Source: Zygnema cylindricum (lineage: Eukaryota; Streptophyta; Zygnematophyceae; Zygnematales; Zygnemataceae). Taken from it: a stretch of DNA of 64,000 nt. The stretch lies in NCBI GenBank assembly GCA_037447655.1, contig JBBHKE010000498.1:95001-159000 (forward strand), in the 5' to 3' direction. A program made the translations under genes and the position numbers. Every line of letters starts with the position of its first letter. The first letter of the stretch is position 1. Below the pieces are notes generated by a model that was given only the letters and a program-made list of their open reading frames with translations, did not search any database and was not told where the DNA came from. Positions 1 to 64,000 of this stretch are shown here, one piece after another.

Positions 1-2271
1 AAAGTCGATAGTCTCGATGTCCCAAAAAAAAGAAGTAAATTGGCGGCAGCCGCCCGGAAATTGGCCAATGGGAGTACGCCAGGTGGCATTTACGGTGGCG
101 GTACATTTGGAGAAGGAGGAAGAGGGGGAGGAGGGAATGGCAGTTGGCGAGGAGAGAGAGATATAGGGAGAGTGCATTTTGGAGAAGATGGGAACAGAAA
201 CGAAACGGAAATTGGAATGGAAACGGGAATGGGAACGGAGATGGATATGGAACTTGGGGGGATGGGGATACGGGGTGGTGGAAGAGGAATGATTGGAGGA
301 GGGGAGAGAGAGATGGAGGGAGGAGGAGGAGGAGGCGGAGGAGAGCAAAGCTGGAAGCCGCGAGGATATTCGTATAAACGAAGTGTAACAGTTGATATTT
401 CATCTCTTCTGTCAGAGAATCCTGTGAAAGTGGCTCGACTTTCACCCAATGAGCAGCAGACAGCTAGTGGTACTAATTCGTCTTTTATGGGAGGATTGGC
501 GGCGATGGGAAGACGGTCTAAATCGGTGCCACCTGGCGAACTCCAAAGAGCTTTAGGTCTCGGAAATAACAATAACAATAATATAATAAGGTCCGAGGGA
601 AACGATACGGAAGCTTCCAGGTTCTCTAATACAACTTTGGGTCGCCATGTGGCGGCTATGGTGAATTCTCTCACAGGTAAGAAGACGAATTTGGGACTCG
701 AAAATTTAAAAAATACGGAGCTTTTCGACAATCCCGATTGGCTCTCGGCCGCCAGCTTGGCGAATTTGTCTGGATCTGGACAGCTGTCGTCGGGCAGTGA
801 AAGCGGTACTTTTTCCGATCCTCTGTCTTTGTCTGCTACTGTGGATCTTTGGAAGCGTCGACAGCTCCTCGATTCGTCTTCTTTTGAGAATATCGCCACG
901 TCAGCATTGTCAGCTCGACAGCTGGCGAGTTCCGAAACCAATTCTCAGAATTGGAATTTGGCCCTCGACACATTTCTCCGAACTCAGGGCGTCCTCGGAG
1001 GCAGAAGAGACGAAAATTTGGTGACTCGTGGCACATCATCATTAGGTCTCGATAAGGATCATAATTCGTCTTTTTCTGCAGAAATTTTGGCGCTTCAGAA
1101 TCGAATACAGTCAGCAAAAAGAGAATCGATGACGAATCTCGAGGGAAATGAAGGAGGATTGGATAATTTAGTGTTGAACCTATCTCCGAATGCCACCTGG
1201 CGAGCTCCCAATTCTTCGTTCGGTTGGAATCACGAAAACGGATCAAATCCTCAGGATCTGCAGAATCTTCAAAATCTCCAAAATCTGCAAAATTTTCAAA
1301 ATTTGCAGAATCGACAAAATCGACAGAATTTGATCATGGGGCAAGAAATTGCAATGGGAGGAGGAGGAGGAGGAGGAGGAGGAGGAGGAGGAGGGGCAGG
1401 AAGTATATTTGGGTTTTCTTTAGAAAACGAAGCTCAATTTTTGTCTTCATTGAACAGTCCGAATCCGGCTGTGGTGTCGTCATCTCCTTGTGATGTTCTC
1501 CAGACTTTACCCCAATTTCCGACTTCCCTTCAACAAAATCAAAAAACTGTGGATTTAATGGCATATAAGGGATTTTTAGAACCCGATCAAATTCCAAACC
1601 AATTCAACCAAATGTCCCAAATGTCACAAATGTCCCAAATGTCTCAAATGTCGGCGAATATTCGAGAACGATTTGATTTGACTAATAGTCAAAATGCTTT
1701 GACCCCGGATCAAAGAATCGACTATTTGAGTTCTTTGGCGGCGACTTTTCAAGCGGCCACTAAAAGTCAACCGCTGAGGTGGCCATCGGATGCGCTGATG
1801 TCAGCGACCGCCATGTCAGCAACTGCAATTTTGCCAGGTGGCAGTATAGGATTGGGACAGCTGGCAGCAGGAGGATCAACGGGAGGAGAGGTAGGATTGT
1901 GGGAAGGTTCATCGGTTTCGTCTGCTTCTGCGTTTTTACCAGTTTCGCCTTCTTCTGGATATTTGCCCGAAATCGGGTTGGGAATAGGAAAACTTTCGGA
2001 TTTGAATCGTGGAAATTTGAACAGAAATTTGAGCGGAAATTTGAATCGAAATTTGAACAGAAATCTGAGCGGAAATTTGAATGGAACTATGAACGGAAGT
2101 TTGGGTGGAAATTTTGGAAATTTTGGACATTTGCAACAACCGATAGGAGGAGAGAGATTGGGATTTCTGGGGTCGGAGGGAGGAGAAGGAAATGCTGACG
2201 TGGCAGTTGTTTTGCCAGCTGTCCAACAGTCAGGACAGATGTTGATTTCGTCGATGTTTTCGACAATTTAA
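1..2271 (+). CDS. 3' exon of unrecognised low-complexity protein
   Basis: The frame is open from the first base of the window to a TAA at 2269-2271 (about 756 codons), so the 5' part lies outside. The first residues include a basic PKKRSK stretch that looks like a nuclear localisation signal, followed by an Ala/Lys/Arg helix-like segment. Then come a Gly/Glu/Met-rich region (codons 30-115), a run of Gly (codons 450-460), QNL/QNR tripeptide repeats (about codons 415-435), MSQ repeats (about 535-550) and NRNLSGN-type repeats near the C terminus. No catalytic or DNA-binding domain is recognised. The serine-rich segments and basic start would fit a nuclear regulatory or RNA-binding protein, but that is inference. 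No intron is needed within the exon. A start cannot be assigned. The long open frame with strongly patterned amino-acid repeats makes it the most convincing host coding sequence here. Confidence 0.7.
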   Translation, partial: KVDSLDVPKKRSKLAAAARKLANGSTPGGIYGGGTFGEGGRGGGGNGSWRGERDIGRVHFGEDGNRNETEIGMETGMGTEMDMELGGMGIRGGGRGMIGGGEREMEGGGGGGGGEQSWKPRGYSYKRSVTVDISSLLSENPVKVARLSPNEQQTASGTNSSFMGGLAAMGRRSKSVPPGELQRALGLGNNNNNNIIRSEGNDTEASRFSNTTLGRHVAAMVNSLTGKKTNLGLENLKNTELFDNPDWLSAASLANLSGSGQLSSGSESGTFSDPLSLSATVDLWKRRQLLDSSSFENIATSALSARQLASSETNSQNWNLALDTFLRTQGVLGGRRDENLVTRGTSSLGLDKDHNSSFSAEILALQNRIQSAKRESMTNLEGNEGGLDNLVLNLSPNATWRAPNSSFGWNHENGSNPQDLQNLQNLQNLQNFQNLQNRQNRQNLIMGQEIAMGGGGGGGGGGGGGAGSIFGFSLENEAQFLSSLNSPNPAVVSSSPCDVLQTLPQFPTSLQQNQKTVDLMAYKGFLEPDQIPNQFNQMSQMSQMSQMSQMSANIRERFDLTNSQNALTPDQRIDYLSSLAATFQAATKSQPLRWPSDALMSATAMSATAILPGGSIGLGQLAAGGSTGGEVGLWEGSSVSSASAFLPVSPSSGYLPEIGLGIGKLSDLNRGNLNRNLSGNLNRNLNRNLSGNLNGTMNGSLGGNFGNFGHLQQPIGGERLGFLGSEGGEGNADVAVVLPAVQQSGQMLISSMFSTI

Positions 2272-3026
2272 CAATATCATCATTTTGTGGATTTTTTGAC
2301 GTGTTCGATGGGAGTTATCAATGGTTTTTTTCCTTTTTTTTGTTTAACTTTTTAACGATATCGTCTATTTATCCGTTTCTGCGATTTCGAGATCCACAAT
2401 AATTTCGACTTTTCAACGATTTCGATTGGACCAGAATCTGCAAAAATGTGGGAGTTTTTCATTTATATTGTTATTTTTTTTAATTTTTTTTCATTGAATT
2501 GAATTGAAGAAAACGGAACACATCAAAATCTAAAAAAAAAAATGATTAATTATGTTTGACATTTTTCTATTTCAATTTTTTTATCCAATGTTTTTTCACT
2601 TGGGGAACTAAAAGAGATCTTGTACACTTTGAAAAATTTGGGCAAGCAAAAAAAAAAAAAAAAACCCCTGAAAAGAGTACATTAATAATAATATTTATCG
2701 ATATTCTACAATAGGGAACAAATTCAAAATTGATTTACCAAAAAATAAAAAACAAGGAAAAAAAAATGGGTGGATCTTGGGAAATGGAGACGGAAGAGAT
2801 GAATTTGGACCCATTCATTTGGGGTATTATTCATTTAACGTAAATTAAAATAATTAGTTTTAAATCAAAATCTTTCTTTTTTAATTCCTTTGTTTTTACG
2901 ATTTAGGTTTGTTTGTTTTTTAATTTCATTTTGTTTGTCTTGTCCTTTTCCTACCTTGTGTACCATAATAGTTATGTGGTTTTATGCGTCAGAAGAGAGA
3001 GAGTCTAGAAGTTATATAAGTAACAT
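2272..3026 (+). other. AT-rich 3' flank, probable 3' UTR
   Basis: Directly after the stop codon the sequence becomes AT-rich with many A and T runs. An AATAAA hexamer at 2744-2749 could serve as polyadenylation signal for the upstream exon. No coding potential is seen. Confidence 0.45.
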
Positions 3027-3140
3027 AGGAGGAGAGGGAAAGAGGGAGAGAGGGAGAGAGGGAGAGAGGGAGAGGAGGGAGAGGGAGAGAGGGAGAGAGG
3101 GGGAGAGGGAGAAAGGGAGAGAGGGAGAGAGGGAAAGGAG
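3027..3140 (+). repeat. GA-rich microsatellite (GGGAGA-type)
   Basis: About 110 bp consists almost only of G and A with a GGGAGAGA-like period and small interruptions. An open frame across it encodes a Glu/Arg repeat and is not considered a gene. Confidence 0.85.
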
Positions 3141-4059
3141 TGAGGTACAATTATTTATTGTCTTATTCTCGAGTAATTGTAGACATACTATTTACATTGA
3201 CTTTGATTTCATTGTTAGATAGAGGTCATAAGGAACATATTCTTTATTTTCGTCACAAAGTTGCTTCCAAAAACATCACTATTATTAATAAATTGATTAT
3301 TTATTTTGTATTTTTTATGATTGATTTTGTTTGTTTACTTTGGTTTTTTTATTATGATCTCTTTCTCCCTCTTTCTTCCTTGTTGTTTTTTGTTTGTGTA
3401 CAACATTGTGTTTTGTTTCCATTGCAATGTTAAATTATCACATCAATGTTATGTTATTTTGACACTATTTTATGTTATTATGTCACAATGTTATACAGTG
3501 TTATATTTGTATATCACAATGCTATTTTATTATATCACAATGTCATGCTGAAACCAATGGACATATTATGCAATAAGTCAGGAAATGTGATTTAATATGA
3601 GCTGGTCGTCATTATTATTCCATGGTTGTTGTGATAGGAAAAGTGGTAACTGAGCAGTCACGGTGTAGTTAAAATATTATGGCTATGAAACTCTTTTGTG
3701 TTGTGTTCATGGTTAGGGAATGGACTTGTTTTTTTTTATTTTGATTGATTTTTACAATCTTATGTGCACGACGTAAAATGGTTAAGTCATTTCTAAAACA
3801 ACAATAATAATGAAGATGACATGGTGATAATAATGATAGTAATAATAATTATAATTATAATGACATGACAATGAACAACTAACAATGAACAAGAAAGGAA
3901 AAATTTCGATCTTAGCATATTGCAATGTGTTACGGCTATTTGGACCGCCGAAATTTTAAGCGTCGCGACGGCTGAAGTTACGCGTTTTCTGTTACGCTTT
4001 CCCTAACAGTTATTAAATAACAGATTGTATTGTGTTCCGATGCAAATTCTCCTAACAAG
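3141..4059. other. AT-rich intergenic DNA with degenerate 20-bp repeat
   Basis: No gene is seen. At 3430-3552 an imperfect repeat of about 20 bp built on ATCACAATGTTAT recurs several times. At 3803-3870 there are AAT/AATT-rich simple repeats. Confidence 0.5.
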
Positions 4060-4061
4060 TA

Positions 4062-4278
4062 CACCGTGAATCGCTATTAGTGTTAATGTTTTTTTGTCGT
4101 TTATAACATTGTTTATCCGTACACACATGTCCGATTGTATATCTGACGGTTGCGATTGAAAAGTAAGATTCTCAGCTTCCGATTGGCGGTCTCGAATTGA
4201 AAATCGGACAAGTGTGTAACGCAGAGAAGATGCTTTGAGTGGCGAAAAGATTATTAACCCTAATAGCGATTCAAGGTG
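4062..4278. mobile_element. Tc1/mariner-like MITE, 217 bp
   Basis: The left end CACCGTGAATCGCTATTAG (4062-4080) and the right end at 4260-4278 are inverted repeats with one mismatch in 19. Both are flanked by TA (4060-4061 and 4279-4280), the target duplication of Tc1/mariner elements. It contains no transposase, so it must be non-autonomous. Related ends occur at 7567 and 42374-42909, which shows a small family. Confidence 0.75.
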
Positions 4279-4280
4279 TA

Positions 4281-7200
4281 GCCAATGAACGGAATAAGAA
4301 AGTAAAGTTAAGGCGTACTTGTCCAATTGGGAATAATTGCATATTCGTACAGTTTCGTACGTTTGAATCACTCTACAGTACAGTATAGTACAGCTATAGA
4401 CAAAGTCAGGTTTCGGCACACGTGTGAGAAAATTGTACTTTATCCTCGACGATTTGGTCGGTTCGACAGGCCTAGTTTTTAGGTCAGCAACAGCTGAAAA
4501 TCGTACCATCAGGCTCGAACGTCTGCCGCCTATAATATTACCACGTGGATGTACGAAAATCATAGTGACCTTGCTGAATTGTCAGGCCAGATTGTCGACT
4601 TTGGAGGAGACAAACGACCTGATAGAAAAACGACAAGTAAATCCAAAAACGTGAGCTGTTCACACTGCAATTTTGTCAATTTTGTCCTTATTTGCGTAAA
4701 CAAATTGACGCAACTATGTCATTTTGGCAGTCAGAAGGACCGGTCTTTGAGTCGCCGGATATTGATGCTTATAGGGTCAAAAAAACCGTACACCTGAATA
4801 CATCAGGAGATTGAATATGATTGGGTCGTACAAATAAATCTATCCAATCAATGTCCAGCTGTAATGGAATTTGAGGGCGGGAAATACGTCAAAATCAAGA
4901 AATCGCCTAAAATCCCGGAAAATTTAAACTCGATCCAAGACTTAAAGAGCTCCACCAAAACGACAAAATGTCAATGTCGATCTTTGCCAGCTTGACCCTA
5001 TGCCAACTTGACGAGTAGACGGAGGGGATATTAGGCTCCGCAAATTTCGGGGATAATTTTTGGAAGTATACTACAGTACTGTACTGTACTGTACTGTACA
5101 GGTAGAAGGTCGCATGTGAGCTCTTTGAGAGTTTTTGGCTTATTGTAGTAAATGAAAAATGATTGGTTTTAGCATGCACATGGTGTGTACAGGTTTTGAC
5201 CGGAACTCTGACATACGTGCAATAATAGTTAACAAGATTGGCATCTGTACTAAACTTGGATTCATAAAAGATGACGTCATAACAGCTGTCTGCTCACATG
5301 CTAATGAATAAAGTACAACTATTGAAAAATCTCCACGTAGGATTTTGAAAGATGGACCGTTAACTACTTAACTCCATCCCAGCATCGCCGGATTTGACTG
5401 CATCCGTACGTAGTGGAAATGCAAAGCCGCATCAGTAAGTACTATACGACAAAGTGGTAGTACGAATTTTTGACGACAGGATGACATAACCAGACGTATC
5501 ATTTAATGCCACACCGTGACCTATGTCACAGCGTGACCTAGATCGTGCTTATCCCAGTCCAAATGCCGACAAGCACTCATAATTTCGCAAATGTTAAGGG
5601 CAAAAAAAGGGAAATAGTGCGGATACGGACAAATTTGACGGGACACGAAATTCCAGATTTTGCGTAGGATATTCTGTGACGATGAAATCGTACGGCTGTC
5701 TCGCCAATAAAATATTGACCGCGTTTGGACCGACGGTTCGTACGAAAACAAGACCACAATAGGCTAAAATGTTTCCCGGGCATTATTTAAAAGTAATACG
5801 GACCGTCCGATTAATTTTTTGGAAGGATATTTTCACGACTCGAAAAGATGCTCTTGAACTTTTGCTGCTCATATAGGTATGCAAGGATGACGTGTAAGTC
5901 CTACGACTGGGAGTGTATTTTGTCGGGCATATGGCCGAATCGCGCTAAGGGTGAAGTTCCATCAGACGTTTCTCTACAGTCCGGGTCGATTGAGTCGATG
6001 TTCCATCACGTGGAGTTTGTAAACCACGTGTTCTAAATTGACTGGCGCCACGCAAGCTACGATCCGATAATGAATATCTTTCAGATTTTTAGCACCGACA
6101 AACTTAACTTCAAATCTTCTTTTGCGTACCATGTACCTGCGTACAAAGTAATCATACGACAGAACTTATATGCTTTTTGCATACGCCAATCTGTACGCCA
6201 GTTCATTCATTTTTTAGGGTTTCTGTTTTCGAACGTAACGAAAGTCCTTTGAGAGAAATAGTGTGACGAACAAAAGTTACTGAAAATAGCGTGACAAAGG
6301 AATGTTACGAAATTTTGTTTTTATTTTCGGTTGTATTTTGGAAAGCGAGTGTCATGTGCAAATTTTAAGATTTTTCGTTGGTTTTCCATCATGACACGTA
6401 GCTTAATCGTCCAGCGTGTCATGATATTTTTTTTCTGTATCTGCCAACCCACCGCCTCGAGGTATTCCATTAGACGAAAAGTGGGGTTCGTTACTGGACG
6501 CCGTACGTTTTCGTATAGTGCCGTACAGAACTATACCATATTTTTTTTTTCATACGAAACATCATTACTGGAAAGCTGCCAGGAAGCTCCAATGATGTAG
6601 GCGTAATTCTTAACCGACGGATGTTTCACTTTTTGAGATCCGCGAAGCAATCGCGCACATCATCTAGTGAGAGTTGGGGCCCACTGGATGATTGCCATTC
6701 ATTACCATTGGTACACGTGAAAAAGCAAAAAAATATATACTTTGAACAAGCGATCACATGCGTGCACGTCGTACAGGCCATGTGCCGCCTGCCACGCTGA
6801 ATGCAGGTCAGGTTGAAAATATCCTCCCACGCTCCGTCTGGCATCCACCAACATTCAAAGTTTGTCACGAACTTCAAAGTTTGCCTCGTCCTTTTGCCAT
6901 TCCGTTTCGAAATTTTGATTTCCATTTTCAAAATCAAAACCTGGCCGAAAAATTTATGTACAAATCATTAACTATCTCCGATCGTACAGATTTTTCGTAC
7001 AGATATTCCGTTTGTAGATTTTTTTAAGATTTTTAGAATCTGGACTTCAACCTATGTGGGGCCAATCATAATTGAGGAAGGTTTGTTATTGGCCCAACGT
7101 AATGGAGCGGACTTCCAGTAAACGCTGTCAGTAGACTTGTCCGTACATTTACTAGGACCGCCTAATGGAATGTTACCCTTACAGAAAAAAATGAAGCGGA

Positions 7201-7564
7201 CTCCTCGCAGATGAACATCCGACGGCCAGTATTACCTCCAAGACCTTCGGAGAGTATCGACAAGATTCTCTGTAATGTTGATTTTCGTATAAAAACAAAA
7301 TAGGCGGTAAGATTTGGTAGAGAGAGTCGCGGATTTTTGTAAACTATGCCACTTTTCGCTTGATGGAACGTCACCCTTAGCCGATCTTGGGAATTGTTTG
7401 GGCCAATTAGAGTCGTCGAAATTATGGAACATTATTGTCGTGGCCGGCTAAACCATTAACTGCTAACTAAGAAAAGGTGAGTCCAGGTGACGTCTTTTGG
7501 AAATTGGGCAGAAATAAAAAAGTGGTCAATTTGTGGCCGTTTGCGGCCATCTACAGTACTGTAG
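4281..7564. other. Intergenic DNA rich in GTAC motifs
   Basis: No convincing gene is seen; the open frames are short and unrelated to known domains. The sequence is strewn with GTAC/CGTAC motifs. An ACTGT pentamer microsatellite lies at 5074-5100. A 14-bp perfect palindrome CTACAGTACTGTAG lies at 7550-7563. Confidence 0.4.
5946..7379. mobile_element. Possible non-autonomous DNA transposon bounded by 19-bp inverted repeats
   Basis: TAAGGGTGAAGTTCCATCA at 5946-5964 recurs inverted at 7361-7379 with one mismatch. A third, more diverged copy lies at 7163-7181 in the same orientation as the right one. No target duplication or transposase is seen. The repeats could be transposon ends or independent short repeats. 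Confidence 0.3.
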
Positions 7565-7566
7565 TA

Positions 7567-7700
7567 CACCGTGAATCGCTATTAGCGTTTAAGAAATATA
7601 ATTTGGGTAAAACTTCAGTTAGTGTTAGTCACTCTAATTTGAGTTAAGGGTGTTTCGAAAAAAAACATTTTACTCTAGTTTATTCACAACTCTAATTTGG
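7567..7700 (+). mobile_element. Left end of a second mariner-like MITE
   Basis: After a TA (7565-7566) the sequence begins CACCGTGAATCGCTATTAG, identical to the terminal repeat of the MITE at 4062. Subterminal 'ctctaatttgggt'-like motifs also occur in the element at 42374. No matching right end was found downstream, so the copy is truncated or its right end has diverged; the end coordinate is approximate. Confidence 0.5.
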
Positions 7701-8497
7701 GTACGTATTTCTCATAATGTACCCGCGATGATTTTTTTTTCCCTTAACTCTAATTGGGTCAATAATGAACAATAAACGTACTGTACGAACGTAATGCGTC
7801 ATATTATTGGCTCATCTTTCATTACACGTGGCCAATTAATAATCCACGTAAACTTTACGGTTGTAAAATGACGTGAATAATGTAAGACAAAGTGCTTGCC
7901 ATGTTATCAACGCTCACATTATACTCAACTAAAATTTAATGTACATTCATTAATCTGAACCACTTTCTATAACTATTTATAAGTTTTCCGAATTCCAAGT
8001 AATTTTTGAGAGATTCTCGCTTTCATTGTGACGTTTTTAAAATTTTTAAAAATCGAAATTAAAATAAATGATCAAAATTTTAAATATGAAACAAAAAGGT
8101 TAGAACAACATTTCCCTTATTTTCTTCTCGTCACTTTTTTCATTTGCTTTGGTTTTTACACCCGTTCTCAATTGTTGCCACTTTCCTGTTTTTAAGTGTT
8201 GCATAAAAATTGGACAACTAAATGTAATAATATGTGGACAACTAATGTAATGTTCGCCAATGATTCTTTGAGAAATATTTATAGGCCCGAAATCACTCAG
8301 TCTCGACTAGAAGAGGAGATCAAGAGGGCCGATTCACAGGAGACTGAATTACCAAATGAGGAAAACAGGATACCAAATGGGAAAGCTTCCGTTGAAGAAG
8401 CGACGAATGTAGAAGTGAACACAAAACCTGGTGTGCATACGAAAGGACTTGTTCCTAATAGGAAAATTCAACATGTTTCCACGACAATTACTCACAT
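7701..8497. other. AT-rich DNA, no clear gene
   Basis: AT-rich sequence. An open frame at 8196-8501 has a Glu/Asn/Lys-rich composition and could be part of a host exon, but no domain is recognised and its boundaries are unsupported. Confidence 0.25.
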
Positions 8498-8602
8498 GTG
8501 ACTGATCAACTAGATGATTGGGAAACGCAAATCCAAAGAAAAATCTCATCTCGAGGACTATCCAAATATTTTCAGAACACTACTCAGGGTTGTACACTAC
8601 AA
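8498..8602 (+). CDS. Possible exon ending at a GTAAGT donor
   Basis: A short open stretch reads through to CTACAA|GTAAGTTTTTTTT at about 8602, a good plant-like 5' splice site that is followed directly by a very long pyrimidine-rich tract. No homology is recognised. The frame and upstream boundary are uncertain, so this is a suggestion only. Confidence 0.2.
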
Positions 8603-8629
8603 GTAAGTTTTTTTTACTATAACTATTTC

Positions 8630-9655
8630 CCCTTTTGTCACTCTCCCCAATCCTATATATTCCCTTATTTTTTCCGAGTACACACCCTCTCTCTTTTAGT
8701 CGGGGTTCTAGCTCACATTTGCTCTCACTCTCTCGATCAACACCTCCCCCTCCCTGTACATCTCATATGCCCCTCGTTTTTGTCGATTTTGTTAACCTGT
8801 CCGGCACCTTCTCCCTCATAACATCCCTATCCTTTACCCTCTCCCTTTAAATTTGCAACTCCCTCCCCCCATTACTTTTCATCTCACTCTTCTTGATCGA
8901 TTCTCTCACCCTCTTCGTTTGCCTCTCCCTCTTTCTCTCATTCTCTTCTCTCTTTCTCTCCCTCTAACTTCTATTCAATCTCACGTCCCTGTCTCTCTCA
9001 CCCTTTTTTTCAATTTAACTTCCCTTCTCTCATTCCCTCTACCTTTAAACTTACCACACCCTTCTTATCTCCCTCTCCCTCCCATTTTGCCTCTCACTCC
9101 CAATTGCCTCTCACTCCCAATCGGCCATTGCCTCTCCCTCTCCCTTACTCTCCAACAACGCCTCTTCTACTATTTTTGACTCTTCTCTTTCGTTTAACTA
9201 CCACCATCCCTCATGTCCCTCCCCTATTAGCCTCGCCCTTTCCTCTTGATTACCTTACGGTCTTCCTTAAACCCGTCGATCATTTCACCTCTGCCTCTTG
9301 TTTTGCACCTTTTCTCCAATTCGTTTTTCTCTCTATGTCTTTCTATTTCCCTCTCTTTTCTCTCTCTCCCCCTATCTCTTTCCTTTCCAATCTACCTTGC
9401 CCTCTCTCTCTTCCACACTCTCTCAATTCGGCTCTCACTCACTCATTCCCTCGTTCCCTCCTCGTTTTAAGCTACCTTTCCCTCTCCCTCCCCCTCTCCA
9501 CCTACCTCTCGCTCCATTATTCTTTCCCCCTCCTAAGTTGCCTTTTCAAATTCTCTCCCTTCTGTTCCATCTCTCACCCCCTTATTCCCCCCCTCATATA
9601 AGGTGTCTAGCCTTTCCCCTTTGAGATTGCGAATTCCACTCCCTCTCTCTTTTAG
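8630..9655 (+). repeat. 1-kb CT-rich (polypyrimidine) tract
   Basis: For about 1 kb the plus strand is dominated by C and T, with CTCTCCCT-like units and very few purine runs. The open frames here translate to Leu/Ser/Pro repeats and are composition artefacts. The strand asymmetry is the feature. Confidence 0.8.
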
Positions 9656-9828
9656 TATGTATCTCGGTTGGCCTTGCCTCACTCTCTCCACGATGGCATA
9701 CATGTATTTCTCTTCTTGCCGTTGAATAAGTGATGAGAAGGCCTTGTTATTGAGTAGATGACGAGATTATCTTGCCTCCTCAATGATGGAAACTACAAAT
9801 TCCATGAACGTACAACAACATTATTTTG
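9656..9828. other. Flank of solo LTR, no gene recognised
   Basis: Ordinary mixed sequence up to the target duplication TTTTG at 9824-9828. Confidence 0.4.
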
Positions 9829-10909
9829 TGTTGAAAAAAGGAAACTAATCTCTATTCACTTTCGTATGTTCTAGCTGTAGAAACTTCTTATACGAAGAGT
9901 CCATGGCAGTCGCCTTAGCAGCCAAGATGGCATAGTAAGACAAAAGAAGGAAATAGGATGACTCATTACCAATATGGGTGGAATGACCAGGATTTGATTT
10001 TTATTCCGACGGAGTGCCTACTAGCCGCCATAGCCACCGCCCCTAACCATAGACTCCGTCCCTATCCAGTTGATGTAAAAGATTGTTACATACTTGGCGC
10101 GCAATATTGTAATAAAGTATACAAACGACGGAAAATAATTTAACGACCTAAAACCACATCAAGAAGATACAACAGACTAATACATACGCGCTTATAACAT
10201 TTAGTGCGCCGCATAAATGAACGGACGAGAATTCAATCGAAAATAAAATCGGACGGCTCACATTGGCGCCGTCTATGCGGACTCCTCCTTTTTGCGGTTT
10301 TCGCCCAACGCACAACAGATATACATATGGCAGCATCCTACAAAATGTCGGAGAAGAAATGGACATAACTAAGGCGTCGTTTGTGCCACGTGGCAAGTAG
10401 AGAGTGGTGCTGTACAGATCCGTACAGAAAGTATGGCGGCTTACGAGCGGACTATAGCTTGTATATACGTTTTGTACTCTACATTGATTTGATTGGCCTA
10501 AGGTTTAGTAGATAGGGGATGTGAGGAGGTTCTTAGGACTTAAACAATATTTGTGATACCCTCTCTCACAAAGAGTTGTGTAAAGAGGTTAACTTTGAAC
10601 AACCATAACTAACAACCCGGTTGAGCTTTCTCATTGATTTTTTCTACATTGGACCCATGAGAGACTTCTCCTCACACGTGTGAGGTAGTTGAAAGTATTT
10701 GCCTAAAAAGATGGCAGTACGAGTTTGAAATCCAGTGATTTTTTTTGCATTGGACTTTGGGGAGTCTTGTTCTCGCAGAAGTGAGGTTGGTCAAAGTTAT
10801 TACCAAATAAGGTGGTAGTACGAGTTTGAAATCTATTAGGCTATAGGGTATATCCACTAGGCGTGGAGTAGCTGTGCGAATGGGAGGCCATGGAGCCCAC
10901 ATAATTTCA
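9829..10909 (+). mobile_element. Solo copia LTR with TTTTG target duplication
   Basis: It begins TGTTGAAAA as the LTR of the element at 22810-28973 does, and ends ATTTCA. Target duplications TTTTG lie at 9824-9828 and 10910-10914. Inside are the LTR landmarks in order: a B-box hairpin (about 9985-10070), a GCCACGTGGC motif (about 10387), and the U5 motifs seen in the other LTRs, including ATGGAG close to the 3' end. No primer site or internal region follows. It is strongly diverged from the other LTRs and is therefore old. Confidence 0.8.
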
Positions 10910-12099
10910 TTTTGCCGCCTCAATATTGGAACACGCGAAATGATTCAACGTTTAGCATTATTATTTCAACATTTGGAAAAAGAAAAACGCGAAAATCAAT
11001 GAGCCGGCGACGAGATTCTGTGTCACCTAAATATTGGAATCCGATCCGATCCGATATGATCCTGAATCCGATCGATTTCGTGCAAAACATGATCACGGCT
11101 CTCTCTCTCTCTCTCATTCTCACTTTCCCATTATGTGTTTGAGGCAACCTCATGGATATCGGCAATGGACCAAACAAGCGACCACGCGATTACGTGGCAT
11201 AAAGGTGCGGATTTCCCCCTCCACAAAGTGAGCAACTCGAAAAGCGTGGGCGATAAGAAGAGGTGGAGGAGATACGAAAGGATAAGGGACCAAGGGAAGG
11301 GGGATCATCGTTGGCAAAAGAAAGGGAAAACCGGAGGAGTTTACAACGGGAGGTCACAAACCGAAAGAGTTAGCAAGAAAAAGGGAGCAAACGACGGAGC
11401 TACAAAGGGAAGGGGAAAAACAAGATGAGATATCCGTGGAATGGTAACCACTTGAACAAGGAGCCATCCGAGAAGTTGAAGAGGGGCAAAAGGTTTTCGA
11501 CGATTACATCTCTTCAATATTTGAGATTGACGAAACTTTGGTCGACGAGGAAGTCGGATACGTTTGAAAAAACTTCTCCAACGTATATTCCAATCACCAA
11601 ATATCAGGGGGAAAACACCACTGAGGACGAGAAAACTCCCCAGATATAGGAAGGACATAGACAAAAAATTACACAAGCCACGAAAAAGTCGTGGTAGCGT
11701 CCTTTCACCGAACCTAGAATGAAAACCGGATTGGTACTTTCTTCTTTCCATGAGAAGGAGAATATGGATGACTTCCAGCTAACCATGACACACTACATCT
11801 TTCTAGAAGAGTGAAGAGAGCATTTGAGTTATAAAAAACCTCGCGCAATGGACATGGTGAGGAACCCCACACAAAAAATCTCGGCATTCCTCCCAATGCC
11901 TCGCTTGTTTGACATGGTTTTCATCGCCCACAAAGAGCGAGGATCAACGTTTTGCAACATCAAGGCATTCCGATCCTCTTGATAAGAAATCCATATGGAT
12001 TTTTGTGAAAGGGACAATTTGTGGTGAATGTTCCGCAGTTACTACAACATTATCACTTGTGCGACCTTTTTAGTACACCATCATCCGACCAGCTCAGCA
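10910..12099. other. Host-like DNA, no supported gene
   Basis: Several overlapping open frames of 60-136 codons occur on both strands, but none shows a recognisable domain. A short CT repeat lies at about 11100-11117. An old transposon remnant cannot be excluded. Confidence 0.3.
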
Positions 12100-12191
12100 T
12101 GTTGAAAATTATTTTCTAGTTACTCGCCTAGTCGCCGCTCTAAGTCTAAACACTTGATGCAATCACTAAGACTTAGATAGCCATGGCTGCC
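12100..12191 (+). mobile_element. Truncated LTR head
   Basis: It starts TGTTGAAAATTATTTTCTAG, similar to the LTR head at 35479, and includes the conserved 'cagtcact...gccatggctgcc' block. It is interrupted at 12191 by the LTR of the next element. It may be the start of the 5' LTR of the plus-strand element that continues at 33500 (inference). Confidence 0.45.
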
Positions 12192-13238
12192 TGTAGAAAT
12201 TGATGGTTCCTTTTTAAGTATTTTCTAGGTCTAAATTAAAATACAGAAAGAAGCCAAGGCAGTCTATCTCCATCTTCTCTCTCCAACTCCCACACTTGTT
12301 GCAGTCACTGGGAAGTTGGAGTGGAAGCTAGAGCCATGGCTGCCTAGGCTATCCAGAGATTTACGGGAAATAGATTAGTTTATTTACTAAAAGGATAGTG
12401 TCAGAACCAGGATTTGATCTTGGTACCTACGTAATAACAGATATCCGGTAGCCGGTAGTCTTAACCGTTAAGTCTAAGACTAATGATACATGGTATTGGG
12501 TTTGATAATTATTTAAATATAATTACGTAGGATAATTCATTTAACTACAACTGCTTACGGGATACATAGATCTAGTTATATAAAAGTACAGATTAAGGTA
12601 CGTACAAGGAACAAGTACCGCGCATTTTTTTCGATAGCGAAACGAATACGGCGCAGGTATTTATTACGGCTACGATTAAATATGCATTTAATCGGACAAC
12701 CGAAATGAATGCCGAGATCGCGGAAGAGGATTTCGGCGGTTTGTGGTCATCACCACATCGGATGACACGTGGCAGAAAGACATTGGATCGCGACATCTCC
12801 GAGGATTAAAGGAGCGAATCCGGATATACCACGTGTCGACATTTAGGTCATGTCGTACAGTATTCGTACAAGAAGTACACCGGCAGCTATACTTTTGTGT
12901 ACGTAAGAGTAATATGATTCGTCCGTACATCAATAGATAGAGTTTGTGAGAGAGATAGGAGTTAGAAAAATTGGTAGATAGGACCCTCTCTCCCAAAGAG
13001 CTTTTGAACAAAAGTTCAACTTTGACCCTCCATAACTTACTGCTTAGGGGAGCAAATTCAAAGATTCTTTTTGCTATCGACTCAAGGGAGTCTTGCCTTC
13101 ACAGTGGTGAAGGTGGTCAAAGTTTTTGTTTGCCGGGATTGGCAGTTATTCTTGGTGAAACACAAAGGGGTCAAGGTTATCCTAGAGGCTTCGTGGAAGC
13201 TGTCTACTCTGAGGACTTATGGAGGTCTCAGAGTTTCA
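12192..13238 (+). mobile_element. 5' LTR of interrupted copia element A
   Basis: It runs from TGTAGAAA to GTTTCA, 1047 bp, close to the 1049-bp LTRs at 14403 and 19803. It has the B-box hairpin, the palindrome (about 12620-12655) and the ACGT motifs. Its 3' partner LTR is missing because the element is broken at about 22122. Confidence 0.85.
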
Positions 13239-14402
13239 GGTTATGGGCCCACCCTCTAGGGTACCCATCTTTAATGGAAATGGCTTCATATATTGGGAAA
13301 GTATGATGACATGAGCTCTATGCGAGAAAAGGTTTTGGGGGATAATGAGTGGACGAGCGGGGCGTCTATCAAGTCTTGGAGTCCCTCTAGGGTTTAGACG
13401 AAGCAAATTCAGAAGGAAAACAAATCCATCTTCAATAGAGGAGAAAAAGGAAGGAGAGGTGGTGGACAAAGCAACGGAGAAGGAGACGACCTCACCAATA
13501 ACAACTGGTTCAGCATTCATGTCACCTATTCCGAGGAACGAGGAGAATGATACTGATACCTGGGACTTCAACAATATGGCGCCAAACACTTCATCCTCTG
13601 CCATCTTACTCAAGGGCATGCATGTCCTCATTTGCAAGTAGAAAGGGCATTCGATCTTTGGATGGCTCTCATAGAGATGTACCAAAGTGGTAGGATTCAC
13701 CAATAACAGTTGGCTGATCAGAAAGTTAAGGAGTATGTATACAAAGGGGGAAGATGTTGGATTTCTGCAATGAGCTTGCTACACTTTTTATGGAGCTAGA
13801 GAGTGCTGGAAGAGATTGTAGTGAAAAAGAAAAGGTGAATTGTTTACTGATGAAGTTTCCCGATGAGTTCAAGAACATAGTCAACCGTGTGCAGGACTTG
13901 CCGGATTCAAGGTGGATATGGAACTAAGTGGTAGGGATGATTCTCGTTTGGGAGAATACGATTGAGATCCGAAAGGGAGGAGAGAGTGGGCAAGCCTTCG
14001 CAGCTGCGACTGATTGGAGGAACAAGGATTCCCGGAAACCGGTCGGAAACTATGGGGGGAGGGAGCAGAAAAAAAAAATCAGACCGACGAGTTAGGACAA
14101 AGGGCTCCCAAAGGTTTATGTCATTTTTGTAAGAAACCGGGGAACTATATCGCAGAGTGCACTAAGCTTACCGAGCTTCGGTTAATGGAGGGGCAGACCG
14201 GTGGAACCCCTAGAGGAAAGAAAAATGCCTTTGTGACTCAGGTACATAAGGCAAAATTCGAGGACGAGGACGATGAGCTCCTATTGGATGAGGAGTTGGA
14301 GGCGAAAAACGAGGTCGAAATTCCACGAAGGCAGAAATTTGCTTACAGTGGATTGAAAGGGGAAGCAGGCTGGACTGTAGATTACGGTGCCTCCATGCAC
14401 AT
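13219..14402 (+). pseudogene. gag and start of pol of copia element A, interrupted
   Basis: This is the Gag region of element A. An in-frame AUG in U5 (13219) and one in the primer site (13243) precede the conserved MGPPSRVPIFNG start. The frame is soon lost through several stops and indels. Further down are the gag motif with Gln repeats (about 13700), a CCHC zinc knuckle (CHFCKKPGNYIAEC, about 14120-14160), a Glu/Asp-rich linker and the protease active-site region, here with Tyr in place of Ser after the Asp. At 14402, just after this motif, a complete second element is inserted. The coding sequence resumes at 20852 in the same protease segment. Confidence 0.8.
13239..13253 (+). other. Primer-binding site, tRNA-iMet anticodon region
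   Basis: GGTTATGGGCCCACC follows the LTR end directly. It is the reverse complement of the anticodon-arm region of plant initiator tRNA-Met (GGUGGGCCCAUAACC), the half-tRNA primer type known from Drosophila copia. Confidence 0.85.
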
Positions 14403-15451
14403 TGTAGAAACTAATGGTTTTATTAGTATTTTATAGGTCTGAAAAGAAATATAGAAGTCGAGGCAGTCTATCTCTAACTTCTCTCTCCAACTCTCAAACT
14501 TGTCGCAGTCACTGAGAAATTGGAGAGGAAGCTAGAGCCATGGTTACCTTGGCTATCCTGAGGTTTACGGGAATTTTATACTAAGGTTTATTTATTTAAT
14601 TAAAAGGTATGTGCCGGCGGCAGGATTTGATCCATGTACCTGCCGGCCGGCAATCACGAAATAGCCGGTAGCCTTAGCCGTTTAATCTAGCGGTAGTGTT
14701 AACTAGCATGTAGTTTGATAATTATTTACATATGTATACAAGCGATAAATCATTTAACTGAAATGAATTACGGGATACATAGATCCAGTAATATATAAAG
14801 TACGACTTACGGTACGGACAAAAATCAGTACCGCGCATTTGTTTCATAAATGAAACAAATACCGCGCATGTATTTATTACGGCTACGATTAAAGCCGAAT
14901 TTAATCGGACGGCCGAGATTAGCGCCGAGATCGCGGAGGAAGATTTCGGCGGTTTGTGGCCATCGCCACATCGGATGACGCGTGGCACAATTCCGTTGGA
15001 TTGTGGAAACTCCGGAGATTATGGCACCGAATCCGGATTTGACATGTGTCGACATTTTGGCCATGTCGTACAACGTCCGTACATAAAATACACCGGCAGC
15101 TGTACTTTTGCGTACGGAACTCAATTCTGATTGGTTCCGTACATCAGTAGATAGAGTCTGTGAGAGAGATAGGACTTAGAAAAATTAGAAGATAGGACCC
15201 CCTCTCCCAGAGAGCTTCTGTACAAAAGGTCAACTTTGACCCTCCATAACTTACTGCTCAGGGGAGCAAATTCAGAGATTCTTTTTGCTATCGACTCAGG
15301 GGAGTCTTGCCTTCACAGGGGTGGAGTTGGTCAGAGTTTTTGTTTGCCAGGGTGGCAGTTATTTTTGCTTAAACACAAAGGGGTCAGGATTATCCTAGAG
15401 GCTTCTTGGAAGCTGTCCACTCTGAGGACTTATGGAGGTCTCAGAGTTTCA
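14403..15451 (+). repeat. 5' LTR of N1
   Basis: TG...CA termini. From 5' to 3': antisense B-box hairpin (about 14611-14660), TATATAAA (about 14792), inverted repeat ATTTGTTTCAT-AA-ATGAAACAAAT (about 14836-14859), ACGT/GCGT paired motif (about 14966-14988), CCAAT-like ATTGG (about 15131) and conserved U5. The start of transcription is inferred to be downstream of the TATA motif. Confidence 0.95.
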
Positions 15452-16300
15452 GGTTATGGGCCCACCCTCTAGGGTACCAATCTTTAATGGAACTGGCTTC
15501 ATATACTGGGAAAGTATGATGATAGGAGCTCTATGCGAAAAAAGGTTTTGGGGGATAGTGAGTGGACGATTGGGGCGTCCATCAAGTCTTGGAATTCCTC
15601 CAGGGTTTAAAGGAAGCAGATTCACCAGGAAAGAGGATCCACCTTCAATGGAGGAAACAAAGGAAGGAGAGGTGGTGGACAAAGGAAAGGAGAAGGAGGC
15701 GACCACACCAATAGCAACTGGTTTAGCATTCATGTCACCTATTCCGAGGAACGAGGAGAATGATACTGAAACCTAGGACTTCAACAATATGGCGGCAAAG
15801 CACTTCATCCTACGCCATCTCACTCAAGGACTTGCATGTCCTCATTTGCAGGTAGAGAGGGCATCCGATCGTTGGATGGCTCTCATAGAGATGTACCGAA
15901 GTGGTACGATTCAGCAACAACAGTTGGCTGATCAGAAAGTTAAGGAGTATGTATACAAAGGGGGAAATATGTTGGATTTTTGCAATGAGCTTGCTACACT
16001 CTTCATGGAGCTAGAGAGTGCGGGTAAAGTTTTTAGTGAAAAAGAAAAAGTTAACTGTTTACTAATGAAGTTACCTGATGAGTTCGAGAACATAGTCAAC
16101 CGTGTGCAGGACTTGCCGGACTCAAGGTGGATATGGAACTCAGTGGTAGGGATGATTCTCGTTCGAGAGAATATGATTGAGATCCGAAGTGGAGGAAAGA
16201 GTGGCCAAGCCTTGGCAACAGCGACCGATTGGAGGAACAAGGATTCCCGGAAACCAGTCGGAAACTATGGGGTAGGGAGCAGAAAAAACAGGTTGGCGAG
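15432..16300 (+). pseudogene. gag of N1, one nonsense codon and one frameshift
   Basis: The frame opens at an AUG in U5 (15432), passes through the primer-site AUG (15456) and gives the conserved start MGPPSRVPIFNGTGFIYWE. A Trp codon found in the copy at 61620 is a TAG here (15774-15776). The frame continues from 15777 with the copia Gag core: GTIQQQQLADQ, LDFCNELATLFMELESAGK and LMKLPDEFENIVNRVQDLP. Near 16265-16300 a small indel shifts the zinc-knuckle region into another frame, so capsid and knuckle are separated. The related copy at 60812-61183 has this junction in one frame, so gag-pol was probably a single ORF. Gag forms the virus-like particle that packages the element's RNA. Confidence 0.85.
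15452..15466 (+). other. Primer-binding site of N1 containing an in-frame AUG
   Basis: GGTTATGGGCCCACC is complementary to the anticodon stem-loop of plant initiator tRNA-Met. The ATG at 15456-15458 is the complement of the CAU anticodon and lies in the Gag frame. Confidence 0.9.
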
Positions 16301-19300
16301 TTCGAACCAAGGGCTCCCAAAGGTTTATGTCATTTTTGTAAGAAACCGGGGCACTATATGGCAGAGTGCACCAAGCTAACCGAGCTTCGGTTAAAGGAGG
16401 GGCAGACCAGTGGTACCCCGAGAGGAAAGAAAAAGGCCCTTGTCACACAGGTACTTGAGGCGGAACCCGAGGACGAGGACGATGATCTCCTTTTGGATGA
16501 GGAGTTGGAGGCGAAAACTGAGGTTGAAATTCCACGAAGGCAGAAATGTGCTTACGGTGGATTGAAAGGTGAAGCAGGCTGGATTATAGATTCAGGTGCC
16601 TCAATGCACATGTGTAAGGATAGACACCTGTTCACTAAGATAAGAAAGATTCCCACCGTAGAGATAGAGTACGGGGATGGGAGGATAGTCACCACTACTC
16701 TTGTAGGATCGGTAGATCTGAAAGTGTTAGTAGAAGGAAAGACATCCATATTAACATTCTCCGATGTATTGTTTATTCCGGAGCTGAACAAAAACCTTAT
16801 CTCTACATCAGTATTAGATGATAAGGGTTTTTTCACTAGCACTAGGGAAGGAGTCTTTACTGCTAGTTTTGAGGAGGATGTCTATTTCATTGCTGAGAAA
16901 GGTAGCCATGGGATGTTTAGGCTGATCTTAAGTAATGAAACGAAGAAACTTTATTATGCTGGTGTTCATGATATTATGATGTGGCATAAGAGGCTTGGGC
17001 ATATGAATCTAGATAAGTTAAGAGAGATGAAAAAGATGGGAGTGGTGAAAGGGATTCAGTTCAGTGAGAGTGATGATATAAGTGATTGTAGTGGGTGTGC
17101 TCAAGGTAAAGCACACAGATTACCCTTTCCAAAAACAGCCACCTACAAGGGAGAAAAACTTCTAGATCTAGTACACACAGATATTTGGGGACCGGCTAGA
17201 GTGCCCTCACCGGGGGGGAAGAGATTTATGATGACTATAACTGATGATTGGTCTCGGTATTCCCGAGTATATTTTTTGAAAAACAAGTCAGAGGCTGAGG
17301 ATTGTTTTAGACAATATAAAGCATGGAGCGAAAAACTCCATGAAACTCCAATCAAGAGAGTAAGGAGTGACAATGGTGGAGAGTATACTTCTAACCAGTT
17401 TGAGGATTTATTGAGGGAAGATGGGGTTCAACACCAAAAGACAGTTCTAGAAAATCCGGAACAGAATGGGGTAGCTGAAAGGTTAAATAGAACACTAAGT
17501 GATAGTGCTAGAAGTATGTTGTCGGATAAGAAGATAGGAAAAAGGTTTTGGGCAGAAGCAATGAACTGTGCTAATTACCTCAAAAATAGAGTTCTTACTT
17601 CAGCTATAAAAGATCAAACACCTTATGAGAGATGGACAGGCCGGAAACCAGATTTATCTCATTTAAAGGTTTTCGGCAGTCAAGTATTCAGTCTAGATAC
17701 TGATCGGTCCAATTGGAAGCTAGATCCTAAAGGAAAACCAGGATACTTATTAGGATATGATGAGGATGTTAAAGGATATAGAGTTTATGATCTAAAAAGA
17801 GAAGATATAATCTTAGTAAAGCATCTAGTAGTTATGGATGAAGGAAAGTCTGTGGATCCCTTCAAATATACAAAGTCAGTAAAAATCAGATTTGAGTCAG
17901 AAAATTCTGATGACTTTGAGCTTCCTAACTATCCAGGTTTTAGAGACGATGACATTCTTGCAGGAACAAATCAGACCGAAAAGGACTCGGCTGTGGAAAC
18001 TCCAGTGACAACTCTACTCGAAGCGGAAGACGTGGTGGAAATTGATTCGGAATCAAGGGATAGGGGAGAAGCCGAGTTTGTTCGAAAGAATCCACGAGAA
18101 CCATCTATTCCGGCCTCTGATTTTGAGGGAGGGAGGAGAAGTAGCAAAAGACTGCAAGAAAAACAGGTTAATAACAAGGTAACTAAACTATCTCATCAAG
18201 ATGAACCTCAAACTTATCGAGAGGCGATGACTTGTCCAGAAAGAAACCGGTGGAAGACAGCCATCAATGAGGAGATGGCTTCAATCATGGCAGCCGATAC
18301 TTGGGAGCTGGTGGACTGTCCACCTAACCGAAAACCAATCGGTTGTAAGTGGGTTTTCAAACTAAAACTGAACCCAGATAACACAATCGAGCGCTACAAG
18401 GCCAGATTAGTGGCAAAGGGATTTACACAAAAGGAAGGAATTGACTACGAGGAAACCTTTGCCCCGGTGGTCAGATTTCCCTCCGTCCGCATACTTCTCA
18501 GTTTAGCAGCGGCGGAAGACATGGAAGTGCACCAGATGGACATCAAAACAGCCTTTTTGCATGGAGAATTAGAAGAGGAGATCTTCATGCGACAACCCGA
18601 AGGGTTTGTAGAAGAAGGAGAGGAGAGTAAGGTATGCCGGCTGATTAAATCTCTTTATGGTTTGAAACAGGCGCCCCGACAGTGGAATAAGAAGCTTGAT
18701 GAGTTTCTTACCGGTCTAGGATATATTCGGATCAACTCAGATCACTCAATCTATGTTTTCGAAGATGAGGAAGGTTTTATATCTATTGCAATTTATGTTG
18801 ATGATTTGCTTGTTTTAAGTAAATCAATGGAAAAAATTAATAAACTGAAAACCGATCTTAAGGGGAGATTTGAAATGAAGGATATGGGGGAAGCAAAATA
18901 TATTTTGGGAATTCAAGTAGAGAGAGACCGAAAAAGAAAAATTATAAGATTGACTCAAAAGGAAGCAATAGGGAACATGCTTGAAAAATTTCAAATGGAT
19001 AAAGCTAATAGTTGTACAACTCCAATGGAATTGAAGAAGGGAAGTGAGGGGAGTGAGGAAGAAGGAGTCATAGTCTTAGACGAGGAATTATCTCCTGATG
19101 AACAGAAGTTCATGCAGACTATTCCTTACAGGCAAGAAGTGGGAAGTCTAATCTATTTTATGAATTGTACCCGGCCGGATTTAGCTGCAGCTGTAGGAGT
19201 GCTGAGTAGAAGTCTAAATGCTCCCACTAAGAAGGATTGGGAGGCAGCTAAGAGAGTCCTTAGATACTTGGTAGGAACTAGATATCTATGGTTGCATTTG

Positions 19301-19789
19301 GGTGGGGAGAATACTGACATCACTACTTGGAGTGATGCTAGTTATGGTGATGCTCCGATGAGGAGATGTACTTCTGGATATGTATTATATGTGGGTGATG
19401 GGGCTTGCTGTTGGAGTAGCAAACAGCAAAAGGTTATTGCTCAGTCCACCATGGAGGCTGAGTATATGGCCTCTTGCTCTGCTGTAAAAGAATTGATGTG
19501 GGTCAAGTCTTTGCTTGGTGAGCTTGGTCACCTTAAGAGTGGTGTGCAGAAAATATTTTGTGATAATCAGGCAGCAATCGCTATTTCTGCCAATCCTAAA
19601 CACCATTTTAAAGCCAAACACATGGACATCAGACTCAGCTTTGTTAGAGAGAAAGTAGAAAACAAAATAATCAGTTTAGAGTACAGACCAGATAGTGAGA
19701 TGGTAGCAGATATGATGACCAAATCTGTGCCTTCCCCTAAGCTAATTTTTTGCAGGGAGAAGTGTGGTCTGAAATTAAAGATTGACTAG
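16229..19789 (+). CDS. Gag-Pol polyprotein (zinc knuckle, protease, integrase, RT, RNase H) of N1
   Basis: Open for 1186 codons from an internal ATG. The true frame probably enters from gag through a now broken junction near 16280. Domains in order: CCHC zinc knuckle (C34, C37, H42, C47); aspartic protease DSGAS (about 120); GAG-pre-integrase zinc site WHKRLGH (about 252) with CSGC (about 287); integrase catalytic Asp in HTDIWGP (about 317), Asp in SDNGGEY (about 380) and Glu in GVAERLNRTL with exactly 35 residues between the last two; reverse transcriptase with YVDDLL (about 855); RNase H with SDASYGD (about 1034), EAEYMAS and CDNQAAI (about 1110). All key residues are visible. It ends at TAG 19787-19789, immediately before the polypurine tract. 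Length and order are normal for copia. It copies element RNA into DNA and integrates it. Confidence 0.93.
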   Translation: MEEQGFPETSRKLWGREQKKQVGEFEPRAPKGLCHFCKKPGHYMAECTKLTELRLKEGQTSGTPRGKKKALVTQVLEAEPEDEDDDLLLDEELEAKTEVEIPRRQKCAYGGLKGEAGWIIDSGASMHMCKDRHLFTKIRKIPTVEIEYGDGRIVTTTLVGSVDLKVLVEGKTSILTFSDVLFIPELNKNLISTSVLDDKGFFTSTREGVFTASFEEDVYFIAEKGSHGMFRLILSNETKKLYYAGVHDIMMWHKRLGHMNLDKLREMKKMGVVKGIQFSESDDISDCSGCAQGKAHRLPFPKTATYKGEKLLDLVHTDIWGPARVPSPGGKRFMMTITDDWSRYSRVYFLKNKSEAEDCFRQYKAWSEKLHETPIKRVRSDNGGEYTSNQFEDLLREDGVQHQKTVLENPEQNGVAERLNRTLSDSARSMLSDKKIGKRFWAEAMNCANYLKNRVLTSAIKDQTPYERWTGRKPDLSHLKVFGSQVFSLDTDRSNWKLDPKGKPGYLLGYDEDVKGYRVYDLKREDIILVKHLVVMDEGKSVDPFKYTKSVKIRFESENSDDFELPNYPGFRDDDILAGTNQTEKDSAVETPVTTLLEAEDVVEIDSESRDRGEAEFVRKNPREPSIPASDFEGGRRSSKRLQEKQVNNKVTKLSHQDEPQTYREAMTCPERNRWKTAINEEMASIMAADTWELVDCPPNRKPIGCKWVFKLKLNPDNTIERYKARLVAKGFTQKEGIDYEETFAPVVRFPSVRILLSLAAAEDMEVHQMDIKTAFLHGELEEEIFMRQPEGFVEEGEESKVCRLIKSLYGLKQAPRQWNKKLDEFLTGLGYIRINSDHSIYVFEDEEGFISIAIYVDDLLVLSKSMEKINKLKTDLKGRFEMKDMGEAKYILGIQVERDRKRKIIRLTQKEAIGNMLEKFQMDKANSCTTPMELKKGSEGSEEEGVIVLDEELSPDEQKFMQTIPYRQEVGSLIYFMNCTRPDLAAAVGVLSRSLNAPTKKDWEAAKRVLRYLVGTRYLWLHLGGENTDITTWSDASYGDAPMRRCTSGYVLYVGDGACCWSSKQQKVIAQSTMEAEYMASCSAVKELMWVKSLLGELGHLKSGVQKIFCDNQAAIAISANPKHHFKAKHMDIRLSFVREKVENKIISLEYRPDSEMVADMMTKSVPSPKLIFCREKCGLKLKID

Positions 19790-19802
19790 AAAATAAGGGG
19801 AG
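19790..19802 (+). other. Polypurine tract of N1
   Basis: AAAATAAGGGGAG abuts the 3' LTR; it is the expected plus-strand primer. Confidence 0.85.
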
Positions 19803-20851
19803 TGTAGAAACTAATGGTTTTATTAGTATTTCCTAGGTCTGAAAAGAAATATAGAAGTCGAGGCAGTCTATCTCTAACTTCTCTCTCCAACTCTCAAACT
19901 TGTCGCAGTCACTGAGAAATTGGAGAGGAAGCTAGAGCCATGGCTACCTTGGCTATCCTGAGGTTTACGGGAATTTTATACTAGGGTTTATTTATTTAAT
20001 TAAAAGGTATGTGCTGGCGGCAGGATTTGATCCATGTACCTGCCGGCCGGCAATCACGAAATAGCTGGTAGCCTTAGCCGTTTAATCTAGCGGTAGTGTT
20101 AACTAGCATGTAGTTTGATAATTATTTACATATGTATACAAGCGATAAATCATTTAACTGAAATGAATTACGGGATACATAGATCCAGTAATATATAAAG
20201 TACGACTTACGGTACGGACAAAAATCAGTACCGCGCATTTGTTTCATAAATGAAACAAATACCGCGCATGTATTTATTACGGCTACGATTAAAGCCGAAT
20301 TTAATCGGACGGCCGAGATTAGCGCCGAGATCGCGGAGGAAGATTTCGGCGGTTTGTGGCCATTGCCACATCGGATGACGCGTGGCACAATTCCGTTGGA
20401 TTGTGGAAACTCCGGAGATTATGGCACCGAATCCGGATTTGACATGTGTCGACATTTTGGCCATGTCGTACAATGTCCGTACATAAAGTACACCGGCAGC
20501 TGTACTTTTGCGTACGGAACTCAATTCTGATTGGTTCCGTACATCAGTAGATAGAGTCTGTGAGAGAGATAGGACTTAGAAAAATTAGAAGATACGACCC
20601 CCTCTCCCAGAGAGCTTCTGTACAAAAGGTCAACTTTGACCCTCCATAACTTACTGCTCAGGGGAGCAAATTCAGAGATTCTTTTTGCTATCGACTCAGG
20701 GGAGTCTTGCCTTCATAGGGGTGGAGTTGGTCAGAGTTTTTGTCTGCCAAGGTGGCAGTTATTTTTTCTTAAACACAAAGGGGTCAGGATTATCCTAGAG
20801 GCTTCTTGGAAGCTGTCCACTCTGAGGACTTATGGAGGTCTCAGAGTTTCA
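19803..20851 (+). repeat. 3' LTR of N1
   Basis: 1049 bp, same landmarks as the 5' LTR. It is followed by the second CACAT target duplication. Confidence 0.95.
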
Positions 20852-22122
20852 CACATGTGTAAAGATAAGCACCTGTTCACTAAGATAAGAAAGATTCCCA
20901 CCGTAGAGATAGAGTACGGGGATGGGAGGATAGTCACTACTACTCTTGTAGGTTCGGTAGATCTGAAAGTGTTAGTAGAAGGAAAGACATCTATAGTAAC
21001 ATTCTCCGATGTATTGTTTATTCCGGAGCTGAACAAAAACCTCATCTCTACATTTGTATTAGATGATAAGGGTTTTTTTACTAGCACTAGGGAAGGAGTC
21101 TTTATTGCTAGTTTTGAGGAAAAGGTCTATTTCATTGTTGATAAAGGTAGCTAAGGGATGTTTAGGCTGATTTTAAATAATGAAACAAATAAACTTTATT
21201 ATGCTGGTGTTCATGATATTATGATGTGGCATAAGAGGCTTGGGCATGTGAATCTAGATAAGTTAAAGGAGATGAAAAAGATGGGAGTGGTGGAAGGGAT
21301 TCAATTCAGTAAGAGTGATAATATAAGTGATTCTAGTGGATCTGCTCAAGGTAAAGCACACGGATTACCCTTTCCCAAAACAACCATTTATAAAGGAGAA
21401 AAAAATCTAGATTTAGTACACACAGATATTTGGGGACCGGCTAAAGTGCCCTCACCCGGGGGGAAGAGATTAATGATGACTATCAATGATGATTGGTCTC
21501 GGTATTCTACAGTGTATTTTTTGAAAAACAAGTCAGAGGCTCAGGATTGTTTTAGACAATATAAAGCATGGAGCGAAAAACTCCATGAAACTCCTATCAA
21601 GAGAGTATGGAGTGACAATGGTGGAGAGTATACTTCTAACCAGTTTGAGGATTTTCTGAGGGAAAATGGAGTCCAACACCAAAAGACAGTTCCAGGAAAC
21701 CCAGAACAAAATAGGGTAGCTAAAAGATTAAATAGGACACTAAGTGATAGTGCTAGAAGTATGTTGTCGGACAAGAAGATAGGAAAAAGGTTTTGGGCCG
21801 AAACAATGAACTGTGCTAATTACCTCAAAAATAGAGTTCTTACTTCAGCTATAAAAGATCAAACACCTTATGAGAGATGGACTGGTCAGAAACCACACAA
21901 ATCTCACTTAAAGGTTTTCGGCAGTCAAGTATTCAGTCTAGATACAGATCGGTCTAATTGGAAGCTAGGTCCTAAAGGAAAACCGTGATACTTATTGAGA
22001 TATGATGAGGATGTTAAAGGATATAGAGTTTATGATCTAAAAAGGGAAGATATAATCTTATTAAAGCATCTAGTAGTTATGGATGAAGAAAAGTCCGTGG
22101 ATCCCTTCAAGTATACAAAGTC
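20852..22122 (+). pseudogene. Protease-integrase part of copia element A, resumed
   Basis: The sequence continues the protease region broken at 14402 (HMCKDKHLFTKIRKIPT). It then runs through the GAG-pre-integrase motif WHKRLGH, a decayed zinc pair (SSGSAQGK instead of CSGCAQGK, so both Cys are lost), HTDIWGP, SDNGGEY and ...EQNRVAKRLNRTL, where the catalytic Glu region is altered. Stops occur at 21152 and 21986. At about 22122 the integrase C-terminal region ends abruptly and joins a minus-strand RNase H fragment. Two bases (TC) of microhomology are seen at the joint. RT, RNase H and the 3' LTR of element A are missing. Confidence 0.85.
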
Positions 22123-22809
22123 TTTTACAGCAGAGCAAAGCCTCCATGGTGGACTGAGCAATAACCTTTTGCTGTTTGCTACTCCAACAACAAGCTCCAT
22201 CACCTACATACAATACAAATCTAGAAGTACATCTCCTCATCGGAGCATCACCATAACTAGCATCACTCCAAGTAGTGATGTCACTCTTCCCTCAACCCAA
22301 ATGCAACCATAGATCCATAGTTCCTATCAAATATCTAAAAAGTCTCTTAGTTGCCTCCCAATCTCTCTTTGTGGGAGCATTTAGACTTCTACTCAGCACT
22401 CCTACAGCTACAGCCAAATCCGACCGGGTACAATTCATAAAATAGATCAGGCTTACCACTACTTGCCTGTAAGGAATAGTCTGCATGAACTTCTGTACTT
22501 TAGGACCTAATTCCTCCTCTATGATTATGACTCCTTCCTCCACAATCCCCTCACTTCTCTTCTTCAACTCCATTGGAGTTGTATAACTATTAGCCTTATC
22601 CATCTGGAACTTTTCCAACATGTTCCCTATTCCTTCTTTTTGAGTAAGTCTTATTATCTTTCTTTCTCGGTCTCTTTCTACTTGAATTCCCAAAATATAT
22701 CTTGCCTCCCCCATATCCTTCATCTCAAATCTCCCCTTCATATCGGTTTTGATATTATTAATTTTGTCCATTGATTTACTTAGAAAAAGCAAATGATAAA
22801 CACAAATTG
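22123..22809 (-). pseudogene. RT-RNase H fragment of minus-strand copia element M (left part)
   Basis: On the minus strand this encodes the end of RT and most of RNase H (ILGIQVERDRERKIIRLTQKE; IPYRQVVVSLIYFMNCTRSDLAVAVGVLSRSLNAPTKRDWEATKR). It is truncated at 22123 inside RNase H. At 22809 it is interrupted by the complete element at 22810-28973 and continues at 28974. Confidence 0.85.
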
Positions 22810-23690
22810 TGTTGAAAAGAGGTAATTAATAGTTCACCTCTCTATTTTAGTTTTACTTTAAAGAAAGAGAGTGAGGATCAAAGGCACGCCATGGCTACCG
22901 CCATATTTAGAAAGTGGCAGAATTTGAAGAAGAGGATATTTTACTAAAATGATGCCTAAGTTTTGAACCTGAGTCTTAACCTCTACATAGTCGTACGTCT
23001 TAACCACTAATGCGTTATCGAAACGATACACGTGACGGGTTTCAAAGATATATAAACATTAACGCAATAGCTAATTAACAGCAGACTAACGAAAAGGAGC
23101 AATTCATGCATGTACGCAAATGTGAACCGTGTAAAATATGTTTTGATCGGACTGCCGACATTGTAGCCGCCACGCGAAGTGAGATTTTGGCGTCATTTGG
23201 AGATAGCGTCACGCGGTGCCACGTGGCGCCACATTATTTGATATCGGAGAAGATGGGAGGAGGAACCATGGCTCCCGATTTGACAAGTGTCACCTTGTAG
23301 ACCATGTCGTACAATTGCCGTACAATAAGTACATCTCTTATTGTACCTTCTTGTACTATATAGTGTTTCTATTGGACTAGGGTTTAGTAGTAGGTAGTCG
23401 TGAGTAGGCAGACCAAGACTTAGTGATATTTAGGTACCACTCTTTAAGAGAGCTTGTAACTATAAAGGTCATCTTTGACCAGCCATAACTTACTGCTCAA
23501 GGGAGCAAATTCAGTGATTTTTTTTGCGTTTGACTCAAGGGAGTCTTGTCCTCTTAGGGGCGAGGGTGGTCAGAATATTTGTGTGACTGGGCGGCACTTA
23601 TTCAGTGGGAAAGTGGAAGGGGCAAATATTATCTTAGAGGCTTTACATAGGCTGCTCATTCTGTGGGTCAATGGAGACCACAAAATTTTA
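22810..23690 (+). repeat. 5' LTR of element B
   Basis: TG start; the end is TTTTA where the 3' copy has TTTCA. It holds an antisense tRNA-like segment (about 22970-23025), TATATAAAC (about 23050) and the GCCACGTGGC motif (about 23218). Confidence 0.9.
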
Positions 23691-24594
23691 GGTTATCGGC
23701 CCACCCTCTAGGGTGCCTATATTTGATGGATCATACTTTTTGTATTGGGAAATGATGATGGAGGGAGAACTATTTGAGAAGCATCTATGGGGCATAGTGT
23801 GTGGACAAATTCGATTCCCACCTCCACTTGGGTTTGGAGAGACACGTTTTTCTGGCACCTCCGCCTCTAAAGTTGGTAGAACAGCTGCCACCATCACCGA
23901 GGATGAAGATGAGGAAGGAGTGGAGATTGTCATGGAAGGAGAAAAGGGAGGAGTTGCAACTGTAATGACACCATTGCCGAAGGCGATACCGGCAGCAGCA
24001 CCACCGGCAACGGCGACAAGGGTTCAGACCAAAAAATCAGAGTATGAAAAGTGGAACTACAAAGACAAGGTTGCTAAGCTCTTAATTCTTAATAGTGTAG
24101 CAAGGGGCATTGCCATTCCCCTTATGCATGTCAAATCTTCATCTAAGATTTGGATATCACTAGTTAACAAATATAAGAGTGGATCATTGCAACAACAACA
24201 GTTGGCGGAAAATAAGATTGCAGCTTATACTTATAAAGGAGGAAGTATGAATAATTATTGCAATGATTTAGGAGCATTATTTGGAGAGTTAGAGAGTGCA
24301 GGTAACTCATGGTCTGAGAGACAAAGAGTGAACACATTAATGATGAAACTACCTGAAGAGTATGAGAATATCATTAATCGATTGCAGGACATAGGAGATA
24401 GCAATTGGAATTGGGATGACACAGTGGGAATGATTTTAGTGAAAGAAAGCACCATAGAGCTTAGGAGAGGGAGTCCAAGTGTACAAGTATTGTCTGCAAG
24501 AGCTAATTGGCGGAAGCGTGATGAGGAGAGAGGGAAAGATCCTTATCGAAACTTTGGTGGAAGAGGACAAGGAGGTGGCAGATTTGATAGATAG
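23671..24594 (+). pseudogene. gag of element B
   Basis: The U5 AUG (23671) is in frame with the primer site and with PPSRVPIFDGSYFLYWE, but a C-to-T change at the LTR end creates a stop (TAG) after six codons. An alternative ATG at 23713 opens 293 codons. The Gag core is recognisable: SLQQQQLAENK, YCNDLGALFGELESAG, MMKLPEEYENIINRLQD. Gly/Arg-rich residues follow before a stop at 24592-24594, just before the zinc knuckle. An Ala/Thr/Pro-rich insert distinguishes it from the N1 family. Confidence 0.85.
23691..23705 (+). other. Primer-binding site of element B
   Basis: GGTTATCGGCCCACC: 14 of 15 match the anticodon-region primer site. The AUG of this site is AUC here. Confidence 0.85.
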
Positions 24595-27500
24595 GGGAGA
24601 GGAACTTCTCGAGGAGGATTATGTCACTTCTGCAAGAAACCGGGACACTATATGGCAGATTGTGTCAAACTTGCAGATTTTCGACTGAAAGATGGTCAAG
24701 GAACCTCAAGGGATGGAGGAAAGAAAAAGGCTTTCCTGACTCAAGTTCATGATGAGGAAGTGGAAGAAAAAACTGAGCCAGAAGAGGAGCTTGAGGAGCT
24801 TCTTCTTAATCCGAAAAACACTAAAGAGCATGTCGACATTCCATGGAGACAAAAGTGTGCTTTCGTAGGTAAGAGGGATCCACCTGAGGATGGGTGGATC
24901 ATAGACTCAGGGGCTTCAATGCATATGTGTAAAGATAAGCGGTGGTTCACTAAACTTAGAAAGATCCCAACAGTTGATATAGAGTACGGAGATGGTAGAG
25001 TAGAAACAGAAAGTCTTGTTGGAACTGTTGACTTGAAGGTTCTAGTTGATGGAAAGGCCTCAATTGTAACACTCTCAGGTGTTCTTTACATTCCACAACT
25101 TAGCAAGAACCTAGTCTCAATAGCTGTCCTTGATGAAAAAGAGTTTGAAATAGGAATTAGGACAGGAATCTTCACAGCAAGCTTTGATAATGAGGTTTAT
25201 TTCATAGCTGAGAAGGGCAGTCAAGGAATGTTCAGAATTTTTCTTTGCAATGAAAAAAGTGTTCTCTACTCTTGTGCAAGTGAGATGATGCTTTGGCATA
25301 AAAGGTTGGGGCATGTGCATCTAGATAGATTAAATAAAATGAAGAAAAATGGAATAGTGGAGGGTATTACTTTTGAGGATGATGAGACCTTTGATGATTG
25401 TAGTGGATGTGCCCAAGGGAAGATTCATAGACTTCCATTTCCAAAGGCAACCACATTTAAGAGAGAGAAAGTGTTAGATCTAGTTCACACTGATGTTAGG
25501 GGACCAGCTAGGTATGCTTCACATGGGGGGAAGAGATAGATGTTAACCATCACAGATGATTGGTCTAGATACACGAAGGTATACTTTCTCAGACATAAGT
25601 CAGAGGTATTAAGATGTTTTGAAGAGTATAAAGTATGGAGTGAAAAGCTACATGAAACCTCAATAAAAGAGAAAAGAAGTGATAATGGGAAAGAATACAC
25701 ATCAAGGGAATTTGAAGAATATCTTAAAGAAGAAGGAATTCATCATGAGAAAACTGTTCCCTATAATCCGGAACAAAATGGAGTAGCACAAAGAGTGAAT
25801 AGAACTTTAGGAGATATGTCCAGAAGTATGTTAAGTGACAAGAGGATAGGGCTGCAGTTTTGGGCCGAGTTTATGAACTATGCTAATTTCATCAAAAATA
25901 GAGTCATAACTTCAGCAAATAAGGAGGAAACTCTGTATGAGAGGTGGACACGAAGAAAGCCTGATTTGTCTAGTTTGAGAGTGTTCGGAAGTCAAGTTTA
26001 TAGTTTGGATTCCGATAAGACTAAATGGAAGTTAAAAGGAAGAGGGAAACCAAGATATCTTGTAGGATATGATGAGAGCACAAAATGATACCGGGTGTAT
26101 GACTTGAAAAAGAGAGATATAATTTTGGTAAAACACATAGTGCTGATGAATGAAATGAAGTCCATTGATCCATTCAAATATAATAAAGAAGTCAAAATCA
26201 GATTTGAAACGGATCAGTTTTCTGACTTTGAAATTTGAAAACGAAGAGAAGGAAGATGGAGAAAAAGAAAAATTTGCAGATCTACCAAAGGAGGAGGAAA
26301 AGACAACATCTGAGGCAACGCCACAATACGAAGTGGAAACCGATGAGGATTATGATGAGACACCGGAATTGGAAGATAAATGAGCTGAAAATCTTCCTAA
26401 ACGAAACCCAAGGATGCCTTCCATACTGGCTTCCGATTTTGAAGGGGGAAGAAGAAGTAGTAAACGACTTCAAGAAAGACAAGTAAATAACCTACTCACA
26501 AAGATGTCTCACCCAGATGAACATCAAAAATACTGAGAGGCCATAAACACTCCAGAAAGTAGCCGGTGGATCACAACTATAAATGAAGAAATGGCCTCTA
26601 TCATGGAAGCCAATACATCGGAGTTGGTAGATTGTCCACCAGACCAAAAACCGATTGGATGTAAGTGGGTTTTTAAACTTAAATTAAACCCCGATAATAC
26701 CATTGAGAGGTACAAAGCTAGGTTAGTTGCAAAAGGTTATACTCAGAAAAAGGGGATAGACTACGAAGAAACCTTTGCACCTATAGTCAGATTTCCTTCT
26801 GGATATGGAAATACACCAGATGGTTATTAAAATGGCCTTTTTGCACAGAGAGTTAGAAGAAGAAATTTACATAAGGCAACCGGAAGGATTCGTGGAAATT
26901 GGGAAAGAAAACAAAGTTTGCAAACTGATAAAATCACTCTATGGGCTTAAACAAGCCCCGCGACAGTGGAATATAAAGCTCGACGAATTTTTGACCGGTT
27001 TGGGGTATATCAAAATTAGTTCAGATCACTCTATATATTTATTTGAGGATGAGAATGGAGTGATATTTATTGCTATTTATGTGGATGATTTGTTGGTCTT
27101 AAGCAAGTCCTTAGATAAAATTAACAAACTAAAACGGGATCTTAGAAGCAGTTTTGATATGAAAGATCTCGGCGAAGCAAAGTATATTTTGGGAATTCAG
27201 ATGGAGAGAGATAGAGGGAATAGAATTATAAGACTCACTCAAAAAGAAGCAATCGGTAATATGCTAGAAAAATTTCAGATGGAAAAAGCAAACGGATGTA
27301 CTACTCCTATGGATTTGAAGAAAGTGTTTGAGGGGAGTGAAGAGAGAGAAATATTGATCATTAATGATAAGATGGATGAGATAGAAAGAAAATTTATGGA
27401 AAATATCCCTTATCGGCAGATTGTAGGCAGTTTAATTTATTTTATGAACAGTACCCGTCCGGATATAGCTGCAGCTGTAGGTGTCATTAGTAGAAGTCTA

Positions 27501-28072
27501 AATGAACCAAGAAAGAGAGACTGGGAGGCTGCCAAAAGGGTGATGAGGTATCTGGTTGGGACAAGGGAATTATGGTTGCATTTGGGAGGGGAGCACAGTG
27601 ACATCACCACCTGGAGTGATGTCAGTTATGGAGATGTGACCTTAAGGCGGTGTACGACTGGATATGTGTTGCAAATTGGATCCGGTGCATATTATTGGAG
27701 TAGCAAGCAACAAAAAGTAGTTGCTCAGTCCACTTTGGAGGTTGAATACATGGCTTCAGTCCTGCCACCAAAGAATTAATGTGGGTTAAATCTCTTCTTG
27801 AAGAACTTGGGTTCATGAAGTTTGGAACTCAAAATGTTTTTTGTGATAATCAAGCTGCTATCTCTATTGCAGCTAATCCGAAACATCACTTCAAAGCTAA
27901 ACATATGGATATTAGACTAAGCTTTTTCAGAGAGAAGGTTGAAAATAAAATTATTAAACTGGTTCATAAAACTGATAGAGAAATGATTGCAGACATGATG
28001 ACAAAAGCAGTGCCTTCCCCTAAGTTGATTTATTGCAGAGAAAACTGTGGATTAAAATTAAAAAGTGACTAG
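24595..28072 (+). pseudogene. pol of element B, several stops and frameshifts
   Basis: Zinc knuckle CHFCKKPGHYMADC (about 24619), protease DSGAS (about 24905), pre-integrase WHKRLGH and CSGC, integrase HTDVRGP, SDNGKEY and NPEQNGVAQRVNRTL, RT YVDDLL (about 27080), RNase H SDVSYGD and CDNQAAI. Breaks: stop at 25537-25539 in integrase, stop at 26086-26088, frameshift near 26237, stop at 26534 (TGA), frameshift near 26810-26830 in RT, frameshift near 27770 in RNase H. In RNase H a catalytic-region Ala is Val. It is not functional in the present form. Confidence 0.88.
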
Positions 28073-28085
28073 GAATTAAACGAAA

Positions 28086-28973
28086 TGTTGAAAAGAGGTA
28101 ATTAATAGTTCACTTCTCTATTTTAGGTTTAATTTAAAGAAAGAGAGTGAGGATCAAAGGCACGCCATGGCTGCCGCCATATTTAGAAAGTGGCAGATTT
28201 TGAAGTAGAGGATATTTTACTAAAATGATGTCTAAATACGGATTTGAACCTGAGTCTGTGGACCTCTACATAGTCGTACCTCTTAACCACTAAGGCGTTA
28301 TCGAAACGATACACGTGACGGGTTTCAAAGATATATAAACATTAACGCAACAGCTAATTAACAACAGACTAACGAAAAGGAGCAATTCATGCATGTACGC
28401 AAATCTCAACCGTGTAAAATATGTTTTGATCGGACGGCCGACATTGTAGCTGCCACGCGAAGTGAGATTTTGGCGTCATTTGGAGATAGCGTCACGCGAT
28501 GCCACGTGGCGCCACATTATTTGATACTGGAGAAGATGGGAGGAGGAACTATGGCTCTCGATTTGACAGGTGTCACCTTGTAGACCATGTCGTACAATTG
28601 CCGTACAATAAGTACATCTCTTATTGTACCTTCTTGTACTATATAGTGTTCCTATTGGACTAGGGTTTAGTAGTAGGTAGTCGTGAGTAGGCAGACCAAG
28701 ACTTAGTGATATTTAGGTACCACTCTCTAAGAGAGCTTGTATCTATAAAGGTCATCTTTGACCAGCCATAACTTACTGCTCAAGGGAGCAAATTCAGTGA
28801 TTTTTTTTGCGTTTGACTCAAGGGAGTCTTGTCCTCACAGGGGCGAGGGTGGTCAGAATATTTGTGTGACTGGGCGGCACTTATTCAGTGGGAAAGTGGA
28901 AGGGGCAAATATTATCCTAGAGGCTTTACATAGGCTGCTCATTCCGTGGGTCAATGGAGACCACAAAATTTCA
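28086..28973 (+). repeat. 3' LTR of element B
   Basis: 888 bp, TGTTGAAAAG to TTTCA. The antisense tRNA-like segment (about 28238-28305) has a clean B box (GGTTCAAATCC on the minus strand). Confidence 0.92.
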
Positions 28974-31900
28974 AATTGCATTAAAAATAATACCTTTCTC
29001 ATCTTCAAAAACATAGATTGAGTGATCTGAGCTGATTTGGATATATTCCAAACCCGTAAGAAACTCATCAAGCTTCTTATTCCACTGTCGGGGGGCCTGT
29101 TTCAAACCATAAAGAGATTTCATCAGCTGGCATACCTTACTCTCCTCTCCTTGCTCCACAAATCCTTCGGGTTGTCGCATGAAGATCTCCTCTTCCCATT
29201 CTCCATGCAAAAAGGTTGTCTTGATGTCCATCTGGTGCACTTCTATGTCTTCCGTTGTTGCAAAATTGAGAAGTATGCGGACGGAGGGAAATATGACAAC
29301 CGGGGCAAAGGTTTCCTTGTAGTTGATGCCCTCTTTTTGTGTGAATCCTTTAGCCACTAACCGTGCCTTGTAGCGCTCAATAGTGGTATCTGGGTTCAGT
29401 TTTAATTTGAACACCCACTTACAACCAATTAGTTTTCGGTAAGGTGGACAATCCACCAGCGTCCAAGTATCGGCTGCCATAATTGAGGCCATCTCCTCAT
29501 TGATGGTTGTCTTCCACCGGTTCCTTTCAGGACAATTCATCGCCTCTCCATAAGTCTGAGGTTCATCTTGATGATATAGTTTGGTAACCTTGTTATTAAC
29601 CTGTTTTTCTTGCAAAGTTTTGCTACTTCTCCTTCCTCCCTCAAAATCTGTGGACGGAATAGATGGTTCCCGTGGGTTCTTTTGAACAATCTCGGCTTCT
29701 CCCCTGTCCCTCGATTCCGAATCAATTTCCACCACGTCTTCCGCTTCATGTAGAGTTGTCACTGAAATTTCCACGGCCGAGTCCTTCTCAGTCTGATCTG
29801 TACCTATAAAAATGTCATCTTCTGTGAAACAAGGATAGTTATGAATCTCAAAGTCATCGGAATTTTTTTGACTTGAATCTGATTTTTACTGACTTTGTAT
29901 ATATGAAGGGATCCACAGACTTTCCTTCATCCATAACTACTAGATGCTTTAATAAGATTATAACTTCCCTTTTTAGATTATAAACTTTGTATCCTTTTAC
30001 ATCCTCATCATATCGCAATAAGTACCCTGGTTTTCCTTTAGGATCTAGCTTCCAATTAGACCGATGTGTATCTAGACTGAACACTTGACTGCCAAAAACC
30101 TTTAAGTGAGATATGTCTGGTTTTCGGCTGGTCCATCTCTTTTAAGGTGTTTCGCCTTTTACAGCTGAAGTAAGAACTATATTTTTGAGGTAATTAGCAC
30201 AGTTCATTGCTTCGCCCAAAACCTTTTTCCTATCTTCTTATCCGACAACATACTTCTAGCACTATCACTTAGTGTCCTATTTAATCTTTCAGCTACCCCA
30301 TTCTGTTCTGGGTTTTCTGGAACTGTCTTTTGGTGTTGGACTCCACCTTCCCTCAGAAAATCCTCAAACTTGTTAGAGGTATACTCTCCACCATTGTCAC
30401 TCCTTACTCTCTTGATTGGGGTTTCATGGAGATTTTCACTCAATGCTTTATATTGTCTAAAGCATTCCTAAGCTTATCACTTATTTTTCAAAAAATACAC
30501 CGTGGAATACCGAGACCCATCATCAATGATAGTCATCATATATCTCTTCCCCCCGGGTGAAGGCACTTTGGTCGGTCCCCAAATATCTGTGTGTACTAAA
30601 TCTAGAATCTTTTCTCCCTTATAGGTGGTTGTTTTTTGGGAAGGGTAACTTGTGTGCTTTACCTTGAGCACATCCACTATAATTAGTTAGATTCTCACTC
30701 TCACCGCACTGAATCCCTTCCACTACTCCCATCTTTTTTCATCTCTCTTAACTTATCTAGATTCACATGCTTAAGCCTCTTATGCACAACATTATATCAT
30801 GAACACCAGCATTATTAAGTTTCTTCTTTTCATTGCTTAAAATCAGCCTAAACATCCATTGGCTACCTTTTTCAGCAATAAAATATACTTCCTCCTCAAA
30901 ACTAGTAGTATGACTCTTTCCCTAGTGCTAGTATCAAAACCTTTATCATCTAATATAGACGTAAAGATGAGGTTTTTGTTTTGATCCGGAATAAACAATA
31001 CATCGGAGAATGTAACTATGGATATCTTTCCTTCTACTAAAAATTTCAGATCTACCGATCCTACAAGAGTAGCAGTGACTATCCTCCCATCCCCGTACTC
31101 TATCTCTACGGTGAGAATCTTTCTTATCTTTGTGAACACGTGTTTTCCTTACACATGTGCATGGAGGCACCAAAATCTACAATCAAACGTGCTCCACCTT
31201 TCAATCCACCGAAAGCACATTTATGCTTTCATGGAATTTTGACCTCGTTTTTCGCCTCCAACTCCTAATCCAATAGGAGCTCGTCGTCCTTGTCCTAAGA
31301 TTCCGCCTCATGTACCTGTGTCACAAGGGCCTTTTTCTTTCCTCTTAAGGGTCCACCTGTCTGCCCCTCCTTTAACTGTAGCTCGGTTAACTTAGTGCAC
31401 TCCGCCATATAGTGCCCTGGTTTCTTACAAAAGTTGCACAAACCCTTGGGAGCCTTTGGTTCGAACTCGTCGTTCTGATTTTTCTGCCCCCCCCTCTATA
31501 ATTTCCTACCGGTTTACTAGAATCATTGTTTTCTCCAATCCGTCTTAGCTGCCACGGGTTGCCCACTCTTTCCTCCCTTTGGATCTCAATCGTATTCTCC
31601 CGACGAGAATCATCCCTACCACTGAATTCCATATCCACCTTGAGTGCCACAAGTCTTGCACATGTTTGAGTATGTTCTCGAACTCATCTTGTAACTTCAT
31701 AAAAAAACAGATTACCTTCATCTTTTGAGTTTCAACCTGTCCAACACTCTCTAGCTCAATGAAAAGTGTTGCGAGCTCATTACAAAAATTGTTCTCGAAC
31801 TCATCTAGTAACTTCATAAAAAAGCAGATTACCTTCATCTTTTGAGTTTCAACTTGTCCAACACTCGCTAGCCCAATGAAAAGTGTTGCGAGCTCATTAC

Positions 31901-32430
31901 AAAAATCTAACATTTTCCCCCATTTGAATACATATGCGTTAATTTTCTAATCAGCCAAGTGCCAATGCTGAATCATACCACTTTGGTACATTTCTATCAG
32001 AGCCACCCAAAGATCAGATGCCCTCTCTACCTGCAAATGAGGAGATGGAAGCCCTTGAGTAAGATGGCGCAGGATGAACTGCTTTGCCGCCATATTGTTG
32101 TAGTCCTACGTATCGATATCATTCTCCTCGTTCCTTGCAATAGGTGATAGGAATGCCGAACCGGTTGCTATTGGTGTGACCGTCTCCTTATCATTTCCTT
32201 TCTCCACCACCTCCTCTTCTTTTGTCTCCTCCGTTGGAGATGGATCTGCATCTCTGGTGAATTTGCTTCCTGTAAACCGTGGATGGATCCAAAGACTCGA
32301 TGGACGCCTCACCCGTCCACTCACTATTTCTCAAAACCTTTTCTCACATAGTGGTCCTCTCATCATACTTTCCCAATATATGAAGCTAGTTCCATTGAAA
32401 ATGGGTACCCTAGAGGGTGGGCCAATAACG
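28974..32430 (-). pseudogene. gag-pol of minus-strand copia element M (right part)
   Basis: From right to left on the minus strand: primer-site-like GGTTATTGGCCCACC with CG at the junction (about 32416-32430), gag (32324-31387), protease (about 31170), pre-integrase, integrase (HTDIWGPTKVPSPGG about 30580; SDNGGEY about 30390) and RT up to the insertion of element B at 28973. Many stops and frameshifts break it. In gag, about 112 bp are duplicated in tandem (31679-31905), giving the LDFCNELATLF...LMKL segment twice. The protein is of the N1 family type. It joins 22123-22809 as one interrupted copy. Confidence 0.85.
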
Positions 32431-33323
32431 TGCAACTCTGAGACCTCCATAGGTTTTCAGAGTAGGCAGCTCACACGAAGCCTCTAGAATAACCCTGATC
32501 CCTTTGTGTTTCAACAAGAATAAGTGTCACCGTGGCAGACAAAAACTTTGACCACCTTCAACTCTGTGAAAGGTAGACTTCCGTGAGTCTATAGCAAATA
32601 GAATCTTTGAATTTGCTCCGCTGAGTAGTAAGTTATGGCTGGTCAAAAATGACATTTATATTTACAAACTCTCTTAAAGAGAGGTACCTAAATATCACTA
32701 AGTCTTGGTCTGCCTACTCACGACTACCTACTGCTAAATCGTAGTGGAATAGGAACACTATATAGTACAAGAAGGTAGAATGGGCGATGTACTTATGTGC
32801 GTCTATTGTACGACATAGTCTACAAGGGAACACCTCTCAAATTAGGAGCCATGGTTCCTCCTCCCATCTTCTCCCGTATCAAATAATGCGGCGCCACGTG
32901 GCATCGCGTGATGCTATCTCCGAATGCTGCCAAAATCTCACTTCCGGTGGCGGCTACAATGTTGTTCGTTTGATCAAAACATATTTACACGGTTTAAATT
33001 CGCATACGTGCATGAATTGTTCCTCTTAGTTAGTTTGGTGTGAATTAGTCGTTGCATGAATATTTATACATCTTTGAAATCCGTCACGTGTATCATTTTG
33101 TAGTGCCTTAATTTTTAAGGCGCTTGGCTCTATAGAATCCATATGTCGTAGGTTCAAATCGAGTTTTAGGCAACATTTTGGTAAAATATTATCTACTTCA
33201 AAATCTGCCCCTTTCTAAATATGGCGGCAGCCATGGCGTGCCTTTGATCCTCACTCTCTGTCTTTCTTTAAAGTATAACTAAAATAGAGAGGTGAAATAT
33301 TAATTACCTATTTTCAAAAACAT
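32431..33323 (-). mobile_element. 5' LTR of element M, chimeric between two LTR families
   Basis: Read on the minus strand it starts TGTTTTTGAAAATAGG and follows the element B LTR family through U3 and R. The last roughly 200 bp (U5, 32431 to about 32630) match the N1 family (TATGGAGGTCTCAGAG...). The internal region also belongs to the N1 family. It is inserted in another LTR fragment. Confidence 0.75.
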
Positions 33324-33499
33324 CTGTCTGTCTCTCTTTGGACAGCACAAGCAGTCATGGTTGTAGTTCCCTCTTCAACCTTTAGTGACTGCGACAAGTG
33401 TGGGAGTTGAAGATAAAAGTTAGAGGCAGACTGTCTCGGCTTCTTTTCTACATTTCATTTTAGACCTAGAAAATACAAAAAGATCCATTAATTTCTACA
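33324..33499 (-). mobile_element. Head of an N1-family LTR
   Basis: On the minus strand it starts TGTAGAAATTAATGG and runs 176 bp with the usual 'cagtcact' and 'ccatg' blocks. It is cut by the chimeric LTR at 33323. Its right end abuts the Gag coding sequence of a plus-strand element, so this LTR had itself inserted there. Confidence 0.65.
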
Positions 33500-35478
33500 T
33501 CCGTCATCAAGGCTTGGAGTGCCACCAGGTTTTGGAGGATTTCATTTTCTAGGAGGATCAAGAACAATTTAATGAACCACTAAGGAAGAAGATAAAGATG
33601 GGGAAAGCATCGTTTTAAAAAAAGAAAGAAGAAGTCAATACCGATAGCTTCAACACTTGTGTTTGCATCAACCCAATCAAAAATAGAAGAAAGCGATGGT
33701 AGCAGCAGGGACAAAAAAATATGATTGCAAAATATTTTATTCTCCAACATATCACTTGGAAAAATTGCACTTCCCCCTCCTCAATGACCATAGATTTGCT
33801 AATATGTGGGACTCTTTTGTCAAAATATACATAAGTGGAACCATTCAGCAACAACAATCAACAGATCACAAACTGAAAGCTTATGTACATAAAAGAGGAA
33901 AGATTTTAGATTTTTGCAATGACATGGCTGGGCTGTTAATGGAGATTGAAAGTGCAGGGAAGGAGGAAATAGAGAAAGAGAAGGTGAATACTCTGAAAAT
34001 GAAGCTCCCAGACAAGTATGAAAATATTGTGAAAAATGTTCAAGATCTTCCAGATGATCGATGGATTTGGAATTTAGTAGTAGGAATGATCGCAATACGT
34101 GAGAGTACAACGGAGATCCAAAAGGGAGGGAAAAGTATTCAAGCCTTGGCAACATCTAGAATCTAGTAGTATGAATGATACTAATACGTGAGAGTACAAT
34201 AGAGATCCAAAGGGGAGCGAGAGGTATTTAAGCATTCGCAGCAACGACAAATAAGAGGAACAAAGACTCCAAGGAACTATACATGATTTTTGGGGGAGGA
34301 GATTGTACAGCTCATACTGATAGATCAAGAAGGTGTCTTCCTAAAATTGTGTGTCATTTCTACAAAAAGCCTGAACATTATATGGCTGACTATAATCAAT
34401 TGGCGAAATTGAGGAACAACGATGGTCAAATAAATATAAATCGTGGAGGGAAGAAAGTGGCTCTTGTGGTAACACAAGTGCAAGAGGTTGAGATGGAGGA
34501 GCTCAATGAAAAGGTCGGAGATCTTCTCCTAAACAAACGAGAAAAAAAAGACAGAACATGAGATTATAGGAAGGAAAAAGTGTGCCTTTGGAGGTATGAA
34601 AGAGTCTCCCGAGGATGGCTAGATCATAAATGCTGGTGCTTCTATGCATATGTGCAGATAGAAGAGATGGTTTGCCAAACTTAGGAAAATTCCATCAGTT
34701 GAGATAGAGTATAGGGAAGGGAGAGTTGTGATCACTAGCTTAGTCAGATCTCTGGATCTAAAAGTCCACGCAGAGAGGCAAGTGTCTATAATCACTCTGT
34801 CAGATGTCCTCAACATACCTCAGCTTAACAAAAATCTGATATCCACTGGTGTATTAGATGATAAAGGTTTTGAAACAAACACCAAAAAGGGAGTCTTTAC
34901 AGCTAGCTTTGATAGTACGGTCTATTTTAGGGCAGTGAAGGGAAGTCAAAGAATGTTTAGACTGATCTTGTGCAATGCAAAGAAAAAACTTTTGTATGCT
35001 TGTGCAAATGATACAATGATATGGCATAAAAGACATGGGCATGTAAATTCAAAAAGGTTAAAAGAAATTAAATGGAAGGGAGTTATAGAGGGAATGAAGT
35101 TTGGGGATGATTAGGTCCTAAGGTGATTGCATCGTATGTGCCCAAGGAAAGATACATAAACTACCTTTTCCTAAAGTTGCCACCTATAAGGGAGAGAGTG
35201 TACTAGGTTTAGTTCGCATTGACATATAGGGGTCAGCAAGAGTTCCATCACCTGGAGGGAAAAGATGCATGTTAACTATAACAGATGATTGGTCGAGATA
35301 CTCAGGAGTATACTTTCTTATACAAAAAAATCTGAGATGATTGGTCGAGATACTCTCGAGTATATTATCTTACAAAAAAAAATTTGAGGTTGCACATCGC
35401 TTTATATAATGTAACGTTTGGAGTGAAAAATTACACGTAACTCCTATAAAGAGAATAAGAAGTGATAATTGAGGGAAA
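33500..35478 (+). pseudogene. gag to integrase of copia element E3, truncated
   Basis: It begins inside gag (sequence homologous to the ...SIKSWSPSR region). It continues with the Gag core (GTIQQQQSTDHK, LDFCNDMAGLLMEIESAGK, MKLPDKYENIVKNVQDLP), a CCHC-like knuckle (CHFYKKPEHYMADY, with two Cys replaced by Tyr), a protease remnant, the pre-integrase region (WHKRHGH) and integrase up to SDN, with many stops. Part of gag near 34060-34220 is duplicated, and a second short duplication with T-rich filler lies at 35285-35375. At 35479 an LTR head follows directly, so the rest of integrase, RT and RNase H are lost. Confidence 0.8.
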
Positions 35479-35757
35479 TGTTGAAATTATTAGATTTATG
35501 TGGTATTTTCTAGGTCTGAATAGTTCAGTACAAAAAGGAAAAGAAAAAGGTAGACAACCTGCCTCCACCTCCTCTCTCTACCCACCATACTTGTTGTAGT
35601 CACTGAGAGATAGAGAGGGTGGTTGAGCCATGGCTCTCCTAGCTCAGCAGGTAGGACTAAAGAGTGACTCAAGTCACTCTCAACAAAAGGTTGAGTCCGG
35701 CAGGACTCAACCTCCGACCAACAGAGCGAGGCGTAGCCGTTAGCTCTAACCACTCTG
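35479..35757 (+). mobile_element. LTR head, possibly 3' LTR of E3
   Basis: Starts TGTTGAAATTATTAG right after a purine-rich GAGGGAAA that could be a polypurine tract. It includes an antisense tRNA-like segment (about 35690-35757; GGTTGAGTCC B box on the minus strand). It is cut at 35757 by the LTR of the next element. Confidence 0.6.
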
Positions 35758-36759
35758 TGCAACTTTGAGACCTCCAATGGTACTCAGAGTAGGCAGCTTA
35801 TCAGAAGCCTCTAAGATAACCTCAATCCCTTAGTCTTTGTATGAGTATTTCTGACACCTTTACAGAATACAGACTAACCAAATTGCTCCCCTTGAAAGAG
35901 CTGACTCCCATGAGTCTTCCACAAAAAGGATCCTAGAAATTGCTCCACTGAGCAGTTAATAATCAATGGTCAAAGATGACCTTTTATACAGATGCGCTCT
36001 GAGAGAGAGGCTGCTACCTATTATTTTCTAAGTCCTGAACCACCCCTCTTATCCCTCTACTATTGAAGTACGGAGCCAATCAATTGAGTGTACAGTATAG
36101 AAAGGTACTTGGCCCAGAGTACTTTCTGTACGACCATTCTATAACATGGCCAAGAAGGCGAAGCCTGCCATATCCGGGTTCGCCATGGTATGTCCCGGAG
36201 ATGCCGCCATCCAATGTCATGTTGCCACGTGTCACCTGACGTGGCTGCAACCGCAAACCGCCAAATCATCCATTACGTGATGCCGACTTCTTCCTCCGCC
36301 GTCCGATTGATATCCGCCTTAATTTATAGTCGTTTAAAATACAAACAGTACTTTTCGATATGATTCTATCTAGCTATGTCTATGTGATTGTGGTCCGTTC
36401 GTCAGTTTAAATGAACTTTCCTATTTGCACATCTTTAAGTAGCTATCGTACCCTATATACTTCGACATTGGTGCTCGGCTACATGGTAACGACGCTAGGC
36501 TATTCAGACGGACGGTAGGTACAAGGTTCAAATCCTATGTCCGTTATCTTTTTTGGTAAGTTTAACAAAGAACTGCCTTCTGACTCTAGGAGAAGCATAG
36601 GCAGCCATGGATCTAGCTTCTTCTTCATCCTTTAGTGACTACAACAAGTAAGGGGGCTAGAGAGAGAAGTTAGAAGCATGCTGCCTTTGCTTATCCTTCC
36701 TCATTTTAGATTAATTATAAAACTTAAAAAATACATAAAAAAACCTTTTAATTTCAACA
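35758..36759 (-). mobile_element. 3' LTR of minus-strand copia element E4
   Basis: 1002 bp; on the minus strand it runs from TGTTGAAATTAAAAGG to TTGCA. Plus-strand GGTTCAAATCC (about 36524) with a following T-run marks the antisense tRNA-like segment. A paired GCCACGT-N8-ACGTGGC motif lies at about 36224-36245. Confidence 0.85.
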
Positions 36760-37561
36760 CTCCCCTTATTTTCTACTCACTTTTAAGTTTAAGTCCACAC
36801 TTTTCTCTGCAAAATATTAGTTTAGGAGAAGGCACATGCTTTGTCATCATGTCTGCCACCATTTCACTGTCTGGTCTATATTCTAGACTTAATATTTTGT
36901 TCTCCACCTTTTCCCTAACATAGCTAAGTCTGATATCCATGTGCTTTGCTTTAAAGTGATTTTTAGGATTAGCAGCAATTGCAATTGCTGCTTGATTATC
37001 ACATAATATTTTTTGAATTCCAGTCTTAAGATGCCCCAATTCACTAAGCAAGGATTTGACCCACATCAATTCCTTCACAACAGAGCAAGATGCCATTTAC
37101 TCAGCCTCTATGGTGGTTTGAGCGATGACCTTTTGCTGCTTACTGCTCTAGCAACAAACACTATTCCCCACATACAACACATATTCAGATGTACATCTTC
37201 GCATTGGAGCATCCCCGTAGCTGGCATCACTCCAAGTGGTGATGTCAATATTTTCCCCACCCAGATACAACCATAGATCCATAGTTCCTATGAGATATCT
37301 GAGGACCCTCTTAGCAGCTTCCCAATCCCTTTTGGTAGGAGCATTCAGACTCCTACTTAGCACTCCTACAGTTGCTGCCAAATCAGGTCTGGTACAATTC
37401 ATGAAATAAATCGGACTGCCCACTTTTTGTCTGTATGGTATAGTCTGCATGAACTTCCTCTCTTTTGGACCTAGTTCATCATCTACAATTAGGATGTCTC
37501 CTTCTTCACTCCCCTCACTTCCCTTATTTAGATCCATGGAAGTTGTACAACTGTTGGCTTT
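36760..37561 (-). pseudogene. RNase H and end of RT of E4
   Basis: Just inside the LTR is the reverse complement of a polypurine tract (ctccccttatttt). Minus-strand segments 37096-36773 and 37537-37148 encode RNase H (IPYRQKVGSPIYFMNCTRPDLAATVGVLSRSLNAPTKRDWE; SDASYGDAPMRRCTS; CDNQAAIAIAANPKNHFKAKHMDIRL), split by one frameshift near 37100-37150. At 37562 an unrelated LTR fragment replaces part of RT. Confidence 0.85.
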
Positions 37562-37951
37562 TGCAATTCTGTGTCCTCCATTGGACTACAGAATACAGGA
37601 AGCCTCTAGATAGTATTTAACTAACCCACTTTAAGCCACGACCACTTCTGCCCAAGGAGGCAAACTGACAATTTGACTGCACCCCTGTGTAGCCTGGACT
37701 CCCCTGAGTCCGTAGCAAAAAGAATCACTGAAAACGGCCAACCAGGCGATTAATTATAGGGTGGCAAAGATGCCAATTTATACAAACTCTCAGAGAGAGG
37801 ACTATCTACCTAAATTTTCCTAAGTCCTAGTTTTCCTACTTCCCTCTCACAGCTCCTATCTACTGCCTGTACGAACCAATCAAAAAACTGTATAGTACAA
37901 GAAAGTACTACTGCCGATGTACTTTCTGTACGGCCTCTGTACGACAAGGCC
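37562..37951 (-). mobile_element. LTR fragment (R-U5) inserted in RT of E4
   Basis: About 390 bp of an LTR read on the minus strand, starting at a TGCA terminus and containing the conserved 'agtcttgcc / gactcaggggagtc' U5 blocks, but ending before U3. The YVDDLL region of RT is missing around it, so the insertion was accompanied by a deletion. Confidence 0.7.
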
Positions 37952-40900
37952 ATTAAGAGAGATTTGATCAGCCGGCATACCTTACTTTTTTCTCCTTGTT
38001 CCAGGAATCCTTCCGGCTGTCGCATGAAGATCTCCTCCTCTAGTTCTCCATGCAAGAAGGCAGTTTTGATGTCCATCTGGTGTACTTCCATGTCTTCTAC
38101 AGCTTCCAGACTAAGAAGTATCCGGACTGAGGGAAATCTGACGACCGGAGCAAAAGTTTCTTCGTAGTCTATTCCCTCTTTTTCTGAGTAAAACCTTTGG
38201 CCACTAACCGGGCCTTATACCTCTCAATAGTATTGTCAGGATTCACCTTTAATTTGAAAATCCACTTACATCCGATAGGTTTGCGATCATGTGGACAGTC
38301 CACCAACTCCTATGTATCAGCCGCCATTATTGAAGCCATCTCTTCGTTGATTGCGGTCTTCCACCGGTTTCTCTCCGGGCAGTTCATTGCCTCTCCATAT
38401 AATTGAGGTTCATCCGGGTGAGGAAGTTTAGTTACCTTGTTGTTAACTTGTTTCTCTTGAAGTCTTTTGCTACTTCTTCTTCCTCCTTCAAAATCTGCGG
38501 CTGGAATAGATGGTTCTCGTGGATTCTTTCAATTCACCACGGCTTCTCACTTGTCCCTCGGATCCATATCCGTTTCAACCATGTCTTCCGCTTGTGTCAT
38601 TGGTGTGTCCAAGTTCAAGTCTTTCTCTGTCTGTTTTGAATCTGCAAGGATATCATCCGAACCTGCAAGAGTATCGTCTTCTTGATAACCCGTATAGTTA
38701 GGGAGATGAAAGTCATCAGAATTGTCTGACTCTACTCTGATTCTGACTGATTTTGAGGATTTAAAGGGATCTACCGACTTCCCTTCATCCATAGCTACCA
38801 GATGTTTTACCAAAACTATATATTCTCTCTTTAGATCATACACTCTATACCCTTTTACATCCTCATCATATCCTAGCAAGTATCCAGGTTTCCCTTTAGG
38901 ATCTAGTTTCCAGTTTGATTTATCTGTATCTAAACTGAAGACTTTACTACCGAAAACCTTTAAGTGAGATAGATCTGGTTTTTCGGCTGGTCCATTTCTC
39001 ATATGGAGTTTGGCCTTTCACTGGCGAAGTTAATACTTTGTTTCTCAAATAATTAGCACAATTCATAGCTTCAGCCCAAAATCTTTTTCCTATCCGTTTA
39101 TCTGACAACATACTCCGAGCACTATCATTTAGTGTCCGATTCAATCTCTGGGCAACACCATTCTGTTCCAGGTTTTCTGGAACTATCTTTTGAAGTTGAA
39201 AACCATCCTCCCTTAAGAACTCCTCAAACTGATTGGCGGTATATTCCCCTCCATTGTCACTTCTTACTCTCTTTATTGGGGTCTCGTGCAGTTTCTCGGC
39301 CCATGCCTTATAATGTTTGAAATACTCCGGAGTTTTTGATTTGTTTTTCAGAAAGTATTCTCGGGAGTATTGGCGCCAATCATCAGTAATGGTTAGCATA
39401 AATCTTTTGCCTCCGGGTGATGACACTCTCGCCGGTCCCCAAATGTCCGTGTGTACCAGATCAAGAACTTTTTCTCCTTTATAAGTTGCTTCTTTTGGGA
39501 ATGGTAATCTGTGTGCTTTACCTTGGGCACACCCACTTCAATCACTCACATTATCATTTTCCCCAAAGCGTATCCGTTCAACTACTCCCAACTTTTTCAT
39601 TTCTTTCAACTTTTCTAGATTCACATGCCCAAGTCTCTTATGCGAAAACATAATATCATTGACACTCGCATAGTAAAGTTTGAGTTTTTCATTACTTAAA
39701 GTAAGCCTGAACATCCCTTGGCTACCTTTCTCAGCAGTGAAATACACATCTTCCTCAAAGCTAGCTGTAAAAACTCCTTTTCTGGTGCTAGTTTCAAATC
39801 CTTTATCATCTAATACAGATGTAGAGATAAGGTTTTTGTTTAACTCCGGAATAAACAATACATCGGAGAACGTAACATTGAGGTTATTCCCTCCACTATG
39901 ACTTTCATATCTAGCGATCCTACATAAGTAGTGGTAACTACCCTCCCACCCCCATATTCAATCTCTACTGTAGGGATCTTTCTCAGCTTAGTGAATAGAT
40001 GCTTATCCTTGCATATGTTTATGGAGGCACCTGAATCCACAATCCAACCTCCTTCACCTTTCAGTCCACCGAAAGCACATTTATGCTTCGGTGGAATTTC
40101 GACTTCTGTCTTTGGCTCCAACTCCTAATCCAAAAGAAGTTCGTCGTCCTCCTCATCGGATTCCTCCTCGAGAACCTGTGTGAAAAGTGCCTTTTTCTTC
40201 CCTCGTCGCTAATTCCCAGTCTTCCCCTCCTTTATCCGAAGCTCGGTCAGTTTTGTACATTCCGCCATATAATGCCCGGGTTTCTTACAGAAATGACAAA
40301 GCCCCTTAGGTCCCCTTGTTCCGGACTCATCGGATTGATTTTTATGGTCTTCCCCTCCATGACTTCCAAGGTGTTTTTGTGAATCTTTGTTTCTCCAACT
40401 TGCTCCGGCCGCCAGGGCTTGTCCACTCTTAACTACTCTCCGGATTTCGATTGTATTCTTTCGTACGAGGATCATACCAACTACCGAATTCCATATCCAC
40501 CTGGAGTGTGACAGATCTTGTACCCGGTTCACAATGTTCTCATCCTTATCAGGTAGTTTCATGAGTAAGAAGTGAACCTTTGCCTTCTCGATTTTTACTT
40601 TTCTGGCATACTCTAACTCTATGAAGAGTATAGCCAGCTCATTGCAAAAATCAAGCATCTTATCTTCTTTGTGAAAATATCCATTGATCCTTTGATTTGC
40701 TAGCTTCTGTTCCTGAATAGTACCGCTAAGGTACATCTTTATAAGCGCATCTCACAAATTTGATGCCCTTTCCATCTGCACATGAGGACCTGCGATTCCT
40801 TATGTGAGATGACGGAGGATTAAATGCTTGGCTGCCATGTTGCTGTAGTCCCAAGTATCGATGTCATTCTCCACATTCCTCGGAATAGGAGACATGAAAA

Positions 40901-41167
40901 CATATCCGGTTGTTATAGGTGTGGTTTTCTCTTTTTCCTTCCCCTTTTCTATCACGATGCTTTCTCCATCTTGTGAGTACTCTGATGGCAGTGGATCTGG
41001 TTTCCTACCAAATCTGCTTCTTCTAAACCCTGGAGGGATAAGCAGTACCGGATAGGCGCTTTACTCGCCCACTCACTATTCCCCAAAATCTTTTCTCACA
41101 TAGGGCTCCTATCATCATACTCTCCCAGTAGATGAACCCTGTCCCATTGAATATGGGCACCCTAGAG
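37952..41167 (-). pseudogene. gag-pol of E4 (gag to RT)
   Basis: From right to left on the minus strand: gag start (MGPPSRVPIFNGTGF type, about 41178), Gag core (GTIQEQKLANQ, LDFCNELAILFIELE; 40736-40209), zinc knuckle CHFCKKPGHYMAEC, protease DSGAS (40050), pre-integrase HKRLGH (here preceded by Ser instead of Trp), integrase (TDDW..., SDNGGEY, NLEQNGVAQRLNRTL; 39426-38947), variable linker (39002-38547) and RT (about 38390-37952). Several frameshifts and stops separate these blocks. The order and motifs are those of a complete copia pol. Confidence 0.87.
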
Positions 41168-41182
41168 GGTGGGCCCATAAGC
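41168..41182 (-). other. Primer-binding site of E4
   Basis: On the minus strand GCTTATGGGCCCACC, with one mismatch to the tRNA-iMet anticodon-region site. The AUG is retained. Confidence 0.85.
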
Positions 41183-41927
41183 TGCAACTCTGAGACCTCC
41201 ATTGGTACTCAGAGTAGGGAGTTTATCAAAAGCCTCTAGGATAACCTCAATCCCTTAGTCTTTGTATGAGTATTTTTGACACCCTGACAAAATATAAACT
41301 CACCAAACGTGCACCCCTTTAAAGAGCTGACTCCCCTGAGTCTGCCACAAAAAGAATCCTTGAATTTGCTCCCCTGAGCAGTGAATTATCAATGGTCAAA
41401 GATGACCTTTTATACCGAAGCTCTCTGGGAGAGAGGCGGCTACCTCTAATTTCCTAAGTTCTAAACCCCTCTTTAAACCCTCTACTACTGATGTACGGAG
41501 CCAATCAATTAAGTGTATAGTACAGACAGGTATTTTAAAGTGTAATTCTATTTAACTGTGTTTGTGTGATTGTGGTCCGTTTTTGAGTAAACCGAACTTC
41601 TCTCTTTTGTTATCTTTAATTAGCTATCGTACCCTATATACTTCAGCACTGGTCTTAGACTATAGGTTAAGACTAACGGCTAGATTAACGGACGGTAGGT
41701 ACTAGGATCAAATCCTGGGTCCGTCAATCCTTTTGGTAAGTTTACCAATGATCTGCCTTCTGACAAGAAGGAGCATAGGCAGCCATGGCTCTAGCTTCCT
41801 CTCCAGCCTTCAGTGACTACGACAAGTATAGGGGCTAGAGAGAGAAGTTAGAAGAAGGCTGCCTCTCCCTTTTCCTGTCACTATTTAACTTAATTAAATA
41901 ACCTAGAAAATACCTTTAATTTCAACA
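41183..41927 (-). mobile_element. 5' LTR of E4 with internal deletion
   Basis: 745 bp against 1002 bp in the partner LTR. About 250 bp corresponding to 36105-36350 are missing, including the ACGT-pair region. The bases outside the two LTRs (CTCTG at 35753-35757 and CAGTT at 41928-41932) do not match, so one flank was rearranged. Confidence 0.8.
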
Positions 41928-42107
41928 CAGTTCCACGCTGATTTCACATCGTGTTCCCGTGGGGCTGTACGAGAGTATATTCGGACCTTTGTCCTGTCCA
42001 AATCTCTAGTTGTACTCTTGGATATGAACTTGTCACGTTACCAAAACATCAATTAGTACACAATTAAATCATAACACCCGCTGACGTCTTACAGCATGAC
42101 AACGTTG
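41928..42107. other. Flank with candidate Helitron 5' end
   Basis: No gene. At 42002-42011 A|TCTCTAGTT resembles the 5' terminus of plant Helitrons (A followed by TCTCTA). Confidence 0.35.
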
Positions 42108-42371
42108 CCACCGGCTGGCATAACTTTACAATGCCATAATTATACGCTGCCGTCGGCTGGCATAACTATACGCTGCCGCCGGATGGCATAATTCTACGCT
42201 TGCAAGCTGTCGCTGTACATACTGCCGTACAGTTTTACGCCGTTGTAAATACTGCTGTACGGTTGGCGTAATATGTTATTGCCAACCGTCGGTGAACGGA
42301 CCACCGTACCACAAACGTAATATAACGTTGCCAACCGTCGGTGTACAAACCGCAAGACCGCTTGCACATTC
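42108..42371. repeat. Degenerate minisatellite, left part
   Basis: Imperfect repeats of 'gccaccggctggcataac' and related units. They share the 'cgttgcc...accgccgtacc' theme of the array at 42912-43265 and are more diverged. Confidence 0.6.
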
Positions 42372-42373
42372 TA

Positions 42374-42909
42374 CACTGCGAATCGTTATTTGTGTCAATA
42401 ACTCTAATTTGGGTTCTTAAAATTTTGATTATTTTCCTCAAATAGGATACATGATTTTATTTTTTCCTTGACGTTAATTAAGATACCGTACAAAGTAGGG
42501 GAAAAAACGAAAGTACAACAAGATCTAAATAGTGTGGTGTATGGTCGATGTCAGACCATACATAAATGTACCTTTTCAAGTGAAACTATTACAAAAATTA
42601 AATTAAATCAGATGCGCACACATAGGAGCGTGCGCTCAAAAAACGGAATTAGTTTGACACGTAAATTAGTCTGACATGTACGGATATTTAAATTTCACGA
42701 CGGCGTACCATTTCTAATATTTTGTACGAATACATATATTAATGTACACAATCGTACGGAGAATATTTTATTATTACTATTCCCAAATTAGCATTAAGCC
42801 AAAAATACAATACCTTTAAAAAAAAAATAATAAATTCTTAATAAGCATCAATTACAGTAAATTACCTTAAACACTATTTAAATTTTGACACTAATAACGA
42901 TTCGCGGTG
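42374..42909. mobile_element. Mariner-like MITE, 536 bp, inside minisatellite
   Basis: The left end CACTGCGAATCGTTATT and right end AATAACGATTCGCGGTG are inverted repeats, extending with few mismatches to about 25 bp. TA lies on both sides (42372-42373 and 42910-42911). The ends match those of the MITE at 4062. The interior has no transposase. Confidence 0.75.
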
Positions 42910-42911
42910 TA

Positions 42912-43265
42912 AGGTTGTTGTGCGATCTTCCGCAATACGGACCGCCGTACCGCTGGCACAACGTGACGTTGTCGTGCGTCAGTGGTACAGACCACCGTAC
43001 CGCTGGCACAACGTGACGTTGCCATGCGTTAGCGGTAGAGACCGCCGTATCGCTGGCACAACGTAACGTTGCCGTGCGTCCACAATACAGACCGCCGTCC
43101 ATAAGGCACAACGTGACGTTGCTGTACGCAACGGTACAGACCGCCGTACCGTTGGCACAACGTGACGCTGCAGTGCGTCAACGGTACAGACCGTCGTACC
43201 GCTAGCACAACGTGACGTTGCCGTGCGTCAACAGTACTGACCGCCGTACCGCTGGCACAACGTGA
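42912..43265. repeat. 50-bp minisatellite, seven units
   Basis: The motif ACGTGACGTT recurs at 42961, 43011, 43061 (as ACGTAACGTT), 43111, about 43160 and about 43210, and is cut at 43265. The spacing is 49-50 bp. Units contain near-palindromic 'ggtacagaccgccgtacc'. Confidence 0.9.
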
Positions 43266-44415
43266 TGAAACTCAGTGTGCTTCATTGCCCACAAAAATCG
43301 CACATCCAAAAGAAACTTATCTAGATAGTGCCGACTCCAATTTGATATAAACCCAAATGACTGACCCCTTGACAATCACAAACCCATTATAGCTTCACCC
43401 TTGTGAAATAAGACTTTCTGTGTGCTCACTTCAACCACAGAATGCAAAGTTAGAATATGAGTTTAAGACACATTCACCCACTTTGATTTTCCCTTGAAAA
43501 TGCAGCCACCTTGGCAGGCAAAAACAGTGACTGACTACTTCATTGTGTAGCTTCGACTCCCCTGAGTCTGCAGCAAAAAGAATCACTGAAAATGGTCTAG
43601 TAAATTGATCGTTATGGCTGGCCAAAGTTTGCCATTAATACAAGGTGCTCTTTGGGAGAGGCAGCTACCGCCTCTAAAACTCTATCTACTGAAGTACGAC
43701 ACCAATCAAAATACTGTGTCGTACAAAAAAGTGCAGGTGACGGTGTACTTTCTATACGACCATTGTACAACATGGCCAAAATGTTAACACGTGTCAAATC
43801 AAGATTCGTTCGTGTAATCTCCGGAGTTCCTGTAATCCAATGTTATCACGCCACGTGTCATCTGACGTGGCAAAGACCGTAAAACGCCAAAAGTACCTCT
43901 TCCGTGATCCCGGCGCCTATCGTGGCGTCCGATCAAAACCGGCTATAATCCAAGCCGTTGAAATTCGATGCGCGGTATTTGTTTCGATATCGAAACAAAT
44001 GCGCGGTATCCGTTTCGTCCCCATACCGTACTCCGTACTAAATCAAACTGTATCTATGCACTAAGTATCTATTTTCCGTTAAACGAATTAATCTACGTGT
44101 AACAATTTATATATTTATCAAACCCTATATTTCATAATATAAGTCGTAGACTTAACGGGTAGAGCTAACGGCTACGCTAACTTGACGGACGACAGGTACC
44201 ACGATCAGATCAATTCCTGGGTCTGTCAAGTACCTTTTGGTAAATCTACCTAATCCACCCCCTGTCTTCTCTAGTGAGCTTAGGCAGCCATGGCTCTAGC
44301 TCCCTATCAAGCCTTCAGTGACTACAACAATTGTGGGGGCTTGAAGAAGGGAGTCAGGGACAGACTGCCTTTGCTCTTTTTCTATAAAGACCTAGAAAAT
44401 ACTCAAATGTCAACA
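43266..44415 (-). repeat. 3' LTR of E5
   Basis: On the minus strand from TGTTGACATTTG to GTTTCA. It contains the perfect 24-bp palindrome ATTTGTTTCGAT/ATCGAAACAAAT (about 43976-43999), GCCACGT-N8-ACGTGGC (about 43850-43871) and the B-box hairpin near 44185-44235. Confidence 0.85.
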
Positions 44416-46080
44416 CTCCCCCTATTTTCTAGTCTACTACCTTTCATTTCTTACAAACAAATAAACAAACACTCCTTCCCCTATTTCCTTTTTCTTTTTC
44501 TTTTTCCTTTTATAAAACTTAAGAATAATACTCTCGTATTTAAAACAATGCATTAGATGAACTGAAATAATAATTGCATCACACATTTCATTTATCACCC
44601 CACTTATCATAAATCCGATCAAAGATTTTATCCACCTCCTCCCTTTTTCATCCAACCAGAATCTACTTTCCCTTTTGCATTTCCAACAGTCAGCCCCATC
44701 CCCAACCTGCAACACATACCCGGATGATAACCCTTTACAGGCACATCACCACAAACGACATCACACCAAGTAGTGATGTCAAATCCATCCACCCCCAAAT
44801 ATTCCCAAAAAACACTAGTCTCCACTAGGTTCCTCATAAGATCTAAATCTTCCGTACTCATATTTTTATCCATGATAATTACCCCATTTTCCGAACTTCC
44901 CTCACTCTCTCCCATGGAATTCTTTCCACTATCACTTTCTAATTTAATTCCCAATAAATATTTCTTCTCCCCTAAACCTTTAATCTAATATTTCTCTTCT
45001 CCCCTATCCTTTAAAACCTCTTCGAGTTTCACTTCTCCCATTTCCTTGGAATCCGTTGAAGTCTCCCTTTCCGACCACTTTTCTGTTTCCCTATTATCAA
45101 TAAAATTATTCTCATTAATTTTATCTTTCCCGTATTCACTTATGGATCCTAGATCTGACTTTCTCATTTCAAAGTCATACACTCTACACTCATCGACATC
45201 CTCAAGTACCTCCTCTCTGTTTACTTCCCTTATACCTCCAAAAGCACACTATTGCTTTCGTGGAATTCGGTGTGCTTTTCTCTCTTCCCCATACTACTAA
45301 TCTAGAGAAGCTCTAAAATATCTTCATCCTCTTTCTCTTCTTCCCCTTCTTCCTCCTCATCCACATTCCAACTTCTAAGTTTTTCCAAACAAGGGCATTC
45401 CTCCATATAATGACCAGGTTCACTACAAAAGAAGAAAACCCCTTTTTTCAAAGCTCCCCTTTCTTTTCCTCTCCCTCTCTTTCCTCCAAAGTTCTGATAA
45501 GGTTTACCTTTGTTTTTCTTCCTCTCATCACGCTTCCGCTCGTCACTGCCGTTCCTCTCATCACGCTACCGTTAATCACCACCAGCTGCAAATGCATTCA
45601 CTCTCTCACTTCCCCTACGAAGCTCCAAAGTGCTTTCCCTCACAAGAATTATCCACATGGTAAAGCTCCACGTCCATGAGGAGACATCCATTGCCTGCAT
45701 ACGACAAATGATGTTTTCGTACTCATCTGGGAGTTTCATAAATACTGTATTAATCTTCCTCTCCTCAGATTCTACATATCTTGCACTAACAAGCTAAACA
45801 TATAGCGCAGCAATATCATTGCAAAACTCTATCATGCTACCGCCTTTATAAACATAGGCATCTATTTCTTGTTTTGCTAATTGCTGCCACTGAATAGTCT
45901 CACTCTTCTAAATCTGACTTAGTGCTTCCCATATCTCTGAAGACTTCGTTAAGTTTATAAGAGTGATAGCTATGGACTTAGACACATTTCTAAGTATAAG
46001 ATGCTTTGCTATAATGTTTTTGTATTCCCATATTTTTCTGTCTTTTTCTTCATTTTTAATCCCTACAAGTGGTACCATAG
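44416..46080 (-). pseudogene. Heavily deleted pol and gag of E5
   Basis: Only scattered copia motifs remain on the minus strand: RNase H pieces (FDITTWCDVVCGDVPVKGYHPGM at about 44790; 44954-44628), linker remnants (45182-44985), the C..C knuckle region and a gag core near 45700-45900. The region is about 1.7 kb where about 4.3 kb is expected, and the losses are spread over many small blocks. CT-rich filler is common. Confidence 0.65.
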
Positions 46081-47126
46081 TGAAACTCTGAGACCTCCAT
46101 AAGTACTCAGACTGGACAACTTCCAAGAAGCTTATAGGATAATCTTGACCCAATTGTGTTTCAGCAAAAATAACTGCCACCCTGGCAGACAAAAACTCTG
46201 ACCACCTGCACCCCTGTGAAGGCAAGACTCCCTTGAGTCGATAGCAAAAAGAATCTCTGAATTTGCTCCCCTGAGTAGTAAGTTATGGAGGGTCAAAGTT
46301 GACCTTTTGTACAGAAGCTCTTTGGGAGAGAGGATCCTATCTCCTAATTTTTCTAAGTCCTATCTCTCTCACAGACTCTATCTACTGATGTACGGAACCA
46401 ATCAGATTTCTCATCCGTACACAAAAGTACAGTCGCCGGTGTACTTTATGTACGGATTTTGTACAACATGGCCTAAATGTCGACACATGTCATATCCGGA
46501 TTCGGTTCCGTAATCTCCGGGGATACCACAATCCAATGTAATTTCGCCATGTGTCATCCGATGTGGCTATGCCCATAAACCGCCGAATTCTTCTTCCGAG
46601 ATCTCGACGCTAATTCTGGCCGTCCGATTAAATTCACATTTGATCGGAGCCGTAATAAATACATGCGCGGTATTTGTTTCGATTACGAAATCAATGCGCG
46701 GTAATTATTTCTTGTCCGTACCGCAATTCGTACTTTTACACTACCTGTTCTATGTATCCCGTAAACAGTTATAGTTAAATGATTTATCCTACGTAATAAT
46801 GTTTAAATAGATATCAAAATACATACTGTGTAATACTACTTCTAGACTTAACGGCTAAGGTTACCGGCTACCAGTAGCTTGCCGGTCGGCAGGTACCAGG
46901 TTCAAATTCTGTGGCCGCCGCATATATATTTTTACTTAATAAACCCCAAATATATATTTCTCGTAAACCTCAGGTTAGCCTACTTAGCCATGGCTCTAGC
47001 TTCCTCTCCAATTTCTCAGTGACTGCGACAAGTTTGAGAGTTGGAGAGAGAAGTTAGAGGTAGACTGCCTCGGCTTCTTTCTTATTTCTAACCTAAAAAA
47101 TACTTAAAAAACCATTAATTTCTACA
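46081..47126 (-). mobile_element. Solo LTR of the N1 family with CATAG target duplication
   Basis: 1046 bp, on the minus strand from TGTAGAAATTAATGG to GTTTCA. Perfect 5-bp duplications CATAG lie at 46076-46080 and 47127-47131. It is inserted in gag of E5. No primer site or internal sequence is attached, so it is the product of LTR-LTR recombination. Confidence 0.92.
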
Positions 47127-47412
47127 CATAGCTGAGAGCCTAGCTCCCCTCACCATAGGTGTCCCTTTTTCCTTCTCCCCTATTTCCCCATCCACGGCAA
47201 GGTTATTCCCTTCACCTTCCGTTGCATCTGAACTTTGGTTGATATTCTGGGCAGCCTCAGATGATTCTCCATAGTAACCTCCTCCATACCCATGTGGCGG
47301 ACATCTCACTTGTCCAAAAACAATTCCCCATAAGTGCTTCTCGAATAGCAATCCCTCCATCATAAATCCTCAATAAGTGAAGCTTGTTCCATCAAACATA
47401 GGCACCCTAGAT
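47127..47412 (-). pseudogene. N-terminal gag of E5
   Basis: The minus strand encodes MMEGLLFEKHLWGIVFGQVRCPP, matching the Gag N-terminal segment of element B, then a Glu/Gly-rich tail. It is cut by the solo LTR at 47126. Confidence 0.8.
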
Positions 47413-47427
47413 GGTGGGCCCATAACA
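47413..47427 (-). other. Primer-binding site of E5
   Basis: On the minus strand TGTTATGGGCCCACC, one mismatch to the family consensus, with AUG retained. Confidence 0.85.
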
Positions 47428-47823
47428 TGAAACTTTGTGTGCTCCATTGCCCACAGAAATCACAGATCCAAAAGAAGCTTATCTAGATAGTGCCGACTCG
47501 AAATTGATATAAACCCAAATGACTGACCCCTTGACAATCACAAACCCATTATAGTTTCACTCTTGTGAAATAAGACTTTCTGTGTGCTCAGTTCCACCAC
47601 AGAATGCAAAGTTAGAATATGAGTTTTGGACACATTCACCCACTTTGATTTTCCCTTGGAAATGCAGCCACCCTTGCAGGCAAAAACTCTGACCGACTAC
47701 ACTCCTATGTAGCGTGGACTCGTGTAAATCCGCTGCAAAAAGAATCACTGAAAATGGTCAAGTAAATTGAACGTTATGGCGGGCCAAAGTTTGCCATTTA
47801 TAAAAGGTGCTCTCTGGGAGAGG
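47428..47823 (-). repeat. 5' LTR of E5, U5-R part
   Basis: Begins at the TTTCA terminus (plus TGAAACTTTG) and breaks off at AGAGG, where a solo LTR is inserted. It resumes at 49018. Confidence 0.88.
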
Positions 47824-49012
47824 TGACACTCTATGTGCTCCATTGCCCACAGAAATCGCAGATCCAAAAGAAGCTTATCTAGATAGTGCCGACTCCAAGT
47901 TTATATAAACCCAAATGACTGATCCCTTGACAATCAAAGACCCATTATAGTTTCACCCTGTGAAATAAGACTTTCTGTGTGCTCAGTTTCACCTCAGAAT
48001 GCAAAGTTAGAATATGAGTTTTGGACACATTCACCCACTTTGACTTTCCCTTATAAATGCAGCCACCCTGGCAGGCAAAAACTTTGACTGACTACACCCT
48101 TGTGTTGCCTGGAATTCCCTGAGTCCGCAGCAAAAAAAATCACTGAAAATGGTTAAGTAAATTGATTATGGTCAAGTAAATTGATTGTTATGGCTGGCCA
48201 AAGTTTGCCATTTATACAAGGTGCTCTTAAGGAGAGGCAGCTACCTACCCAAAATTTTCAAAGTCTTATTCCCCCTCTAAAACTCTATCTACTGAAGTAC
48301 AACACCAATCAAATTATTCTGTCGTACAGAAAAGTACAGGTGTCGGTGTACTTTATGTACGGCCATTGTTCAACATAGCCAAAATGTCGCCACGTGTCAA
48401 ATCAGGATATGTTCTCGTAATCTCCGGAGTTCCCGTAATCCAATGTTATCACGCCACGTGTCATCTGGCGTGGCAAAGACAGTAAAACGCCAAAAGTACC
48501 TCTTCCGTGATCGCGGCAATTATTGCGGCCGTCTGATCAAAACCAGCTATATATTAGCCGCTAAAATTCAACGCGCGATATTTGTTTCGCTATCGAAACA
48601 AATGCGCGGTATCTGTTCTGTCCCCATACCGTACTCCGTTCTAAATCAAACTGTATCTATAAACTAAGTATCTATTCTCCGTTAAACGAATTAATCTACG
48701 TGTAACAATTTATATATTTATCAAACACAATATATCGTAATATTATTCATAGACTTAACGGTTGGAGCTAACAACTACGGCAACTTGACGGACGGCATGT
48801 ACCAGGATCAATTCCTAGGTCCGTTAAGTACTTTTGGTAAATCTACCTAATCCACCCCTTGTCTTCTCTAGTGAGCTTAGGCAGCCATGGCTCTAGCTCC
48901 CTATCAAGCCTTCAGTGACTACAACAAGTGTGGGGGCTTGGAGAAGGGAGTCAGGGCAGACTGCCTTTGCTCTTTTTTCTATAAAGACCTAGAAAATACT
49001 CAAATATCAACA
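47824..49012 (-). mobile_element. Solo LTR inserted in an LTR of its own family, TSD AGAGG
   Basis: 1189 bp; target duplications AGAGG at 47819-47823 and 49013-49017. It contains the near-perfect palindrome at about 48578-48602. About 20 bp are duplicated near 48150-48190 (ATTGATTATGGTCAAGTAA region). Confidence 0.92.
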
Positions 49013-49017
49013 AGAGG

Positions 49018-49799
49018 CAGCTACCTACCCAAAATTTTCTAAGTCATATTCCCCCTCTAAAACTCTATTTAGTGAAGTACAGCACCAATCAAATTAATGT
49101 GTCGTACAAAAAAGTACAGATGTCGGTGTACTTTCTGTACGACCATTGTACAACATGGCCAAAATGTCTACACGTGTCAAATCAAGATTTGTTTCTGTAA
49201 TCTCTGGAGTTCCCGTAATCGAATGTTATCACGCCACGTGTCATCTAACGTGACAAAGACCGTAAAACGCCAAAAGTACCTCTTCCGTGATCGCGGCGCC
49301 TATCGCAGCCGTCCGATCAAAACCGGCTATAATTTTAGCCGTTGAAATTCGACGGGCGGTATTTCTTCCGCTATCGAAACAAATGTGCCGTATCCGTTCC
49401 GTCCCCATACCGTACTTCGTACTAAATCAAATTGTATCTATGCACTAAGTATCTATTCTCCCTTAATCGAATTAATCTACGTGTAACAATTTATATATTT
49501 ATCAAATCCTATATATCATAATATGAGTCTTAGACTTAACGGTTAGAGCTAACGGCTACGGTAACTTGACGGACGGCAGGTACCAGGATCAGATCAATTC
49601 CTGGGTCCGTCAAGAACCTTTTGGTAAATCTACCAAATCCACCCTATATCTTCTCTATTGAGCTTAGGCAGCCATGGCTCTAGCTCCCTATCAAGCCTTT
49701 AGTGACTACAACAAGTGTGGGGGCTTGGAAAAGGGAGTCAGGGACAGACTGCCTTTGCTCTTTTTCTATAAAGACCTAGAAAATACTCAAATATCAACA
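49018..49799 (-). repeat. 5' LTR of E5, R-U3 part
   Basis: Continues the LTR broken at 47823 and ends ATATCAACA at 49799. Confidence 0.88.
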
Positions 49800-49887
49800 A
49801 GTGACGCTGCCGTGCGTCAGCGGTACAGACCGCCGTACCGTTGGCACAACGTGACGTTGTCGTGTGTTCGCAGTACGGGCGTGATAA
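49800..49887. repeat. Minisatellite, right part
   Basis: Continues the 50-bp minisatellite unit interrupted at 43265 for about one and a half units. Confidence 0.85.
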
Positions 49888-49930
49888 ACTAGAGAGGTAC
49901 ATGCCCGTGTAACGGGCGTTGATTTACTAG
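49888..49930 (+). mobile_element. Candidate Helitron 3' terminus
   Basis: The hairpin GCCCGT-GTA-ACGGGC (49903-49917) is followed nine bases later by CTAG (49927-49930) and then T. This is the 3' structure of Helitrons: a short GC hairpin, then CTRR, inserted at A/T. ACTAGAGAG at 49888-49896 is the inverse of the possible 5' start at 42003. The Helitron would span 42003-49930 and include the minisatellite and its later insertions. No Rep/helicase ORF is present. Confidence 0.5.
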
Positions 49931-51226
49931 TTATAAAAAACGGAGCTTCTTTTTGCCCACCGTAAAGCCATTTGGTGGATCCAACATCAAACATTTTACC
50001 GGTGCTTATATGTCCATTTCTGGAATTCTGAGTTGTTTCGTTAACATGGTAATTAACTAAGAGAATTGCTAATCGCATTGACAATTTTTGTTGCGCGCAG
50101 ATAGTTGCGTCAGCTTGCCAAAAATTTTACATTTTATGTACAGATTAGTACAAATTACGTACCGTAGTGGTATTAGACATTGGGGGGGGTCCTATTTAGC
50201 GGGCGGCGGAGACCATCGAGGAGGATTTTGCCCGGGCAATGTAAACCCCTCCCAGTTATTGATAAGGACAGAAAATTATCGCATGAAGCGCGGAGAATTT
50301 TTTTTAGCAGTCTTCTCGAAGAATAAGTCAGATGGACAAAAAAAAAAGTTTTCATACTTAAAAGCGTTCCCATATAGAGCATTCGCTACAAATATCGTCA
50401 CGCGCGTCATATGAGAACATGTAAATCGCGATCGTGACTTAAAACATCTACGTGATTTAACTAGCATTCACAATTTAAACATTACCATTTAATCTATCGA
50501 ACAAAGTTGAGTCGCTCGTCACGTGAGAACACTTCACCTATGCCATTAAAAACAAAAACAAAAAAATTAGCTGGGCGTCAAGTGAAAACACTTCACCTAT
50601 GACATTAAAAACAAAAAAAGAGTACAGTGGTATTGTCGTTTGTATTGTCGTTTGGCACCGCAGGCGAAATTTTTTTTAGTACGCTACGTGAAATGAGGAT
50701 CATACGCGGAGAGTACAAAAATATCCTACACCCATCATTGAACAAGTAATTTGAAAGAAGGAGAAGGTATTTTGAAAGCGGAGAAGTTATGTATATTCAA
50801 ATTTTAAAAAGTACAAAACAAATCCGCGTGTACGATTGACTTACTCCAAAATGTGACGTTATTTGTCAATTTATGTACGGTCGAAAGTGAAATTCCGTAC
50901 TTTTCAATATAGATTAACTCTCCTCGCGGTTTTCCGTACGTGGTAAAATTTAATTCCGTACTCTCTAATGTAGAGTCACTCTCCGCGCGAATTTCGTACC
51001 CTCCGTATTCGCCAATGTACATTAACTCTCCGCGCGAATTCCGTACGCTCTAATGTGAACCAACTTTTTTTAGTATGTATCGCAAATGATTACATTTTAA
51101 ATTGTATTGTTTTGAAACGTACGTAAATATGGAGGTACGCTAATTTATTTATGACCTACGCTTTAACCATAGGTTTTGATTTACGTTTTAACGTTTTTGA
51201 TGTTAAAAGTTTAAAACCTATAGCTA
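49931..51226. other. Intergenic DNA with two short tandem repeats
   Basis: No gene recognised. A 60-bp unit (aacacttcacctatg...attaaaaacaaaaa) is repeated twice at 50518-50620. A degenerate unit of about 56 bp (AATTCCGTAC...TCTCCGCGCG) is repeated three times at 50888-51055. Confidence 0.5.
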
Positions 51227-51355
51227 AATCCTAAAGCGTAACCCTAAATCCTCAGCCTAACCCTAATCCTAAAGCCTAACCCTAAATCTTACAGCTTAAC
51301 CCTAAATCCTACAGCATAACCCTAAATCTTACAGCCTAACCCTAAATCCTACAGA
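51227..51355 (+). repeat. Degenerate telomere-like repeat (CCCTAAA within 20-bp units)
   Basis: TAACCCTAAATCYTACAGC-type units of about 20 bp recur about six times. Each contains CCCTAAA, the telomere heptamer of most plants. It may be an interstitial telomere trace or chance minisatellite. Confidence 0.75.
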
Positions 51356-51555
51356 TTTGTATATCCGATTTTTTTTTCTATTTTTTTTCATCTTATTTTA
51401 TTATTTTTCATCTTTTTCTTTCGACTCCTTTCTTTTAAATTAAACTTTTTAAAGGTTTTTTTTATTGTTTTTTTTATTATGTTTTTTTTTTTTTTTCTTT
51501 TCAATGTTTTCTTGGCTTAAGAGATTTTTCCAAATATTACCTAGTATTGTCTCAG

Positions 51556-51585
51556 GGCTCACAATTGGAAATTGTCAAAAAATTG
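51556..51585 (+). pseudogene. Possible exon, 5' part, broken by a TRIM
   Basis: After T-rich, intron-like DNA a candidate acceptor (GTCTCAG at 51549-51555) is followed by an open stretch that ends at the target duplication AATTG. When the 515-bp TRIM and one duplication are ignored, the frame runs on without a stop into 52106-52320. No domain recognised. Confidence 0.3.
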
Positions 51586-51638
51586 TGTTAGATTTCCTAG
51601 AAATCCGGGATTCGGCATGTCCCACACTTGGGAAAATT

Positions 51639-51709
51639 GAGCCGGCCAGGGTTCGAACCTGGGACCTTTCACTTCAGCTGCGAACGCACTACCACTGTGC
51701 CACCAGCTC
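51639..51709 (-). tRNA. tRNA-like cloverleaf in the left TRIM LTR
   Basis: 71 nt that fold with the canonical tRNA geometry. Acceptor stem GAGCTGG/CCGGCTC (one G-U), D stem GCAC/GTGC with loop AGTGGTA, anticodon stem TTCGC/GTGAA (one G-U) with a 7-nt loop AGCTGAA, 5-nt variable loop AGGTC, T stem CCAGG/CCTGG with loop TTCGAAC. A and B boxes of a pol III promoter are therefore intact, and TTTT follows three bases after the 3' end. Arm lengths and variable loop equal those of plant tRNA-Cys. Loop position 33 is G instead of U and the anticodon position reads CTG, so decoding is doubtful. It is sense with respect to the TRIM. Confidence 0.75.
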
Positions 51710-51856
51710 GATGTTGAGACTGGCGGGTCCGTACCCATTTATTACGGGCGGCTCGAGTATGGATATTTCCATATTCTACCCCGTATTGGACCGGCTTCAC
51801 GTGCCAATCCAACACCCCCCCTCACGGGAAAGCCGGTCAAACCATCCGCAATCCCG

Positions 51857-51871
51857 CTGGCTCTGATACCA
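51857..51871 (-). other. TRIM primer-binding site, 3' end of initiator tRNA-Met
   Basis: Minus strand TGGTATCAGAGCCAG, complementary to the CCA-end of plant tRNA-iMet, directly inside the 5' LTR. This is the common plant copia/TRIM primer, unlike the half-tRNA site of the other elements in this window. Confidence 0.92.
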
Positions 51872-51924
51872 TGTTAGATTTCCTAGAAATCCGGGATTCG
51901 GCATGTCCCACACTTGGGAAAATT

Positions 51925-51995
51925 GAGCCGGCCAGGGTTCGAACCTGGGACCTTTCACTTCAGCTGCGAACGCACTACCACTGTGCCACCAGCTC
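51925..51995 (-). tRNA. tRNA-like cloverleaf in the right TRIM LTR
   Basis: Identical copy of the 71-nt cloverleaf in the other LTR, at the same offset of 53 bases from the LTR edge, with the same downstream TTTT. Confidence 0.75.
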
Positions 51996-52105
51996 GATGT
52001 TGAGACTGGCGGGTCCGTACCCATTTATTACGGGCGGCTCGAGTATGGATATTTCCATATTCTACCCCGTATTGGACCGGCTTCACGTGCCAATCCAACA
52101 AATTG

Positions 52106-52320
52106 TTCATTTAGAAAATGACGATAGCAATGTAGGAATAAAACCCCCCCCACAATATAGTGAATCAGATAGAGCACATATCATCAGAGGTACGTTAAAA
52201 CAACGTAACCCAAACACACCACAAGCTTATAAAATTGGTTTAAATCAGTATGAAATTTTTTGGAGTAGACAAAGGCACCCAAATGGAGCTATAACACTTG
52301 ATGGGGTTATTGGACTATGA
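52106..52320 (+). pseudogene. Possible exon, 3' part, unknown protein
   Basis: Open frame of about 71 codons to TGA at 52318-52320 (HLENDDSNVGIKPPPQ... DGVIGL). Balanced amino-acid composition and good continuity with the stretch before the TRIM suggest real coding origin. No family recognised. It could be a host gene end or a fragment of another mobile element. Confidence 0.35.
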
Positions 52321-52356
52321 GAGAATAAAAAAAATAGAATCTATACCATAATCATA

Positions 52357-53410
52357 TGAAACTCAGAGACCTCCATAAGTCCTCAGAGTGGACAGCTTCC
52401 AAGAAGCCTCTAGGATAACCCTGACCCCTTTGTGTTTCAGCAAAAATAACTGCCACCCTGGCAGACAATAACTCTGACCGACTTCACCCATGTGAAGGGA
52501 AGACTCCCCTGAGTCGATAGCAAAAAGAATCTCTGAATTCGCTCCCCTGAGCAGTAAGTTATGGAGGGTCAAAGTTGACATTTTGTACAGAAGCTCTCTG
52601 GGAGAGGGGGTCCTATCTTCTAGTTTTTCTAAGTCCTATCTCTCTCACAGACTCTATCTACTGATGTACGGAGCCAATCAGATTTCAGTTCCGTACACAA
52701 AAGTACAGCTGCCGGTGTACTTTCTGTACGGACACTGTACGACATGGCCTAAATGTCGACACGTGGTATGTCCGGATTCGCTCCCTTAATCCTCGGAGAT
52801 GCCGCGATCCAATGTCATTCCGCCACGTGTCATCTGATGTGGCGATGACCACTAACCGCCGAAATCCTCTTCCGCGATCTCGGCGTTAATTCCGGCCGTC
52901 CGACTAAATTCACATTTAATTGTAGTCGTAATAAATACATGCGCGATATTCGTTTCATTAAAGAAATAAATGCGCGGTATTGGTTTCTTATCCGTACCGT
53001 AATCCGTACTTTTACATTACTGGATCTATGTATCCCGTAAAGAGTAACAGTTAAATGAATTATCCTACCTGATAATGTTTAATTAATTATCAAACCATAT
53101 AGTAATTAACACTAGTTCTAGACTTAACGCGTAAGGCTACCGGCTACGGGCTGTCTACCGACCGGTAGGTACCAGGATCAAATCCTGTGGCCGGAACATA
53201 CCTTTTAGTAAATAAACCCCTAATTAATATATATTTCCCGTAAAACCTCTGGATAGCCTAGGTAGCCATGGCTCTAGCTCCCTCTCCAATTTCTCAGTGA
53301 TTGCGACAAGTTTGAGAGTTGGAGAGAGAAGTTAGAGATAGACTTCCTCGGCTTCTTTCTTATTTCTATTCAGACCTAGAAAATACTGTAAAAGACAATT
53401 AATTTCTACA
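52357..53410 (-). mobile_element. First LTR of the tandem copia array
   Basis: 1054 bp, N1 family, minus orientation (plus TGAAACTC... to TTTCTACA). It lies 36 bp after the stop of the possible exon. It serves as 3' LTR of the internal segment 53411-54510. Confidence 0.9.
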
Positions 53411-54510
53411 CTCCTCTTATTTTCTAGTCAATCTTAAATTTCAAACCACACTTCTCTCTGCAGAAAATTAGCTTAGGGGAAGGCACAGGTTTGGTCATCA
53501 TATCTGCTACCATCTCACTATCCGGTCGGTACTCTAAACTGATTATTTTGTTTTCTACTTTCTCTCTAACAAAGCTGAGTCTAATGTCCATGTGTTTGGC
53601 TTTAAAATGATGTTTAGGATTGGCCGAAATAGCGATTGCCTTTGGGAGCCCTTGGTCCGAACTCGTCGGTCTGATTTTTCTGCTTCCTCCCCCCATAGTT
53701 TCGACCGGTTTCCGGGAATCCTTGTTCCTCCAATCGGTCGCAGTTGCCAAGGCTTGGCCACTCTTTCCTCCCCTTCAGATCTCAATCGTATTCTCCCGAA
53801 CGAGAATCATCCTTACCACAGAGTTATATATCCACCTTGAGTCCGGCAAGTCCTGCACACGGTTGACTATGTTCTCGAACTCATCGGGTAACTTCATCAA
53901 AAAACAGTTTACCTTTTCTTTTTCACTAAAAACTTTTCCCGCACTCTCTAGCTCCATGAAGAGTGTAGCAAGCTCATTGCAAAAATCTAACATCTTCCCC
54001 CCTTTGTATACATACTCCTTAACTTTTTGATCACCCAACTGTTGTTGCTGAATCGTACCACTCTGGTACATCTCTATGAGAGCCATCGAAAGATCGGATG
54101 CCCTTTCTACCTGCAAATGAGGACATGCAAGTCCTTGGGTGAGATGGCGTAGGATGAAGTGCTTTGCCGCCATATTGTTGAAGTCCTAGGTTTCGATATC
54201 ATTCTCCTTGTTCCTCGAAATAGGTGACATGAATGCCTAACCAGTTGCTATTGGTGTGGTTGCCTCCTTCTCCTTTCTTTTGTCCACCACCTCTCCTTCT
54301 TTTGTTTCCTCCGTTGAAGGTGGTTCCTCTTTCCTGGTGAATCTGCTTTCTCCAAACCCTGGAGGAATTCCAAGACTTGATGGACGCCCCAACCGTCCAC
54401 TCACTATCCCCCAAAACCTTTTTTCGCATAGAGCTTCTATCATCATACTTTCCCAGTATATGAAGCCAGTTCCATTAAAGATTGGTACCCAAGAGGGTGG
54501 GCCCATAACC
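53411..54510 (-). pseudogene. Array segment 1: RNase H end fused to gag
   Basis: The minus-strand RNase H C-terminal part (AIAISANPKHHFKAKHMDIRLSFVREKVENK; 53411 to about 53638) joins directly to the gag zinc-linker region (WRNKDSRKP, about 53640-53760) and gag (54173-53775, 54530-54199). All of the zinc knuckle, protease, integrase, RT and most of RNase H is deleted. gag carries a TAG in 'ATG*AFMSP' (about 54237-54239) that is also present at 61670. The primer site GGTTATGGGCCCACC lies at 54496-54510. Confidence 0.88.
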
Positions 54511-55575
54511 TGAAACTTTGAGACCTCCATAAGTCCTCAGAGTAGACAGCTTCCAAGAAGCCTCTAGGATAACCCTCACCCCTTTGTTTTTCAGCAAAAA
54601 TAAATGCCACCCTGGGAGACAATAACTTTGACCAACTTCACCCCTGTGAAGGCAAGACTCCCCTGAGTCGATAGCAAAAAGAATCTCTGAATTTGCTCCC
54701 CTGAGCACTAAGTTATGGAGGATCAAATTTGACCTTTTGTATAGAAGCTCTCTAAGAGAGAGAGTCCTATCTTCTAATTTTTGTAAGTCCTATCTCTCTC
54801 ACAGACTCTATCTACTGATGTACGGAGCCAATCAAATTTCAAATTCGTACACAAAAGTACAGCTGTCGGCGTACTGCCGGCGTACTTTCTATACAGACAC
54901 TGTACGACATGGCCTAAATGTCGACACGTGGTATGTTCGGATTCGCTCCCTTAATCCTCGGAGATGCCGCGATCCAATGTCATTCCGCCACGTGTCATCC
55001 GATGTGGCGATGACCACAAACCGCCGAAATCCTCTTCCGCGATCTCGGCGTTAATTCCGGCCGTCCGATTTAATTCACATTTATTGGTAGCCGTAATAAA
55101 TACATGAGCGATATTCGTTTTATTAAAGAAATAAATGCGCGGTATTGGTTTCTTATCCGTACCGTAATCCGTACTTTTACATTACTGGATCTATGTATCC
55201 CGTAAAGAGTTACAGTTAAATGAATTATCCTACCTGATAATGTTTAATTAATTATCAAACCATATTTTAATTAACACTAGTTCTAGACTTAACGGCTAAG
55301 GCTACTGCCTACAGGCTGTCTGCCAACCGGTAGGTACTAGGATCAAATCCTGTGGCCGGCACATACCTTTCAGTAAATAAACCCCTAATTAATATATATT
55401 CCCCGTAAAACCCCTGGATAGCCTAGGTAGCCATGGCTCTAGCTCCCTCTCCAATTTCTCAGTGACTGCGACAAGTTTGAGAGTTGGAGAGAGAAGTTAG
55501 AGGTAGACTGCCTCGGCTTCTTTCTTATTTCTATTCAGACCTAGAAAATACTTTAAAAGACAATTAATTTCTACA
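54511..55575 (-). mobile_element. Second LTR of the array, shared by two segments
   Basis: 1065 bp. It is 5' LTR for segment 1 (primer site on its left) and 3' LTR for segment 2 (polypurine tract and RNase H on its right). It contains an 11-bp tandem duplication near 54868-54890 (GGCGTACTGCC region) not seen in the 61944 copy. Confidence 0.9.
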
Positions 55576-56773
55576 CTCCCCTTATTTGTAGTCAATCTTT
55601 AGTTTCAAACCACACTCCCTGCAGAAAATTAGCTTAGGGGAAGGCACAGGTTTGGTCATCATATCTGCTACCATCTCACTATCTGGTCGGTACTCTAAAC
55701 TGATTATTTTGTTTTCTACTTTCTCTCTAACAAAGCTGAGTCTAATGTCCATGTGTTTGGCTTTAAAATGATGTTTAGGATTGGCAGAAATAGCGATTGC
55801 TGCCTGATTATCACAAAATGTTTTTTTGCACACCACTCTTAAGGTGACGAAGCTCACCAAGCAAAGACTTGACCCACATCAATTCTTTTACAGCAGAGAA
55901 AGAGGCCATATACTCAGCCTCAATGGTGGACTGAGCAATAACTTTTTGGTGTTTGCTACTCCAACAGCAAGCCCCATCACCCATATATAATACATATCCA
56001 GAAGTGCATCTCCTCATCGCAGCATCACCATAACTGGCATCACTCCAAGTAGTGATGTCAGTATTCTCCCCACCCAAATGCAACCATAGATCCCTAGTTC
56101 CTATCAAATATCTAAGGACTCTCTTAGCTGCCTCCCAATCCCTCTTAGTGGGAGCATTTAGACTTCTACTCAGCACTCCTACAACTCCAGCTAAATCCCA
56201 CCGGGTACAATTCATAAAATAGATTAGACTTCCCACTACTTGTCTGTAAGGAATAGTCTGCATGAACTTCTGTTCTTCAGGATATAATTCCTCGTCTAAG
56301 ACTATGACTCCTTCTTCCTCACTCCCCTCACTTCCCTTCTTCAACTCCATTGGAGTAGTACAACTATTAGCTTTATCCATTTGAAAATTTTCAAGCATGT
56401 TCCCTATTGCTTCCTTTTGAGTCAATCTTATAATTTTCTTTTTCGGTCTCTCTCTATTTGAATTCCCAAAATATATTTTGCTTCCCCCATATCCTTCATT
56501 CCAAATCTCCCCTTAAGATCGGTTTTCAGTTTAATTATTTTTTCCATTGATTTACTTAAAACAAGCAAATCATCAACATAAATTGTAATAAATATAAAAC
56601 CTTCCTCATCTTCAAAAACATAGATTGGGTGATCTGAGCTGATCTGGATATATCCCAAAACAGTAAGAAACTCATCAAGCTTCTTATTCTATTGTCGAGG
56701 CGCCTGTTCCAAACCATAAAGAAATTTAATCAGCCGGCATACCTTACTCTCCTCTCCTTCCTCCACAAACCCT
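55576..56773 (-). pseudogene. Array segment 2: RT-RNase H only
   Basis: Minus strand: RT with YVDDLL (about 56590), the RT-RNase H connection (56425-55811) and RNase H C-terminal part (55860-55582). A frameshift in a T8 run near 55820 splits RNase H, and two bases are lost in the C-terminal Cys region (FCRECG). The RT N-terminal part stops at 56773, in the 'qPEGFVEEGEES' region, and joins an LTR without U5. Confidence 0.88.
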
Positions 56774-57593
56774 ATCTTCTATGGGAGAGGGGGTCATATC
56801 TTCTAGTTTTTCTAAGTCCTATCTCTCTCACAAACTCTATCTACTGATGTACGGAGCCAATCAGATTTCAGTTCCGTGCACAAAAGTACAGCTGCCGGTG
56901 TACTTTCTATACGGACACTGTACGATATGGCCTAAATGTCGACACGTGGTATGTCCGGATTCGCTCCCTTAATCCTCGGAGATGCCCCGATCCAATGTCA
57001 TTCCGCCACGTGTCATCCGATGTGGCGATGACCACAAACCGCCAAAATCCTCTTCCGCGATCTCGGCGTTAATTCCGGTCGTCCGACTAAATTCACATTT
57101 AATCGTAGTCGTAATAAATACATGCGCGATATTCGTTTCATTAAAGAAATAAATGCGTCGTATTGGTTTCTTATTCGTACCGTAAGCCGTACTTTTACAT
57201 TACTGGATCTATGTATCCCGTAAAGAGTTATTGTTAAATGAATTATCCTACCTGATAATGTTTAATTAATTATCAAATCATATAGTAATAAACACTAGTT
57301 CTAGACTTAACGGCTAAGGCTACCGGCTACGGGCTGTCTGCCAACCGGTAGGTACCAGGATCAAATCCTGTGGCCGGCACATACCTTTTAGTAAATAAAC
57401 CCCTAATTAATATATATTTCCCGTAAAACCTCTAGATAGCCTAGGTAGCCATGGGTCTAGCTCCCTCTCCAATTTCTCAGTGACTGCGACAAGTTTGAGA
57501 GTTGGAGAGAGAAGTTAGAGGTAGACTGCTTCGGCTTCTTTCTTATTTCTATTCAGACCTAGAAAATACTTTAAAAGACAATTAATTTCTACA
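56774..57593 (-). mobile_element. Third LTR of the array, lacking U5
   Basis: 820 bp, matching the other LTRs from R to the TGTAGAAAT terminus. The U5 end and primer site are missing at the joint with RT at 56773/56774. It acts as 3' LTR of segment 3. Confidence 0.85.
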
Positions 57594-60500
57594 CTCCCCT
57601 TATTTTCTAGTCAATCTTTAATTTCAAACCACACTTCTCCTTGCAGAAAATTAGCTTAGGGGAAGGCACAGGTTTGGTCAATATATCTGCTACCATCTCA
57701 CTATCAGGTCGGTACTCTAAACTGATTATTTTGTTTTCTACTTTCTCTCTAACAAAGCTGAGTCTAATGTCCATGTGTTTTGCTTTAAAATGATATTTAG
57801 GATTGGCAGAAATAGCGATTGGTGCCTGATTATCACAATATATGTTTTTGCACACCACTCTTATGGTGACCAAGCTCACCAAGCAAAGACTTGACCCACA
57901 TCAATTCTTTTACAGCAGAGAAAGAGGCCATATACTCAGCCTCAATGGTGGACTGAGCAATAACTTTTTGGTGTTTGCTACTCCAACAGCAAGCCCTATC
58001 ACCCATATATAATACATATCCAGAAGTGCATCTCCTCATCGCAGCATCACCATAACTGGCATCACTCCAAGTAGTGATGTCAGTATTCTCCCCACCCAAA
58101 TGCAACCATAGATCCCTAGTTCCTATCAAATATCTAAGGACTCTCTTAGCTGCCTCCCAATCCCTCTTAGTGGGAGCATTTAGACTTCTACTCAGCACTC
58201 CTACAACTCCAGCTAAATCCGACCGGGTACAATTCATAAAATAGATTAGACTTCCCACTACTTGTCTGTAAGGAATAGTCTGCATGAACTTCTGTTCTTC
58301 AGGATATAATTCCTCGTCTAAGACTATGACTCCTTCTTCCTCACTCCCCTCACTTCCCTTCTTCAACTCCATTGGAGTAGTACAACTATTAGCTTTATAT
58401 ATTTGAAAATTTTCAAGCATGTTCCCTATTGCTTCCTTTTGAGTCAATCTTATAATTTTCTTTTTCGGTCTCTCTCTATTTGAATTCCCAAAATATATTT
58501 TGCTTCCCCCATATCCTTCATTCCAAATCTCCCCTTAAGATCGGTTTTCAGTTTATTTATTTTTTCCATTGATTTACTTAAAACAAGCAAATCATCAACA
58601 TAAATTGTAATAAATATAAAACCTTCCTCATCTTCAAAAACATAGATTGAGTGATCTGAGCTGATCTGGATATATACCAGACCAGTAAGAAACTCATCAA
58701 GCTTCTTATTCTATTGTCGAGGCGCCTGTTTCAAACCATAAAGAGATTTAATCAGTCGGCATACCTTACTCTTCTCTCCTTCCTCCACAAACCCTTCGGG
58801 TTGTCGCATGAATATCTCCTCTTCCAATTCTCCATGCGAAAAGGCTGTCTTGATGTCCATCTGGTGCACTTCCATGTCTTCCGCTGCTGCCAGGCTGAGA
58901 AGTATGCGGACGGAGGGAAATCTGACGACCGGGGCAAAGGTTTCCTCGTAGTCAATTCCCTCTTTTTGTGTAAATCCCTTTGCCACTAATCGGGCCTTGT
59001 AGAGCTCGATTGTGTTATCTGGGTTCAGTTTTAATTTGAAAACCCACTTACAACCGATTGGTTTTCGGTTAGGTGGACAATCCACCAGCTCCCAAGTATC
59101 GGCTGCCATAATAGAGGCCATCTCCTCATTGATGGCTATCTTCCACCAGTTTCTTTCTGGACAAGTCATCGCCTCTCCATAAGTTTGAGGTTCATCTTGA
59201 TGAGATAGTTTAGTTACCTTGTTATTAACCTATTTTTCTTACAATCTTTTGCTACTTCTCCTTCCCCCCTCAAAATCTGAGGCCGGAATAGATTGTTCTC
59301 GTGGATTCTTTCGAACAAACTCGGCTTCTCCCTTATCCCTTGATTCCGAATCAATTTCCACCGGGTCTTCCGCTTCAGGTAGAGTTGTCACTAGAGTTTC
59401 CACAGCCGAGTTCTTTTCGGTCTGATTTGTATCTGCAAGAATGTCATCTTCTCTAAAACCCGGATAGTTAGGGAGCTCAAAGTCATCGGAATATTCTCAC
59501 TCAAATCTGATTTTTACTGACTTTGTATATTTGAAGGGATCCACAGACTTTCCTTCATCCATAACTACTAGATGTTTTACTAAGATTATATCTTCCTTTT
59601 TTAGATCATAAACTCTATACCCTTTAACATCCTCATCATATCCTTATAAGTATCCCGGTTTTCCTTTAGGATCTAGCTTCTAATTAGACCGATCTGTATC
59701 TAGACTGAATACTTGACTGCCGAAAACCTTTAAGTGAGATAAGTCTAGTTTCCGGCCTGTCCATCTCTCATAAGGTGTTTGATCTTTTATAGTTGAAGTA
59801 AGAACACTATTTTTGAGGTAATTAGCACAGTTTATTGCTTCTGCCCAAAACCTTCTTCCTATCTTCTTATCCGACAACATACTTCTAGCACTATCACTTA
59901 GTGTTCTATTTAACATTTCTGCTACCCCATTCTGTTCCGGGTTTTCTGGAACTGTCTTTTGGTGTTGGACCCCATCCTCCCTCAGAAAATCCTCAAACTG
60001 GTAGAATTATACTCTCCACTATTGTCACTCATTATTCTCTTGATTAGAGTTTCATGGAGTTTTTCGCTCCATGCTTTATATTGTCTAAATTAATCTTGAG
60101 CTTCGAACTTTTTTTTCAAAAAATCCACTCGGGAATACCGAGACCAATCATCAGTGATAGTCATCATAAATCTCTTTCCCCCAGTGAGGGCACTTTAGCC
60201 GGTCCCCAAATATCTGTGTGTACTAGATCTAGAATATTTTCTCCCTTAAAGGTGGTTGTTTTAGGAAAGGGTAACCTGTGTGCTTTACCTTGAGCACATC
60301 CACTACAATCACTTATATCATCACTCTCACTGAACTGAATCCCTTCCACCACTCCCATCTTTTTCATCTCTCTTAACTTATCTAGATTTACATGCCCAAG
60401 CCTCTTATGCCACATCATAATATCATGAACACCAGCATAATAAAGTTTCTTCGTTTCATTACTTCAAATCAGCCAAAACATCCCATGGCTACCTTTCTCA

Positions 60501-61943
60501 GCAATGAAATAGACATCCTCCTCAAAAATAGCAGTAAAGACTCCTTCCCTAGTGCTAGTGAAAAAACCCTTATTTTCTAATACGGTTGTAGAGATGAGGT
60601 TTTTGTTCACCTCCGGGATAAACAATACATCGGAGAATGTTACTATGGATGTCTTTCCTTTTACTAACACTTTCAAATCTACCGATCCTACAAGAGTAGT
60701 GGTGACTATCCTCCCATCCCCGTACTCTATCTCTACGGTGGGAATATTTCTTATCTTAGTGAACAAGTGCCTATCCTTACACATGTGCATGGAGGCACCT
60801 GAATCTACAATCTAGCCTGCTTCACATTTCAATCCACCGTAAGCACATTTCTTCCTTCGTGGAATTTCGACCTCGTTTTTCGCCTCCAACTCCTCATCTA
60901 AAATGAGCTCATGGTCCTCGTCCTCGGAATTTGCCTCATGTACCTCTGACACAAGGGCCTTTTTCTTTCCTCTCGGGGTACCACCAGTTTTCCCCTCCTC
61001 TAACCGAAGTTCGGTTAGCTTAGTGCACTCTGCCATATAGTGCCCAAGTTTTTTACAAAAATGACATAAACCATTGGGAGCCCTTGGTCCGAACTCGTCG
61101 GTCTGATTTTTCTGCTCCCTCCCTCCATAGTTTCCGACCGGTTTCCGGGAATCCTTGTTCCTCCAATCGGTCGCAGTTGCCAAGGCTTGGCCACTCTTTC
61201 CTCCCCTTCAGATCTCAATCGTATTCTCCCGAACGAGAATCATCCTTACCACAGAATTATATATCCACCTTGAGTCCGGCAAGTCCTGCACACGGTTGAC
61301 TATATTCTCGAACTCATCGGGTAACTTCATCAGTAAACAGTTAACCTTTTCTTTTTCACTAAAATCTTTTCTCGCACTCTCTAGCTCCATGAAGAGTGTA
61401 GCAAGCTCATTGCAAAAATCTAACATCTTCCCCCCTTTGTATACATACTCCTTAACTTTTTGATCACCCAACTGTTGTTGCTGAATCGTACCACTCTGGT
61501 ACATCTCTATGACGGCCATCGAAAGATCGGATGCCCTTTCTACCTGCAAATGACTACATGCAAGTCCTTGGGTGAGATGGCGTAGGATGAAGTGCTTTGC
61601 CGCCATATTGTTGAAGTCCCAGGTTTCGGTATCATTCTCCTTTTTCCTCGGAATAGGTGACATGAATGCCTAACCAGTTGCTATTGGTGTGGTTGCCTCC
61701 TTCTCCTTTCTTTTGTCCACCACCTCTCCTTCTTTTGTTTCCTCCGTTGAAGGTGGTTCCTCTTTCCTGGTGAATCTGCTTTCTCCAAACCCTGGAGGAA
61801 TTCCAAGACTTGATGGACGCCCCAACCGTCCACTCACTATCCCCCAAAACCTTTTTTCGCATAGAGCTTCTATCATCATACTTTCCCAGTATATGAAGCC
61901 AGTTCCATTAAAGATTGGTACCCAAGAGGGTGGGCCCATAACC
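57594..61943 (-). pseudogene. Array segment 3: near full-length gag-pol, inactive
   Basis: Minus strand, from right to left: primer site (61929-61943), gag (61963-61670, then 61663-61208 after a shared TAG), zinc knuckle CHFCKKLGHYMAEC and linker (61183-60812), protease with the GASMHMC motif (about 60790), pre-integrase WHKRLGH with CSGC (60418-60300), integrase with HTDIWGP (about 60225) and a decayed central part near 60000, linker with stops (59680-59219), RT (59169-58711; YVDDLL about 58600) and RNase H (58447-57833, 57882-57607). Length and order are those of N1. More than ten stops and frameshifts make it non-functional. RNase H has a frameshift near 57845, close to that of the neighbours. 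Confidence 0.9.
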
Positions 61944-62997
61944 TGAAACTTTGAGACCTCCATAAGTCCTCAGAGTAGACAGCTTCCAAGAAGCCTCTAG
62001 GATAACCCTCACCCCTTTGTGTTTCAGCAAAAATAAATGCCACCATGGCAGACAATAACTTTGACCAACTTCACCCGTGTGAAGGCAAGACTCCCCTGAG
62101 TGGATAGCAAAAAGAATCTCTGAATTTGCTCCCTTGAGCAGTAAGTTATGGAGGATCAAATTTGACCTTTTGTACAGAAGCTCTCTAGGAGAGAGGGTCC
62201 TATCTTCTAATTTTTGTAAGTCCTATCTCTCTCTCAGACTCTATCTACTGATGTACGGAGCCAATCAAATTTCAGTTTCTTACACAAAAGTACAGTTGCC
62301 GGCGTACTTTCTATACAGACACTGTACGACATGGCCTAAATGTCGACACGTGGTATGTCCGGATTCGCTCCCTTAATCCTCGGAGATGCCGCGATCCAAT
62401 GTCATTCCGCCACGTGTCATCCGATGTGGCGATGACCACAAACCGCCGAAATCCTCTTCCGCGATCTCGGCGTTAATTCCGGCCGTCCGATTTAATTCAC
62501 ATTTAATCTTAGCCGTAATAAATACATGCGCAATATTCGTTTCATTAAAAAAATAAATGCGCGGTATTGGTTTCTTATCCGTACCGTAATCCGTACTTTT
62601 ACATTACTGGATCTATGTATCCCGTAAAGAGTTACAGTTAAATGAATTATCCTACCTGATAATGTTTAATTAATTATCAAACCATATTTTAATTAACACT
62701 AGTTCTAGACTTAACGGCTAAGGCTACCGCCTACATGCTGTCTGCCAACCGGTAGGTACCAGGATCAAATCCTGTGGCCGGCACATACCTTTTAGTAAAT
62801 AAACCCCTAATTAATATATATTCCCCGTAAAACCCCTGGATAGCCTAGGTAGCCATGGCTCTAGCTCCCTCTCCAATTTCTCAGTGACTGCGACAAGTTT
62901 GAGAGTTGGAGAGAGAAGTTAGAGGTAGACTGCCTCGGCTTCTTTCTTATTTCTATTCAGACCTAGAAAATACTGTAAAAGACAATTAATTTCTACA
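61944..62997 (-). mobile_element. Fourth LTR of the array
   Basis: 1054 bp, nearly identical to 54511-55575 apart from the 11-bp duplication. It is 5' LTR of segment 3 and 3' LTR of segment 4. Confidence 0.9.
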
Positions 62998-64000
62998 CTC
63001 CCTTTATTTGTAGTCAATCTTTAGTTTCAAACCACACTCCTTGCAGAAAATTAGCTTAGGGGAAGGCACAGGTTTGGTCAACATATCTGCTACCATCTCA
63101 CTATCTGGTCGGTACTCTAAACTGATTATTTTGTTTTCTACTTTCTCTCTAACAAAGCTGAGTCTAATGTCCATGTGTTTGGCTTTAAAATGATGTTTAG
63201 GATTGGCAGAAATAGCGATTGCTGCCTGATTATCACAAAATGTTTTTTTGCACACCACTCTTAAGGTGACGAAGCTCACCAAGCAAAGACTTGACCCACA
63301 TCAATTCTTTTACAGCAGAGAAAGAGGCCATATACTCAGCCTCAATGGTGGACTGAGCAATAACTTTTTGGTGTTTGCTACTCCAACAGCAAGCCCCATC
63401 ACCCATATATAATACATATCCAGAAGTGCATCTCCTCATCGCAGCATCACCATAACTGGCATCACTCCAAGTAGTGATGTCAGTATTCTCCCCACCCAAA
63501 TGCAACCATAGATCCCTAGTTCCTATCAAATATCTAAGGACTCTCTTAGCTGCCTCCCAATCCCTCTTAGTGGGAGCATTTAGACTTCTACTCAGCACTC
63601 CTACAACTCCAGCTAAATCCGACCGGGTACAATTCATAAAATAGATTAGACTTCCCACTACTTGTCTGTAAGGAATAGTCTGCATGAACTTCTGTTCTTC
63701 AGGATATAATTCCTCGTCTAAGACTATGACTCCTTCTTCCTCACTCCCCTCACTTCCCTTCTTCAACTCCATTGGAGTAGTACAACTATTAGCTTTATCC
63801 ATTTGAAAATTTTCAAGCATGTTCCCTATTGCTTTCTTTTGAGTCAATCTTATAATTTTCTTTTTCTGTCTCTCTCTATTTGAATTCCCAAAATACATTT
63901 TGCTTCCCCCATATCCTTCATTCCAAATCTCCCCTTAAGATCGGTTTTCAGTTTATTTATTTTTTCCATTGATTTACTTAAAACAAGCAAATCATCAACA
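62998..64000 (-). pseudogene. Array segment 4: RNase H and RT, runs out of the window
   Basis: RNase H and RT of the same copia type (63282-63004; 63898-63233), with the same T8 frameshift and the same two-base loss (FCKECG) as segment 2. It continues past the window end inside RT. Confidence 0.9.

Follow-up and report, generated by a model that had tools for sequence, protein, structure and literature searches.

Structure of the element

The questions raised by positions 51586-52100 of the window (the whole stretch of DNA analysed, 64 kb long) are what kind of element carries a tRNA cloverleaf in each of its LTRs, and what the cloverleaf does there. The sequence is a complete TRIM of 515 bp on the minus strand. 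Its two LTRs of 229 bp each are identical in sequence, and PBS, polypurine tract (PPT) and target site duplication (TSD) are all present, so the coordinates and the build given in the earlier note (515 bp, 229-bp LTRs) proved exact. The features are as follows, with 5' and 3' in element sense.

51872..52100, minus strand: 5' LTR, 229 bp
51586..51814, minus strand: 3' LTR, 229 bp, identical to the 5' LTR
51815..51871, minus strand: internal part, 57 bp, without notable reading frame
51581..51585, no strand (plus-strand letters): target site duplication AATTG, copy 1
52101..52105, no strand (plus-strand letters): target site duplication AATTG, copy 2, giving a perfect 5-bp TSD
51857..51871, minus strand: PBS TGGTATCAGAGCCAG, adjoining the 5' LTR
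51815..51825, minus strand: G-rich polypurine tract GTGAGGGGGGG, adjoining the 3' LTR
51924..51995, minus strand: tRNA cloverleaf of the 5' LTR, LTR bases 106-177; ARAGORN Gln(ctg), Rfam tRNA
51638..51709, minus strand: tRNA cloverleaf of the 3' LTR, LTR bases 106-177; ARAGORN Gln(ctg), Rfam tRNA
51692..51702 and again 51978-51988, minus strand: A-box-like TGGCACAGTGG, by sequence
51650..51659 and again 51936-51945, minus strand: B-box-like GGTTCGAACC, by sequence
51919..51922 (5' LTR) and 51633-51636 (3' LTR), minus strand: TTTT 3' of the tRNA, LTR bases 179-182
52000..52002 (5' LTR) and 51714-51716 (3' LTR), minus strand: CAA 5-7 bases before the tRNA, LTR bases 99-101

Plant initiator tRNA-Met presumably pairs with the PBS through its 3' end, and this PBS speaks for a plant host. 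Both boxes were called by the A box and B box consensus, and CAA is a pol III start motif in plants. The TTTT behind the tRNA of the 5' LTR is possibly a weak pol III stop. Degenerate telomere-like repeats CCCTAAATCCTACAGCCTAA lie at window positions 51230-51355, just beyond the element.

tRNA cloverleaf in the LTR

The Rfam tRNA model scores 53.6 bits in both LTRs (gathering score 29). These two tRNAs are the only matches above threshold in the Rfam search of the 64-kb window, which returned no 5S rRNA. The tRNA lies in the sense of the element, as the PBS and the G-run also put the element on the minus strand, and TTTT follows 2-5 bases downstream in each LTR. The earlier note had described a full cloverleaf in each LTR, sense to the element and with TTTT downstream, and had proposed scoring with a tRNA model; ARAGORN and Rfam agree with the description, and the score stands well above the threshold. 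Two details change. The segment given as 71 nt is indeed a tRNA, but 72 nt long if the last unpaired base is counted, and the tRNA called Cys-like is named Gln (ctg) by ARAGORN, not Cys. The analogy drawn with Cassandra, a TRIM with a pol III gene in its LTR, is right, and a pol III promoter inside the LTR can fairly be inferred from the sequence.

Folded alone, the 72-mer takes the full cloverleaf as its best fold, with a stability about that of shuffled sequences (z -0.66). The entire LTR folds with unusual stability (z -4.17), into a best structure that lacks the cloverleaf. Position 33 of the tRNA in the window copy is G, not U.

Copies of family 1 in the genome

In the 352.8 Mb assembly, at least 83 LTR matches were found, with 40 of 993 candidates scored. 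The tRNA core (55 nt, up to three mismatches) has 397 genome matches and the reversed control pattern has none, so the tRNA-bearing LTR is not a product of chance. All of the 100 core matches that were fetched belong to whole or fragmentary LTRs of the same family, designated family 1. Its copies are dispersed, and single LTRs and tandem arrays with three to five LTRs also occur. Hundreds of LTRs would swell any automatic count of tRNA genes in the genome.

Copies with TSDs, a count of which had been suggested in the earlier note, are numerous: among 40 fetched loci (36 with complete outer ends, four truncated), a perfect 5-bp TSD flanks 27 of the 36 end-complete copies. It is present in 21 of 25 two-LTR copies, in all four tandem arrays and in two of seven single LTRs, and in none of the four truncated loci. 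One of the single LTRs, L043, has an internal part in front.

LTRs of the 26 complete two-LTR copies (L009-L048) differ from each other by 0 to 10 substitutions, with zero in 10 copies. Such little diverged pairs indicate that many insertions are recent, in a sample that is biased to young copies, its members having been picked for resemblance to the window copy or for an exact tRNA core. Behind AACA, the PBS of L009-L048 (n = 39) has the form TGGTATCGGAGCCAG in 28 cases, TGGTATCAGAGCCAG in six and TGGTATCAAAGCCAG in five; the window copy carries TGGTATCAGAGCCAG, a minority form. The TTTT is kept in 119 of 123 sampled LTRs with at least 97% identity and in 27 of 34 below 92%. CAA was found in 111 of the 123 youngest sampled LTRs versus nine of the 34 most diverged, 14 of which have CTA. 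A gain of start-site strength would fit the higher frequency of CAA in young LTRs, in a biased sample. An LTR array with a spacing of 243 bases, in which a 17-base spacer replaces the internal part, was observed in L063 at 1437-2394 (G000:C144).

Families 2 and 3 and the exchange of tRNA parts

Two further families with a tRNA in the LTR were seen in the genome. Family 2 was found via a recombinant family-1 LTR. In L134, its LTR is 246 bases long and its internal part 61, and the PBS of the family is TGGTATCAGAGC. ARAGORN names the tRNA Ala(ggc) in all eight LTRs of the five fetched loci (L134-L138), four of which (L135-L138, not L134) have a perfect 5-bp TSD by eye. Compared with family 1, the tRNA is 68% identical (shuffled maximum 59%), and U3 and U5 55% each (shuffled maxima 55% and 56%). 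With values no higher than those of shuffles, U3 and U5 of family 2 appear unrelated to those of family 1.

Family 3 was seen at C1414 (L139) and C1862 (L140). The tRNA of L140 agrees with that of family 1 in 67 of 72 bases (93%), and its U3 and U5 are 61% identical each (shuffled maxima 54% and 57%). L139 is 90% identical to family 1 in the tRNA, 56% in U3 (maximum 57%) and 62% in U5 (maximum 56%). By the shuffled maxima, the flanks of family 3 are barely above chance, and U3 of L139 is not above it. The near identity of the tRNA to that of family 1 would point to either strong constraint or exchange. A TATATAA motif lies about 32 bases upstream of the tRNA in L140.

Mixed copies were also found. 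The 5' LTR of L056 (1103-1333; G000:C66:35963-36193) is a young family-1 LTR except for the 5' half and the anticodon arm of the tRNA, and the replaced stretch matches family 2 across 40 bases. The hybrid tRNA scores 33.7 bits (Rfam), the TSD TGTTA is intact and the 3' LTR is unchanged. Since reverse transcription normally equalizes the LTRs, L056 requires that one of its LTRs was converted or that a strand jump was irregular. L140 is a mosaic of a family-3 LTR, an internal part of family 2 save near the PBS, and a family-2 LTR. In the L092 array, a young family-1 LTR is flanked by two old LTRs. As judged from these copies, tRNA halves and LTRs have recombined between families.

Conservation and decay of the stems

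The old LTRs of L092 (subfamily 1-old) are 85% identical to the window LTR, and their tRNA scores 54.6 bits. Their anticodon stem reads CTGAC/GTCAG versus TTCGC/GTGAA in the window copy: two pairs are changed on both sides, one G-U became A-U and none is broken. As the two are the outer LTRs of one array, these paired changes are one case, not many. In an alignment of four tRNAs (families 1, 1-old, 3 and 2), 83 of 84 pair cells hold standard pairs, and nine pairs are changed on both sides (shuffled mean 2.7; 0 or 1 with the partners slid); the part of this count contributed by family 2, whose tRNA may have been acquired independently, may reflect tRNA ancestry and not constraint.

Across the 34 LTRs sampled at less than 92% identity, broken pair cells number 20 of 225 in the acceptor stem and 21 of 141 in the T-stem, and no tRNA above the Rfam threshold was found at the old loci L117 and L100. 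Because the sample is mostly young and was chosen by likeness, the stem data of single copies were not counted for or against selection. Stem loss in single copies would be expected of dead copies of an element that is kept only at its source. Decay of the stems had been named in the earlier note as evidence against its reading, and the outcome is divided: single old copies do lose stems, but paired changes keep them between subfamilies and families.

Relation to known elements

Elements known as tRNA-derived SINEs have a tRNA-derived pol III promoter and TSDs of variable length, without LTRs, PBS or PPT. The window element shares such a promoter with them, but its LTR structure, PBS, PPT and 5-bp TSDs rule out its identity as a SINE.

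Helenus comprises TRIMs with tRNA-derived LTRs from fungi, animals and one plant in the available part of Kojima 2024 (PMC10886601). The plant family named there, from Selaginella moellendorffii, has an LTR of 120 bp, an internal part of 85 bp and a 5-bp TSD; the suggestion of the earlier note that no plant TRIM of this kind had been described is thus wrong. The same part of the paper gives a TSD of 5 bp for Helenus in plants and fungi, tandem arrays in one family and several families per genome in rusts. Pol III transcription of Helenus/TRIMp3 is expected there from sequence, with experimental proof still needed, and mobilisation is ascribed to an autonomous Copia or Gypsy element with a like PBS. 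Among the matches listed in the literature search, judged by title and start of abstract, none besides Kojima 2024 concerns tRNA-bearing TRIMs.

The window element resembles Helenus in being short, with two LTRs and no coding capacity, in carrying a tRNA-derived sequence with A and B boxes in both LTRs, and in the position of the PBS behind the 5' LTR and of the PPT before the 3' LTR. Its family also shares the 5-bp TSD of plant and fungal Helenus (perfect in 27 of 36 copies). Unlike the Selaginella family (LTR 120 bp, internal part 85 bp), it has a longer LTR (229 bp) and a shorter internal part (57 bp). Its membership in Helenus, assigned by described features and not by consensus sequences, is well supported. 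Novelty of the design is therefore refuted, as a TRIM with a tRNA in its LTR was already known. What looks new is the presence of several tRNA-bearing TRIM families in one genome, with tRNA parts shared and exchanged; the available part of PMC10886601 describes for Helenus neither the swapping of tRNA parts by different families nor truncation where the tRNA starts, both seen here.

Cassandra shares with the tRNA-bearing TRIMs found here a pol III gene in the LTR, tandem arrays and the PBS TGGTATCAGAGC, which is the conserved PBS of Cassandra (PMC7215508, PMC10853983, as far as the available text of each extends; PMC7215508 for the conserved PBS). The gene in its LTR is a 5S rRNA, whereas that of the window element is a tRNA, with no 5S match above the Rfam threshold.

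The account of Helenus rests on sequence, and a genome in which young copies and recombinants occur beside several families, some related and some not, opens questions of mechanism: how terminally repeated RNA arises in a pol III retrotransposon that has a terminator early on, whether the enzymes of tRNA processing form the ends of the element, and how tRNA modules pass from one element to another.

Transcription and the start of the RNA

The window element is probably a young non-autonomous TRIM of the Helenus/TRIMp3 type, the tRNA-like sequence of which would serve as an internal pol III promoter. Pol III would be recruited via the A and B boxes of the 5' LTR and would start near CAA. It would sometimes read past the TTTT of the 5' LTR and stop at that of the 3' LTR. 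Initiator tRNA-Met would be the primer, and an autonomous LTR retrotransposon would provide the enzymes. This reading is supported by the cloverleaf above the Rfam threshold with its A and B boxes and TTTT, by the family structure, TSDs and arrays, and by the 10 of 26 copies with substitution-free LTR pairs. Further support comes from the tRNA of family 3 (93% against about 61% for the flanks), the tRNA of family 2 in an unrelated LTR, the paired changes of L092 at 54.6 bits, and the TTTT kept in 119 of 123 LTRs. Against it, the TTTT in the 5' LTR should halt much of the transcription, the cloverleaf does not form in the optimal fold of the entire LTR, the 72-mer alone is of ordinary stability, single old copies lose stems, L117 and L100 being without a tRNA match, and the sample is biased to young copies.

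That the element is an ordinary pol II TRIM with a passenger sequence, a tRNA or the head of a SINE, is improbable. TRIMs are generally regarded as pol II elements, and decaying stems in single copies would suit a passenger, but three families of one genome have the tRNA in a similar position and in one orientation, and neither the 93% identity of the tRNA between families 1 and 3, with flanks at about 61%, nor the paired changes would be expected of one. It is hardly credible that the element is a vehicle multiplying functional tRNA genes, even if ARAGORN and Rfam take the sequence as tRNA: none of the four tRNAs of families 1, 1-old, 2 and 3 has U at position 33, where G or C is found instead, and the ARAGORN anticodons vary (ctg, ctc and ggc among families 1, 1-old and 2; cgg in the recombinant). 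For most Helenus, much the same conclusion is reached in the available part of Kojima 2024 (PMC10886601).

Apart from the promoter, the cloverleaf may have a role at the start of the RNA, as truncated copies tentatively hint. Considered were family-1 LTR pieces starting between bases 13 and 113; L131 and L132 (contig ends), six family-2 rows and three pieces starting at base 148 or later were left out. The 13 pieces start at bases 16, 29, 39, 85, 90, 95, 99, 104, 105, 106, 106, 106 and 113. Five of them thus fall at 104-106, and the first base of the tRNA is 106. If starts were spread evenly, five would fall at 104-106 with a probability of 2e-5 (binomial), and within any window of 3 bases with one of 0.0017. 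The starts at 105 and 104 would be accounted for if one or two flanking bases happened to match. L070, L121 and L129 consist of the bare tRNA and U5, ending at base 229 without PBS, the span expected of minus-strand strong-stop DNA for an RNA starting at the tRNA. The truncated pieces L084 and L100 continue into the PBS and the internal part.

Such starts are what cleavage by RNase P would give. RNase P would trim the RNA of the Helenus-type TRIM so that the genomic RNA begins at the first base of the tRNA, which would explain the upkeep of the whole cloverleaf and not of the A and B boxes alone. The clustered starts, the strong-stop extent of the three bare pieces and the paired anticodon-stem changes, which lie outside the promoter boxes, argue for this role, yet it is doubtful on balance. 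The cases are few, and the 3-base window was picked after the first of them. A single LTR truncated at its 5' end would end at 229 too, and L100 has GAGC in common between the PBS and the tRNA start, so that microhomology could explain its junction. Two of the five places found in the genome-wide scan for junctions at LTR base 106 belong to family 3, and in the fetched DNA, which served as control, other LTR positions have up to four junction contexts. The truncations at 90, 95 and 99 lie off the tRNA start and could be primary start sites. Slightly less probable again is the wider proposal that the tRNA is a literal R region, with RNase P trimming the RNA, strong-stop fossils left in the genome, and the tRNA traded between TRIM families as a strand-jump module; trading of the module is suggested by the tRNA of families 1 and 3 (93%, against about 61% for U3 and U5), the hybrid LTR of L056 and the mosaic L140.

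Copia elements and the autonomous partner

Two Copia elements lie in the window: one at 14403-20851, whose LTRs measure about 1049 bp and are 98.7% alike, and one at 22810-28971, whose LTRs measure about 886 bp and are 95.7% alike. In a search with the Copia polyprotein, which scored the 7984 candidates with the most shared words, the best match was 64% identical, and the others among the 120 matches listed reached 43% at most. The sequences behind the LTRs of the two elements, GGTTATGGGCCC and GGTTATCGGCCC, appear to pair with initiator tRNA-Met in its anticodon region, as expected of a half-tRNA primer. As their PBS differs (GGTTATGGGCCC or like, not TGGTATCAGAGCCAG), these elements were rejected as the autonomous partner of the TRIM, and no partner with the TRIM PBS was found within the 64-kb window. 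In L084, L121 and L009, TRIM sequence adjoins Copia sequence in the same sense and is joined to it without TSD, and the breakpoints of L121 and L009 fall almost at one and the same codon of Copia. L031 and L095, however, lie antisense within Copia sequence, which is common in the genome.
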